From: Pelagibacteraceae bacterium AG-464-P07
GTDB lineage: Bacteria; Pseudomonadota; Alphaproteobacteria; Pelagibacterales; Pelagibacteraceae
DNA: 45,701 nt
Assembly: GCA_003211695.1 (NCBI GenBank)
Contig: QCSA01000010.1
Location: 1 to 45,701, forward strand
Direction: 5' to 3'
Shown: positions 1-45,701 of the stretch, in pieces
Position numbering within the stretch: the stretch's first letter is position 1
Layout of the letters: each line of letters opens with the position of its first letter
Notes under the pieces: model-generated
Told to the model about the DNA's origin: nothing
The model's database searches: none
The model's input: only the letters and a program-made list of their open reading frames with translations
Translations under genes and position numbers: made by a program

Positions 1-993
1 TATTGGTTATTATTAACAACTTTTCTAGTAGCTCTAATGATTATTGTAGGGGGATTAACAAGATTAACCGACTCAGGTTTGTCTATAACCAAATGGGAGT
101 TGTTTTCTGGTATTTTGCCCCCATTGTCTTTGTACGACTGGAAACAGTTATTTTCTCTCTATCAACAAATACCAGAATACAATTTAGTTAATTCATCTAT
201 GACTTTAGAGCAATTCAAAGTCATTTATTGGTGGGAATATATACATCGATTACTGGGTCGAATTGTTGGATTATTTTATATTATACCTTTGATCTATTTT
301 ACCTACAAAAAAAAGGTAAATAAAAATTCTTTGATATTTTTTTACTTAATTTTTTGTCTAATATTTTTTCAAGGCGTAATCGGATGGTATATGGTTAAGA
401 GTGGCTTATCTGAGCGAACTGATGTTAGTCATTATCGCTTAGCTTTGCACTTAACTTTGGCTTTTGTTATTTTTATTTTATTACTTTGGAATTATCTTAA
501 ATATAAAAATCATGAAGATGATATTTTTTATAGAAAATTACCGTCGTATTTACCAATAATTTTTATATTTTGCATTCTTCTACAAATTACAATTGGTGCT
601 TTTGTATCAGGTTTAGACGCTGGTCAAATATATCAATCTTGGCCCTTAATGAACAAAAGTTATTTTCCAGATGACTCCAATATAAAGGATTTATTTTCTT
701 TAAACTCTTTTGGTACGCCATCGCTTGTTCAATTTATTCATAGAAATATAGCTTATTTAATACTTTTAATTTTTTTTATCATTGCAACAATAATATTTAA
801 AAATAATGATTTTATTTATATGAGAAAAACTATTTTATTAGTTTTTGTATCCCTATTTCTGCAAATTGTTTTAGGAATTTTAACCGTGATATCAGGAGCA
901 CAGATAATTTTAGCTTCAATGCATCAAATAGGTTCTATAATTTTAGTTACTACTTCTTTAATTCTAGTTTTTAAAAATTCTAGAATTAACTAA
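1..993 (+). CDS. ctaA: heme A synthase (COX15/CtaA family), 5' end cut by window
   Basis: This integral membrane enzyme converts heme O to heme A for aa3-type cytochrome oxidase. The reading frame is open from base 1, so the start codon lies outside the window; 330 residues are visible. The GGLTRLTDSGLS motif near the visible N-terminus is characteristic of the family. The histidines expected to bind heme appear in EYIHR, HYRLALHL, FIHRN and SMHQIG, spread over about eight hydrophobic segments. Length and motifs fit the alphaproteobacterial COX15-like form. The 3' end overlaps the convergent metY stop by 8 bp. An internal ATG at 37 would remove the first membrane helix and is unlikely to be the start. 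Confidence 0.93.
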   Translation, partial: YWLLLTTFLVALMIIVGGLTRLTDSGLSITKWELFSGILPPLSLYDWKQLFSLYQQIPEYNLVNSSMTLEQFKVIYWWEYIHRLLGRIVGLFYIIPLIYFTYKKKVNKNSLIFFYLIFCLIFFQGVIGWYMVKSGLSERTDVSHYRLALHLTLAFVIFILLLWNYLKYKNHEDDIFYRKLPSYLPIIFIFCILLQITIGAFVSGLDAGQIYQSWPLMNKSYFPDDSNIKDLFSLNSFGTPSLVQFIHRNIAYLILLIFFIIATIIFKNNDFIYMRKTILLVFVSLFLQIVLGILTVISGAQIILASMHQIGSIILVTTSLILVFKNSRIN

Positions 994-2314
994 CAGCTTT
1001 TAATTTTGATCTTCCAACTACATCTAAAGCTTGCTCTAGATCCGCAATAATATCATCGGGATGCTCAATTCCTACTGATAATCTTACATAGCCTGGTGTT
1101 ACTCCAGCAGCCAACAGTTCCTTTTCTGTTAACTGACTATGAGTAGTTGTAGCAGGATGAATTGCTAAACTTCTAGCATCTCCTATATTAGCTACGTGAT
1201 AATGAAGTTTAAGAGAGTCTATGAATTTTTTACCCGCTTCAACTCCACCTTTTATTTCTACCCCAACAAGAGCACCATTTCCTCCCTTGAAGTATTTTTT
1301 TGCTCTATTTGCTACTTCTCCTTTATAAAGAGTTGGATAAATAACTTTTTCCACATTTTTATGTGTTTGCAAAAAATTAACAACTTTTTCTGCATTAGAA
1401 CAATGTTGCTTAAACCTTAAAGGTAAAGTTTCCAAACCTTGTATATGCTGAAAAGCGTTATCCGGAGATAAACATGAACCTAAATCACGAAGTAATACAA
1501 CTCTTGCCCTTACAGCAAAAGCTACATTTGCTCCGGTTAATTCTGGAACAACTTTGCCCCACACAGCTCCACCATAACTTGGATCAGGTTCATTGTACAA
1601 AGGTTGTCTTTTTGGATCTGCAGTCCAGTCAAAATTTCCTCCATCAACTATAATTCCACCTATAACGGTGCCATGACCCCCTATATACTTTGTTAATGAA
1701 TTAACAATTACAGCAGCTCCATGTTCAAATGGTTTGCAAATGATAGGTGCGGCAGTGTTGTCCACTATTAATGGTATATTATATTTCCTTCCGATATCAG
1801 AAACTTCTTTGATAGGGAAGGGCCTCAAATATGGATTAGGAAGTGTTTCAGAATATATCGCTCTAGTTTTATCATCGATCAATTTTTTAAAATTTTTAGG
1901 ATCTAGAGGATCAGCATATCTTACTTCTATACCTTGTTTTTTAAGTGTATGATTAAACAAATTTACAGTTCCACCGTAAAGGTCTGTTGAGCTGATAAAA
2001 TTATCTCCTGCTTGAGCCACATTTAGTATGGAAAATGCCGAAGCAGACTGTCCAGAGCTAACTGCTAACGCAGCAAGACCTCCTTCAAATGCAGCAACTC
2101 TTTTTTCCAATGCATCACAGGTTGGATTCATTATACGCGTATAAATATTTCCAAATTCTTTTAAGGCAAAAAGATTAGCTGCAGTATCTGTATTCTTAAA
2201 TTGATAAGAAGTGGTCCTATATATAGGTACCGCTACTGCAGTAGTAGCAGGATCACTTCTGTATTCACCACCATGCAACGCTATAGTTTCCGGGTGTTTT
2301 ATTTCTTTAGTCAT
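986..2314 (-). CDS. metY: O-acetylhomoserine sulfhydrylase (PLP-dependent)
   Basis: The enzyme makes homocysteine (or methionine) from O-acetylhomoserine and sulfide (or methanethiol) in the cytoplasm. It is a 442-residue, full-length member of the Cys/Met metabolism PLP family. Visible motifs are the N-terminal ETIALHGG typical of MetY, SSGQSASAFS in the cofactor-binding region, and the Schiff-base lysine in NSLTKYIGG. The insert between the PLP lysine and the C-terminal domain (residues about 225-260) is typical of MetY rather than MetB/MetZ. The ATG is preceded by a clear AAGGAG at about 8 bp. A SAM-binding riboswitch and an intrinsic terminator lie in the 5' leader, so expression should fall when SAM is plentiful. 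Confidence 0.93.
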   Translation of the reverse strand: MTKEIKHPETIALHGGEYRSDPATTAVAVPIYRTTSYQFKNTDTAANLFALKEFGNIYTRIMNPTCDALEKRVAAFEGGLAALAVSSGQSASAFSILNVAQAGDNFISSTDLYGGTVNLFNHTLKKQGIEVRYADPLDPKNFKKLIDDKTRAIYSETLPNPYLRPFPIKEVSDIGRKYNIPLIVDNTAAPIICKPFEHGAAVIVNSLTKYIGGHGTVIGGIIVDGGNFDWTADPKRQPLYNEPDPSYGGAVWGKVVPELTGANVAFAVRARVVLLRDLGSCLSPDNAFQHIQGLETLPLRFKQHCSNAEKVVNFLQTHKNVEKVIYPTLYKGEVANRAKKYFKGGNGALVGVEIKGGVEAGKKFIDSLKLHYHVANIGDARSLAIHPATTTHSQLTEKELLAAGVTPGYVRLSVGIEHPDDIIADLEQALDVVGRSKLKAVS

Positions 2315-2393
2315 TTTTTTTCTCCTTTTTTAGTGCTTCTGATTAATTCAAGGCGCACAATATAGTCAAATACCTATGCTAATCTTATCGGTC

Positions 2394-2419
2394 AAAAAAA
2401 AAACCGCCAGACATGGCGG
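2394..2419 (-). terminator. intrinsic terminator in the metY leader
   Basis: On the minus strand there is a perfect 6-bp stem, CCGCCA/TGGCGG, with a TGTC loop, followed at once by ten T residues. It sits between the riboswitch-like pseudoknot and the metY start, about 80 bp before the ATG. That is the position expected for a riboswitch expression platform acting by premature termination. It could instead end an unrelated minus-strand transcript, but no gene lies upstream on that strand. Confidence 0.85.
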
Positions 2420-2432
2420 CCATTAGAACAAT

Positions 2433-2477
2433 CATTTTAGCTGTTTAATGCCCGCAAGCTGATCAAATCGGCAATAC
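2433..2477 (-). promoter_or_regulatory. SAM-II/SAM-V-class riboswitch upstream of metY
   Basis: The minus strand reads TGCC-GATTTGATC-AGCT-TGC-GGGCA-TTAAAC-AGCT-AAAATG, which can form an H-type pseudoknot. P1 is TGCC/GGCA, P2 is AGCT/AGCT, and the U/A-rich loop GATTTGAT and the GCTAAAA tail match the SAM-II/SAM-V core. SAM-V elements are known from Pelagibacter-type bacteria upstream of methionine genes. The metY location and a terminator about 13 nt downstream support the call. I favour SAM-V over SAM-II because of the setting; a covariance-model search would decide. Confidence 0.75.
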
Positions 2478-2569
2478 ATTATTTAACTAAAAAAGGAGGT
2501 ATTTGTAAAGGTTTTAATTATATTAAAATTTGACTTTATCTATTAATATAAGTAACTAGGCCCAGTCCT

Positions 2570-3028
2570 ATGACCGACTTTGTTAAAACTAAAGATATTA
2601 AAAATAACTGGATATTGGTTGATGCCACCGATGCAATTGTTGGTAGACTAGCTGTATTTATATCCAAAACTATAAGAGGAAAAAATAAATCTAATTTCAC
2701 TCCTCATATGGATCATGGTGATTTTGTAATAGTTAAAAATATAGAAAAAATTAAATTTACAGGGAATAAATTTAAAAACAAAAAATATTATAGACATACG
2801 GGCTATCCTGGGGGAATTAAAGAAACTACACCTGAAAAATTAAGTATCAATAAACCTGAAGAAATATTGAAATTAGCTGTTAAAAGAATGTTGCCTCGTG
2901 GATCTCTTGCAAAAAAACAAATGTCTAAACTAAAAATTTACAGAGGTGACAAACATCCTCATGAAGTACAAAATCCTAAGAAAATAACTTTAGTTCAAAT
3001 GAATAAAAAAAACTTACTTAGAAACTAA
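2570..3028 (+). CDS. rplM: 50S ribosomal protein L13
   Basis: This early-assembling large-subunit protein binds 23S rRNA. It has 152 residues, close to the family norm of about 142-155. Recognisable segments are WILVDATDAIVGRLA near the N-terminus, HMDHGDFVIVKN, KYYRHTGYPGG, and the signature KRMLPRGSLAKKQM near residue 105. It is followed 2 bp later by rpsI in the universal rplM-rpsI order. No strong Shine-Dalgarno precedes the ATG. TTGACT (2530) and TAACTA (2553) at 17-bp spacing form a possible promoter with a very short leader, which is only a weak call. Confidence 0.97.
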   Translation: MTDFVKTKDIKNNWILVDATDAIVGRLAVFISKTIRGKNKSNFTPHMDHGDFVIVKNIEKIKFTGNKFKNKKYYRHTGYPGGIKETTPEKLSINKPEEILKLAVKRMLPRGSLAKKQMSKLKIYRGDKHPHEVQNPKKITLVQMNKKNLLRN

Positions 3029-3030
3029 AA

Positions 3031-3474
3031 ATGGAAAGCAATATAAACCTAGAAAATAATAAGCGCAAAAAGATTAAGCTAGACTTTAAAGAAAGTAAGT
3101 ATGCAACTGGACGAAGAAAAAAATCTATAGCTAAAATTTGGATTAAAAAAGGTTCAGGAAAAATCTATGTAAATGGTAAAAATATGCCTGATTATTTCAC
3201 TAGATCTAATCATCAAACACTAGTTTCGCGACCTCTTGAGGTAGTAAAAAGATCTACCGAGTTTGATGTTAGATGCCAAGTAAAAGGTGGTGGTTTATCC
3301 GGACAGGCTGGAGCAATAATCCATGGTATTTCAAGAGCTTTATTGAAATACGAACCAGAATTAAAACCCATTCTCAAAAAAGAAAAACTTACTACAAGAG
3401 ATTCAAGATCTGTCGAAAGAAAAAAATACGGTCATAAAAAAGCTAGACGAAGTTTTCAGTTTTCTAAAAGGTAA
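3031..3474 (+). CDS. rpsI: 30S ribosomal protein S9
   Basis: S9 lies in the small-subunit head, and its C-terminal tail reaches the P-site tRNA. It has 147 residues. The conserved ATGRRKKSIAKIW begins the core at about residue 26, GGGLSGQAGAI is in the middle, and the basic tail VERKKYGHKKARRSFQFSKR ends with the invariant KR. The first roughly 20 residues are a lysine-rich extension common in alphaproteobacteria. It is probably cotranscribed and coupled with rplM. Confidence 0.97.
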   Translation: MESNINLENNKRKKIKLDFKESKYATGRRKKSIAKIWIKKGSGKIYVNGKNMPDYFTRSNHQTLVSRPLEVVKRSTEFDVRCQVKGGGLSGQAGAIIHGISRALLKYEPELKPILKKEKLTTRDSRSVERKKYGHKKARRSFQFSKR

Positions 3475-3521
3475 TTTTATTTTTGTTACCTACTATTTAA
3501 TTTTACTGTTATATTCAAAAG

Positions 3522-4547
3522 ATGAGCAAATATATAAATGTAGCTATTATTGGAGCTACAGGTTACATAGGCCTAGAGCTTATTAAACTTCTTATAAAAC
3601 ATCCAAAAGTTAAAATAAAAAATATTTGCGCACAGAGATCAATTGGTAAGTCAATGTATAAAATTGACTCTTCAATAAAAAAAAAATCATTGCCCAAAAT
3701 TACTAATTTAACTAGCTTAAATTTTAATAATATAGATTTATTATTTACCGCACTTCCAAATGGTGAAGCTCAAAAAATTTCTAAAAAATTAAATTCTAAA
3801 GTTAAATTAATTGATTTGTCCGCAGATTTTAGATTAGAAAGTTCTAAAAACTATAAAAAATGGTACAATATAACTCATAAATCTAAAAACTTAATTAAAC
3901 ATTCCATTTATTCAATTCCAGAATTGATAAGTGTAAAATTAGACAAATTTAGAATTATAGCTTGTCCTGGCTGTTATCCTACATCAATCCTGATTCCCTT
4001 AGTTCCTATTATTAAAAATAAACTTATAAATACAAAAAATATAATTATAGATTCAAAATCAGGTTACTCGGGAGCTGGTAAAAATTTACATAAAAAATTT
4101 AAATTTAAAAATATTTATGAATCAATTTCAGCCTATGGCATTTCCTCTCATAGACATACAGCTGAAATTGATCAGCAGTTAAACAAAATATCTAAAAATA
4201 AAATTAATGTTCAATTTACACCTCATTTATTACCCATGTTTAGAGGTATTCTCTCTACTATTTATGTAAACTTAAACAAAAATATAAGTGCAAAAAAAAT
4301 ATATAAATATTTAAAAAAATATTATAAAAATAAATACTTTATTAAATTTGCAAAATTTAATACTCCTATTGGAACTGGAGATATAATACACACTAATTTT
4401 TGTAAAATTTCTGTCTGTAATGATAGGAAAAAGAATAAAGCAATAATTTTAAGTGCAATTGATAACTTAATAAAAGGTGGTTCAGGTCAGGCAATGCAAA
4501 ATATGAATTTGTTGTGCGGTTTTAAGGAACAGATGGGTTTTAAATGA
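3522..4547 (+). CDS. argC: N-acetyl-gamma-glutamyl-phosphate reductase
   Basis: This enzyme catalyses the third step of arginine biosynthesis, the NADPH-dependent reduction of N-acetylglutamyl phosphate to the semialdehyde. It has 341 residues and is full length. The Rossmann motif GATGYIGLEL is at residues 11-20, the catalytic cysteine is C151 in CPGCYPTS, and SAYGISSHRH carries the conserved histidine region. GGSGQAMQNMNL near the C-terminus is a family hallmark. Lysine and isoleucine content is very high, as in its neighbours. The stop codon overlaps the start of the next small gene (ATGA), suggesting translational coupling. Confidence 0.96.
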   Translation: MSKYINVAIIGATGYIGLELIKLLIKHPKVKIKNICAQRSIGKSMYKIDSSIKKKSLPKITNLTSLNFNNIDLLFTALPNGEAQKISKKLNSKVKLIDLSADFRLESSKNYKKWYNITHKSKNLIKHSIYSIPELISVKLDKFRIIACPGCYPTSILIPLVPIIKNKLINTKNIIIDSKSGYSGAGKNLHKKFKFKNIYESISAYGISSHRHTAEIDQQLNKISKNKINVQFTPHLLPMFRGILSTIYVNLNKNISAKKIYKYLKKYYKNKYFIKFAKFNTPIGTGDIIHTNFCKISVCNDRKKNKAIILSAIDNLIKGGSGQAMQNMNLLCGFKEQMGFK

Positions 4548-4747
4548 GAAATTATTTCATAATTATTTTTTTTTTTTTTCTTGTTAATTGTTCATTTAAT
4601 GAAAGTGAACTCGGAGTTACTAACAACAACATAGCGCAAAATGAAATAAACCTCTCTAAAGAATATTCTTTCGAAGAATATGTTAATTTGTTATTAAATA
4701 AAAATAAATCTAATAAATATCCAGATATAAATAACATTCCTGATTAA
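4544..4747 (+). CDS. small predicted lipoprotein
   Basis: The product has 67 residues. The N-terminus MRNYFIIIFFFFLVNC is a compact lipoprotein signal with a lipobox (LVNC) and the lipidated cysteine at position 16, leaving a mature peptide of about 51 polar residues. No known domain is recognised. Its ATG overlaps the argC stop, and hom starts 5 bp after its stop, so it is embedded in a biosynthetic operon, which supports real translation. The role is unknown; it is probably an anchored periplasmic peptide. An ORF on the opposite strand over the same bases looks like a shadow. Confidence 0.75.
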   Translation: MRNYFIIIFFFFLVNCSFNESELGVTNNNIAQNEINLSKEYSFEEYVNLLLNKNKSNKYPDINNIPD

Positions 4748-4752
4748 ATATT

Positions 4753-6054
4753 ATGAAAAAAAAAATCAATATAGCTGTGGTTGGTTTGGGGAATATTGGA
4801 AGTTATTTTTGCAATGAAATTGTAAAAAAAAAAAAGGATATTTTACTTAAAACAGGAAAAAATTTAAATTTATTATATGTTTCTGCAAAAAATAAAAATA
4901 AAAAAAGACCATTCAAATTTAAAAACGAACAATGGATTCATCAACCCTTAAATATAACAAATAATCCTGCGGTGGATATTGTTGTTGAGTTAATTGGTGG
5001 ATCAGATGGTTTAGCAAAAAAAGTTACTATTTCCGCTCTTAAAAATAAAAAACATGTAATTACTGCAAATAAAGCTTTGATAGCAAAACATGGAAATTAT
5101 CTTTCATATTTAGCTGAAAAAAATAAAGTTAATTTTGAATATGAAGCATCCGTTGCGGCAGGAATACCGATAATTAGAAGTATTAAAGAAGGGCTAATTT
5201 CAAACAAAATATCTAAATTAATAGGAATTTTAAACGGTACTTCAAACTATATTTTATCCAAAATGGAACAGACTGGAAAAAATTTTAATAAAATATTAAA
5301 AGAAGCAAAAAAACTTGGATATGCTGAAAGTAATCCAAAATCCGATTTAAATGGTGCTGATGTAGGTTCTAAAATTAGAATATTATCTTCTTTATGTTTT
5401 CACACATTAATTTCAAAAAATAATATTTTAATTGATGGAATTTATAACATTGAAAACAAAGATATTATTAATGCAAAAAAATTAGGTTACAGAATAAAAT
5501 TATTGGGTATTACAGAAATTATTAACAAAAATATTTTTGAAAGGGTTCATCCTTGTCTGGTTGATATCAATTCTTATATTGGAAATATAAATGGTATATT
5601 TAATGCTTCAATAATTAATAGTTCACCTGTTGGACAAACTATTATGCAGGGTGAAGGAGCTGGCCCTGGCCCTACATCTTCTGCCTTAATGTCGGATTTA
5701 TATTCTATTTTAAGGGGAAATATAAAGTATCCTTTTATAATTCCATATAAATTAAGAAAAAAAATTAGTCAATTTAATCATTCAAATTATTCATATTCTT
5801 GTTATTTAAGATTTGAAGTTAAAGATAAACCCGGCGTTTTATCTGGTATCACTAGAAATTTAGGTGAAAACAAAATTTCAATAGAAAAATTAATGCAAAT
5901 TCCAGATAAAAAAAAACATACTGCTTCAATCAATATAATAACTCATAAGACGATAGAAAAAAGAATAATTAAATGTCTACATAAATTAAAAAAAAACAAA
6001 CATATAATCAAATCACCAACTTTTATTAGAGTTGGAGAAATCAATGATAATTGA
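4753..6054 (+). CDS. hom: homoserine dehydrogenase with C-terminal ACT domain
   Basis: The enzyme reduces aspartate semialdehyde to homoserine, the branch point to threonine and methionine. It has 433 residues: an NAD(P)-binding fold with GLGNIGS near residue 11, a catalytic domain with ITANKALIAKHG and the signature SDLNGADVGSKI, and a C-terminal ACT domain (about residues 350-430, starting LRFEVKDKPGVL) that in this family senses threonine. It supplies homoserine to the pathway using metY in the same window. The 3' end overlaps the glpX start by 11 bp. Confidence 0.96.
   Translation: MKKKINIAVVGLGNIGSYFCNEIVKKKKDILLKTGKNLNLLYVSAKNKNKKRPFKFKNEQWIHQPLNITNNPAVDIVVELIGGSDGLAKKVTISALKNKKHVITANKALIAKHGNYLSYLAEKNKVNFEYEASVAAGIPIIRSIKEGLISNKISKLIGILNGTSNYILSKMEQTGKNFNKILKEAKKLGYAESNPKSDLNGADVGSKIRILSSLCFHTLISKNNILIDGIYNIENKDIINAKKLGYRIKLLGITEIINKNIFERVHPCLVDINSYIGNINGIFNASIINSSPVGQTIMQGEGAGPGPTSSALMSDLYSILRGNIKYPFIIPYKLRKKISQFNHSNYSYSCYLRFEVKDKPGVLSGITRNLGENKISIEKLMQIPDKKKHTASINIITHKTIEKRIIKCLHKLKKNKHIIKSPTFIRVGEINDN
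6034..6037 (+). promoter_or_regulatory. Shine-Dalgarno that fixes the glpX start
   Basis: GGAG lies 6 bp before the ATG at 6044, inside the 3' end of hom. It supports the ATG over a TTG 12 bp upstream that would extend the protein by four residues. It is one of the few good ribosome-binding sites in this region. Confidence 0.6.
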
Positions 6055-6988
6055 TAAAAAATATATAGACCCTTTCATACTTGCAACCGAAAGAGCTGCC
6101 TATGGCGCATCTTTATTTAGGGGTAAAGAAGATAAGATTGCTGCTGATCAATCTGCAGTAGATGAAATGAGAAATCAATTAAACAAAATTAATATGATGG
6201 GTAAAATAGTTATTGGAGAAGGGGAATTGGATGAAGCTCCAATGTTATATATAGGTGAGGAAGTTGGAAATAAATCTGGTGAGATATTAGACATAGCTGT
6301 AGATCCTTTAGAAGGTACTAATTTTGCTGCTAAAAATTTACCAAATGCATTATCAGTTCTTGCTGTTGCAAAAAAAGATAATTTACTTCATGCTCCAGAT
6401 ATCTATATGGAAAAAATCGCTATTGGAACCGGTTTCCCTGAAAATTTGGTTGATCTTGATTTTAATGTACAGAAAAATATTGAACGATTGGCTGATGCTA
6501 AAAAAACCACTCCTGACAAAGTTACTGCTTGTGTACTAAAACGTCCAAGACATGATCAAATTGTGAATTCTTTAAATTCATTAGGTGTTAAAATAAATTT
6601 TATTACTGATGGAGATATTTCAGGAGTTATTTCAGTAGCAGATCCAAATTCAAATATAGATATATATATTGGAATAGGTGGAGGACCCGAAGGCGTTCTT
6701 GCTGCTGCTGCTCTAAGTTGCTTAGATTGTCAAATGCAAACCAGATTATCATTTCAAAATGAAGATGAGAAAAATAGAAGTAAAAATATGGGTATTGAAG
6801 ACTTAAATAAAAAATACAACATCAAAGACATGGTCAAAGGAGATGTAATATTTTGTGCTACGGGTGTGACAGATGGAGATTTGGTAAAAGGAATTAAAGA
6901 TCTCGGAGATACATTTGAAGCAGAAACTTATGTTCTACATAAAAGTTCAAATACAAATAAAACAATAAAAAACAATATTAAAAAATGA
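6044..6988 (+). CDS. glpX: fructose-1,6-bisphosphatase, class II (GlpX)
   Basis: This cytoplasmic gluconeogenic phosphatase converts fructose-1,6-bisphosphate to fructose-6-phosphate; some relatives also act on sedoheptulose-1,7-bisphosphate. It has 314 residues from the ATG at 6044. The metal- and substrate-binding motifs GEGELDEAPM and VDPLEGTN and the glycine-rich GIGGGPEGVLAAAAL are all present. The start at 6044 is preferred because it has a GGAG at 6 bp and gives the usual N-terminus before FILATERAAYGAS. It overlaps hom by 11 bp and recJ by 4 bp, so the run is probably one operon. Confidence 0.95.
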   Translation: MIIDKKYIDPFILATERAAYGASLFRGKEDKIAADQSAVDEMRNQLNKINMMGKIVIGEGELDEAPMLYIGEEVGNKSGEILDIAVDPLEGTNFAAKNLPNALSVLAVAKKDNLLHAPDIYMEKIAIGTGFPENLVDLDFNVQKNIERLADAKKTTPDKVTACVLKRPRHDQIVNSLNSLGVKINFITDGDISGVISVADPNSNIDIYIGIGGGPEGVLAAAALSCLDCQMQTRLSFQNEDEKNRSKNMGIEDLNKKYNIKDMVKGDVIFCATGVTDGDLVKGIKDLGDTFEAETYVLHKSSNTNKTIKNNIKK

Positions 6989-8736
6989 ATTATAAATCAG
7001 TTACGGGGAAAAACTGGTTATTTAAACAATACGAAGAAAAATATTCAAAAAAGATATCCGAAACATTTCACTTGAATGAAATTTTATCTAAAATTATTTC
7101 AATAAGAAAAATTCAATTAGATCAAATAGAAAATTTCATTAATCCTACAATTAAAAAAAATATTACCAATCCTAATTCAATTAAAGATATGGATATTGCA
7201 ACAACCATAACAATCGCACATATAGAAAACAAAAATGTAATTGGAATATTCGGAGATTATGATGTAGATGGAGCCACTTCTACAGCTATATTGGCAAAAT
7301 ATTTTAAACAAATAAAACAACCTTTTGAATTATTAATTCCCGACAGAATAAAAGATGGTTATGGACCTAATAAAAAAGGTTTTGATTATTTGATCAACAA
7401 AGGATCAAAATTAATTATTTCAGCTGATTGTGGTACCTCATCGTATGCGCCTATTTTACACGCAAAGAACAAAAATATAGAAACTATTGTACTAGACCAC
7501 CACCAAGGAGATATAAAACTTCCTGAGGCGAACGCAATTGTTAATCCTAATCGAATCGATGATGATTCTAACTTAATATATCTTTGTGCAGCAGGAATTT
7601 GTTTTATGTTTTTAATAGCATTAAATAGCAAACTAAGGAACAATAATTGGTTCAAACTAAATAATATTAATGAACCTGATGTTTTAAATTTTTTAGATTT
7701 AGTTTGTTTGGGAACAATTTGTGATGTTGCTCCTGTTATAGGATTAAATAGAGCTATAATTAAACAAGGATTAAAAGTTTTTGGCAAACGAAAAAATATT
7801 GGATTAAAAACTTTATATGATAATAGCAAAATAAAAAACAAACCTAATACCTATCATCTTAGTTATTTAATTGGTCCCAAAATTAACGCAGGTGGAAGAG
7901 TTGGTAAATCATCATTTGGAGCAGAATTATTAATTTCTGATAACCAAGAAAAGGTAGATTACTTAGCGAAAGAACTAAATAATTTTAATGAAAAAAGGAA
8001 AAAAATCGAATTTGAACTTATTCAAAAAATTGAAAATGAAACAAAATATAGTAAAGATCCTATTTTATTGATTCAAGGAAAAGATTTTCATGAAGGAATA
8101 ATAGGGATAGCAGCATCAAGAATTAAAGATAAATACAAAAAGCCTTGCATAATAATTTCAGTCAACGGAAAAATTGGCAAAGGTTCGGCAAGATCTGTTT
8201 TTGGTTTTGATATTGGATCCATTATTATTTCAGCTGTTCAAAATCGAATTTTAATCAAAGGGGGAGGACATAAGATGGCTGGAGGATTTTCAATAAATAT
8301 TAACAACATTGAAGCATTTAAAGAATTTATAATTAAAAAATATAATAATTTAGGTATTAAGAATGGTAATTTAAAAAACTTGTATTTAGATTCTTTAATC
8401 TTGCCGACTGCATTGAACGATGAATTTTACAAAAATATTGAAGTCCTATCTCCTTTTGGCACAGGCAACCCTGAGCCAAAATTTTTAATTGAAGATTTAA
8501 AATTAGCTAATTCAAACATTGTTGCTAATCAGCATATCAAAGCAATATTTTATAGTAAAAGTAATGATGTTGTAAAAGCAATTGCATTTAATTCAGTTGG
8601 CACTGTATTAGAATCCTATTTAGTTAAAAATAATAAAAGTACCATGAATATTGCAGGTACATTAATATCTAATCATTGGAATGGAAAAAGTAATATTGAA
8701 TTTGTAATTAATGATATTTCTGTTAATAACATATAA
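6985..8736 (+). CDS. recJ: single-stranded-DNA-specific exonuclease RecJ
   Basis: RecJ is a 5'-3' single-strand exonuclease used in RecF-pathway recombination and in mismatch and base-excision repair. It has 583 residues, the usual length. DHH-family motifs are visible: GDYDVDGATST at about residue 90, ISADCGTSS, VLDHHQGD (the DHH motif), and GGGHKMAGGFS of the DHHA1 domain at about residue 430. The C-terminal OB fold follows. The start codon overlaps the glpX stop (ATGA). It follows hom directly in many alphaproteobacteria, so the order is normal. Confidence 0.96.
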   Translation: MNYKSVTGKNWLFKQYEEKYSKKISETFHLNEILSKIISIRKIQLDQIENFINPTIKKNITNPNSIKDMDIATTITIAHIENKNVIGIFGDYDVDGATSTAILAKYFKQIKQPFELLIPDRIKDGYGPNKKGFDYLINKGSKLIISADCGTSSYAPILHAKNKNIETIVLDHHQGDIKLPEANAIVNPNRIDDDSNLIYLCAAGICFMFLIALNSKLRNNNWFKLNNINEPDVLNFLDLVCLGTICDVAPVIGLNRAIIKQGLKVFGKRKNIGLKTLYDNSKIKNKPNTYHLSYLIGPKINAGGRVGKSSFGAELLISDNQEKVDYLAKELNNFNEKRKKIEFELIQKIENETKYSKDPILLIQGKDFHEGIIGIAASRIKDKYKKPCIIISVNGKIGKGSARSVFGFDIGSIIISAVQNRILIKGGGHKMAGGFSININNIEAFKEFIIKKYNNLGIKNGNLKNLYLDSLILPTALNDEFYKNIEVLSPFGTGNPEPKFLIEDLKLANSNIVANQHIKAIFYSKSNDVVKAIAFNSVGTVLESYLVKNNKSTMNIAGTLISNHWNGKSNIEFVINDISVNNI

Positions 8737-8747
8737 ATTTTGCTATA

Positions 8748-8822
8748 GGTCCCATCGTCTATCGGTTAGGACACATGGTTTTCATCCATGAAAGAGGGGT
8801 TCGATTCCCCTTGGGACCGCCA
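8748..8822 (+). tRNA. tRNA-Glu (TTC)
   Basis: The cloverleaf is complete. The acceptor stem is GGTCCCA/TGGGACC, the anticodon stem CATGG/CCATG encloses a TTTTCAT loop with anticodon TTC, and the T-arm is GGGGTTCGATTCCCC. The discriminator G is followed by an encoded CCA (8820-8822). It lies 11 bp after recJ. tRNA genes of this type are common island insertion sites, but no second copy of its 3' end was found downstream. Confidence 0.97.
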
Positions 8823-8942
8823 AAAAATTTGAAATATATTAAGAATTGAAAAAATTAATAATAAGAACTGATATATTAGGATATTTTACGAACTCTTCCG
8901 TATGTTAAAGCATTGAAAAGAAATTATATTAACGATTAAGTA

Positions 8943-9218
8943 ATGCAATATTGTGTATATTTATTAATTAGCAACCATAAAAATAAAATATTTACATATG
9001 TTGGATATTCAAAGAATTTACAGAATCGATTAAATCTACATAATATTTCACGCGGAGCTAAATACACCAGAGGAAGAAAATGGATTGTATTTCATAAAGA
9101 AATTTTTAACAGTAAATCAAAAGCTATGTCCAGAGAATATAAATTAAAAAGAGATAGAAAATTTAGGAATTTTTTAAAAGAAAAATTTATGAAAAAAAAC
9201 AATAATCTATTATACTAA
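8943..9218 (+). CDS. GIY-YIG nuclease-fold protein (UPF0213-like)
   Basis: The product has 91 residues. The N-terminal half carries the GIY-YIG pattern as CVYLLIS...TYVGYS with a conserved arginine (R29 in LQNRL), and the invariant acidic region appears as SREYKLK. These small stand-alone proteins are widespread; they are thought to be structure-specific nucleases, but most lack a defined role. The gene follows tRNA-Glu and sits 14 bp before the glycosyltransferase gene. Its ATG follows a 120-bp spacer that holds no other gene. Confidence 0.8.
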   Translation: MQYCVYLLISNHKNKIFTYVGYSKNLQNRLNLHNISRGAKYTRGRKWIVFHKEIFNSKSKAMSREYKLKRDRKFRNFLKEKFMKKNNNLLY

Positions 9219-9232
9219 AAAAAAGTTGTATT

Positions 9233-11374
9233 ATGAAAATTTCAATCTTATTACCATATAAAGAAAATTTCTCACCAACTTACGCTGGTGCGGTATCATT
9301 ATTTGTTAAGGATACTGTTAAATTAAGTCAATTTAAAAAATATATTACCATCTTTGGAAATACAAATTTAAGAAATATTTTTAAACTTACTTATAAAAAT
9401 ATAGAATTAAAAAAAAATTTAATTCAAAGTGGCAGCAAAGTTTATGTTAATGAATTTTTAAAATTCGAAAAAGCATCACCATCTGACTTAATCGAAATTC
9501 ATAATCGACCTAACTATTTTCATTTAATACATAAAAATCTTCAAAATAAAAAAATAGTTTTATATTTTCACAATGACCCTCTTACTATGACTGGCTCAAA
9601 ATCTATAATTGATAGAAAGAAATTATTGTCTTACGCTGCAAAAATTATTTTTAATAGTCACTGGTCAAGAAAAAGATTTTTGCAAGGTATAGAAGGAATG
9701 CATGTAAATTCAGAAAAAATTAATGTAATTTATCAATCAATCAGTCCAACAAAAATTGACTTAAATAATAAAAAAAAATGGATTACTTTTGTTGGTAAAT
9801 TAAACAAGGCAAAAGGTTATGATTTGTTTGGAAAAGCTGTTTTAAAGATTCTAAATAAATATAAAAGATGGAAAGCTATTATTATTGGAGATGAGCCAAG
9901 ATCAACTCTTCATTTTAAGCATAAAAGACTTAATAATCTAGGTTTTACAAATCATAATAAAGTATTAAAAATTTTTGAAAAAACAAGTATTGCAGTTGCT
10001 TGCTCAAGATGGAATGAACCATTGGGTAGATCGAGTCTTGAGGCTTCTAGTCGTGGATGCGCAACCATTATTAGTAATAGGGGAGGGTTACCAGAGACTA
10101 TTACCCATGGAATCATTTTAAAAAAATTAAATGTTATGTCTGTTTACAGTGCAATTAGAGATTTAATTGATAATGAAATAAAAAGAAAACAATTGCAAAG
10201 TTTATCAATAAAAAACTTCTTTCATACTAACAAGTTAAGTTCGCAAAAAATGGATGAATATAGAAAAAATTTATTGCAGACTAAGCTATTAATAAAAAAA
10301 TTAAATAATCACACCCCAAAAAACTTACGTATTTTACATGTTACTAATTTTAATGAACGTCATGATGGAAGACTTTTTTTTAATACCGGTAGAAGAATTA
10401 ATAACGGTTTTATCAGACTTGGTCATAGCGTTCTTGAATTTAGTGACAGAGATATAGTCAGACACTACAAAAGTTTAAGAGATCATACGGGTTCAAATAC
10501 TTTAAATCGTAAATTAATCGATACAGTTTATAATTACAAACCTGATTTATTAATTTTTGGACACGCTGATCTCATTAAACCTGAAACTATAGCTTATTTA
10601 AAAGATAATTATAAAAATTTAAAAGTTGCTCAATGGTTTCTTGACCCACTTATTAAAAATGGACCAGATTATGAAAAAAATAAATTAAGAATTTTAGATA
10701 AAATAAAATTTACAGATACAAATTTTTTAACTACTTCACCTGATGTTTTAGATTTTTTACCTAAGAATAAACCATGCTTATTTATACCTAATCCGGCAGA
10801 TCCCTCATTTGAAGTTTTGAATAATTATGAAAATAATCAGTGTTCTATGGATGTTTTTTTTGCTCTAAGTCATGGTGTACACAGAGGTGTTTTAAAAAAA
10901 GGAAAGCATGATGAGCGTGCTGATTTTGTTAATAAACTAGTTGAGAAAACTCCAAATGTTAAATTTGACTTGTATGGAATAAATAACATTCAACCGATCT
11001 GGGCTGATTCATATCTAAAATCAATTGCTAATGCAAAAATGGGAATTAATTTAAGTAGAGGTAATCCAATTAAATATTATAGCAGCGATAGAATTACTCA
11101 ATTTGTAGGCAATGGTCTTCTTACATTTATTCACGACAAAACTCATTATAATAATTTCTTTTCAGAAGATGAAATTATATTTTATAATAACGTTTCTAGT
11201 CTTTCAGAAAAAATTAAAAAATTTTCAATAGATGATTATTTAAGAAAAAAGATTGCAAAAAAAGGAAAGATGAAATATATGAAATTTTTTAATTCTACGA
11301 TAGTTGCCGATTATATTATTAATCGCACCTTTGAAATTAATTACAAAAAAAATAAGTATTTATGGGAAGTATAA
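9233..11374 (+). CDS. double-domain glycosyltransferase: GT4-like plus CgeB-like
   Basis: The product has 713 residues and probably two catalytic modules. Residues about 1-345 resemble a GT4 (GT-B fold) enzyme: VGKLNKAKGYDLF begins the nucleotide-sugar domain, followed by EPLGRSSLEASSRG (E-x7-E-type motif) and ISNRGGLPETI. Residues about 360-713 start with NLRILHVTNFNERHDG and end with YYSSDRITQFVGNGLL, a CgeB/Glyco_trans_1_2-like second domain. It probably builds surface polysaccharide at the inner membrane face. It is followed by a GT9 gene 29 bp downstream. Substrates cannot be inferred. Confidence 0.8.
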   Translation: MKISILLPYKENFSPTYAGAVSLFVKDTVKLSQFKKYITIFGNTNLRNIFKLTYKNIELKKNLIQSGSKVYVNEFLKFEKASPSDLIEIHNRPNYFHLIHKNLQNKKIVLYFHNDPLTMTGSKSIIDRKKLLSYAAKIIFNSHWSRKRFLQGIEGMHVNSEKINVIYQSISPTKIDLNNKKKWITFVGKLNKAKGYDLFGKAVLKILNKYKRWKAIIIGDEPRSTLHFKHKRLNNLGFTNHNKVLKIFEKTSIAVACSRWNEPLGRSSLEASSRGCATIISNRGGLPETITHGIILKKLNVMSVYSAIRDLIDNEIKRKQLQSLSIKNFFHTNKLSSQKMDEYRKNLLQTKLLIKKLNNHTPKNLRILHVTNFNERHDGRLFFNTGRRINNGFIRLGHSVLEFSDRDIVRHYKSLRDHTGSNTLNRKLIDTVYNYKPDLLIFGHADLIKPETIAYLKDNYKNLKVAQWFLDPLIKNGPDYEKNKLRILDKIKFTDTNFLTTSPDVLDFLPKNKPCLFIPNPADPSFEVLNNYENNQCSMDVFFALSHGVHRGVLKKGKHDERADFVNKLVEKTPNVKFDLYGINNIQPIWADSYLKSIANAKMGINLSRGNPIKYYSSDRITQFVGNGLLTFIHDKTHYNNFFSEDEIIFYNNVSSLSEKIKKFSIDDYLRKKIAKKGKMKYMKFFNSTIVADYIINRTFEINYKKNKYLWEV

Positions 11375-11403
11375 ATCCACAAATGTGAAGTCAATTTTAC
11401 TTC

Positions 11404-12483
11404 ATGACAATAAATAAAAAATATAAAATTTTAATATTCAGAACTGACAGAATAGGGGATCTTATTAATACTTCATCTTTTTTGAAAAGTTTAAAAAATT
11501 ATTATGGGAATTCTGAAATTACTTTAGTTTGTTCGAGTTACAATAGACCTATAGCAGAAAGTTATAAGTTTATTGATAAAATTGTTGTTTACGACAAATC
11601 CTTTTTTTTTTTTAAAAAAATTAAAATTTTTATTAAACTTGTAACATCGTTACATGATATCACTATAACTTTTGATGGCAAAAATTTCTCTTATTTAGTT
11701 TCATTAATTGCTAGAGCTAAACACAAATACGCTATTTGTTTCAAAAAGAAAAAAAGTATTTTTGGGCTAAGTATCAATGTTTTTAGACCATGGATAATTT
11801 TATGTAAAATATTTTTTGACACTTATGTTATCTGCGATGAGAATTATAATAAACAGAATGTAAATTCTGATTTTAATAATCATTATCTTACTATGTATTA
11901 TTATTTATTAAAAAAAAATAATATTGAATTAATTTCTGGAAAACATATTTTTGAAATTGACTCTGATTCTGAATATATATTTAATAAATTTTTTAGTAAA
12001 TATATAAAAAAAGATTTTTTGAGCATTCATATTGATTATAAATGGGATCATTATGATATAAATATAGAAAGATTTAATTCTCTTTTAAAAAAAATATCTT
12101 TAAATAGTAATATAGTTATAAGTTCGGGTGTAGAAGGTTCTAAATTTTTTGAAAAATTAAAAAAAAATTATAATCTTTATTCGTTCAAAGATATGAATAT
12201 TAATTCAAGTAGTTTAATTAATTCAAATATTATATTAATAGAAAATTTATCCATAAATTTATTGGCATGTTTTTTAAATAAGTGCACAGCTCACGTAAGC
12301 TCTCATTCAGGTGCAACCTTCCATATCTCTGCGGCATTTAATAAACCATTAATTGATTTTATAAAAAAAGATAAAGAATCAGAATATGCTAGGTGGATTC
12401 CTCCTGGTATCGATTATAATAGAGCAAGTGTTGATAAATTAGATGATTTAGAAACTATTATTTTTACTAAAATTTCGAATTAA
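11404..12483 (+). CDS. glycosyltransferase family 9 (heptosyltransferase-like)
   Basis: The product has 359 residues. The N-terminal FRTDRIGDLINTSSFLKSLK is the classic GT9 start seen in ADP-heptose:LPS heptosyltransferases, with TLVCSSYNRPIAE next. The C-terminal HVSSHSGATFHISAAFNKP matches the family's nucleotide-sugar site (usual form D.G..H.A...), but with Ser before SG instead of Asp. This points to addition of a sugar to LPS core or another glycan. It is extremely AT-rich, and its 3' end overlaps the convergent integrase gene by 4 bp. Confidence 0.8.
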   Translation: MTINKKYKILIFRTDRIGDLINTSSFLKSLKNYYGNSEITLVCSSYNRPIAESYKFIDKIVVYDKSFFFFKKIKIFIKLVTSLHDITITFDGKNFSYLVSLIARAKHKYAICFKKKKSIFGLSINVFRPWIILCKIFFDTYVICDENYNKQNVNSDFNNHYLTMYYYLLKKNNIELISGKHIFEIDSDSEYIFNKFFSKYIKKDFLSIHIDYKWDHYDINIERFNSLLKKISLNSNIVISSGVEGSKFFEKLKKNYNLYSFKDMNINSSSLINSNIILIENLSINLLACFLNKCTAHVSSHSGATFHISAAFNKPLIDFIKKDKESEYARWIPPGIDYNRASVDKLDDLETIIFTKISN

Positions 12484-13436
12484 ATTTTAATTTTATTTAA
12501 TGCATTATTTTTGAATAAATTTGCCTCTTTAATATAACGTCTAACCATTTGAGTAGTTTTATGACCTGTCATGGCCATTATACTTCTTTCATCTGCGCCG
12601 GATTCTGCAGAGACTGTTGCGAAACCAGATCTTAAACTATGACCTGAATAATTTTTGTTTTCTATGCCTGCAACACCAAGATAACCTTTTAGTAATAATG
12701 CAACTGATTGATCGGTAAGTCGATTTTCGCTCAGTTTAAAACTTTTAGAAAAACGTCTAAATATCGGACCAGAATTAATGTCCGAGAGTTCTATCCATTT
12801 CTTTAAATGCAAAACAGGACAGTATTTTTGATTGGCAAAATAGGGTAGACCTTTAACCATTCCTTCGCCAAATTGGTCAGTCTTTGACCGCCTAATGACT
12901 ATTTTGACACCTTCTGGAACAAATTCTAAATCATTGTAATCAATTGACACCAGTTCAGCTCTTCTAAAACCTCCTCCAAATCCAATAAGAATTATGGTTT
13001 TATCTCTAACTTTTTTGATTTCTTTAGTTTTTTCATTATCTATTACATTAATTATTGCCTTTAACTGATTGATTAATATTGGTTTTTTTCCCTGTTGATA
13101 ACTACCTTTCTTACGCTTAATACCCATTAAATTCTCTATAATTATAGGGTGCTTAGTATCAAGATAATGACCTTTTAGCCTATGAATCATGCCTATTGAA
13201 ACTAGTCTTCGCCTTAAAGTACTAATTTTAGCGTCCTTTGATGATAAGTAAGTTATGTAAAAAGAAACTATTTTTGAATCAGTAGGCAAGGATTTAAAGC
13301 CATTTTTCACGCAGAAAGCTGAGAAATCTTTAAAATCTGACTTGTATGCACGAATAGTATTATATGCCTTAGAACTCTTAAGATTATTTAGAGTTTGTTC
13401 CTGTATTGCTTTTATGTCAGTTATAAGTTTATTCAT
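12480..13436 (-). CDS. tyrosine recombinase / phage-type integrase
   Basis: This 318-residue recombinase has an N-terminal SAM-like core-binding domain (residues about 10-95) and a catalytic domain. The full active site can be read: R158 in GFRRAEL, K185 in RRSKTD, H266 and R269 in GHSLRSG, H292 in MTGHKT and nucleophile Y301 in RRYIKE. It should therefore be active. It is not a XerC/XerD pair member in context: it stands alone between surface-glycan genes and a cyclophilin-fold gene. No excisionase or phage genes are nearby. A short inverted repeat lies just before its start codon. Confidence 0.9.
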   Translation of the reverse strand: MNKLITDIKAIQEQTLNNLKSSKAYNTIRAYKSDFKDFSAFCVKNGFKSLPTDSKIVSFYITYLSSKDAKISTLRRRLVSIGMIHRLKGHYLDTKHPIIIENLMGIKRKKGSYQQGKKPILINQLKAIINVIDNEKTKEIKKVRDKTIILIGFGGGFRRAELVSIDYNDLEFVPEGVKIVIRRSKTDQFGEGMVKGLPYFANQKYCPVLHLKKWIELSDINSGPIFRRFSKSFKLSENRLTDQSVALLLKGYLGVAGIENKNYSGHSLRSGFATVSAESGADERSIMAMTGHKTTQMVRRYIKEANLFKNNALNKIKI

Positions 13437-13445
13437 ATTTATTAC

Positions 13446-13470
13446 TATTGATAACTATTAATTATCGTTA
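13446..13470. other. inverted repeat before the integrase gene, possible recombination or operator site
   Basis: The arms TATTGATAA (13446-13454) and TTATCGTTA (13462-13470) are inverted copies matching at 7 of 9 positions around a 7-bp centre, CTATTAA. Tyrosine recombinases bind paired inverted arms about a 6-8 bp crossover region, and the site lies 10 bp upstream of the integrase ATG. It could equally be an operator or chance in AT-rich DNA. Confidence 0.3.
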
Positions 13471-13530
13471 GTAATTATATTAGGATATAAGCAATGTCAA
13501 TATCTAAAATAGTATCGTATTTTAGATCTT

Positions 13531-13908
13531 ATGGGCATCAAGATAAGAGTTTCGGATATAGACTTAAACTGCAGACCTAGAAAAAACAAAACTGCGAACG
13601 AAATTATCAAGCTGCTACCATTAAAATCATCAGTAAATACATGGGGAGATGAAATATACTTTGAAATACCGAAAATTAACGTGATTATTGAAGATAATGC
13701 GAAAGATATTGTAAAGTTAGGTGAAATCGCCTTTTGGATTGAAGGAAATAGCATTGCAATAGGCTTTGGGAGAACTCCGATAAGCAAATTAAACGAAATT
13801 AGGCTTGCAGCAAGGGTAAATATTTGGGCTGATGCTGAATATCCGGAACAGTTAAAGCTTTTGACCAAAATTAGTGATGGCCATGAAATTAGTATAACTA
13901 TTAAATAA
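13531..13908 (+). CDS. cyclophilin-fold protein of the TM1367/DUF369 type
   Basis: The product has 125 residues. The pattern WGDEIYFEIP, an acidic middle with GEIAFWIEGNSIAIGFGRTPIS, then ARVNIWADAE is typical of the TM1367-like cyclophilin fold, a small beta-barrel family found in archaea and bacteria. Peptidyl-prolyl isomerase activity has not been established for the family. The gene is divergent from the integrase, with a 94-bp gap between starts, and is followed by a gene-free region. The minus-strand frame over the same bases looks like a shadow. Confidence 0.75.
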   Translation: MGIKIRVSDIDLNCRPRKNKTANEIIKLLPLKSSVNTWGDEIYFEIPKINVIIEDNAKDIVKLGEIAFWIEGNSIAIGFGRTPISKLNEIRLAARVNIWADAEYPEQLKLLTKISDGHEISITIK

Positions 13909-14392
13909 TAACCTATTTCATGTATTAATTGTATTAAAAAGTAAGTAAAATCGATACTTTTTGCCGGTTTTGACTTCCTTTAGCAATATTACTCATATAC
14001 AGCCTTCAGTTGTATCATTTAAGGGTAAATCGCTAAATATACCCCTTCTATGACCTTTTAATCGCTATATTCCAGTTCTACAAAGCTCAGAATTTATTTA
14101 ATTTTGTTATCCTATATTTAGCGTTTTACTACCTAAATAATCGTTATTTACTTGCTTTTCCATGTATTCGCTTCTTTTTAAGTTCATCTTTATATTATCT
14201 TTGTTTTACGACCTTTTAAGTTCTGTTATCTCTTATGTGCTACTATAATTTCACTATGTTTTTATTATTAATGTATTACTTTAAGTTATATAAATAAGCT
14301 ATATAATACAATAAGATAATAAGAATACTTAATGTATTAGATTAAGTATAAAATATAAGGCTAAAATTAAGTAATACCCTACCCTAACTGGC
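13909..14392. other. gene-free AT-rich region of about 480 bp
   Basis: No credible coding sequence was found. The region contains near-repeats such as GACCTTTTAA (about 14070 and 14210) and TAATGTATTA (about 14269 and 14331). The longest start-to-stop frame noticed on the minus strand is about 26 codons. It may be a decayed piece of an integrated element or hold an unrecognised small RNA. It is unusual because other gaps in this genome are mostly under 200 bp. Confidence 0.6.
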
Positions 14393-15244
14393 TTAAGTTG
14401 AAGATTTTAACGACCTCTCTCTTATGAAAATATATAAACCACTACATATAATTATAAACAGTCCTAAAAAAGTATAGCCGTCTGGAAAATCCCTGAAAAA
14501 GTAATATCCTAAAGTAACATTTGTAAAGATCTCAAAGTAACCAAAGGGTGCTAATTTAGACGCATCAGCATATTTAAGGGACAATATTAAAAAGAAATGA
14601 CCAAGACATGCAAATATACCCATTATAGCCAACAAAGACCATTGATTAAAAGTAGGATTAATCCAGACAACGGGAACCATAAATGAACCAAATACTAGCC
14701 CCACTACTCCCGTTAATAGTAAAGTTAATAAAGGACTGTCTGAGGTATGTAATTTACGAGTAATAATAAGATAAATACCGTAAAAAAAACCTGTTCCTAA
14801 TGCAGCAATACTTGCTAGGTTGAACTCTATAAAACCAGGTCGAATTACAATTAAACTCCCTACAAAACCAACTAATACAGCAGACCATCTTCTAAATCCT
14901 ACTTTTTCACCTAAAATAATAGGAGATAGGGCCGTAGTAATCAAAGGTGCTACAAAAGCAAGAGTTAAAGCTTTTGCCATTGAAATTATAGAAATAGAAT
15001 AAAAGAATAATACATTCGCAATAAATAAAGTTAAGCCTCTTAAAATTTGTAACTTAGGCTGAGTAGTCCAGGTCAAATTTTTTCTAAAGAAAAAAAACAT
15101 AAAAGGCAGAGCAAAAAAAACAGTAAAAAAATATCTTGCCCATGTAATTTGAAAAAAAGATAAATCAGAACTCAAATATTTAGCAATAGTGTCCATAAAG
15201 GGTAATATGGCCCACGCTAATAAATTATAAGAAATTGCTTTCAC
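14393..15244 (-). CDS. EamA/DMT-family transporter
   Basis: The product has 283 residues with about ten membrane helices arranged as two EamA repeats. MAKALTLAFVAPLITTALSP in the first repeat and KYADASKLAPFGYFEIF in the second are typical. The family exports or imports small metabolites and amino acids across the inner membrane; the substrate cannot be read from sequence. The gene starts 4 bp after the AEC-type carrier stop, and both lie in a minus-strand run. Confidence 0.88.
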   Translation of the reverse strand: MKAISYNLLAWAILPFMDTIAKYLSSDLSFFQITWARYFFTVFFALPFMFFFFRKNLTWTTQPKLQILRGLTLFIANVLFFYSISIISMAKALTLAFVAPLITTALSPIILGEKVGFRRWSAVLVGFVGSLIVIRPGFIEFNLASIAALGTGFFYGIYLIITRKLHTSDSPLLTLLLTGVVGLVFGSFMVPVVWINPTFNQWSLLAIMGIFACLGHFFLILSLKYADASKLAPFGYFEIFTNVTLGYYFFRDFPDGYTFLGLFIIICSGLYIFIRERSLKSST

Positions 15245-15248
15245 TTTT

Positions 15249-16148
15249 TTAATAAAAATATTTTAGAGATAGAAATACGACTATAGGAACTGTGATAAAT
15301 GATAGGAACGTTGAAACAACTACTGTACTGGCGATACTATTGACTATTTTCTTGGGAGAATAAATTTCACCAATTAAATAAGTCAATACTGCTGATGGCA
15401 TTGATGTCTGTATAAACATTACTCCAGCTTCAATACCTGTTAAATTAAACACCCGGACAAATCCAAACCCTACTATTGGGCCTACAATAATTCTGATGAA
15501 TGAAAAAAATAAACTTTCATTTAATGAAAAAATTTTTAATTTAGCTAAAGCTACACCTAACGACATTAGTACTAAAAAAATTGTTGAATAAGAAATTAAA
15601 AATGTAGCATTTTCTATAAATTTGGGTGAAGGAATTTTATAATAAACAAAAAATAATGAAACAATTAAGGCATATATTGCAACACAATTTATAAGTGGCT
15701 TAATAGAAAATTTTCTACTTGCTAAAAGAATGTTTAGAGTAAAATGAAAAATAACAATAACTGTAGTTACTGCTGCAGCTATTGCCAAACCCATTTTACC
15801 ATAGGCAAAAAGACAAATGGGCATACCCATATTACCAGTATTTGGGAGTATTAAAGGAGGAAGTAATCTATATATATCTTTTTTAAGAATTTTAAGTACT
15901 AAAATGCCTATAATTGCAAACAAACCCACATATAACAATATGTAGTAAAAAAATCTTAAAAGTAAATCAAATTCGACATTTGAAGAAGTAAGTGAATAAA
16001 AAATAATACAAGGAAGGCCAATATTTCCAGACAGTTTAGTTATGAACTTAGTGTCAAAGTTTGGTTCTTTTTTTCCGTACCAATATCCTATTCCTATAGT
16101 TAAAAATACGGGGAATAATACCTCAAAAAGTTTTATATAGAGTTCCAT
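15249..16148 (-). CDS. AEC-family transporter (auxin efflux carrier superfamily)
   Basis: The product has 299 residues and ten predicted helices. The helix 1 region LFPVFLTIGIGYWYGKK and the LPNTGNMGMPICLFAYG segment with its conserved Asn-Gly near residue 105 mark the family. Bacterial members usually carry dicarboxylates or other organic anions. It ends just before the DMT transporter gene. The short gap to the upstream small membrane protein suggests cotranscription. Confidence 0.87.
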   Translation of the reverse strand: MELYIKLFEVLFPVFLTIGIGYWYGKKEPNFDTKFITKLSGNIGLPCIIFYSLTSSNVEFDLLLRFFYYILLYVGLFAIIGILVLKILKKDIYRLLPPLILPNTGNMGMPICLFAYGKMGLAIAAAVTTVIVIFHFTLNILLASRKFSIKPLINCVAIYALIVSLFFVYYKIPSPKFIENATFLISYSTIFLVLMSLGVALAKLKIFSLNESLFFSFIRIIVGPIVGFGFVRVFNLTGIEAGVMFIQTSMPSAVLTYLIGEIYSPKKIVNSIASTVVVSTFLSFITVPIVVFLSLKYFY

Positions 16149-16171
16149 ATGGTCTAAAAAATTAGAAGTTT

Positions 16172-16354
16172 TTATTGGTCTATTTTTTGTTTTTCTTTAT
16201 CTTTAATAAAATGTCTCTTAAAAATGCCTTTTTTTACTAATCTTTTCTCATATAAATCAATTTCTTTTACCAAATGCCTATCGTAGAAATGGATAATACC
16301 GATCAAAAAAACAATGAAGAGGATAAGTATAATTAGTAGTGTAATTTCACTCAT
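16172..16354 (-). CDS. small single-pass membrane protein
   Basis: The product has 60 residues. One hydrophobic helix (residues about 4-23) is followed by a strongly charged tail rich in Lys and Glu. No known family is recognised. Its ATG lies one base from the stop of the SbmA/BacA-type gene upstream, so it is almost certainly in the same transcript. That position suggests an accessory to the transporter, but this is inference only. Confidence 0.6.
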   Translation of the reverse strand: MSEITLLIILILFIVFLIGIIHFYDRHLVKEIDLYEKRLVKKGIFKRHFIKDKEKQKIDQ

Positions 16355-16355
16355 T

Positions 16356-17393
16356 TTAGGCCATTTTCGTTTTATATATTTCTAAATTTCTTTCAAATTC
16401 ACTTAATCGTTTCCATATACTTCTAAGTTCTGTAATTGTTGTCCAATTATGTAAGAATAGTGCAAAGCCACCATGAACTCGTGCAAAAGCATTTGAAACT
16501 TGCACCATTACACCAAGAGTGATCAATCCTGTAAACAAACCAGGACCCATTATTAAATATGGTGCAATAATCATAAATTGATCATAAGTTGTCATCCATC
16601 CATCAAAATAACCATAATGAAGATATAGTCGATGATAGTTAAATCTAATTCCAGTAAATAATTCTAGTAAAGTTTCTGTTTGAGCATAGTTTTTTTTATC
16701 ATCTTCTCCAAGAACAAGATCTTTTCTAAATGCAGCCTCTACTCTTTGATTGTTATATTCTAATCCTGGTAATTTAATTCCTACAAACCATGAAATTACA
16801 ATTCCGCCTAATGAAATAATCAAAGTAAACCAAACTAACGAACCTTCTATATCTCTTAATATTGGAATATCCACTTTTTCACTTAAGGTCCAAAGAATTG
16901 GAATAAATGCAATTAGTGTCATAAGAGCTCTGATAACCTGTAAACCTAGTGACTCAATTATTCGAGCAAATCTATTACAATCTTCTTGTATTCTTTGGCT
17001 GGCCCCTTCTATTTCGCTTTCTACTGCTTGCCACTTGGGTATATAATTAAAGGTCATCGATTCTCTCCATCTTAATCCGTAAATACGAGTGAACCAGCCA
17101 GTAAATATTGCCAAAAAAATATAAGGGAATGCAATAACAACAAAGGAAAGGTCTCCCTCGAAGCCATTTAAAATATAATCTAGAGAAATTAGCTGGCTAA
17201 AGAAAAGTTTTATTCCTTCCTGTGGTTTGTCAACATAATCACCAGCGTTCTGTAAAAGATCATAAAATTTTCCATACCAAGTGTTAATGGCTACGGTCAT
17301 TTGGACTTGAAACCAAAGTGAAACGATTAGAAGTAACAAACCACCCCAAGACCACAATCTCCATTTTTTTTCTAAGAAAAAACTTTTTAACAT
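16356..17393 (-). CDS. SbmA/BacA-family peptide transporter
   Basis: The product has 345 residues and several membrane helices without an ABC domain. The segments GWFTRIYGLRWRESMT and ASQRIQEDCNRFARI match SbmA/BacA transporters, which bring proline-rich peptides, microcins and related compounds into the cytoplasm using the proton gradient. WYGKFYDLLQNA near residue 40 is also typical. In host-associated alphaproteobacteria BacA matters for peptide tolerance; in a free-living plankter, peptide uptake is likelier. Its start lies 11 bp after the NDUFS4-like gene. Confidence 0.85.
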   Translation of the reverse strand: MLKSFFLEKKWRLWSWGGLLLLIVSLWFQVQMTVAINTWYGKFYDLLQNAGDYVDKPQEGIKLFFSQLISLDYILNGFEGDLSFVVIAFPYIFLAIFTGWFTRIYGLRWRESMTFNYIPKWQAVESEIEGASQRIQEDCNRFARIIESLGLQVIRALMTLIAFIPILWTLSEKVDIPILRDIEGSLVWFTLIISLGGIVISWFVGIKLPGLEYNNQRVEAAFRKDLVLGEDDKKNYAQTETLLELFTGIRFNYHRLYLHYGYFDGWMTTYDQFMIIAPYLIMGPGLFTGLITLGVMVQVSNAFARVHGGFALFLHNWTTITELRSIWKRLSEFERNLEIYKTKMA

Positions 17394-17404
17394 TTACTTA
17401 ATAG

Positions 17405-17692
17405 TTATTGATTTTTAATAAAGTTATCTGCGTACGACTTTTTGACTATTTTACTCTTTTGAGGTTCAATTATATAATATTCGATGTTATTTTTTTTAGC
17501 GAAATGAATGGCTAATTCTTTGGAATCAAACTCTAACTTCACTTCAGACATGGTATCAGTTGATGTCTCCCAGCCCATCAAAGGATTTATTCCTGTATCT
17601 TGGGTTTCAAATTCTAAAATCCATTGTTTAGCATTTCTTTTACCTGACTGCATTGCGGACTTTGTGGGAATATATATTTTAGCTTTTTTCAT
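17405..17692 (-). CDS. NADH dehydrogenase accessory subunit, NDUFS4-like
   Basis: The product has 95 residues. The sequence KIYIPTKSAMQSGKRNAKQW followed by DPLMGW-type NPLMGWETSTDTM and a Phe/Asp-rich C-terminus fits the ETC complex I subunit family (18-kDa NDUFS4), an alphaproteobacterial and mitochondrial accessory subunit that stabilises the N-module. It lies immediately downstream of tRNA-Pro on the minus strand, away from any nuo cluster, which is usual for this subunit. Confidence 0.9.
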   Translation of the reverse strand: MKKAKIYIPTKSAMQSGKRNAKQWILEFETQDTGINPLMGWETSTDTMSEVKLEFDSKELAIHFAKKNNIEYYIIEPQKSKIVKKSYADNFIKNQ

Positions 17693-17700
17693 AGATTTAA

Positions 17701-17777
<77 letters not shown>

Positions 17778-17931
17778 ATTGCTTAGTTTTATAGGTTATA
17801 CAGTCCTTTTTATCAATTGAAAGATGTTTGAATGTTTCTATTTATGAACATTTGTAGACCATTTCTCATACCTATCTCATACCTGGAAACAATGGATTGA
17901 AAAAAATAGCACCAGTGATAAGAAAAACTAA

Positions 17932-18558
17932 ATGATTATAGAATGTAAAAATTGTCTTAAAAAATTTACAGTAAAAGACAGCGATATTCCTATTAAAGGA
18001 AGAACTGTTCAGTGTGGTTATTGTACTACACAATGGTTCCAGATGCCGAGTACTCCATTAGTTACAACTGAAAATTTAGATGTAAATAAAGATCTTTCTA
18101 AAATTTCTTCCTCAATTACAACAGAACATTTAGATGTAGATGATGTAGATCAAGACCTTTCCAAAAATGAATTTACAGCCTCAGATGGTAAGAATTATAA
18201 ATTTCTTGGAAATCAGTGGGCTGAATTGTTGCCATCAGGCAAATCTGGAAGATTAGCTAGAAAAAAAATTTCGAAAGAACTAAACGAATTAACCGGTAAA
18301 AAACAGGACAAAAAAAGTAAGACAATTAAAAAATCATACCAAGCAAATCAATATCAAGAAGTAGAAGGGGGAATGGGTATATTTAGTTTTTTAATAGTTT
18401 TGGTTATATTTGTTGCTGCAATAATATTAGTTTTGGACACTTTCAAAAATCAATTAATTCCTTTCTTTCCTGATTTAGACAATTATTTAGTTTATATTTT
18501 TGAAACCTTAAACAATATTTATATTATTACTGCAGATCTTTTTAATAACTATAAATAA
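17932..18558 (+). CDS. zinc-ribbon (MJ0042-type) membrane protein
   Basis: The product has 208 residues. The N-terminal zinc ribbon has C5-x2-C8 and C28-x2-C31 around KGRTVQCGYC, typical of the MJ0042 finger found in alphaproteobacteria. Then comes a polar, low-complexity linker, with a short repeat TTE(N/H)LDV (about residues 44 and 63), and a single C-terminal membrane helix at about residues 145-165. The role is unknown; such proteins are thought to be membrane-tethered regulators. nhaA starts at the next base. Confidence 0.8.
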   Translation: MIIECKNCLKKFTVKDSDIPIKGRTVQCGYCTTQWFQMPSTPLVTTENLDVNKDLSKISSSITTEHLDVDDVDQDLSKNEFTASDGKNYKFLGNQWAELLPSGKSGRLARKKISKELNELTGKKQDKKSKTIKKSYQANQYQEVEGGMGIFSFLIVLVIFVAAIILVLDTFKNQLIPFFPDLDNYLVYIFETLNNIYIITADLFNNYK

Positions 18559-19737
18559 ATGATCAATTACATAACTGCTCCATTTAAATGGTTTTTTAGA
18601 TTAGAAGCCGCAAGTGGCTTGCTTCTACTTATTGGAGCATCAATTGCTTTAGTCTTAAGTAATTCTGATTTAAGTGGATATTACTTTGGTGTATTAAAAA
18701 CTCACATATTAATTGGTACTCAAAATTTTGGCTTAAATTTAAGTATTCTTCATTGGATCAATGACGTATTAATGTGTTTTTTTTTCTTTATTGTCACTTT
18801 AGAAATTAAAAGAGAATTTATTCATGGTGAACTTTCAAGACCTAAACAAGCTTCATTACCAATAATTGCTGCTATAGGAGGTATGGCTGTACCGGCAATT
18901 ATTTATGTAATCATCAACCTTGAAACTGGTAATACTCTTAGAGGCTGGGCAATACCATCTGCAACAGATATTGCTTTTTCAATTGGGGTATTGTCATTAT
19001 TAGGTTCGCGAGTTCCAGTATCTTTAAAAATTTTTTTAATGGCTTTAGCAATAATCGATGATTTAGGTGCAATTATAATTATAGCCTTTTTTTATTCAAC
19101 TGAACTTCAATATATGTATTTAATTTTAATGCTAGGATCATTTATTGCTTTACTAGTTATTAATAAGTTAGGAGTGAAAAAATTCTTGCCCTATCTGTTA
19201 ATTGGACTCTTCCTATGGCATTTTACATATGAATCTGGAATTCATTCAACAATATCAGGCGTTCTTTTAGCTCTTACTATCCCTCATCGAAATCATGAAA
19301 AAGACTTTTCACTATTGCTAAAATTGGAACATGTTTTTTCACCTTATGTTGCTTTTGGAATTATGCCTCTGTTTGCTTTTGCAAACGCTGGTGTTTCACT
19401 TGAAGGAATATCAGTTAACACGTTGATGAATCCTGTTCCTTTTGGAATTTTATGTGGACTATTTTTTGGAAAGCAAATTGGTGTATTTCTATTTTCTTAT
19501 CTATCTATAAAATTTAAATTTGCAGAAATGCCTTCAAATTCAAATTGGATTAAATTATATGGTGTAGGAGTTTTAACTGGCATAGGTTTTACTATGAGTT
19601 TATTTGTTGGAAATCTAGCTTTTATTGAAAATAACCAATATATGGATGGAGTGAAAATTGGTGTTTTATCTGGATCTTTGCTGTCAACTTTAATGGGGTA
19701 TTTATTACTACTGTTAGTGACTAGTAAAAGGAAATAG
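18559..19737 (+). CDS. nhaA: Na+/H+ antiporter NhaA
   Basis: The product has 392 residues and about 12 helices. It exchanges external protons for internal sodium across the inner membrane, protecting against salt and alkaline pH. The paired aspartates of the ion site appear in ALAIIDDLGAI at about residue 160. Family segments FFFIVTLEIKREF, ATDIAFSIGVL and the C-terminal GIGFTMSLFVGNLAF are present. It directly abuts the zinc-ribbon gene. A sodium antiporter fits a marine lifestyle. Confidence 0.96.
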   Translation: MINYITAPFKWFFRLEAASGLLLLIGASIALVLSNSDLSGYYFGVLKTHILIGTQNFGLNLSILHWINDVLMCFFFFIVTLEIKREFIHGELSRPKQASLPIIAAIGGMAVPAIIYVIINLETGNTLRGWAIPSATDIAFSIGVLSLLGSRVPVSLKIFLMALAIIDDLGAIIIIAFFYSTELQYMYLILMLGSFIALLVINKLGVKKFLPYLLIGLFLWHFTYESGIHSTISGVLLALTIPHRNHEKDFSLLLKLEHVFSPYVAFGIMPLFAFANAGVSLEGISVNTLMNPVPFGILCGLFFGKQIGVFLFSYLSIKFKFAEMPSNSNWIKLYGVGVLTGIGFTMSLFVGNLAFIENNQYMDGVKIGVLSGSLLSTLMGYLLLLLVTSKRK

Positions 19738-19743
19738 AATTAT

Positions 19744-20304
19744 ATGTTGAACTTTTACAAAATATTATTTTCTATTTTTATTATAATGATTTCTTTTTTT
19801 AACACGAATACTAAAGCAGACTACAATACTTTAGCTTACGACTTTAAATTCAAAGATCTTGATGGAAGTGAATTAAATTTAAATGAATTTAAGAACAAAG
19901 TTATTATTGTTATTAACGTTGCTAGTCAGTGTGGGTTTACAAAACAATATGATGATATGCAAAAAGTCTGGGATAAATATCAAGATAAAGGAGTTATAAT
20001 GTTGGGTATTCCATCAAACGATTTTGGTAAACAAGAGCCAGGAAGCAATGAGGAAATTAAAAATTTTTGTGAAGCCAAATTTGGTATTACGTTTCCAATG
20101 ACAGAAAAAGTTTCTGTAAAAGGTGATCTTGCTCATCCTTTTTATATTTGGGCAAGAGAAAATCACGGAAATTCAGCAATTCCTAAATGGAATTTTCACA
20201 AAATAATAATTGGTAAAGATGGTAAAGTTCTAAATACCTTTGCTTCGATGACAAATCCCTCTTCAACAAAATTTATTAAAGCAATAGAAAAAGCTTTGGA
20301 TTAA
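19744..20304 (+). CDS. exported glutathione peroxidase-like thiol peroxidase
   Basis: The product has 186 residues. A signal peptide (residues 1-25, ending TKA) predicts a periplasmic location. The peroxidatic residue is Cys63 in NVASQCGFT, not selenocysteine. The later GIPSNDFGKQEPGS provides the conserved Gln and PKWNFHKI carries the catalytic Trp-Asn pair. It reduces peroxides, probably using thioredoxin-like partners. It starts 6 bp after nhaA and is convergent with the epimerase gene. Confidence 0.92.
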   Translation: MLNFYKILFSIFIIMISFFNTNTKADYNTLAYDFKFKDLDGSELNLNEFKNKVIIVINVASQCGFTKQYDDMQKVWDKYQDKGVIMLGIPSNDFGKQEPGSNEEIKNFCEAKFGITFPMTEKVSVKGDLAHPFYIWARENHGNSAIPKWNFHKIIIGKDGKVLNTFASMTNPSSTKFIKAIEKALD

Positions 20305-20306
20305 AT

Positions 20307-21191
20307 TTAATAATTGTTTATCACAATATTTTTTATGTATTTTCTAAGATCAATTTTGCCAAAATATTTATAAACTTTATTAGATAGATTCATATTTGTT
20401 AATGCTGACGCATATCTTTCTCCAGGTCTTTTGGGCAAATATCTGATTTTTGACCCAAACATTTTAGCTATGTCTAAAATTGAATAACTTTTATGATTTG
20501 CAATACTATAATGTCTGCATAGATTTTTTTTCCACGCTTGGTAACAAATTTCAACTGTATCATAAATATGAGTAAACCTTCTAGTCTGGTTTCCTGGTTT
20601 TACGATTGGCAAGGGTTTTTTGGATTTATAATGATCTTCAAATATTCCTATTACTGTTGCCATTTCACCTTTGCATATTTGGTATGGTCCATAAACATTG
20701 TAAAAATAAATTATTTCACATTGAAAGTTAAACCATTTTTTTAAATTATCCAATAATTCTAAATTTTTTGCTTTTGTAAAAGCATAAGGTGATAAATTTT
20801 TATCATTGCCCTTATTTCCCAATGAAGCCGATGTTGCTGAATAGATAAGTTTGACTTTATTTTTTAGGCAATAGTTAAAAACAGCATTGGTTCCGATAGT
20901 ATTTGAATTAATACATTCAGTCATTTTTACAAAACTTTGATAAATCCTAGCAAATTCAGCAAAATGAAAGATAGAATTAATATTTTTATAATTTTTTAGA
21001 ATCTGAAAAATGTTTTTTGTGTCTGCTTTTATATAATTTACTCTTTTATTTTGAATATGATTTTTTTTTTGTCCTGAAGAATAATTATCAATACTAATTA
21101 TTTTATATTTTGTTTTTTTTAGCAATAAATTAATTAAATTTGTACCTACAAAACCTGCGCCTCCAGTAATAACAATTTTATTTTTTTTCAT
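20307..21191 (-). CDS. NAD-dependent sugar-nucleotide epimerase (GalE-like)
   Basis: The product has 294 residues, an extended short-chain dehydrogenase. The nucleotide motif GGAGFVGTNL is at residues 10-19, SIDNYSSGQ binds NAD ribose, the catalytic serine/threonine region is SATSASLG, and the YxxxK pair appears as YAFTK. It is slightly shorter than standard GalE (about 330). It probably interconverts UDP-sugars for surface glycans. It closes a ten-gene operon and lies 1 bp from the MBL hydrolase gene. Confidence 0.85.
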   Translation of the reverse strand: MKKNKIVITGGAGFVGTNLINLLLKKTKYKIISIDNYSSGQKKNHIQNKRVNYIKADTKNIFQILKNYKNINSIFHFAEFARIYQSFVKMTECINSNTIGTNAVFNYCLKNKVKLIYSATSASLGNKGNDKNLSPYAFTKAKNLELLDNLKKWFNFQCEIIYFYNVYGPYQICKGEMATVIGIFEDHYKSKKPLPIVKPGNQTRRFTHIYDTVEICYQAWKKNLCRHYSIANHKSYSILDIAKMFGSKIRYLPKRPGERYASALTNMNLSNKVYKYFGKIDLRKYIKNIVINNY

Positions 21192-21192
21192 T

Positions 21193-21963
21193 TCATAATT
21201 GTATTTTTAATCCATCAAACGCCGGTTTTACATTGATTGGTACTTTTTTCAATAAAATATTATAATCTAAGTTTGAATGTAAATTTGTTAAAATAGTTTG
21301 TTTAGGTTTAATCTCTTTTAAAATACTTAAGACTTCATTAAAAGAGAAGTGTGACGGATGATTTTTGAATTGTAAGCAATCAATTATAAAATATTTTAAA
21401 TTTTTTAATTTTTCTATGTTCGATCTTGAAAGTTGGTTACAATCTGCAATATAAGCAGTATTATTAAATATATAGCCAATACTATTAATTTTTCCGTGTA
21501 TAACTTTGATTGATTCAAATTTAATTAATTCATTGCCAAAACCTAAAGAAAAAATATTTTTTAGTTTGTTGGCTTTGACTATAGCAGGATATCCATAACT
21601 ATTTTTAAAAGAATATGAAAAACTTTTCTTAAGATAAGCTAGTGTCTTTTTATCAGCATAAATATCTATTTTTTTTTTATTATTAAGGAAAAAAACTCTT
21701 AGGTCATTTATTCCATGGGTTTGATCAGCATGAAGATGAGTATATAAAACTGTGGATATACTTTTTATTTTATTCTTTAATAATTGAAATCTCAGGTCAG
21801 GTGAAGTATCAATTAAAATATTGTTATTGCCTCTAGAGATAAGAGCGGAACATCTTGTTCTATAATTTTTTTTATTATTTTTATCACAAGATCCCCAAAA
21901 ACCATCTGCTCTAGGAATACCCATTGAGCTACCGCAGCCCAAAATTGTCAGAAAAGTTTTCAC
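21193..21963 (-). CDS. MBL-fold metal-dependent hydrolase (PhnP/RNase Z-like)
   Basis: The product has 256 residues. LGCGSSMGIPRADGFWGSCD at the N-terminus and the metal site THLHADQTHG (HxHxDH) define the family, related to phosphoribosyl cyclic phosphodiesterase PhnP. No phosphonate genes are nearby; this family usually follows tatD in alphaproteobacteria, so its role may be general nucleotide-phosphodiester turnover. Translation begins at a GTG sharing one base with the tatD stop (TAGTG), implying coupling. Confidence 0.88.
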   Translation of the reverse strand: MKTFLTILGCGSSMGIPRADGFWGSCDKNNKKNYRTRCSALISRGNNNILIDTSPDLRFQLLKNKIKSISTVLYTHLHADQTHGINDLRVFFLNNKKKIDIYADKKTLAYLKKSFSYSFKNSYGYPAIVKANKLKNIFSLGFGNELIKFESIKVIHGKINSIGYIFNNTAYIADCNQLSRSNIEKLKNLKYFIIDCLQFKNHPSHFSFNEVLSILKEIKPKQTILTNLHSNLDYNILLKKVPINVKPAFDGLKIQL

Positions 21964-22733
21964 TAATTTATTGAAAATAATTTAATAAAATTATTAGATG
22001 TATAAACTATTAAGTCGTCATAAGAAATATCTTTAATTTCTGCTAATTTTTGTGCAGTATATTTTATAAATGAAGGTTCGTTCATAGAACCTCTTTTTGG
22101 TTCGGGGGCAAGAAATGGTGAATCTGTCTCTATAAGAAGTCTGTCAACAGGTATTAAAGATGCTGTTTCTTGTAATTCAATACTGTTTTTAAAAGTAATT
22201 ATTCCACTTAAAGAAATATAAGCACCTAAATCAAGTAACTTTTTTGAAAAATTCGAAGATCCAGTAAAACAGTGCATAAGTATTTTTGGATTTTTTGAAG
22301 AAAAATCATTCAAAATATTAAAAGTATCGATTTCAGCATCTCTAGAATGAACAATAATAGGAAGGTTAAGGTCAATAGCAGCCTCGATATGTTCTATAAA
22401 TTTTTTTTTTTGAATTAACTTATCACTATTTTGGTAATAATAATCTAAACCAGTCTCGCCTATTCCAATAATTTTTTTATTTCTACCTTTAAGTTCTTGC
22501 AACTTTTTTTTATCTACATTGACATGATCTTTTGTCTCATGAGGATGAATTCCTAAAGTTCCATAAATATTTTCATACTTAGATGTAATTGTTTTGACTA
22601 TTTCAAAGCTTTTTAAACTAGTTGAAATAGTCAATAAAATTTTAATCCCAATTGATTGTGCTCTATTTACAACTTCATCTAATTTCTCATATAAATGTGA
22701 ATGATCCAAATGACAATGAGAATCAACTATCAT
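21963..22733 (-). CDS. tatD: TatD-family metal-dependent DNase
   Basis: The product has 256 residues from the ATG at 22733. The metal ligands are visible: DSHCHLDH at the N-terminus, GIGETGLDYY in the middle, IVHSRDA, LMHCFTGS and the late LLIETDSPFL. TatD proteins are 3'-5' exonucleases or deacylases linked to repair. A TTG three codons earlier would extend the protein, but the ATG inside the metG 3' end (11-bp overlap) gives the standard MIVDSHCH start. It follows metG in the usual alphaproteobacterial order. Confidence 0.95.
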   Translation of the reverse strand: MIVDSHCHLDHSHLYEKLDEVVNRAQSIGIKILLTISTSLKSFEIVKTITSKYENIYGTLGIHPHETKDHVNVDKKKLQELKGRNKKIIGIGETGLDYYYQNSDKLIQKKKFIEHIEAAIDLNLPIIVHSRDAEIDTFNILNDFSSKNPKILMHCFTGSSNFSKKLLDLGAYISLSGIITFKNSIELQETASLIPVDRLLIETDSPFLAPEPKRGSMNEPSFIKYTAQKLAEIKDISYDDLIVYTSNNFIKLFSIN

Positions 22734-24267
22734 TTTTTCCAATTTTATTAAAAAGTATTCCTTGATTATTTAATTTCGATCCCGGCTTAATTATAAGATG
22801 ATCGGTAATACTATCGAGTTTTAAAGTTTTTGTATTTAAATTTAAAGACGTAAGAGCTTTATTTGCTGAGTAAGGTATTACTGGCAATAACAAAATTGAA
22901 ATTTTTCTTATTATTTCTAAAGAAACGTAAACTATTGTATTTAGTCGTTTTTTGTTATCTTTTTTATTCCAAGGAGCCTCGTCATTGAAATACTTGTTTG
23001 CTTGGGATGATTTATCAATAATAAATTTGACATAATTATTTAGTTGCTGGTTGTCTATTAAAGATCTAATCTTTTTAATATTATTACTAAAAGAGTTTAA
23101 GATTTTTAAATCTTGTGAATTAAAGTCAATATCGCTTGGAACTATACCTTTACAGTTTTTTTCCGCAAAAGAAAAACTTCTTTGACAAAAGTTACCATAG
23201 TTGTTTGCTAAATCACTATTTATACAATTTTCTATATTTTCATTACTAATATTTCCATCATTGCCAAACGAAACTTCTTTTATAAGATAATATCGTAATT
23301 GATCTAGTCCATAAATTTTAATCATTTCAACTGGGTCAAGAATATTACCTTTTGATTTAGACATTTTTTCTTTATCAGAAAGAATCCAACCATGGCCGTA
23401 AACTCTATTAGGAAGTTTAATATCAGCAGCCAGTAAGAATGCTGGCCAATATATTGTGTGGAATCTTAAAATATCTTTGCCAATAATATGTAAAGTTGCA
23501 GGCCAAAAATTTTTGAACAATTGATCTTCAAGATTAGGATAATTTAATGCACTTAAGTAGTTTGTAAGAGCATCTAACCATACATAAATTACATGTTTTT
23601 TATTATTTGGTACTTTTATGCCCCATGAAAAAGATTTTCTGCTAACAGATAAATCTTTTAATCCTCTTTTGACAAAACTTATAACTTCATTTTTCCTTGA
23701 AATAGGTAAAATAAATTCAGGATTTTTATTATAAAACTCTAATAACTTTTCTTGAAATGAAGATAGTTTAAAAAAAAAAGATTCTTCTTCAACCCATTCA
23801 ACAACTGATCCTGAAATTACCGAAATTTTTTTTCCATCTTTTTCAACAATTTCATCTTCGTTATAGTAAGCTTCATCTGATACAGAATACCAACCTTTAT
23901 ACATGGATAGATAAATATAGCCTTTGGATGCTAACTTATCCCAAAGAAACTGAACTGCTTTATGATGTCTTTTTTCCGTTGTTCTTATAAAATCATCATT
24001 AGAAAGATTTAAACTTTTACTGAGATCTTTAAAAATTCTACTAATGTTGTCACAAAAATCCTTTGGTTTTTGATTATTTTCTTCTGCAGCTTTTTGGATT
24101 TTCAATCCATGTTCATCAGTACCAGTGAGAAAAAAAACATTATATCCATCTAATCTTTTAAATCTTGCAAACACATCTGCTACAATACTTGAATATGCAT
24201 GACCCATATGGGGATTACCAGAAGGGTAGTAAATTGGCGTAGTAATATAATAATTCTTATTGTCCAT
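22723..24267 (-). CDS. metG: methionyl-tRNA synthetase
   Basis: It charges tRNA-Met. It has 514 residues from the ATG at 24267, two codons inside a possible TTG start. The HIGH motif appears as NPHMGHAYS and the KMSKS loop is intact (KMSKSKG at about residue 310). No zinc-finger cysteine set is obvious in the CP domain, and the C-terminal EMAP/Trbp dimerisation domain is absent, as in many short alphaproteobacterial enzymes. The gene overlaps the holB 3' end by 11 bp and tatD by 11 bp. Confidence 0.96.
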   Translation of the reverse strand: MDNKNYYITTPIYYPSGNPHMGHAYSSIVADVFARFKRLDGYNVFFLTGTDEHGLKIQKAAEENNQKPKDFCDNISRIFKDLSKSLNLSNDDFIRTTEKRHHKAVQFLWDKLASKGYIYLSMYKGWYSVSDEAYYNEDEIVEKDGKKISVISGSVVEWVEEESFFFKLSSFQEKLLEFYNKNPEFILPISRKNEVISFVKRGLKDLSVSRKSFSWGIKVPNNKKHVIYVWLDALTNYLSALNYPNLEDQLFKNFWPATLHIIGKDILRFHTIYWPAFLLAADIKLPNRVYGHGWILSDKEKMSKSKGNILDPVEMIKIYGLDQLRYYLIKEVSFGNDGNISNENIENCINSDLANNYGNFCQRSFSFAEKNCKGIVPSDIDFNSQDLKILNSFSNNIKKIRSLIDNQQLNNYVKFIIDKSSQANKYFNDEAPWNKKDNKKRLNTIVYVSLEIIRKISILLLPVIPYSANKALTSLNLNTKTLKLDSITDHLIIKPGSKLNNQGILFNKIGKNDS

Positions 24268-25231
24268 GAACAATATTTTCTTTTATCTCATAAAAAGTAT
24301 TATTCATATCAATATTATATTTTCTAAAAAAATTTAAGTCTCTCAAAACTTTGGAATAATTTAATGATATTTTGTTTTTATTATTATTTTTTTTTAGTTC
24401 TTTAAAAAAGAAAAGTTCAATAAAATTTTGTAGTAAATATAGATTAATATTATTTTTATTCTTTAAATTAAATTCCATCATATTAGAAATTACATTAATT
24501 AAATCTGCTTTATTTGAGTCAATAACTTTCGCGTTAATCAATGTAATAAAGTTAAGAATAGTTCCCGGAGAATCATAGAAACTCATTATTTTTTCAAGAA
24601 AATCTTTATCAATTTTCAAATCATAGTATATTAATAGATTTTCTAATATTTTTTGTCTTTGTTGATTTGAAAAAAATATTTTATATTCAATGCACCTGGA
24701 TTTCAGAGTTTCTACTAATTTTGTAGATGAATTATGTATAAAAATAATGAAAGTGTTTGGGGGAGGTTCTTCAATAATTTTGAGCAAAGCATTGACTGAA
24801 TGTAGATTTAAATATTCCGCATTATCAATTAATACAAATTTTATTTTTTTTTCATAGCTAGTTTTGTTTAAGTAACTAATCATATTTTTAATCTGATTGA
24901 TATTTATAGTTTTTTTATCGATAAAATTTTCAATTAAATAAAAATTTGGATGATAATTCTTGTTAATTAATCGAAAAGATCTGTTTAAAGGATTAATAGT
25001 GAAATTCATAAAATCATAAGAATAATCCTCTTTATCACTTAAAATAAAATTAATAAAATGATAAGCAAAAGTTGATTTTCCTGAGCCAGATTGTCCTGTT
25101 AATAAAATTTTATTGGGCAATAAATTATTTTTATATAATTTTATAAATACTTTAAAATATTGATCATATAAAAATAATTTATTTTGTCTAATTGGCAAAA
25201 AATGATTAACAAAAATTTCTTTTTTTTTCAT
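24257..25231 (-). CDS. holB: DNA polymerase III delta-prime subunit
   Basis: The product has 324 residues and is part of the clamp loader. The P-loop TGQSGSGKSTFA is near residue 44, and the SRC motif (LKSRCIEYKI) that contacts the neighbouring ATPase follows at about residue 175. KFVLIDNAEYLNLHSVNALL is the Walker B-like segment. Sequence is highly AT-biased, with long Lys/Asn/Ile runs. It lies between tmk and metG, the normal order, with a 0-bp gap to tmk. Confidence 0.93.
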   Translation of the reverse strand: MKKKEIFVNHFLPIRQNKLFLYDQYFKVFIKLYKNNLLPNKILLTGQSGSGKSTFAYHFINFILSDKEDYSYDFMNFTINPLNRSFRLINKNYHPNFYLIENFIDKKTININQIKNMISYLNKTSYEKKIKFVLIDNAEYLNLHSVNALLKIIEEPPPNTFIIFIHNSSTKLVETLKSRCIEYKIFFSNQQRQKILENLLIYYDLKIDKDFLEKIMSFYDSPGTILNFITLINAKVIDSNKADLINVISNMMEFNLKNKNNINLYLLQNFIELFFFKELKKNNNKNKISLNYSKVLRDLNFFRKYNIDMNNTFYEIKENIVHGQ

Positions 25232-25852
25232 TTATTTTATTAATTTTGTTAACTGATTAAAAATAATCGTTTGATTTGTTTCAAATTTATTAGAAGAGTT
25301 AACAATCATATATTTTGATTTATTTTTATTAGAAATTTTTAGAAAGCCATTTTGGACTTTTTGATAAAATGATTTATTAAATTTATCATATCTATTGATC
25401 ATTTTTCTATTAGATATTCTTAAAATTGATTTATCGACGTTTAAATACATCAAAAATGTATAGTCAGGTATTACTTTTCCCATTATTTCATTATTAATAA
25501 AATTAATGAAATTTCTTTTAACTCCTAGACCATAGTGCTGGTAAGCTAAAGTAGAGTCTACATATCGATCACAAATAATTATTTTTTTTTTATAACAAGG
25601 CTTTATTTTTTTTAAAAAATTCTCATTTCTTGCAGCAAGGTATAACAATGTGTCTGTCAGTGAATTAAATTTTTTATTTTCATTTTTAAGTAAGAAACTT
25701 CTAATAGACTCTGCCTCTTTTGAACCTCCAGGCTCACGTATATAAACACACGGCATTTTTAGAGATTTTAGTTTTTTTACTAGAGATAGTGAATGAGAAG
25801 ATTTCCCAGATCCCTCTATTCCTTCAAAAACAACGAAAGGTTTTTTATACAT
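25232..25852 (-). CDS. tmk: thymidylate kinase
   Basis: It phosphorylates dTMP to dTDP for DNA synthesis. It has about 206 residues from the ATG at 25852. The P-loop FEGIEGSGKSSHS is at residues 8-20, the DRY-type motif ICDRYVDSTLAYQ is in the middle, and REPGGSKEAESIR is the family segment. The ATG overlaps the dacC stop; GGGGAG abuts it, which is too close for ideal initiation, so a TTG four codons upstream (25864) remains possible. Confidence 0.94.
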   Translation of the reverse strand: MYKKPFVVFEGIEGSGKSSHSLSLVKKLKSLKMPCVYIREPGGSKEAESIRSFLLKNENKKFNSLTDTLLYLAARNENFLKKIKPCYKKKIIICDRYVDSTLAYQHYGLGVKRNFINFINNEIMGKVIPDYTFLMYLNVDKSILRISNRKMINRYDKFNKSFYQKVQNGFLKISNKNKSKYMIVNSSNKFETNQTIIFNQLTKLIK

Positions 25853-26999
25853 CTCCCCAAACAAAATAATTAAATGATTTAATAAGTCTCAAGAAGATAT
25901 TTACCCTTTTTACTTTTTCCTTGGAAAAGACATCATGTTGAGCGAACAATTCATTATTTAAATAAATATTTAGTACACCTAACTTAATATCTTTTTCAAT
26001 GGGTGTTGGAATAGGTCCTTGATATTGAATATAGGCACTGATTGAATTTTTTTTTCTTTTTGGGACTGTAATATAAATATCATCGTTGACATAAATATCA
26101 ACTTTTTCTTTTTTTCCTAACCATGCATCTAAGGAAGAAAATATTTCATTTTTTTTAGCAATTTCAATGGTGTCAAATTTGGATAGACCATGCAGTAACA
26201 TTTTTCTTGACTCTTTTTTTCTAGCAAACTTAGATTTAAATCCACTGCCAACAGCCGTTACCCGTCTACCATTTCTTAGTATAGATGATGCCAAAGAATA
26301 TTGTTCTACAGTTAAGAATCCAGTCTTTAATCCATCAACGCCTATATTTTCATATAGCAATGTATTTCTATTGCCTTGGGTTATTGGATCGCCTCCCGTT
26401 CTATTCCACGTAAAAGATGTTTCTTTAAAATAAGTGTAATATTTTGGATAATTCTTAATTAGGTAATTAGACATTGTTAATATATCTCTAACAGTAGAAT
26501 AGTTGTTAGCATCTCCAATACCTGAGGAATTTGAAAAATTAGTATTTTCCATTCCTATTTCTTCTGCCTTTTCATTCATTAAAACAACGAATTCTTCTTC
26601 AGAACCAGAGATACCCTCTGCTAGAGCAACACAAGCATCGTTACCAGAAACAATAATAATCCCTTTCAATAAATTTTCTACTGATACCTCATCATTTAAC
26701 ATTATAAACATTGAAGAATAACCGCTTTGAGATAACCTCCAGGCCTTTTCTGAAATTATAAATTTTTCATATAATGAAATTTCACCATTTTTCAAAAATT
26801 CAAATGCAATTATTGTGGTCATTATTTTTGTCATTGAAGCTGGATATATTTTAATATCAGGATCTTTTTCATACAGAATTTTACCAGATAAAAAATCTTG
26901 CAAAATTGCTGTTTTAACTTCAATATTTATTGCGGCATTTAATAATGAATTATTAATTAAAATTAAAAAAAAAAATATTTTTACTAAAAAAGATTTCAT
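25845..26999 (-). CDS. dacC: D-alanyl-D-alanine carboxypeptidase (PBP5/6 family)
   Basis: This periplasmic enzyme trims the terminal D-Ala of peptidoglycan stem peptides. It has 384 residues with a signal peptide (about 1-22). All three active-site motifs are present: S55-x-x-K58 in PASMTKIMT, SGN at 118-120 and K225-T-G in DGLKTGFLT. A C-terminal beta domain follows, ending in an amphipathic segment that would bind the inner membrane. It overlaps rlpA by 4 bp and tmk by 8 bp. The dacC/dacA symbol choice is by convention. Confidence 0.94.
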   Translation of the reverse strand: MKSFLVKIFFFLILINNSLLNAAINIEVKTAILQDFLSGKILYEKDPDIKIYPASMTKIMTTIIAFEFLKNGEISLYEKFIISEKAWRLSQSGYSSMFIMLNDEVSVENLLKGIIIVSGNDACVALAEGISGSEEEFVVLMNEKAEEIGMENTNFSNSSGIGDANNYSTVRDILTMSNYLIKNYPKYYTYFKETSFTWNRTGGDPITQGNRNTLLYENIGVDGLKTGFLTVEQYSLASSILRNGRRVTAVGSGFKSKFARKKESRKMLLHGLSKFDTIEIAKKNEIFSSLDAWLGKKEKVDIYVNDDIYITVPKRKKNSISAYIQYQGPIPTPIEKDIKLGVLNIYLNNELFAQHDVFSKEKVKRVNIFLRLIKSFNYFVWGDV

Positions 27000-27751
27000 T
27001 TATTCGTATTTATTATATCCAAATTTTCAAAACCTAATTTATTTAAACTAAAGTAAGTTTTCTTCAACGAATTGAAGGAAGCATATGGTCCAGAATAAAC
27101 TAAAAATTTGTTCTTAGCTATTTTTTTAATTTTAATATTTGTCAAATTTGCTTCTTTTGCAAATCTATTTTTAGCATTTTCTGCAAATTTAAAATAATAA
27201 AATTCACCAACATTAATTATATATGATGGTTTTTTTTTTTTTACTTCAATTTTAGATGTAGAAGTGGATAAATCATTTATATTTATCGATGTAACTGGTG
27301 CTTTATCAGCAACATTTTTTTCTTCTTCAAAAATTGACGCTTCTTTTGCAATAAATTTAACATTTTCTTTGATTGCATAAACTTCAACATATGAATTGTT
27401 AATATCTAAGTCCAAATTTTCTGCCATTTTTTTAGTAATAATAATATTGTAATTCGAAGGATATACAAAAGTTCTTTTTACCTTTGCTGTTATAGATTTA
27501 GAGTTAAATGGATTAGATATAGTGACCAAAGTATTCTTCTTTAAAAGAGGGTGTAAAACGTAATTTTGATCATTATTTAACTCTTTATTTACAATATTAT
27601 TCACTAAAAGAGAATCTTCATATACTAAAGCAAACCCTTTGGAAGAATAAGTTGATTCTCTTACTTTTGAATGTATTTTTATAATTTTCATATCTTGAGT
27701 ACATGAAAATAAAAAAACAAAAATATATATATAGTTTAAGTTAAATTTCAT
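26996..27751 (-). CDS. RlpA-like lipoprotein with SPOR domain, probably non-catalytic
   Basis: The product has 251 residues. A lipoprotein signal ends in LFSC (Cys17). A double-psi beta-barrel-like region covers about residues 30-125 and a SPOR domain (YIINVGEFYYFKFAENAKNR onward) about 175-250, which binds denuded glycan strands at the septum. The order and place between mltB and dacC match rlpA. However, the NDRGP segment carrying the catalytic Asp in true RlpA transglycosylases is replaced by KVKRTFVYPSN, and the usual histidine is not evident, so activity is doubtful. Confidence 0.8.
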   Translation of the reverse strand: MKFNLNYIYIFVFLFSCTQDMKIIKIHSKVRESTYSSKGFALVYEDSLLVNNIVNKELNNDQNYVLHPLLKKNTLVTISNPFNSKSITAKVKRTFVYPSNYNIIITKKMAENLDLDINNSYVEVYAIKENVKFIAKEASIFEEEKNVADKAPVTSININDLSTSTSKIEVKKKKPSYIINVGEFYYFKFAENAKNRFAKEANLTNIKIKKIAKNKFLVYSGPYASFNSLKKTYFSLNKLGFENLDIINTNK

Positions 27752-28733
27752 TTTTTATCATATTTGCTAAAGTACAAACAGCCACTCCAAATCTTAAAGA
27801 CCTATTCCATTTCAATATTTTTTCATAGTTTTCAAAAACCAAGAATGCTGGCGAGTTTTCTTTACCTTCCGGTACGGCTAAGTCAGGTATAACTAATGCA
27901 GCTTTAATTTTATCATTTATATGCTCGATATCAACTATACCTTTTTTTTTCCATGATTTAACAGTCAGATAATTTTTAATTTTTTTAGCTGATATATTAA
28001 TATATTTTTTGGATATTGGCTGGGTTAATTGAACTTTATAAAAACATGATGATTGATATTTCCAACCAATTTTGTTTAAGTAGTTTGCGGCAGATGCGAT
28101 TGCGTCATGAAGAGATTGTTTTAATTCTATTTTGTTATTTTTATCATAATCAATTGCATAATTTTCAATTGCTGACGGCATAAATTGAAAATTTCCAAAT
28201 GCCCCAGCCCATGAACCATATAAAGTATCTACATTAATCAATTCTTGATCTATTAGTTTCAGCAGTATTATTAGTTCTTTTGAAAAAAATTTACTTCTTC
28301 TCTTATCAAAACTAAGTGTTGCAAGAGATGAAATAATGTCCATTTTCCCAACATGATTACCAAAATTTGTCTCTATTCCCCACAAAGCTAATAGTAACTC
28401 TTTTTCAACGTTGAATTTTTTTTCAATTTCATCAAAAAGTTTTATATTTTTTATCAATAATTCTTTAGCTTTGAACATTCTAGAATTTGTTGCTCTTTTT
28501 TTTATGTAAGTTTTTGTATCCTCAAAAAATTCAGGTTGATGTCTGTCATATTTAATCACTTGTTCTAGATATTTAGCATTTTTTAAACTATTGTTAATTG
28601 TTTCTTCAGAAATTCCTTCTTGCTGAGCTTTGATTTTAAATTTATTTAGCCAGATATTAAAATCAACTTCTACGCTAGAATATGAAAATTGAGGATAGGT
28701 TAATAAAAAAATAAGTAATAATTTTTTAATCAT
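27741..28733 (-). CDS. mltB: lytic murein transglycosylase (MltB family)
   Basis: It cleaves peptidoglycan glycan strands in the periplasm with formation of 1,6-anhydro ends. It has 330 residues with a signal peptide (about 1-19). The catalytic Glu121 is in ALWGIETNFGNH, and later segments AFGNFQFMPSAIENYAID and FGVAVCTLANMI fit the family. No lipobox is seen, so it is probably soluble or weakly anchored. It overlaps the rlpA-like gene by 11 bp and rarD by 8 bp, implying coordinated production with the other wall enzymes. Confidence 0.93.
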   Translation of the reverse strand: MIKKLLLIFLLTYPQFSYSSVEVDFNIWLNKFKIKAQQEGISEETINNSLKNAKYLEQVIKYDRHQPEFFEDTKTYIKKRATNSRMFKAKELLIKNIKLFDEIEKKFNVEKELLLALWGIETNFGNHVGKMDIISSLATLSFDKRRSKFFSKELIILLKLIDQELINVDTLYGSWAGAFGNFQFMPSAIENYAIDYDKNNKIELKQSLHDAIASAANYLNKIGWKYQSSCFYKVQLTQPISKKYINISAKKIKNYLTVKSWKKKGIVDIEHINDKIKAALVIPDLAVPEGKENSPAFLVFENYEKILKWNRSLRFGVAVCTLANMIKNEI

Positions 28734-29616
28734 TATTTATATATTTGTTTTGATTTAAATCCTTTAAATAAATAATTACAGCAATCCAAATAAAAATAAA
28801 ACCAATTAACTTATGAACATTAAATATTTCATTAAAATAAAAAATACCAAGTAAAAATTGACCAGTTGGCGTAATAAAAAAAATCATTCCTGAGGTACCA
28901 AGGCCGGCAAGTTCAACCCCTCGTAGATATAAATATAGTGGTATTACTGTCATTGGGCCTGCTAAAAAAAGCCAAAACATAATATTTGGATTCGAAAGGG
29001 TAAAATCATTTAAACCTTTTTGTGATATAAAATAAAAAAGAATTAAGGCTATTGGTACAAAAAATATAGTTTCTATAAAAAGGCCAATATCAGTTTGAAC
29101 ATTAATTTTTTTTCTTAACAAGTTATAAGTACTCCAAGTAATAGCCACTGTAAGACCAGTCCAGGGAATAGATTTGAAACTAAATAAAAGATAAATTATT
29201 GAAATTAGAACTAAAAAAATAGAAATAATTCTCCTTTTATTTAATTTTTCTTTAAAAAAAATAAATCCAAATAAAACACTTAAAATAGGAAAAATATAAT
29301 ATCCAAAACTTGCATCAATCAATCTATTAGTAACTACTGCATAAATCCATGTAAACCAGTTAATAAAAATTAATAAGCCTGATATAAAAAGGATAAATAA
29401 TTTTTTTTTATTATTTAAAATTTCAAAAAAAAAAATCCACCTTGAACAAAAAATAATGGATAAAAGTAAAATAAAAGCTGTCCATATTGTTCTGTGAACG
29501 ACTAGTTCCACAGTACCGGCAAAAGACACATACTTAAAGTATAAAACACCAATGACGCCCCACCAAAAAGAACCTGCTGAACTAAATAAAATTCCACTTA
29601 ATAATTTTTTTTTCAT
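28726..29616 (-). CDS. rarD: RarD-type EamA transporter
   Basis: The product has 296 residues and about ten helices. SAGSFWWGVIGVLYFKYV near the N-terminus and GPMTVIPLYLYLRGVELAG late in the protein are RarD-specific features. The family is annotated as chloramphenicol-sensitive protein, but natural substrates are unknown. It is the first gene of the long minus-strand operon, and its upstream 170 bp, shared with the divergent ubiM-like gene, should hold the promoters of both. Confidence 0.9.
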   Translation of the reverse strand: MKKKLLSGILFSSAGSFWWGVIGVLYFKYVSFAGTVELVVHRTIWTAFILLLSIIFCSRWIFFFEILNNKKKLFILFISGLLIFINWFTWIYAVVTNRLIDASFGYYIFPILSVLFGFIFFKEKLNKRRIISIFLVLISIIYLLFSFKSIPWTGLTVAITWSTYNLLRKKINVQTDIGLFIETIFFVPIALILFYFISQKGLNDFTLSNPNIMFWLFLAGPMTVIPLYLYLRGVELAGLGTSGMIFFITPTGQFLLGIFYFNEIFNVHKLIGFIFIWIAVIIYLKDLNQNKYINND

Positions 29617-29786
29617 ATTTTTTGAAAAAGAATTTCAATTCTTTTCTTTGATTAAATGTCACAGTTTCTATATAAATGTTCATTTTTTATTTTCCTTATG
29701 CTATTTTTAATGATGTAGAATTACTATATTAAACAAGTACCATGTAATCGAGTAATAAGTTAATCTATGACATCAAAAAAAATAAA

Positions 29787-30953
29787 ATGATTTTTGATAT
29801 TGCTGTAATTGGTGCTGGGCCAGTTGGAATTGCTTTTGCTTGTGGATTTGCTAATACTAATTTGAAGGTTGTAATCGTTGAAAAGCAAACAAAAAAAATA
29901 ATTGAAAATCCAAAAATAGATGGTCTTGAAATAGCATTAACACACCATTCAGCAAATATATTAAAAGAATTAGATGTCTGGGATCATATTCCTGCTAAAT
30001 TAATATCTGTAATAAAAGAAGCAAGGGTTCTAAATGGTAGTTCTAAATATTTCTTAGATTTTAAACATCGGCAAATCCAAAAAGAATGTTTAGGTTATTT
30101 AATTCCAAATAATCTACTTAAAAAATATCTTTATAAAAGATTAAAAAAGCTCACAAATGTAACTTTGGTAAATGGAGTAAATTGCACATCAATAAATACT
30201 AATAATAAAGAATATTCTTCAATTCAATTATCTAACGAAAAAAAAATAAAAGCATCGTTGGTTGTTGCTTCTGATAGTCGCTTTTCAAAAGCACGCTCAA
30301 TGATGGGTATCTCAACATTTACTCATGATTTTGATAAAAATATGATCGTTTGTCGAATGGAACATGAGAAGCCTCATGATAATATTGCTTATGAATTTTT
30401 CCGCTACTCCCAAACACAAGCATCATTACCTTACATTAAAAAACAATCATCAATCGTGACAACTGTAACCAAAAACACATCTTCAACCTTAATGAAGATA
30501 AGTGATAAAAATTTTAATAAAGAAATGCAGAGCAATTTTAATAATTTTTTTGGTAAGATGAAGATTATAGGAAAACGTTATTCCTATCCCATGATTACTA
30601 CTTATTCAAAAAAATTTGTTGCCCAACGATTTGCCCTAATCGGCGATGCTGCCGTAGGAATGCATCCCGTGACAGCGCATGGATTTAATTTAGGTTTGCG
30701 AGGAATAGAAATTCTAACGAAAGAAATCAAATTTGCGATAAAAAGAAATGTTGATATTGGTTTACCTATAGTATTACGAAAATATCAGATCAGGTTACAT
30801 TGTATTGCTATACCATTATATTTAAGTACTAATGGCATAGTCAGTTTATATACAAACTCTACTGTGCCAGCAATGCTTACAAGACAATTTGTATTAAGAG
30901 CTGTCAACTTTATAAAACCGATCAAACAAACTTTTTTACAAGTATTGAGGTAA
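29787..30953 (+). CDS. ubiM: FAD-dependent ubiquinone-biosynthesis hydroxylase, UbiM-like
   Basis: The product has 388 residues and is a class A flavin monooxygenase of the UbiH/UbiF/UbiM group. The FAD motif GAGPVGIAFACG is at residues 9-20, DGLEIALTHHSANIL at about 48, and the second FAD motif FALIGDAAVGMHPVTAHGFN at about 285. The GDAAVGMHPVTAHG form and the IALTH segment point to UbiM, a hydroxylase some alphaproteobacteria use in place of UbiF/UbiH. Its exact regiospecificity cannot be read from sequence. It begins after a divergent promoter region. Confidence 0.75.
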   Translation: MIFDIAVIGAGPVGIAFACGFANTNLKVVIVEKQTKKIIENPKIDGLEIALTHHSANILKELDVWDHIPAKLISVIKEARVLNGSSKYFLDFKHRQIQKECLGYLIPNNLLKKYLYKRLKKLTNVTLVNGVNCTSINTNNKEYSSIQLSNEKKIKASLVVASDSRFSKARSMMGISTFTHDFDKNMIVCRMEHEKPHDNIAYEFFRYSQTQASLPYIKKQSSIVTTVTKNTSSTLMKISDKNFNKEMQSNFNNFFGKMKIIGKRYSYPMITTYSKKFVAQRFALIGDAAVGMHPVTAHGFNLGLRGIEILTKEIKFAIKRNVDIGLPIVLRKYQIRLHCIAIPLYLSTNGIVSLYTNSTVPAMLTRQFVLRAVNFIKPIKQTFLQVLR

Positions 30954-30968
30954 AAATAGAATCTTTCA

Positions 30969-32528
30969 ATGAATGAAAAAAGAAATCTAACAATAGAAGA
31001 AAATTTTGCTTCAGCGATTCAAAATCACAAAAAAAAAAATTTTAAAGTTGCAGAGAAACTTTATAATGAAATATTAAAAGAAAATCCTAATCATTTTCAA
31101 TCAATTTGTTTTTTAGGGACCTTATCGATACAGACTAAAAATTTTGAAAAAGCAAAACAATTTCTTTATAAAGCAATAGAAATCCAACCTAATAATGAAA
31201 ATGTACTTAATAATCTTGGAACAATATTTAAAGAATTAGGAGAATTGCAAAAAGCAATAAATTATTTTCAAAAAGCAATTGAAATACAGCCTGTTCATGT
31301 ACATGCACATAATAACCTTGGTATAGTACTTAGGGAACTAGGAGATTATAAAAAAGCAATTATTTGTTATAAAAAAGCCATCCAAATTAATCCTAATAAT
31401 GCAGCTGCACATAATAATCTCGGAAACATACTAAGTGATTCAGGAAAATCTGAAGAAGCAATAAGTTGCTTTCAAAAAGCATTGAAAATTAATCCCGATT
31501 CAATTGAAGTTCAAGCAAATATTTCAAGCATTTATATTAACCAATTAGATAATTTAGAAAAAGCAATCAGTGTAAGCTATAAAACTCAAGAAAGGATTCG
31601 TAAAGCATTCATATTTAGTAATCAGAGAATATCTTTATATCGCCTCAAGCATGATTTACAACAAGCCCAATATCTTAAATCGAAGAATTATAAAATAAAT
31701 GGAATTGATAGATTTCAAAAAATTGGTAATGAAATTTTAGGACGTAATGAAAATAAAGAAAATGACAATAATTTTAATCAAAAAATTTTATTGAATGATG
31801 ACGAAATTAATTCTTTTTTACCTTTTTATAAAGCAAACCATATCTATCAAATATCAAAAATTTCTGAAAATTGCATTAATCCCCTTAATAATTGGCATGA
31901 TATTGAAGAGGAATATTTTAATAGTTCTAAACAGATTATATATATTGACAATTTTTTATCAGATGAAGCTATTAAAGAACTTCGTGAATTTTGTTTAGTA
32001 TCCAAAATTTGGAATAGAGAATATAATAATAAATATCTTGGAGCGTTTTCAGAACAAGGTTTTATCAGTCCAATACATTTACAAATTGCCGTTGAACTAA
32101 AACAAAAATTGCCTAAATTGTTTGGTAAGCATAAACTAGGCAGGTTTTGGGCATTTAAATATGACTCAACTCTTGGCAAAGGAATTAATGTCCACGCTGA
32201 TTTTGCCTTACTTAATTTAAATTTTTGGATTACACCAGATGAATACAATAATAATAAAAATTCAGGAGGTTTAAAGGTCTATGACGTTCCTGCACCTCAA
32301 GATTGGACTTTTCATCAATATAACAAAAATGTTGACGAAATTTATAAATTTTTAAATGATAATAATGCAAACTGCAAAAATATACCTTACAAATTTAATA
32401 GGGCTGTTTTGTTTAATTCAGCCTATTTTCATGAAACTGATAAAATAAATTTCAAGGACGGATATGAATCACGCAGAATAAATATCACTTATCTCTTTGG
32501 AAATAGGTTAGTTAAGAAAATGAATTAG
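30969..32528 (+). CDS. TPR-repeat protein with C-terminal 2OG-Fe(II) oxygenase domain
   Basis: The product has 519 residues. Residues about 12-200 form five or so tetratricopeptide repeats (for example NNLGTIFKELGELQKAINYF). Residues about 310-515 form a 2-oxoglutarate/iron dioxygenase domain: His409-x-Asp411 in NVHADFA, distal His488 in YFHETD and an Arg near 500 for 2-oxoglutarate in SRRINITY. Such fusions hydroxylate protein or small-molecule targets held by the repeats; the target is unknown. It lies 15 bp after ubiM and converges with serA. Confidence 0.85.
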   Translation: MNEKRNLTIEENFASAIQNHKKKNFKVAEKLYNEILKENPNHFQSICFLGTLSIQTKNFEKAKQFLYKAIEIQPNNENVLNNLGTIFKELGELQKAINYFQKAIEIQPVHVHAHNNLGIVLRELGDYKKAIICYKKAIQINPNNAAAHNNLGNILSDSGKSEEAISCFQKALKINPDSIEVQANISSIYINQLDNLEKAISVSYKTQERIRKAFIFSNQRISLYRLKHDLQQAQYLKSKNYKINGIDRFQKIGNEILGRNENKENDNNFNQKILLNDDEINSFLPFYKANHIYQISKISENCINPLNNWHDIEEEYFNSSKQIIYIDNFLSDEAIKELREFCLVSKIWNREYNNKYLGAFSEQGFISPIHLQIAVELKQKLPKLFGKHKLGRFWAFKYDSTLGKGINVHADFALLNLNFWITPDEYNNNKNSGGLKVYDVPAPQDWTFHQYNKNVDEIYKFLNDNNANCKNIPYKFNRAVLFNSAYFHETDKINFKDGYESRRINITYLFGNRLVKKMN

Positions 32529-32585
32529 CTAATATTAATCTTGTCCCTATACTCTACCAATTGATACTTAACCTGTAAGAAAAAA

Positions 32586-33521
32586 TTATACTGTATTAAT
32601 TTTGACCCCTTTTAATAAAAAGTTACAAATCTGATTAGCTATCATTTCAGCAACAACAATTTGGGCTTCTGCAGTTGAGGCCGCTATATGGGGAGTTAAT
32701 ATTACCTTTGGATTTTTAAATAAGATATTTTCTTTGGCTGGTTCTTTTGAATAAACATCAAGCGCAGCTCCTGCAATCAGATTATTATTTAACGCGATAC
32801 TTAAATCATTTTCTTCAACTATATTTCCGCGTGCTGTATTAATTATAATAGCACTGGGTTTCATTTTTTTATAGTGTTCCTTATTTATTAGAGGTTTGCC
32901 ATCAGGGGTTGCTTTACAATGAAAGCTTATAATATCACTAGTTGCAATTAATTCATCAAAACTAACATTTTTAACATGTAGAAAATTTTTTTTTCTTGAT
33001 TCTAAAGATTTAGAATTAACCAAAATATTCATATCAAAACCTTTGACCAAATCACTTAGTCTAGCTCCTACATTTCCAAAACCAACTATACCAAGAGTTT
33101 TTTTTGAAAGTTCACTGCCTTTAATATTTTTTTTTTCCCATTTTCCTTTATGAGTAGTATCATTTGCATAAGGAATTTTTCTTAATACTGATATAATTAA
33201 AGCTAAAGCATGTTCTGCAGTGGCATTCGTATTTCCACCCGGTGTATTCATAACCAACTTATTGTTTTCTTTTGCTGTAGATACATCGATATTATCTACT
33301 CCAGCACCAGCTCTACCTATAACTTTTAATTTTTTACCAGCCAAAATAATATTCTTTGTTACTTTTGTAGCTGATCTAACAACCATACCTTCGTATTCAG
33401 GAATGATTTTAATAATTTCTTCTTCGGATAAACCTGTTTTTACATCAATTGAAATTTTTTGCTTCTCAAATATTTTTTGAGCAACATTGCTCATTGCGTC
33501 TAATATTATAACTTTAAACAT
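32586..33521 (-). CDS. serA: D-3-phosphoglycerate dehydrogenase, short form without regulatory domain
   Basis: It catalyses the first step of serine synthesis, oxidising 3-phosphoglycerate with NAD. It has 311 residues. GIVGFGNVGARL is the NAD fold and the catalytic Arg, Glu and His appear in NTARGNIVEE, the EP segment and LTPHIAAST. Most alphaproteobacterial SerA proteins run to about 525 residues with intervening and ACT domains. Here the frame stops right after the catalytic domain (LLKGVKINTV), and only 57 bp separates it from the convergent gene, so the C-terminal part is gone rather than frameshifted. It overlaps serC by 8 bp. Confidence 0.9.
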   Translation of the reverse strand: MFKVIILDAMSNVAQKIFEKQKISIDVKTGLSEEEIIKIIPEYEGMVVRSATKVTKNIILAGKKLKVIGRAGAGVDNIDVSTAKENNKLVMNTPGGNTNATAEHALALIISVLRKIPYANDTTHKGKWEKKNIKGSELSKKTLGIVGFGNVGARLSDLVKGFDMNILVNSKSLESRKKNFLHVKNVSFDELIATSDIISFHCKATPDGKPLINKEHYKKMKPSAIIINTARGNIVEENDLSIALNNNLIAGAALDVYSKEPAKENILFKNPKVILTPHIAASTAEAQIVVAEMIANQICNFLLKGVKINTV

Positions 33522-34674
33522 TATTCTTTACAGAATGATAAGCCCAATCGATCCATGGTAATAAAGCTTTCATATCATTATTTTGAACTGTTGCTCCACC
33601 CCATAATCTTAAACTAGGAGGTGCTTTAGGATAACCGTTAATGTCTTTGGCTATACCTTCTTTATCAAGTTTTGAAACTATTTTTTTTATTACATTTCTT
33701 TGTTCTTCTTCGTTAAATTTATTAAACCACTCATCTTTGATTACGAGTGTAATGCTAGTTGAAGATCTCGTGCTTTTATCTTCACACATAAACTTAATCC
33801 AATCACTACCATTAATCCAATTTTCAACAATTTTAAGATTTTTGTTTGAAATTTTTATTAACTCACCTGTTCCACCCACAGACTCTACCCAATTTAACGA
33901 ATCTATTAAATCTTCAACACAAATCATTGATGGTGTATTAATGGTAGAGCCCTCAAAAATACCTTTAATTAACTTTTTTTTATTTGCCAATCTGAATAAT
34001 TTAGGAATTGGCCATTTGGGAACATATGTTTCTAATCTTTTTATTGCACGAGGTGATAATGCTAACATTCCATGAGCAGCCTCCCCTCCTAAAACCTTTT
34101 GCCAAGACCAGGTGATTACATCAAGCTTGTTAAAGTCTATATCCATTGCAAAAATACCTGAGGTCGCATCACTAATTGTTAAACCTTCTCTATTATCTGG
34201 TATCCATTTTGCATCAGGAACTCGAACACCCGAAGTTGTACCGTTCCATGTAAAAATTACGTCGTTTTTAAAATTTATTTTATTTAAATCAGGAAGTTTA
34301 CCGTAATCAGCTTCATAACTATTTACATTTCCAATTTTTAATTGTTCCAATACATCAATTATCCAATCTTTTCCAAAATTTTCCCAGGCCAAAACATCAA
34401 CACCTTTACAACCCAAAAGAGACCACATAGCAGCTTCTAAAGCGCCAGTATTAGATCCAGCCATTATGGCTAAAGTATAAGAATCCGGTAATTTTAAAAC
34501 TTGTTTTGATTTAACAATCGCCTCATTAAGTTTATTTTTACATTCTTTTGATCTATGTGATCTACCAACTGGAGTATTTTTTAAAACATTAAGGTCCCAT
34601 CCTGGTCGTTTTGCACAAGGACCACTAGAAAAATTTGGATTTGATGGTTTGGTTAATGGCTTAACTAATATCAT
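33514..34674 (-). CDS. serC: phosphoserine aminotransferase
   Basis: It is a PLP enzyme converting 3-phosphohydroxypyruvate to O-phospho-L-serine. It has 386 residues, matching the alphaproteobacterial form of SerC. NFSSGPCAKRPGW opens the protein, SDATSGIFAMD precedes the PLP lysine in SWQKVLGGEAAHGML, and the C-terminus has KAPPSLRLWGGATV. It sits between serA (8-bp overlap) and the DUF1015 gene (2-bp gap). Its product is the substrate used by TrpB2-type enzymes, one of which is encoded two genes upstream. Confidence 0.95.
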   Translation of the reverse strand: MILVKPLTKPSNPNFSSGPCAKRPGWDLNVLKNTPVGRSHRSKECKNKLNEAIVKSKQVLKLPDSYTLAIMAGSNTGALEAAMWSLLGCKGVDVLAWENFGKDWIIDVLEQLKIGNVNSYEADYGKLPDLNKINFKNDVIFTWNGTTSGVRVPDAKWIPDNREGLTISDATSGIFAMDIDFNKLDVITWSWQKVLGGEAAHGMLALSPRAIKRLETYVPKWPIPKLFRLANKKKLIKGIFEGSTINTPSMICVEDLIDSLNWVESVGGTGELIKISNKNLKIVENWINGSDWIKFMCEDKSTRSSTSITLVIKDEWFNKFNEEEQRNVIKKIVSKLDKEGIAKDINGYPKAPPSLRLWGGATVQNNDMKALLPWIDWAYHSVKNNV

Positions 34675-34676
34675 AA

Positions 34677-35906
34677 TTATTCAAAATCGTATGCTACTAA
34701 ACCGTCTAAAGGTTTTGGATCAAACCATGTTGATTTTGGTGGCATAGTTAATTTTTTATCAGCAAAATTTATAACATCCTCAATTTGTGTTGCAAATAGA
34801 GAAAATCCTAGTCTAGCTTCACCTGAATCTACTATTTTTTCTATTGATTCTAATCCATGAAAACCTGCGAGAAAATCTATTCTCTTGTCATATCTTGGAT
34901 CTCCAATGCCCAAAATTGGTTCAAGTAAATAATAATGTAATAAATTTATATCTAAATTATTAATATGAAATAGATTTTCTTCAGGTTCTTTTTTTAATTT
35001 AATTGAATACCAATTTTCATCTAAATACATTCCAAATGATTTAGATTTATTTGGCTTATATGAAGAATTTTGTTTTTCTACAAAAAATTTTCTTTTAACC
35101 TGCTTGATAAAATCACTGACAGAATAACCATACAAATCTTTTATTAGTCGATTATAGTCAAGTATACGTGCTTGACTTTTTGGAAATACAGCTACCATAA
35201 AATAATTATAGGGTTCTCTTCCTGTGTGGTTTGGGTTTTGATGTTTTCTAATTTCAGACAGTTTTGACAAAGCCTCAATTCGATGATGACCATCTGCAAT
35301 GTAAATTCGATTTATTTTATTAAATATTTCAATTATTTTAAGAACAGTATTTTGTTCATTTATAATCCAAAGTTCATGTTGGCACCCATCTAATGCTGCA
35401 AAAGAATATTTAGGTTTTAAAGTAATTTGTTCCTCGATTAACTTAGTTAATTTAATGTCATCGGGATAAATTACATAAATAGGTCCTATTTGAGCATTTA
35501 AATTATGTATTTGGTCAAACCTTTTCTGAGATCTTTCAAAATAAATTTCTTCATGTCCACGAATATGTAAATTATCATAAGCAGACAATTTTGCTGCACC
35601 AACTATTCCTACTTGAACATGATTTTTGTTTGAAATTTTATAAATATAAAAAGATTTAACATTATCTTTCATTAAGATTGATTTTTTTTTCATCAATTCA
35701 AATTGTTTTTTTGATTTAGTAAATATTTCATTTTGAGAACTTGAATTTTTAGAATCTGGGTTAAAAATATTTAAATAACTCCATGGGTTTTTTTTTTTAT
35801 GATTTGTAATTATTTCTTTGGATAAATGATCGGTGCTCGGAATAGTTACAGATGAAACTTTTTCTTTGTTGGGCCTTAAACCCCTGAATGGATTTATAAA
35901 GTGCAT
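34677..35906 (-). CDS. DUF1015 family protein
   Basis: The product has 409 residues. The start MHFINPFRGLRP, the central YIADGHHRIEALSKL with the conserved ADGHHR, and the late YDFE tail are typical of DUF1015. The family has no settled function but often lies beside serA/serC, suggesting a role in serine or phosphoserine metabolism; the HHR motif resembles a ParB/Srx-like nucleotide-binding site. It lies between serC and trpB2, with gaps of 2 and 25 bp. Confidence 0.9.
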   Translation of the reverse strand: MHFINPFRGLRPNKEKVSSVTIPSTDHLSKEIITNHKKKNPWSYLNIFNPDSKNSSSQNEIFTKSKKQFELMKKKSILMKDNVKSFYIYKISNKNHVQVGIVGAAKLSAYDNLHIRGHEEIYFERSQKRFDQIHNLNAQIGPIYVIYPDDIKLTKLIEEQITLKPKYSFAALDGCQHELWIINEQNTVLKIIEIFNKINRIYIADGHHRIEALSKLSEIRKHQNPNHTGREPYNYFMVAVFPKSQARILDYNRLIKDLYGYSVSDFIKQVKRKFFVEKQNSSYKPNKSKSFGMYLDENWYSIKLKKEPEENLFHINNLDINLLHYYLLEPILGIGDPRYDKRIDFLAGFHGLESIEKIVDSGEARLGFSLFATQIEDVINFADKKLTMPPKSTWFDPKPLDGLVAYDFE

Positions 35907-35931
35907 AATAAACTATAAATAAAAAATTTTA

Positions 35932-37293
35932 CTACGCTATCTTAGGTAAAGCTTCTAAGGCCTTATTTACTTCAGCTTCATTATAAACATCTTCAGCAAG
36001 TTTATTTTCAAAATAATCAGAATAAGCTTTCATATCAAAATGACCATGTCCACATAAGTTGAAAAGAATAGTTTTTGATTTGCCATTCTTTTTACATTCA
36101 ATAGCTTCATCTATCGCACCTTTAATTGCATGTGTTGCTTCGGGTGCTGGTACAATACCTTCAACATTTGCAAATTTTACACCAACATCAAAGCACTCTT
36201 TTTGTCCAAAAGCTTTTGCATCGATAATTCCTAATTCTTTTAAATGACTAACCATTGGAGCCATACCGTGATATCTCAAACCTCCAGAATGCGTAGCAGG
36301 AGGTATAAATGACGAACCTAGGGTATGCATTTTGACCAAAGGTGTAAGATTACCCGTGTCTCCAAAATCGTAAGCGTATTTGCCTTTTGTTAAAGAAGGA
36401 CAAGATCTTGGTTCACATGCAATAACTTTTATATTTTTTTTATCTCGAAATTTTTTACCAATAAATGGAAAAGCTAATCCTGAAAAATTGCTTCCACCAC
36501 CAGTGCAACCAACTATTATATCGGGATAATCTCCCGCCATTTCCATCTGTTTTATCGCTTCATTGCCGACAACAGTTTGATGCATTAATACATGATTTAA
36601 AACACTTCCTAGAGAATATTTAGTAGTATCTTTTTGCGCAGCCATTTCAATAGCTTCTGATATGGCTATTCCGAGACTACCAGTGTTATTTGGATCTTTT
36701 TTAAGAATTGCCTTTCCTGTATTGGTTTCATTTGAAGGGCTTGCAACACATCTTGCTCCATATGTTTGCATTAATAACTTTCGATATGGTTTTTGTTCAA
36801 AACTGACCTTTACCATGTAGACATCTAGATCTATTTTAAAAAGTGAACAAGCTAAAGCAAGCGAACTCCCCCATTGTCCAGCTCCGGTTTCTGTTATGAT
36901 TTTTTTTGTACCCTCTTCTTTATTATAAAAAGCTTGGGCTACAGCTGTGTTTGGTTTATGACTTCCTGTGGGACTCACACCTTCATATTTGTAATATATT
37001 TTTGCTGGCGTATCTAAATTTTTTTCAAGTTTTTTTGCCCTAAACAACGGTGATGGCCTCCACTGTTTATATATTTCTCTAACTGGTTCAGGAATCTCAA
37101 TTTCTCTTTCTTGAGATACCTCTTGTCCAATTAACGCCATAGGAAATAATGGTGCTAAGTCATCTGGACCTATAGGTTTATGCGTGCCAGGATGTAATGG
37201 TGGCGCTAGTGGTTTTGGTAGATCAGCCGCGATATTATACCAGGTCTTAGGTATTTGATTTTCTTCTAATAAATACTTAATTTTATCACTCAT
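35932..37293 (-). CDS. trpB2: TrpB2-type tryptophan synthase beta subunit
   Basis: The product has 453 residues, longer than TrpB1 (about 400). The N-terminal extension with LAPPLHPGTHKPIGPDDL, the PLP lysine K113 in SPTGSHKPNTAVAQ and the phosphate site CTGGGSNFSG are TrpB2 features. It makes tryptophan from indole without needing TrpA; characterised TrpB2 enzymes prefer O-phospho-L-serine to serine. No trpA or other trp gene is nearby. It heads a minus-strand unit trpB2-DUF1015-serC-serA, which supports phosphoserine as co-substrate. Confidence 0.93.
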   Translation of the reverse strand: MSDKIKYLLEENQIPKTWYNIAADLPKPLAPPLHPGTHKPIGPDDLAPLFPMALIGQEVSQEREIEIPEPVREIYKQWRPSPLFRAKKLEKNLDTPAKIYYKYEGVSPTGSHKPNTAVAQAFYNKEEGTKKIITETGAGQWGSSLALACSLFKIDLDVYMVKVSFEQKPYRKLLMQTYGARCVASPSNETNTGKAILKKDPNNTGSLGIAISEAIEMAAQKDTTKYSLGSVLNHVLMHQTVVGNEAIKQMEMAGDYPDIIVGCTGGGSNFSGLAFPFIGKKFRDKKNIKVIACEPRSCPSLTKGKYAYDFGDTGNLTPLVKMHTLGSSFIPPATHSGGLRYHGMAPMVSHLKELGIIDAKAFGQKECFDVGVKFANVEGIVPAPEATHAIKGAIDEAIECKKNGKSKTILFNLCGHGHFDMKAYSDYFENKLAEDVYNEAEVNKALEALPKIA

Positions 37294-37574
37294 AATTATT
37301 TGTAATTTGACTACATAAAAAAAAAAAAATCAATAACAAAATAGAATTAGAAATAGGTTAGTGGATACTTTTTTCATAAATTATCTCTTTTTTTTGTCAA
37401 GCTTCCGTAGCTAAGATAAAAGATTCAAAAAAAGTAAAATTAATTTCTGTTACCACAGATTGAAAGAACAAAGTAGGAATGTTTTAAAGTTTATCCACCT
37501 TTGGTTTAGATTGTTTTGTAAATTACATAACGTATAAAGATAGTTTTTTCATTTACTTAAAAAAATAATTTTTT

Positions 37575-38849
37575 TTAAAAATAACATTTCAATTCTAAAT
37601 AATATTTATCAGATAATCTACCAAACTCACTTTGTATATTTGGATTCTGCCAGTCAGTACCATTAGGTCTATCTCCTATATTGATCTGGCCACCCGCTAT
37701 GAAATCTACATTCTCTGTTATTGATTGAACAAATGAAAAATTGTGCTGATGAGAAGAATCAGCCCAAGCTAACTTAGCGTCGTATCGACCTATTAGTAAT
37801 GGATTAAAGTCGTAGCTTAATGACACTCCACTAAGATGGTCGTTTAGTGAAGTACTCACTCCATTTTTATAACGAATATCAGAGGCATCTAGATTATTAG
37901 AATCTCCTATTCCGTTAAATAAATGTTCCGCTGTAATTTGTAGACTGTTGTTGAAACGATAATTAACACCTAAAACATTCATTAAATAATTTTTGAGTAA
38001 ATTTCCTTGATACGATCCTGGCATCAAAATTTTCTCCGATCCCCATAGGTAAGTCATTTCATCATAAAAATTAACGGAGCCTATTTCGCCATCTATTTCA
38101 ATTCCAATACGATGTCCTTCAGGTTCTCTTTTATACAACAATGCATAATCCGTATCTTGTACAGTCGTATAACCTCTTAACAGTAAACCCACTTCTTCTT
38201 CCAATCCCAACCGTTGGTAAGATTGCGCAGCAGTATTTTCTAAATAACTTCCAGATTGTGTTAGTGTTTTCTGTTTATTGATAACCATATTTACACCACC
38301 AAGATTACTGATTGCTTTATCTAATCTTAGAGCATCTATGCCAGCTTTGTATTCTTGGTTAAGATATGGCTCTCCATAATAATCAAAAAGATTCCAAAAG
38401 AAAGGTTTGCCAAAACTAACTGCAAGCCTACCAAAATGAATATCTAAATCTTGTGCTGCAAATTTAATATTAGCTCGATCAAGATAATAATAGGCCGCTT
38501 GATCGGTATCGGTTTTCTTTGTCCAATTATCATCGAGATCAACAAACAACATCGATGTATCTCTGTCGGTAACTCCAGTGTAAATATTAGAGTAATCATA
38601 CGCTTGTACAGCGTGTAGTTCATATGAATACTCATTATGACTATCCGATTCAATAATAATACGAGCCACTGATGAAAAATCTCGTGCTATATCTTTATCA
38701 AAATAGGGCGCGAAACTATAATTGTCATAAAGTTTATAACCAGTTTGAATACTTCCGCTAATATCTATTAAGGAATCTTGCGCGAAAGATCGAAAGGGTA
38801 AAAAAATTAGAGCGATTAATAGAATCTTTATATATTTATATAAAAACAT
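37575..38849 (-). CDS. outer-membrane beta-barrel protein of the Lol-like operon
   Basis: The product has 424 residues. A signal peptide (1-23, ending SFA-QD) is followed by alternating polar/hydrophobic strands and a C-terminus YYLELKCYF ending in Phe, the BAM-recognition signature of outer-membrane barrels. No named porin family is certain. It is the last gene of the five-gene operon, 12 bp after the ATPase gene. A dedicated barrel next to a LolCDE-like exporter suggests it receives or inserts the exported substrate at the outer membrane; this is inference. Confidence 0.75.
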   Translation of the reverse strand: MFLYKYIKILLIALIFLPFRSFAQDSLIDISGSIQTGYKLYDNYSFAPYFDKDIARDFSSVARIIIESDSHNEYSYELHAVQAYDYSNIYTGVTDRDTSMLFVDLDDNWTKKTDTDQAAYYYLDRANIKFAAQDLDIHFGRLAVSFGKPFFWNLFDYYGEPYLNQEYKAGIDALRLDKAISNLGGVNMVINKQKTLTQSGSYLENTAAQSYQRLGLEEEVGLLLRGYTTVQDTDYALLYKREPEGHRIGIEIDGEIGSVNFYDEMTYLWGSEKILMPGSYQGNLLKNYLMNVLGVNYRFNNSLQITAEHLFNGIGDSNNLDASDIRYKNGVSTSLNDHLSGVSLSYDFNPLLIGRYDAKLAWADSSHQHNFSFVQSITENVDFIAGGQINIGDRPNGTDWQNPNIQSEFGRLSDKYYLELKCYF

Positions 38850-38861
38850 TAATAATAAAAA

Positions 38862-39587
38862 TTATCTTTTTGTATATTTTTCTATATTTTCCGAAGATAT
38901 CTGTTCATTGGTAATTTTGCCATCCTTCAGGACAATAACTTTTTTTGCAAATTTTATTACCGCAGGATCATGAGTTGAAAACAGAAAAGTTGTTTTGTTA
39001 TTTTTATTTAATGTTTCCATTAACTCCAATAGCGATTGGGCCGTTTCTGAATCAACATTAGCTGTTATCTCATCAGCCAATACCAATAATGGATCAGAAA
39101 CAACTGCGCGAGCAATTGCAACTCGTTGTTGTTGGCCACCACTTAATTCACGAGGAAATCTATGTTCAAGACCTTCCAAACCCATTTCTTGAAAAAAATG
39201 CATGACTTTTTCTTTTCGTTGAGAAATTGGTATCTCTTGTAGCATTAACACATATTCTGCATTTTCATAAGCAGTCAAAACGGGAAGTAAATTATAATTT
39301 TGGAATACAAACCCAATATGATTGCGACGTATGATGCTTAAAGCCTTATTTGATAAAGTATTAAAGTCTTTACCATTAAAATTTACTTCCCCACTTGTCG
39401 CTTTATCTAGGCCGCCAATGATGTTTAGTAGAGTACTTTTCCCACTACCTGAAGGACCCATCATTACTGAAAAATCACCTTCAAGTATATTTAATTCAAT
39501 TCCTTGCAAGGCTTTTGTTATAACTTTTCCATGACCGTAATTCTTTATAACATTACGTAAAGATACAATTTCTTTTTTTGTATTCAT
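38862..39587 (-). CDS. ABC transporter ATP-binding protein (LolD/MacB type)
   Basis: The product has 241 residues. Walker A is GPSGSGKST, the Q-loop is in VFQNYNLLP, the signature is LSGGQQQR, Walker B is LLVLADEITANVD and the H-loop is FSTHD. These place it in the mechanotransducing type VII (MacB/LolD/FtsE) group, which uses cytoplasmic ATP hydrolysis to drive periplasmic movements. It overlaps the permease gene upstream by 4 bp, so it is made with the two FtsX-type permeases. Confidence 0.93.
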   Translation of the reverse strand: MNTKKEIVSLRNVIKNYGHGKVITKALQGIELNILEGDFSVMMGPSGSGKSTLLNIIGGLDKATSGEVNFNGKDFNTLSNKALSIIRRNHIGFVFQNYNLLPVLTAYENAEYVLMLQEIPISQRKEKVMHFFQEMGLEGLEHRFPRELSGGQQQRVAIARAVVSDPLLVLADEITANVDSETAQSLLELMETLNKNNKTTFLFSTHDPAVIKFAKKVIVLKDGKITNEQISSENIEKYTKR

Positions 39588-40837
39588 GTAGATCTCAATA
39601 CATCAGTAATTGAAATACGTGATATTAAATATATTGGTAAAATACTTAGTAATTGAACTGCAAGAAAGAAAAAAATGCTGATTTGTAAAATCAGAGGGAT
39701 GGAAAATAAAGGTGTAATGATTGTATCCATTCCAAATCCTCCTACAGTCATATCTTCTGCTTTACCTCCAACTACATCCATCATGTCATAGCCTTCCGTC
39801 CATTTTGCGATACCAACACCCAACAAAGATCCTAAGGGACAAGCAATGAGTCCGAATAATATTGTTTCGATAAAAATTTGAAGTTTCAGTTCTATTGGTT
39901 GTGTTCCAATTGCCAATAGAGAGGCGAACTCCCTTCTGCGCTCAAGAGTTGACATTAAGATAGTGCTAAACATAGTAAAAAGCACAATGACAACCAGCAA
40001 AACCATAATGGATGAAATAGCAGTTCTATCCATACGAATTGTCGTTGCTACATCGGGCATTATTTGCTGCCAAGATAAAAACACTCCATTTTTTTTCGCT
40101 AGTGTTTTCTGCATTTCTTGAAGAAAGCGCTCGTGAGTATCAGGATTTTTTACAATAATACCTAACTGTGAAACATCATTGCTACTTAAACCTGCAACCA
40201 TTCTAGCAATGTCGATATCACTTTGTACAAAATGACCATCAATCTCTTTAGATCCAGTTTTAAAAATGCCTTTGACACGAAATAATTCCTCGATTAATTC
40301 ACCCTTAATATCGTTTGTAGTAAAAACAAATTTTTTCCCAACGTTGACATTGAGACTTTCTGCTAATTTGCTCCCCACGATAACCCAGCGACCATCTCCT
40401 TCTGATAAATATTCTCCTTCGACAATGGATTCTGGTAAATAAGAAATTGTAATTTCTTTTGATGGTTCTATCCCCATTAAAGATATTCCAACAGAACCTT
40501 TGGCTGTATGAGCTACACCCTGTAAATTTACTATTTGTTTTGTTAATAAAACTTCATCATTATTATTTAAAGATTTATTAATTACTTGGATATCATCCAC
40601 CCAAAGATCATTAGAAGGTGAATTACGATAGTTGACATGTTCGTAAGTTACATGTCCTGCCATTAAACGCGCTACATCATCAACAAGTCCAGCGTAAAAT
40701 CCCCACGCAATACATACAAAAAAAGTTGGGATTCCTGTGCCAATTAAAATAGAAAACAATGAAATTAATGTACGTCTTTTATTGCGCCAAATACTGAGCC
40801 ACCCAATTTTTATGATCATTAATAATTTAGATTTCAT
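39584..40837 (-). CDS. FtsX/LolE-type ABC permease
   Basis: The product has 417 residues. One helix near the N-terminus (after WRNKRRTLISL) is followed by a periplasmic MacB_PCD-type domain (about 45-280) and three C-terminal helices, the LolC/LolE/MacB arrangement. RREFASLLAIGTQPIELKLQ is the usual FtsX coupling segment. It overlaps the other permease gene by 4 bp. With that paralogue it should form a heterodimer, as LolC and LolE do. Confidence 0.9.
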   Translation of the reverse strand: MKSKLLMIIKIGWLSIWRNKRRTLISLFSILIGTGIPTFFVCIAWGFYAGLVDDVARLMAGHVTYEHVNYRNSPSNDLWVDDIQVINKSLNNNDEVLLTKQIVNLQGVAHTAKGSVGISLMGIEPSKEITISYLPESIVEGEYLSEGDGRWVIVGSKLAESLNVNVGKKFVFTTNDIKGELIEELFRVKGIFKTGSKEIDGHFVQSDIDIARMVAGLSSNDVSQLGIIVKNPDTHERFLQEMQKTLAKKNGVFLSWQQIMPDVATTIRMDRTAISSIMVLLVVIVLFTMFSTILMSTLERRREFASLLAIGTQPIELKLQIFIETILFGLIACPLGSLLGVGIAKWTEGYDMMDVVGGKAEDMTVGGFGMDTIITPLFSIPLILQISIFFFLAVQLLSILPIYLISRISITDVLRST

Positions 40838-42054
40838 GGTTTATAATGAATGGCCTCCACGGGTTTAATACGAGCTGCAATGCTTGCTGGATATATTGAT
40901 GATAAAATACATACTAACATCAATAACACAACTGGGAGAAAAACAATCCCTGCAGAAACACTTGCTTTCCAAATTGGATCCATAACCACTCCCCCAAAAG
41001 ACATATTCCCGGCGCCGGTAACATCAAATCCAAATTTTTGAAAATATAAAGCTCCACTTAATCCAACAACTACACCAATGACTGAGGCAATAATTGTCAG
41101 CAATAATGACTCTAAGGATACCTGTTTTAAAATTCGCCAGGGTGTTGTTCCAATTGCTCTAATGATTCCAAATTCTCTCATCCGGTCATATGTTGACATG
41201 ATCATTGTGTTCATTAATCCAAGGCTTGCGGCAATACCAAATATTAAACTAAACAAGGTCCGCATAAAAACAATCATTTTTTCTGTCATCAAAGCAATGG
41301 TTGGCATCAGTTGCTGCCAAGTTTTTACATCTAAGCCTGTTGTCTTGGCAGATACAAGTTTTTGTATTTCTTCGGACTCAAGCCTTCCCTTTGAATTTAA
41401 AGCAATTTCATGAATTAAATTATTGGTAGAAAATAAAATATCAAAATCTTCTCTTAAAATCATAGCAGCTCCTCTATCAATGTTATCAGCCATATTTTTT
41501 AATATGCCTGCAACATAAAAAAGTTCATTACCTAACGAACCATCGGCGCCTTGAACAAACACTACCAATTCTGTTCCTATATCCGCTGCTATTGAGCTTG
41601 CTAACTTTCTGCCTAATACAATCTTATTTAAAGATGTATTAGTTAAAAAGTTTCCTTTATCAATGTGGTTAGCAAAATCAAAATGCTGAAGTTCCGACTC
41701 TGGGTTAATTCCCCAAAACTGCGTACCTGCTGATTTTGTTCCTGAAGAAATTAATCCAAATCCATAGCTTCGTTCGACCAAACCGATGTTATTTTCTTTT
41801 GCAACAGAATGTATTTCTTTTATATTTTGTAGTGATTTATATATTGAACGATCATCAAGATAGCCCTTGGCATGAACCTGCACCTCGCCAATAATTAAAT
41901 CCGTCGTAGTAAATTTAGCCTTTTCAATCAATCCCACAATCATAGATTGAAAAACAATTAAAGCAGCAATGCATAAAGCTACAGCTGAGATTGTAACATT
42001 AGTCCTTGTTGGATTACGCCACAAGTTACGCCAACTGAGTTTTATTATTTTCAT
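40834..42054 (-). CDS. FtsX/LolC-type ABC permease
   Basis: The product has 406 residues, with the same four-helix layout as its neighbour: LSWRNLWRNPTRTNVTI at the N-terminus, periplasmic domain at about 45-270, then YDRMREFGIIRAIGTTPWRIL and three helices. It differs in sequence enough to be an ancient duplicate. True LolC needs a hook loop to receive LolA; I could not identify one with confidence. It lies 17 bp after the LolA-like gene. Confidence 0.9.
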   Translation of the reverse strand: MKIIKLSWRNLWRNPTRTNVTISAVALCIAALIVFQSMIVGLIEKAKFTTTDLIIGEVQVHAKGYLDDRSIYKSLQNIKEIHSVAKENNIGLVERSYGFGLISSGTKSAGTQFWGINPESELQHFDFANHIDKGNFLTNTSLNKIVLGRKLASSIAADIGTELVVFVQGADGSLGNELFYVAGILKNMADNIDRGAAMILREDFDILFSTNNLIHEIALNSKGRLESEEIQKLVSAKTTGLDVKTWQQLMPTIALMTEKMIVFMRTLFSLIFGIAASLGLMNTMIMSTYDRMREFGIIRAIGTTPWRILKQVSLESLLLTIIASVIGVVVGLSGALYFQKFGFDVTGAGNMSFGGVVMDPIWKASVSAGIVFLPVVLLMLVCILSSIYPASIAARIKPVEAIHYKP

Positions 42055-42071
42055 AAACTTTTTTACATTCC

Positions 42072-42827
42072 TTATTGTTGTAAATTACGTAAAGAAAAAA
42101 AATCATCATTAATTGGTAAATCAAATTGAATTTTTTTCCATTGAATGGCTGTTGACTCACCTGGTTCATCAACTGGAATCATTGACATCTGAGTTGGCAT
42201 CATCTTACCGCTCATCATTTGAATATTTGTAAAATTTAGTGTACGAGAAAGTTGTAAATCTTCATCATAATAAATTATATGTAATGGAATAAAATCATCA
42301 CGATAAACGATCACTTCTACTTTGCCCCAAACAACTGCTGCGTCCTTTTTTGGATAACATGAAATTTCTACAATATTTTTTTCCTCTCTTTCTCCTTCGT
42401 AGGTAATAGAAAAAGTATAATCTTTAACCATACGTGATTGTTTGACCAGGTCATCATTAGTAAAGTGTGATCCCATCCAAGAAGATGCCATCATGGATGA
42501 GGGAATTTTAACAACTCGCTTAACCTTAGGCATGTAGTTCCAAACATTATTGTCAACACGAAGTGTAGTAAGGCCTTTTTCTTTTTTTGGCTTTAATACT
42601 CTGATCAAATGCCTATCATCTCCTTTGGACCATTGCTCTAACGTAAGAGTTCTTTGCCAATTCGTTGTAGTCACTGATAAGGTAAGAGTGCCGTAACTTG
42701 TATTTGAACGATAAAGATCATCAACGCTATCAAGAATTTTTTCAGGATTTAGATTTGATGCAAAAGCAAAGCTGGAAAGAAAAACTTTAAATAATACACA
42801 AGTAGCAATAATAGTTAATCTCATCAT
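42072..42827 (-). CDS. LolA-like outer-membrane lipoprotein-sorting protein
   Basis: The product has about 251 residues from the ATG at 42827. A signal peptide (ending FAFA-SN) is followed by a LolA/LolB-type beta-sheet domain: LIRVLKPKKEKGLTTLRVD, NVWNYMPKVKRVVKIP and SHFTNDDLVKQSR are typical of the COG2834/LolA_like group. These proteins carry lipoproteins or lipids across the periplasm but are distinct from classical LolA. It is the first gene of the operon. A TTG seven codons upstream is less likely than the double ATG. Confidence 0.85.
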   Translation of the reverse strand: MMRLTIIATCVLFKVFLSSFAFASNLNPEKILDSVDDLYRSNTSYGTLTLSVTTTNWQRTLTLEQWSKGDDRHLIRVLKPKKEKGLTTLRVDNNVWNYMPKVKRVVKIPSSMMASSWMGSHFTNDDLVKQSRMVKDYTFSITYEGEREEKNIVEISCYPKKDAAVVWGKVEVIVYRDDFIPLHIIYYDEDLQLSRTLNFTNIQMMSGKMMPTQMSMIPVDEPGESTAIQWKKIQFDLPINDDFFSLRNLQQ

Positions 42828-42912
42828 AGTAGAAAACTGATCTAACAATATACTTATAATTGTAATCCATAATAAGCAAATTGATATTAATCAATGCATC
42901 TTCTCTGATATT

Positions 42913-43077
42913 TTACTCTAACAAAAAATTTCGGGAAAGTAGCTTCGTGCATTTCTTAGATATAAAACTATATCCAATGCTCATCCCTTCAATCTGAAAG
43001 TCGCTGATATCATCCGCTAAGGATGGGGTTTGGAGGGTGAAGAAGAGGAGGAAAAGGTATATGGATAAACATTTCAT
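42913..43077 (-). pseudogene. truncated copy of the secreted DIRDFQIEG paralogue family
   Basis: From the ATG at 43077 the frame gives 54 residues. The signal peptide (MKCLSIYLFLLFFTLQTPSLA) and the mature start DDISDFQIEGMSIG match the intact gene at 44007-44573 closely. After SIGYSF the sequence no longer resembles the family and soon stops, so only the 5' end survives. It occupies the second-gene position of its array unit, as 44007-44573 does in the other unit. Confidence 0.65.
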
Positions 43078-43097
43078 GGGTTTTCTAGCTTCAACAA

Positions 43098-43124
43098 AGG
43101 GCACGGGCTTATGAGAATTGTGGG
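43098..43124. repeat. partial third copy of the array spacer end
   Basis: AGGGCACGGGCTTATGAGAATTGTGGG matches the last 25 or so bases of the two 135-bp spacers (43975-43999 and 45406-45430) with several changes. It lies between the stop of the 43134 gene and the truncated copy, showing that the array once held at least one more unit boundary here. Confidence 0.5.
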
Positions 43125-43133
43125 TGATAATTT

Positions 43134-43727
43134 TTAATAATTGTCTTCAAAAAATTTTTGAAATTCAGAACTATTAATAACAACATTTAATGCATCCCAT
43201 AAACCTGTTTTTTCTAATTCATCACTCCAATTCGAACAGTAAACTCTTATTATTTCTAAGGGTTTAATTTCAAAGAATATGCCTTCAGCATAAGATTTTC
43301 CAGTCTTATCATTGGGATAATAAGTTTTTGGGTCGTCTATTTTATTTGCTCTTGGTAAAAATTCTTCAATATCTTTAACAACTAATTTTTGTTTTTTTTT
43401 ACAATCATTATAATTACCTTTAAAATAAATTAATCCTGTGAGGCTAGTCAATTTGTATTTATTATCATCAGGTTTCCAGCCAACTTTGACTCCATCATAT
43501 AATTCAAATTTAGGAAGCTTGTAAAAAAGTAATTCTGCAAATTTATTATTTTTATAGTAAAAAATTTCTGCATCCTTTTTGGCTTGATCAAATTCAGATT
43601 CAGTAAAATGATCAAACAAACTATCACCAATGCTAATCCCTTCAATCTGAAAGTCTCGGATATCATCCGCCTGGGATGGGGCTTGCAACATTAAGACTGT
43701 AATTAATATTGTCAGTAGCTTTTTCAT
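43134..43727 (-). CDS. secreted protein of an uncharacterised tandem paralogue family (copy 1)
   Basis: The product has 197 residues from the ATG at 43727. A signal peptide ends ...APSQA before DDIRDFQIEG, so the mature protein should be periplasmic or secreted. The mature part shares ISIGDSL, a Cys pair (DCKKK and VYCSNWSD) and an acidic/aromatic C-terminus with the copies at 44007 and 44578. No known domain is recognised. A longer frame to 43883 exists, but its 52 extra residues run through the spacer, so the later ATG is the true start. A degenerate tRNA-Arg 3' half lies upstream. Confidence 0.8.
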   Translation of the reverse strand: MKKLLTILITVLMLQAPSQADDIRDFQIEGISIGDSLFDHFTESEFDQAKKDAEIFYYKNNKFAELLFYKLPKFELYDGVKVGWKPDDNKYKLTSLTGLIYFKGNYNDCKKKQKLVVKDIEEFLPRANKIDDPKTYYPNDKTGKSYAEGIFFEIKPLEIIRVYCSNWSDELEKTGLWDALNVVINSSEFQKFFEDNY

Positions 43728-43860
43728 GCAAAAATTATACCTCAAAATTGGGACGCAATACAGAACGCAGTCATCTTGCAATTTCTTACTTTTTGCAAAA
43801 AATAAATATTGTAAACAAACAAAACGATGTAAAACGAGATCATTCGTATACCCAATACCT

Positions 43861-43909
43861 CGCATTTCTAAACCGAGGGTCACAAGTTAGAATCTTGTAG
43901 GGCGCGCCA
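43861..43909 (+). pseudogene. degenerate tRNA-Arg(TCT) 3' half (copy B)
   Basis: This fragment contains the anticodon loop TTTCTAA, the 3' anticodon strand ACCGA, a T-arm ACAAG-TTAGAAT-CTTGT, the 3' acceptor strand and CCA (43907-43909). The 5' acceptor and D-arm are missing, and the 5' anticodon strand (TCGCA) no longer pairs at two positions. The T-arm differs from copy C yet still pairs. It is a remnant, not a functional tRNA. Confidence 0.75.
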
Positions 43910-43999
43910 ATTCTAGAGCATATATCCAATATTTGTCGCTCTCCTGTCATACTGAAGAAAGAAATTAGACCACAGGGCACGAGATTATGAGGGCTGTGC
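43865..43999. repeat. 135-bp duplicated spacer with tRNA remnant (copy B)
   Basis: This copy aligns without length change to 45296-45430. Shared blocks include TTTCTAAACCGAGGGTCA, AGGGCGCGCCA, TTCTAGAGCATA, CTCCTGTCA and GATTATGAGGGC. It separates two units of the paralogue array. Both flanks carry family members in the same orientation, so the unit arose by tandem duplication. Confidence 0.8.
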
Positions 44000-44006
44000 G
44001 TGGTTA

Positions 44007-44573
44007 TTAGTATGCATCATCTATTAAAAAATTTACAAATTCAATTAGTCTAACGCCAACTCTTAAATGATCTGTCGACTCATAACTTTTTGAATAGTCA
44101 TAGCAACCTATGAATACCTCATCTTCTTTATCATTTAATAATGCGTAATCTGTTACAGTTCCTTCTGGATCATCATTGTGTTTATAAACGTACTTACCAT
44201 AATCTTTCAACTCAGGTAATGCTTCTTTAATCTCTAGATAAATAGTTTTTGCTTTTTCATAACATTCCTCAATATTACTTCTATATTCAATTGAAGCAGA
44301 AACAGACTTGACTTTATACTGTTTATCATCTGTTAAAAAACTCACATATAATTTATCATATGTCTCAAGTTTTTTATTAAACAATGCAGTTGTATATTTT
44401 TTATTTTTATACCAATCCTGCATTCCATCTTTAATTTCTTTTTTGTTAAAAAAATCTAATAAGCTATCACCAATGCTTATACCTTCTATTTGAACATCTC
44501 TTATATCATCAGCCCAGGATGGAGCTTGGAGGGTGAAGAGGAGGAGAAAGAGGTATAGAGATAAACGTTTCAT
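44007..44573 (-). CDS. secreted protein of the tandem paralogue family (copy 2)
   Basis: The product has 188 residues from the ATG at 44573, just after the stop of the upstream paralogue (44578). The signal peptide MKRLSLYLFLLLFTLQAPSWA precedes DDIRDVQIEGISIGDSLLDFF. The conserved cysteines lie in EECYEK and FIGCYDYSK. Its signal sequence differs from copies 1 and 3 and matches the truncated copy at 42913, so the array has two subtypes in alternating order. An upstream ATG at 44597 would overlap the previous gene and lengthen the signal region without need. Confidence 0.8.
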   Translation of the reverse strand: MKRLSLYLFLLLFTLQAPSWADDIRDVQIEGISIGDSLLDFFNKKEIKDGMQDWYKNKKYTTALFNKKLETYDKLYVSFLTDDKQYKVKSVSASIEYRSNIEECYEKAKTIYLEIKEALPELKDYGKYVYKHNDDPEGTVTDYALLNDKEDEVFIGCYDYSKSYESTDHLRVGVRLIEFVNFLIDDAY

Positions 44574-44577
44574 GAAT

Positions 44578-45171
44578 TTATTCCCAGGCTTCATCATTAA
44601 TCCATTTTCTGTATTCTATTGTACTAAGAAAGAATCTTAAATGATCAATATAATTATCTTTTCTAAATTTATCGCTCCACTCAATACACACGATTCGTGC
44701 GATTTCTCCTGTATGAAAAGCAAAGTCAGTGGAATAAATTTTGGATTCACCAGTTATATCTTCATCATGTTTTCTTGTATATGATCTAACCGTTGATAAT
44801 TCACTAAAGAGTTCTGTTACTTTAGAAACTATTTCGTCTTTCTTTTTAAGACAACCGTCAATATTATTTAGAAAATCTAAAGCTGCTCCTAAATTATAAA
44901 TTATATAATTTTTATCATCAGATTTAAAACCAAGAATAAGAGCATCATAAACTTCTAATTTTGAATAAGTGGATTCAATAGTTAAATCAAAAAATTTTTT
45001 GCTACCTGAATAATCGAGTCTGTAAAAATTTTTTATTTCGTCCTCACTAAAATAATCTAGCAAACTATCTCCGATGCTCATTCCTTCTATCTGAAAGTCT
45101 CTGATATCATCCGCCTGGGATGAGGTTTGTAGCGTTAAGATCAAAATCAGTATTGCCAGAAACTTTTTCAT
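44578..45171 (-). CDS. secreted protein of the tandem paralogue family (copy 3)
   Basis: The product has 197 residues, the same length as copy 1. The signal peptide MKKFLAILILILTLQTSSQA is followed by DDIRDFQIEGMSIGDSLLDYF. The conserved Cys positions are DGCLKKK and RIVCIEWSDK, and the C-terminus ends in INDEAWE. The start codon is preceded by a spacer with the tRNA-Arg 3' half. It is cotranscribed with copy 2, which begins 4 bp after its stop. The function is unknown; the two cysteines could form a disulfide. Confidence 0.82.
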   Translation of the reverse strand: MKKFLAILILILTLQTSSQADDIRDFQIEGMSIGDSLLDYFSEDEIKNFYRLDYSGSKKFFDLTIESTYSKLEVYDALILGFKSDDKNYIIYNLGAALDFLNNIDGCLKKKDEIVSKVTELFSELSTVRSYTRKHDEDITGESKIYSTDFAFHTGEIARIVCIEWSDKFRKDNYIDHLRFFLSTIEYRKWINDEAWE

Positions 45172-45281
45172 GCAAAAATTCTACTACAAATCCCTTGTCA
45201 CAACCATGACACAACGCAACACAAGTTTTGATCATTTTGTTGAAGTATTTAATGACGAATGTTTGTTTTCTAAGGATTTTT

Positions 45282-45340
45282 GATAGAGCATCGGTTTTCT
45301 AAACCGAGGGTCAGAGGTTCGAATCCTCTAGGGCGCGCCA
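45282..45340 (+). pseudogene. tRNA-Arg(TCT) 3' fragment (copy C)
   Basis: It spans GATAGAGCA of the D-arm, an intact anticodon arm TCGGT-TTTCTAA-ACCGA (anticodon TCT), the T-arm AGAGG-TTCGAAT-CCTCT, the 3' acceptor strand and CCA (45338-45340). The 5' acceptor strand and most of the D-arm are missing: upstream bases do not pair with AGGGCGC. Such 3' pieces are what remains at the distal end of elements that integrate into tRNA genes. Confidence 0.85.
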
Positions 45341-45430
45341 TTTCTAGAGCATACATCCAGAGTTAGTCACACTCCTGTCACACTGAGAAATGAAATTAGG
45401 CCACAGGGCACGGGATTATGAGGGCCGTGC
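45296..45430. repeat. 135-bp duplicated spacer with tRNA remnant (copy C)
   Basis: This is the partner of 43865-43999. It ends at the hairpin just before the stop codon of the partial gene at 45431. Copy C keeps more of the tRNA structure, so it is probably closer to the ancestral form. Confidence 0.8.
45408..45430. other. hairpin at the end of the array spacer
   Basis: GCACGG and CCGTGC form a 6-bp stem around an 11-nt loop, GATTATGAGGG. Copy B (43977-43999) keeps four pairs plus a G-U. It lies right after the stop of each upstream paralogue on the minus strand. It lacks a T-run, so it may be an mRNA 3'-end stabiliser or a recombination mark rather than a terminator. Confidence 0.45.
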
Positions 45431-45701
45431 TCAATTTTTTGCAACTAACCAATCATTCAATTCTTTTGAACTTAAAACTACTTTAAAATTACTTTGGTAT
45501 GGCATATCTTTATGCCAATCATAACATTCAATAAGAACTGCATCCTCTGATTGTTTGAAAATAAATACAGCCTGTCTTACTTTACTTCGTCCCGATTTAT
45601 CAGCTCTATGTTTACCTTTTCGTACAGGTTTTTTTTCTTGATTTTTGAACATTTGTGAAAGTTCATTAATAACTTTATCCTGGTGTTTAAAACATGCTTC
45701 A
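45431..45701 (-). CDS. secreted paralogue family member, 5' end cut by window (copy 4)
   Basis: The frame remains open to the window edge, so 89 C-terminal residues are visible and the real start lies outside. EACFKHQDKVINELSQ matches the Cys-Lys helix of the other copies, and VLIECYDWHKD matches their second Cys segment (compare VFIGCYDYSK of copy 2). A basic stretch (KKPVRKGKHRADKSGRSK) replaces the acidic linker seen in other copies. An ATG at 45652 is internal, not a start. Confidence 0.75.
   Translation of the reverse strand, partial: EACFKHQDKVINELSQMFKNQEKKPVRKGKHRADKSGRSKVRQAVFIFKQSEDAVLIECYDWHKDMPYQSNFKVVLSSKELNDWLVAKN

Follow-up and report, generated by a model that had tools for sequence, protein, structure and literature searches.

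We consider it highly probable that the array of secreted-protein genes at the end of a contig of the SAR11 bacterium Pelagibacteraceae bacterium AG-464-P07 consists of small mobile cassettes stacked at tRNA sites. Judged from sequence comparison, they probably depend for their mobility on integrases that temperate pelagiphages supply in trans. The window (the whole stretch analysed, 45,701 nt) corresponds to the complete contig C10; its right-hand family copy is interrupted by the contig end, leaving the array incompletely visible. We conclude that the family is a recurrent cargo of integrase-less, tRNA-targeted cassettes.

Gene pairs, tRNA fragments and arm-type repeats in the array

Open reading frames and family comparison revealed five family copies in a row on the minus strand (positions 42913-45701), the last one cut by the contig end. 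The features of this region are as follows.

42913..43077, minus strand: Bt, family gene truncated after the signal peptide and ~20 mature residues
43095-43115: weaker copy of the hairpin-like element
43134..43727, minus strand: A2, family gene, 197 aa
43865..43909, plus strand: second tRNA-Arg(TCT) 3' fragment, more decayed (89% over 45 nt), at a unit junction
43933..43956, plus strand: right arm-type repeats of the left-hand junction, TTGTCGCTCTCCTGTCATACTG
43971-43995: further copy of the hairpin-like element
44007..44573, minus strand: B1, family gene, 188 aa, beginning 4 nt past the A1 stop
44578..45171, minus strand: A1, secreted protein family gene, 197 aa (open reading frame, family match)
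45190..45225, plus strand: left arm-type repeats, TTGTCACAACCATGACACAACGCAACACAAG, between the A1 start and the tRNA fragment
45265..45337, plus strand: tRNA-Arg(TCT)-like fragment with a degenerate 5' part and a 3' half preserved up to CCA (Rfam tRNA, 32.5 bits); a displaced copy that forms a unit junction
45361..45385, plus strand: right arm-type repeats, AGTCACACTCC/TGTCACACTGA, past the 3' end of the tRNA fragment and repeating every 11 bp (140-nt repeat D3)
45402..45430, plus strand: conserved hairpin-like element, GGGCACGGGATTATGAGGGCCGTGC, directly past the B-type stop (D6 repeat)
45431..45701, minus strand: C-terminal part of a family copy in B-type position, cut by the contig end

The copies are related far above chance (A1 vs A2, 38%, E 5e-33; A1 vs B1, 39%, E 9e-29), and family matches were found at 10 places in this genome. 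Two signal-peptide subtypes, A-type MKKxLxILI..Q and B-type MKRLxLYLFLxxFTLQ..W/L, alternate along the array and again on contig C18 of the same genome. The spacing of 1444 and 1431 nt defines a gene-pair unit of ~1.43 kb, whose flanks are 82-91% identical compared to 37-39% for the gene bodies. Thus, the five copies, the alternating subtypes and the duplicated gene pair of the preliminary description were all confirmed; its reading of the remnant Bt was corrected to DDISDFQIEGMSIGYS, with divergence starting after ..IEGMSIGYS. An ABC-transporter permease neighbouring the array was represented in relatives by weak paralogues only.

Each gene-pair unit was found to close with a tRNA-Arg(TCT) 3' fragment followed by paired 11-bp repeats. 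The better preserved fragment (45265..45337) matches the tRNA-Arg(TCT) query at 98%, and ARAGORN made no call at this position. These fragments and arm-type repeats had been overlooked earlier, and their presence within the units changes the interpretation of the array. Only displaced tRNA-Arg(TCT) copies are present at the window, and an intact tRNA-Arg(TCT) is absent from the assembly, which is 83% complete. In same-genus genomes, islands accompany the intact tRNA-Arg(TCT), and a displaced 3' copy lies 3-5 kb away; in one, the flank of the intact tRNA resembles that at 43933..43956 (score 27 vs a shuffle maximum of 16.5), with different cargo. In G009 and G020, core genes directly follow tRNA-Arg(TCT), as at an empty site. 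The hairpin-like element is possibly a decayed tRNA(CAU) half.

Single-copy elements and their phage-type attachment sites

Three single copies in the same genome (on contigs C5, C7 and C9) are each flanked by an intact tRNA and by a displaced 3' copy of it, the tRNA being Leu(caa) for C5, Gly(gcc) for C7 and Leu(tag) for C9. The displaced copies are 98%, 100% (over 23 nt) and 98% identical, respectively, within an overall range of 91-100%. These elements are ~0.8-1 kb in length and carry one gene, repeats at both ends and no phage gene. Other genomes were found to have the same arrangement at Ser(gga), Thr(tgt), Gly(gcc) and ssrA. Arms of 11-bp period lie beside the tRNA and past the gene stop; period-11 matches of at least 8/9 followed 10 of 16 tRNA or tmRNA genes with an adjacent family gene vs 6 of 52 others (Fisher p 1.2e-4). 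In 11 relatives, 5-13 nt separate tRNA-Leu(tag) from tig, vs 966 nt in this genome. Two tRNA loci thus have empty sites in relatives, and in one case the inserted cassette carries a single gene.

Intact and displaced tRNAs, two-sided arms and empty sites in relatives, as expected of a tRNA-site integrative element, were therefore all detected; an integrase was not found inside any of the cassettes examined (window units, C18 and single-copy elements). The only Xer-like PF00589 match in the 83% complete assembly is at 12480-13436, and among the 26 genomes behind the family loci, 18 had one PF00589 match and 6 had none. The genes that neighbour the family in cassettes mostly encode small secreted or membrane proteins.

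An attachment site of this type was matched to phage. The pattern TGTTGC-N6-TGTTGC-N13-TGTTGC occurs once among 61 genomes, in the Leu(tag) cassette. Of 20 viral contigs with the triple pattern that were checked, 15 encode an integrase homologue, the coding region of which ends 124-203 nt ahead of the pattern, with a tRNA-Leu(tag) anticodon core following it. Cassette att and pelagiphage-like attP have the same core and three TGTTGC arm sites at identical spacing, and the arm regions outside the tRNA align (left 29.5 and right 22 vs shuffle maxima of 19 and 14.5). By this comparison of sequences, the att site of the Leu(tag) cassette and the attP on these viral contigs are homologous.

The arms of the window itself were not found on any viral contig scanned that carried the same tRNA-Arg(TCT) core. 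Twelve viral contigs with this core, most with an integrase-like open reading frame nearby, were considered as the corresponding phage and rejected, as their anatomy is similar but their arms are different. Matches to two further cores were also set aside: eight to the tmRNA core, apparently phage-borne tmRNA-like genes without adjoining arms, and two to the Gly(gcc) core in one sequence type, likewise without arms.

The islands could instead be decayed prophages or large genomic islands, with the family as a leftover phage gene. Pelagiphages that integrate at tRNAs do exist, viral contigs L170 and L154 have prophage-like junctions, and C18 carries a CII-like gene. By contrast, no family member was found in viral contigs by pattern scan or in 50,697 phage records, and the small elements, already complete at 0.8-1 kb, have an arm region at each end and contain no phage gene. 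We regard this explanation as improbable.

Alternatively, unequal crossing over could have duplicated a secreted gene pair in tandem, with the tRNA pieces as passengers of the unit. This would account for the 1431-1444-nt units and their 82-84% identical flanks, and is slightly less improbable. It also agrees with long arrays in other genomes, in which genes are separated by operon-like gaps of 0-20 nt. The single copies at three further tRNAs of this genome, however, are each accompanied by a duplication of their own, different tRNA; furthermore, the gene bodies are far more diverged than their flanks, different cargo lies on the same att flank, and the tig site is empty in relatives. These independent target duplications refute tandem duplication as the sole mechanism, and it can explain local growth of arrays.

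The long arrays of other genomes also have ~115-nt spacers that contain one arm-like motif and no clear tRNA core (no Rfam tRNA match), and their period-11 signal is no higher than that of other periods; part of the expansion may thus be ordinary tandem duplication. A TCATAA element similar to the hairpin-like element of the window follows genes in these arrays, and 8 of 68 keep a spacing like that of tRNA(CAU); a tRNA origin of the spacers was dropped for too little support. The family, sampled as 302 open reading frames in the loci, is patchy (27 of 347 Pelagibacterales genomes) and reaches at least 11 tandem copies. Copy number is highly variable and copies are not orthologous across relatives, consistent with what had been proposed at the outset.

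A regulatory origin, in which strong tRNA promoters or terminators were recruited for expression of the secreted genes and the paired repeats and tRNA remnants serve this end, was judged very unlikely. In most long-array spacers TTGACA is exactly 36 nt ahead of the start codon, and in this genome three copies lie 91-137 nt past a tRNA of the same strand. Against this, family genes are also found opposite in orientation to the tRNA, displaced 3' tRNA copies at the far side have no regulatory reason, and one cassette matches phage attP arms.

A secreted protein of one conserved domain

The ~170 residues of the mature protein make up a single conserved domain, in which I28 and C107 are invariant and C162 nearly so. 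The protein is predicted to be periplasmic and was modelled with confidence (pLDDT 91). The family was originally described as an uncharacterised secreted one, and this stands, with no known relative in Pfam, NCBIfam or PADLOC: searches of these and of PDB sequences gave chance-level matches or none, and no PADLOC anti-phage defence model matched any of 14 members at E 0.01. In PHROGs, two unnamed families each match one family member. A conserved export or docking tag joined to diversifying, freely variable cargo, as also suggested, was not upheld, as DDIRDFQIEG belongs to the single confidently modelled domain and the body retains the residues above. Support for recent gene conversion at the 5' end of the coding sequences was not obtained, as same-codon fractions of full-length pairs showed no clear N-terminal excess (0.35-0.79 at the N-terminus vs 0.52-0.77 in the body).

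Fold searches pointed to no clear relative, with a best Z of 6.6 over 95 residues, tied with many unrelated entries, and a best Foldseek E of 1.2e-3. The best BFVD entry, an Erwinia phage lipoprotein (E 1e-5, TM 0.45-0.48), was too weak to be accepted. The modelled domain is possibly PsbP/DcrB-like: it weakly resembles PsbP/Mog1/DcrB-like domains (Z of 6.6 or lower, 3-13% identity) in approximate alpha/beta arrangement and shares an exported location with DcrB and PsbP, with no sequence match. As the fold matches are weak, the role of the protein is a guess. It has about an even chance of being an envelope competition or nutrient-binding factor (e.g., a ligand-binding periplasmic domain) unrelated to phages, since the PsbP/Mog1/DcrB-like matches are not phage-specific and most genes beside the family in cassettes encode small proteins that are secreted or membrane-bound. 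An arms race, by contrast, agrees somewhat better with the patchy distribution, the multiple copies and the phage-type att site. A phage-facing role is possible given the att site common with pelagiphages, and our best but weak guess, rather unlikely to be correct, is that the protein shields the cell surface against phage entry.

Proposed cassette movement and relation to known systems

In the proposed cassette mechanism, each unit would comprise a phage-type attachment site (the 3' core of a tRNA or tmRNA, with arms on both sides) and one or two short genes. It would integrate at a tRNA or tmRNA gene and restore that gene, leaving the displaced 3' copy at the far side, and insertions in series would generate arrays with tRNA fragments between units. 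As the cassettes have no integrase, the enzymes that move them probably act in trans and come from temperate pelagiphages, the attP of which one cassette matches. The target duplications, two-sided arms, empty sites, Leu(tag) attP homology and integrase-free state of the cassettes examined are read from sequence; what we infer is that phage integrase mobilises the cassettes in trans, that a phage type exists for tRNA-Arg(TCT), and what the protein may do. We suggest only tentatively, as a proposal short of even likelihood, that minimal attP-plus-ORF units, each with a single gene for a highly varied secreted protein, parasitise the integrases of temperate pelagiphages, use many tRNAs and ssrA, and stack into arrays, and that their cargo may guard the host against the carrier phages.

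Temperate pelagiphages of the HTVC019P/HTVC025P/HTVC011P kind likewise have an attP composed of tRNA core and arm repeats adjoining the integrase, the Leu(tag) type being common to one cassette; the cassettes, however, are devoid of phage genes and integrase. According to a statement cited in PMC12753301, HTVC022P integrates at tRNA-Cys. The units also differ from PICI-like phage satellites, which have an integrase and replication or packaging-interference genes of their own, as the window units and single-copy elements contain one or two small secreted-protein genes only.

The cassettes at tRNAs with tRNA 3'-end repeats between them correspond to additive flexible genomic islands, described in Alteromonas (PMC5217437) and as Methylophilaceae fGI-2, in which the last 20 bp of tRNA-Lys are repeated (330 bp-42 kb, 1-63 CDS; PMC10872708). 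Site-directed addition at a tRNA, a 3' end repeated between cassettes and mostly unknown genes are common to both. Here, by contrast, many tRNAs and ssrA are used within one order, single-gene cassettes carry one secreted family, arm-type repeats are defined at both ends, and one att is matched to phage attP. Prochlorococcus tycheposons, as described second-hand in PMC10872708, are 4-200 kb in size with a tyrosine recombinase; they share tRNA-seated cargo, streamlined marine hosts and tyrosine-recombinase logic, whereas the SAR11 units are 0.8-1.5 kb and the recombinase is absent inside. As in integrons, one open reading frame is combined with one recombination site in stacked arrays; unlike integron cassettes, the SAR11 site appears to be a tRNA-cored attP with arms rather than a folded attC, and its targets are chromosomal tRNAs. 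No integron integrase was seen beside the window array (83% complete genome, one Xer-like gene), and a 2007 study of SAR11 hypervariable regions found no integron signature and reported no attC sites there (PMC2217521).

The analysis delimits a large, unnamed family of secreted proteins, for which the structural model is confident. SAR11 bacteria are among the most abundant cells of the ocean and have streamlined genomes. Their gain of flexible genes is poorly explained, and integrase-less cassettes on phage att sites would offer a concrete, testable route, for which integrase, core, arms and empty sites can each be specified. If true, SAR11 would have an integron-like gene shuttle without an integrase of its own, and phage would be a vehicle of host surface proteins.

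Array units and tRNA-Arg(TCT) fragments

The genome of AG-464-P07 (1.14 Mb in 46 contigs, 83% complete), of which the window is the complete contig C10, carries an array of genes for an uncharacterised family of secreted proteins. The five members in a row on the minus strand reported in the preliminary description were borne out, with the right-hand copy running off the contig. The alternation of two signal-peptide subtypes (A-type and B-type) was likewise genuine and was seen again on contig C18, the first bases of which were 91% identical to the window junction region. Though these observations were confirmed, their earlier interpretation, a shared export or docking tag with diversifying cargo, is replaced here by cassettes at tRNA sites, each of one or two small genes and a tRNA or tmRNA 3' core flanked by short paired repeats (arms).

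Family genes at the right end of the window
44578-45171, minus strand, A1
44007-44573, minus strand, B1, 4 nt from A1
43134-43727, minus strand, A2
42913-43077, minus strand, Bt, a truncated remnant, next after A2
cut by the contig end, minus strand, right-hand copy

Between the units lay a direct repeat of 140 nt (43860-43999 and 45291-45430, 84% identity), the start of which is the 3' half of tRNA-Arg(TCT), through to CCA. Rfam scored 45265-45337 as a tRNA, barely over threshold, and ARAGORN called no tRNA there. The anticodon-arm pattern of tRNA-Arg(TCT) was detected in this genome at both window junctions, C18:252 and C26:1342 (one mismatch) and nowhere else, with none of the four sites an intact tRNA. 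Paired repeats of 11-bp period were present 3' of each tRNA fragment (AGTCACACTCC/TGTCACACTGA at 45365), and TGTCACAACCA/TGACACAACGC was located on the opposite side of the tRNA fragment, ahead of the A1 start.

An ABC-transporter operon that includes an outer-membrane lipoprotein-like gene (37575-42848) adjoins the array. The operon may be further island cargo, since its permease (40834-42054) had only weak paralogues in relatives. A SAM-V riboswitch (2319-2384, minus strand, Rfam 63 bits) fits a marine alphaproteobacterium as source.

Single-gene elements and empty sites

Full-length family copies on contigs C5, C7 and C9 were found 91-137 nt from intact tRNA-Leu(caa), tRNA-Gly(gcc) and tRNA-Leu(tag), respectively. 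On the far side of these genes were partial tRNA copies: 56 nt of tRNA-Leu(caa) (98%), 23 nt of tRNA-Gly(gcc) (100%) with a second copy farther out (67 nt, 91%), and 64 nt of tRNA-Leu(tag) (98%). Bounded by the tRNA and its displaced copy, the elements were ~0.82-0.96 kb with one gene each. Single-gene elements had paired repeats at both ends (e.g., TACACGTCTCA/TACACGTTGGT at the tRNA and CATACACGTCT/CATACACGCAA past the gene). The same arrangement was observed in other genomes at tRNA-Ser(gga), tRNA-Thr(tgt), tRNA-Gly(gcc) and ssrA; the islands there consisted of small units, with as many as eight copies of the core between them. In the case of tRNA-Leu(taa) and one tRNA-Gly, 5' and not 3' halves were duplicated (L055, L082, L084, L092, L093, L096, L121), and these are a second class of target site. 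Of the 16 tRNA/tmRNA genes that had a family gene immediately 3' of them, 10 were followed by period-11 matches (≥8/9), compared to 6 of 52 others (p = 1.2e-4).

When relatives were compared, the interval from tRNA-Leu(tag) to tig was 5-13 nt in eleven of them versus 966 nt in AG-464-P07, where it holds the cassette and displaced tRNA copy. The tRNA-Arg(TCT) gene lies immediately ahead of core genes in two more distant relatives, and in two same-genus genomes an island separates intact tRNA-Arg(TCT) from a displaced copy 3-5 kb off. The flank of intact tRNA-Arg(TCT) in genome G003 aligned with the window junction (score 27, with shuffles reaching at most 16.5), whereas the cargo there differed; thus, the att (attachment) site is held in common and the cargo swapped.

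Phage attachment sites and integrases

Scanning viral contigs for the tRNA-Leu core revealed the podovirus-like contig L170. It encodes a T7-type terminase domain and a tyrosine integrase of 427 aa, the latter closest among isolates to those of Pelagibacter phages HTVC025P, HTVC041P and HTVC011P (33-41% identity). The att region of L170 has three TGTTGC sites, spaced by 12 and 19 nt, 82 nt ahead of the T-loop; the Leu(tag) cassette of AG-464-P07 has three with identical spacings and distance, and the left and right arm regions outside the tRNA align far over shuffles. Among 61 genomes this arm pattern occurred once, in that cassette. It was detected in 34 viral contigs, of which 20 were examined: in all 20 it was followed by a short anticodon core of tRNA-Leu(tag), and 15 had an integrase homologue with its stop 124-203 nt before it, an integrase match being absent from the stretch examined in the remaining five. 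We infer that L170 is an integrated form, since a tRNA 3' half follows its core, unlike in its close relatives L265, L271 and L281.

The tRNA-Arg(TCT) core of the window was found in twelve viral contigs. One (L214) seems to bear tRNA genes; the others are phage-like, most with an integrase-like ORF nearby. The arms of these contigs differ from those of the window, so none of them is named as helper of the window units. Eight viral contigs (L135-L142) have an apparent tmRNA-like gene (GCAGATGAAAATCTAGCACTTGCGGCC) bearing the ssrA core.

No integrase was recognised in the window array, the single-copy elements or the listed ssrA units (Pfam covered the genes of C18). The only PF00589 match in AG-464-P07 was a Xer-like gene (window 12480-13436). 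Among the 26 genomes behind family-bearing loci, 18 had one match and six none, the exceptions being G076 with two (one under cut-off) and G067 with three (two being pieces of one ORF); where an assembly is incomplete, additional integrases may be missed. The case for the integration anatomy of the cassettes is strong, and mobilisation of one cassette type by phage integrases is well supported; we infer the same for the remaining types, including the window units.

Distribution, cargo and relation to known islands

In a profile search of 347 Pelagibacterales genomes, the family was present in at least 27, and in at least 9 of the 151 good ones, lower bounds because at most nine candidates were scored per genome; the single-contig genomes listed gave no profile match. 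No member was found in viral contigs (pattern scan) or phage records. The loci sampled held 302 family ORFs, up to 11 within one 12.6-kb stretch (L074). Gaps between same-strand neighbours fell into two classes, one of about -60 to 20 nt and one of 104-122 nt, with conserved ~115-nt spacers in long arrays (e.g., L085 4075-9507). The longer spacers had a hairpin-like TCATAA element, mostly 9-20 nt past the stop (32/68), and TTGACACACATAGG(N)CACAGTGAGAAAGTG with TTGACA, whose distance to the ATG start was in most cases exactly 36 nt; lag 11 was not their leading period. The TTGACA motif may serve as a promoter, as an arm site, or in both roles. In L085 the array of nine copies is preceded by two ssrA fragments, and long arrays may have grown through tandem duplication once integrated.

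The family is one frequent cargo among several, since the units of nine ssrA islands each held a single small gene or a few of them, many with a signal-peptide-like start (crude hydrophobicity rule), and a membrane-protein-like gene (MNFTKSIEVCFNKFANFEGRA...) recurred often. Beside the family copy on C18 (L036, 980-11072) were SNase, PLD-like, PrsW protease, CII-like and trypsin-like protease genes and a protein with a weak match to a neurotransmitter-gated-channel membrane domain. Closely similar signal peptides were observed on unrelated neighbouring cargo proteins (L119 5689-6594, L112 5020-6579), as if signal peptides were a module shared among cargo.

The family protein has a signal peptide and then a single domain, in which I28 and C107 are invariant and C162 and a GDS motif nearly so; C107 and C162 probably pair with each other. 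AlphaFold2 with 103 relatives gave a model of very high local (pLDDT) and high overall (pTM) confidence. Its best structural matches were weak (Salmonella DcrB, Z 6.6; PsbP and Mog1, about 5-6), with unrelated proteins scoring alike, and the libraries searched gave no name. We place the protein, by prediction, in the periplasm or outside, and our guess is that it acts in a contest at the cell surface, such as the exclusion of phages.

Methylophilaceae have additive flexible genomic islands in which tRNA 3' ends are repeated (PMC10872708), and in Alteromonas cassettes are gained through site-directed recombination (PMC5217437). Pelagiphage HTVC022P integrates at tRNA-Cys, as cited in PMC12753301. 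A 2007 SAR11 study reported attC sites absent at hypervariable regions, with tRNAs flanking one region (PMC2217521). Our literature search, with most subscription journals outside it, returned nothing on the family or on integrase-less SAR11 cassettes. Relative to the described islands, the cassettes are a new, minimal form of tRNA-site accretion, a phage-type attachment site (attP) plus a gene.
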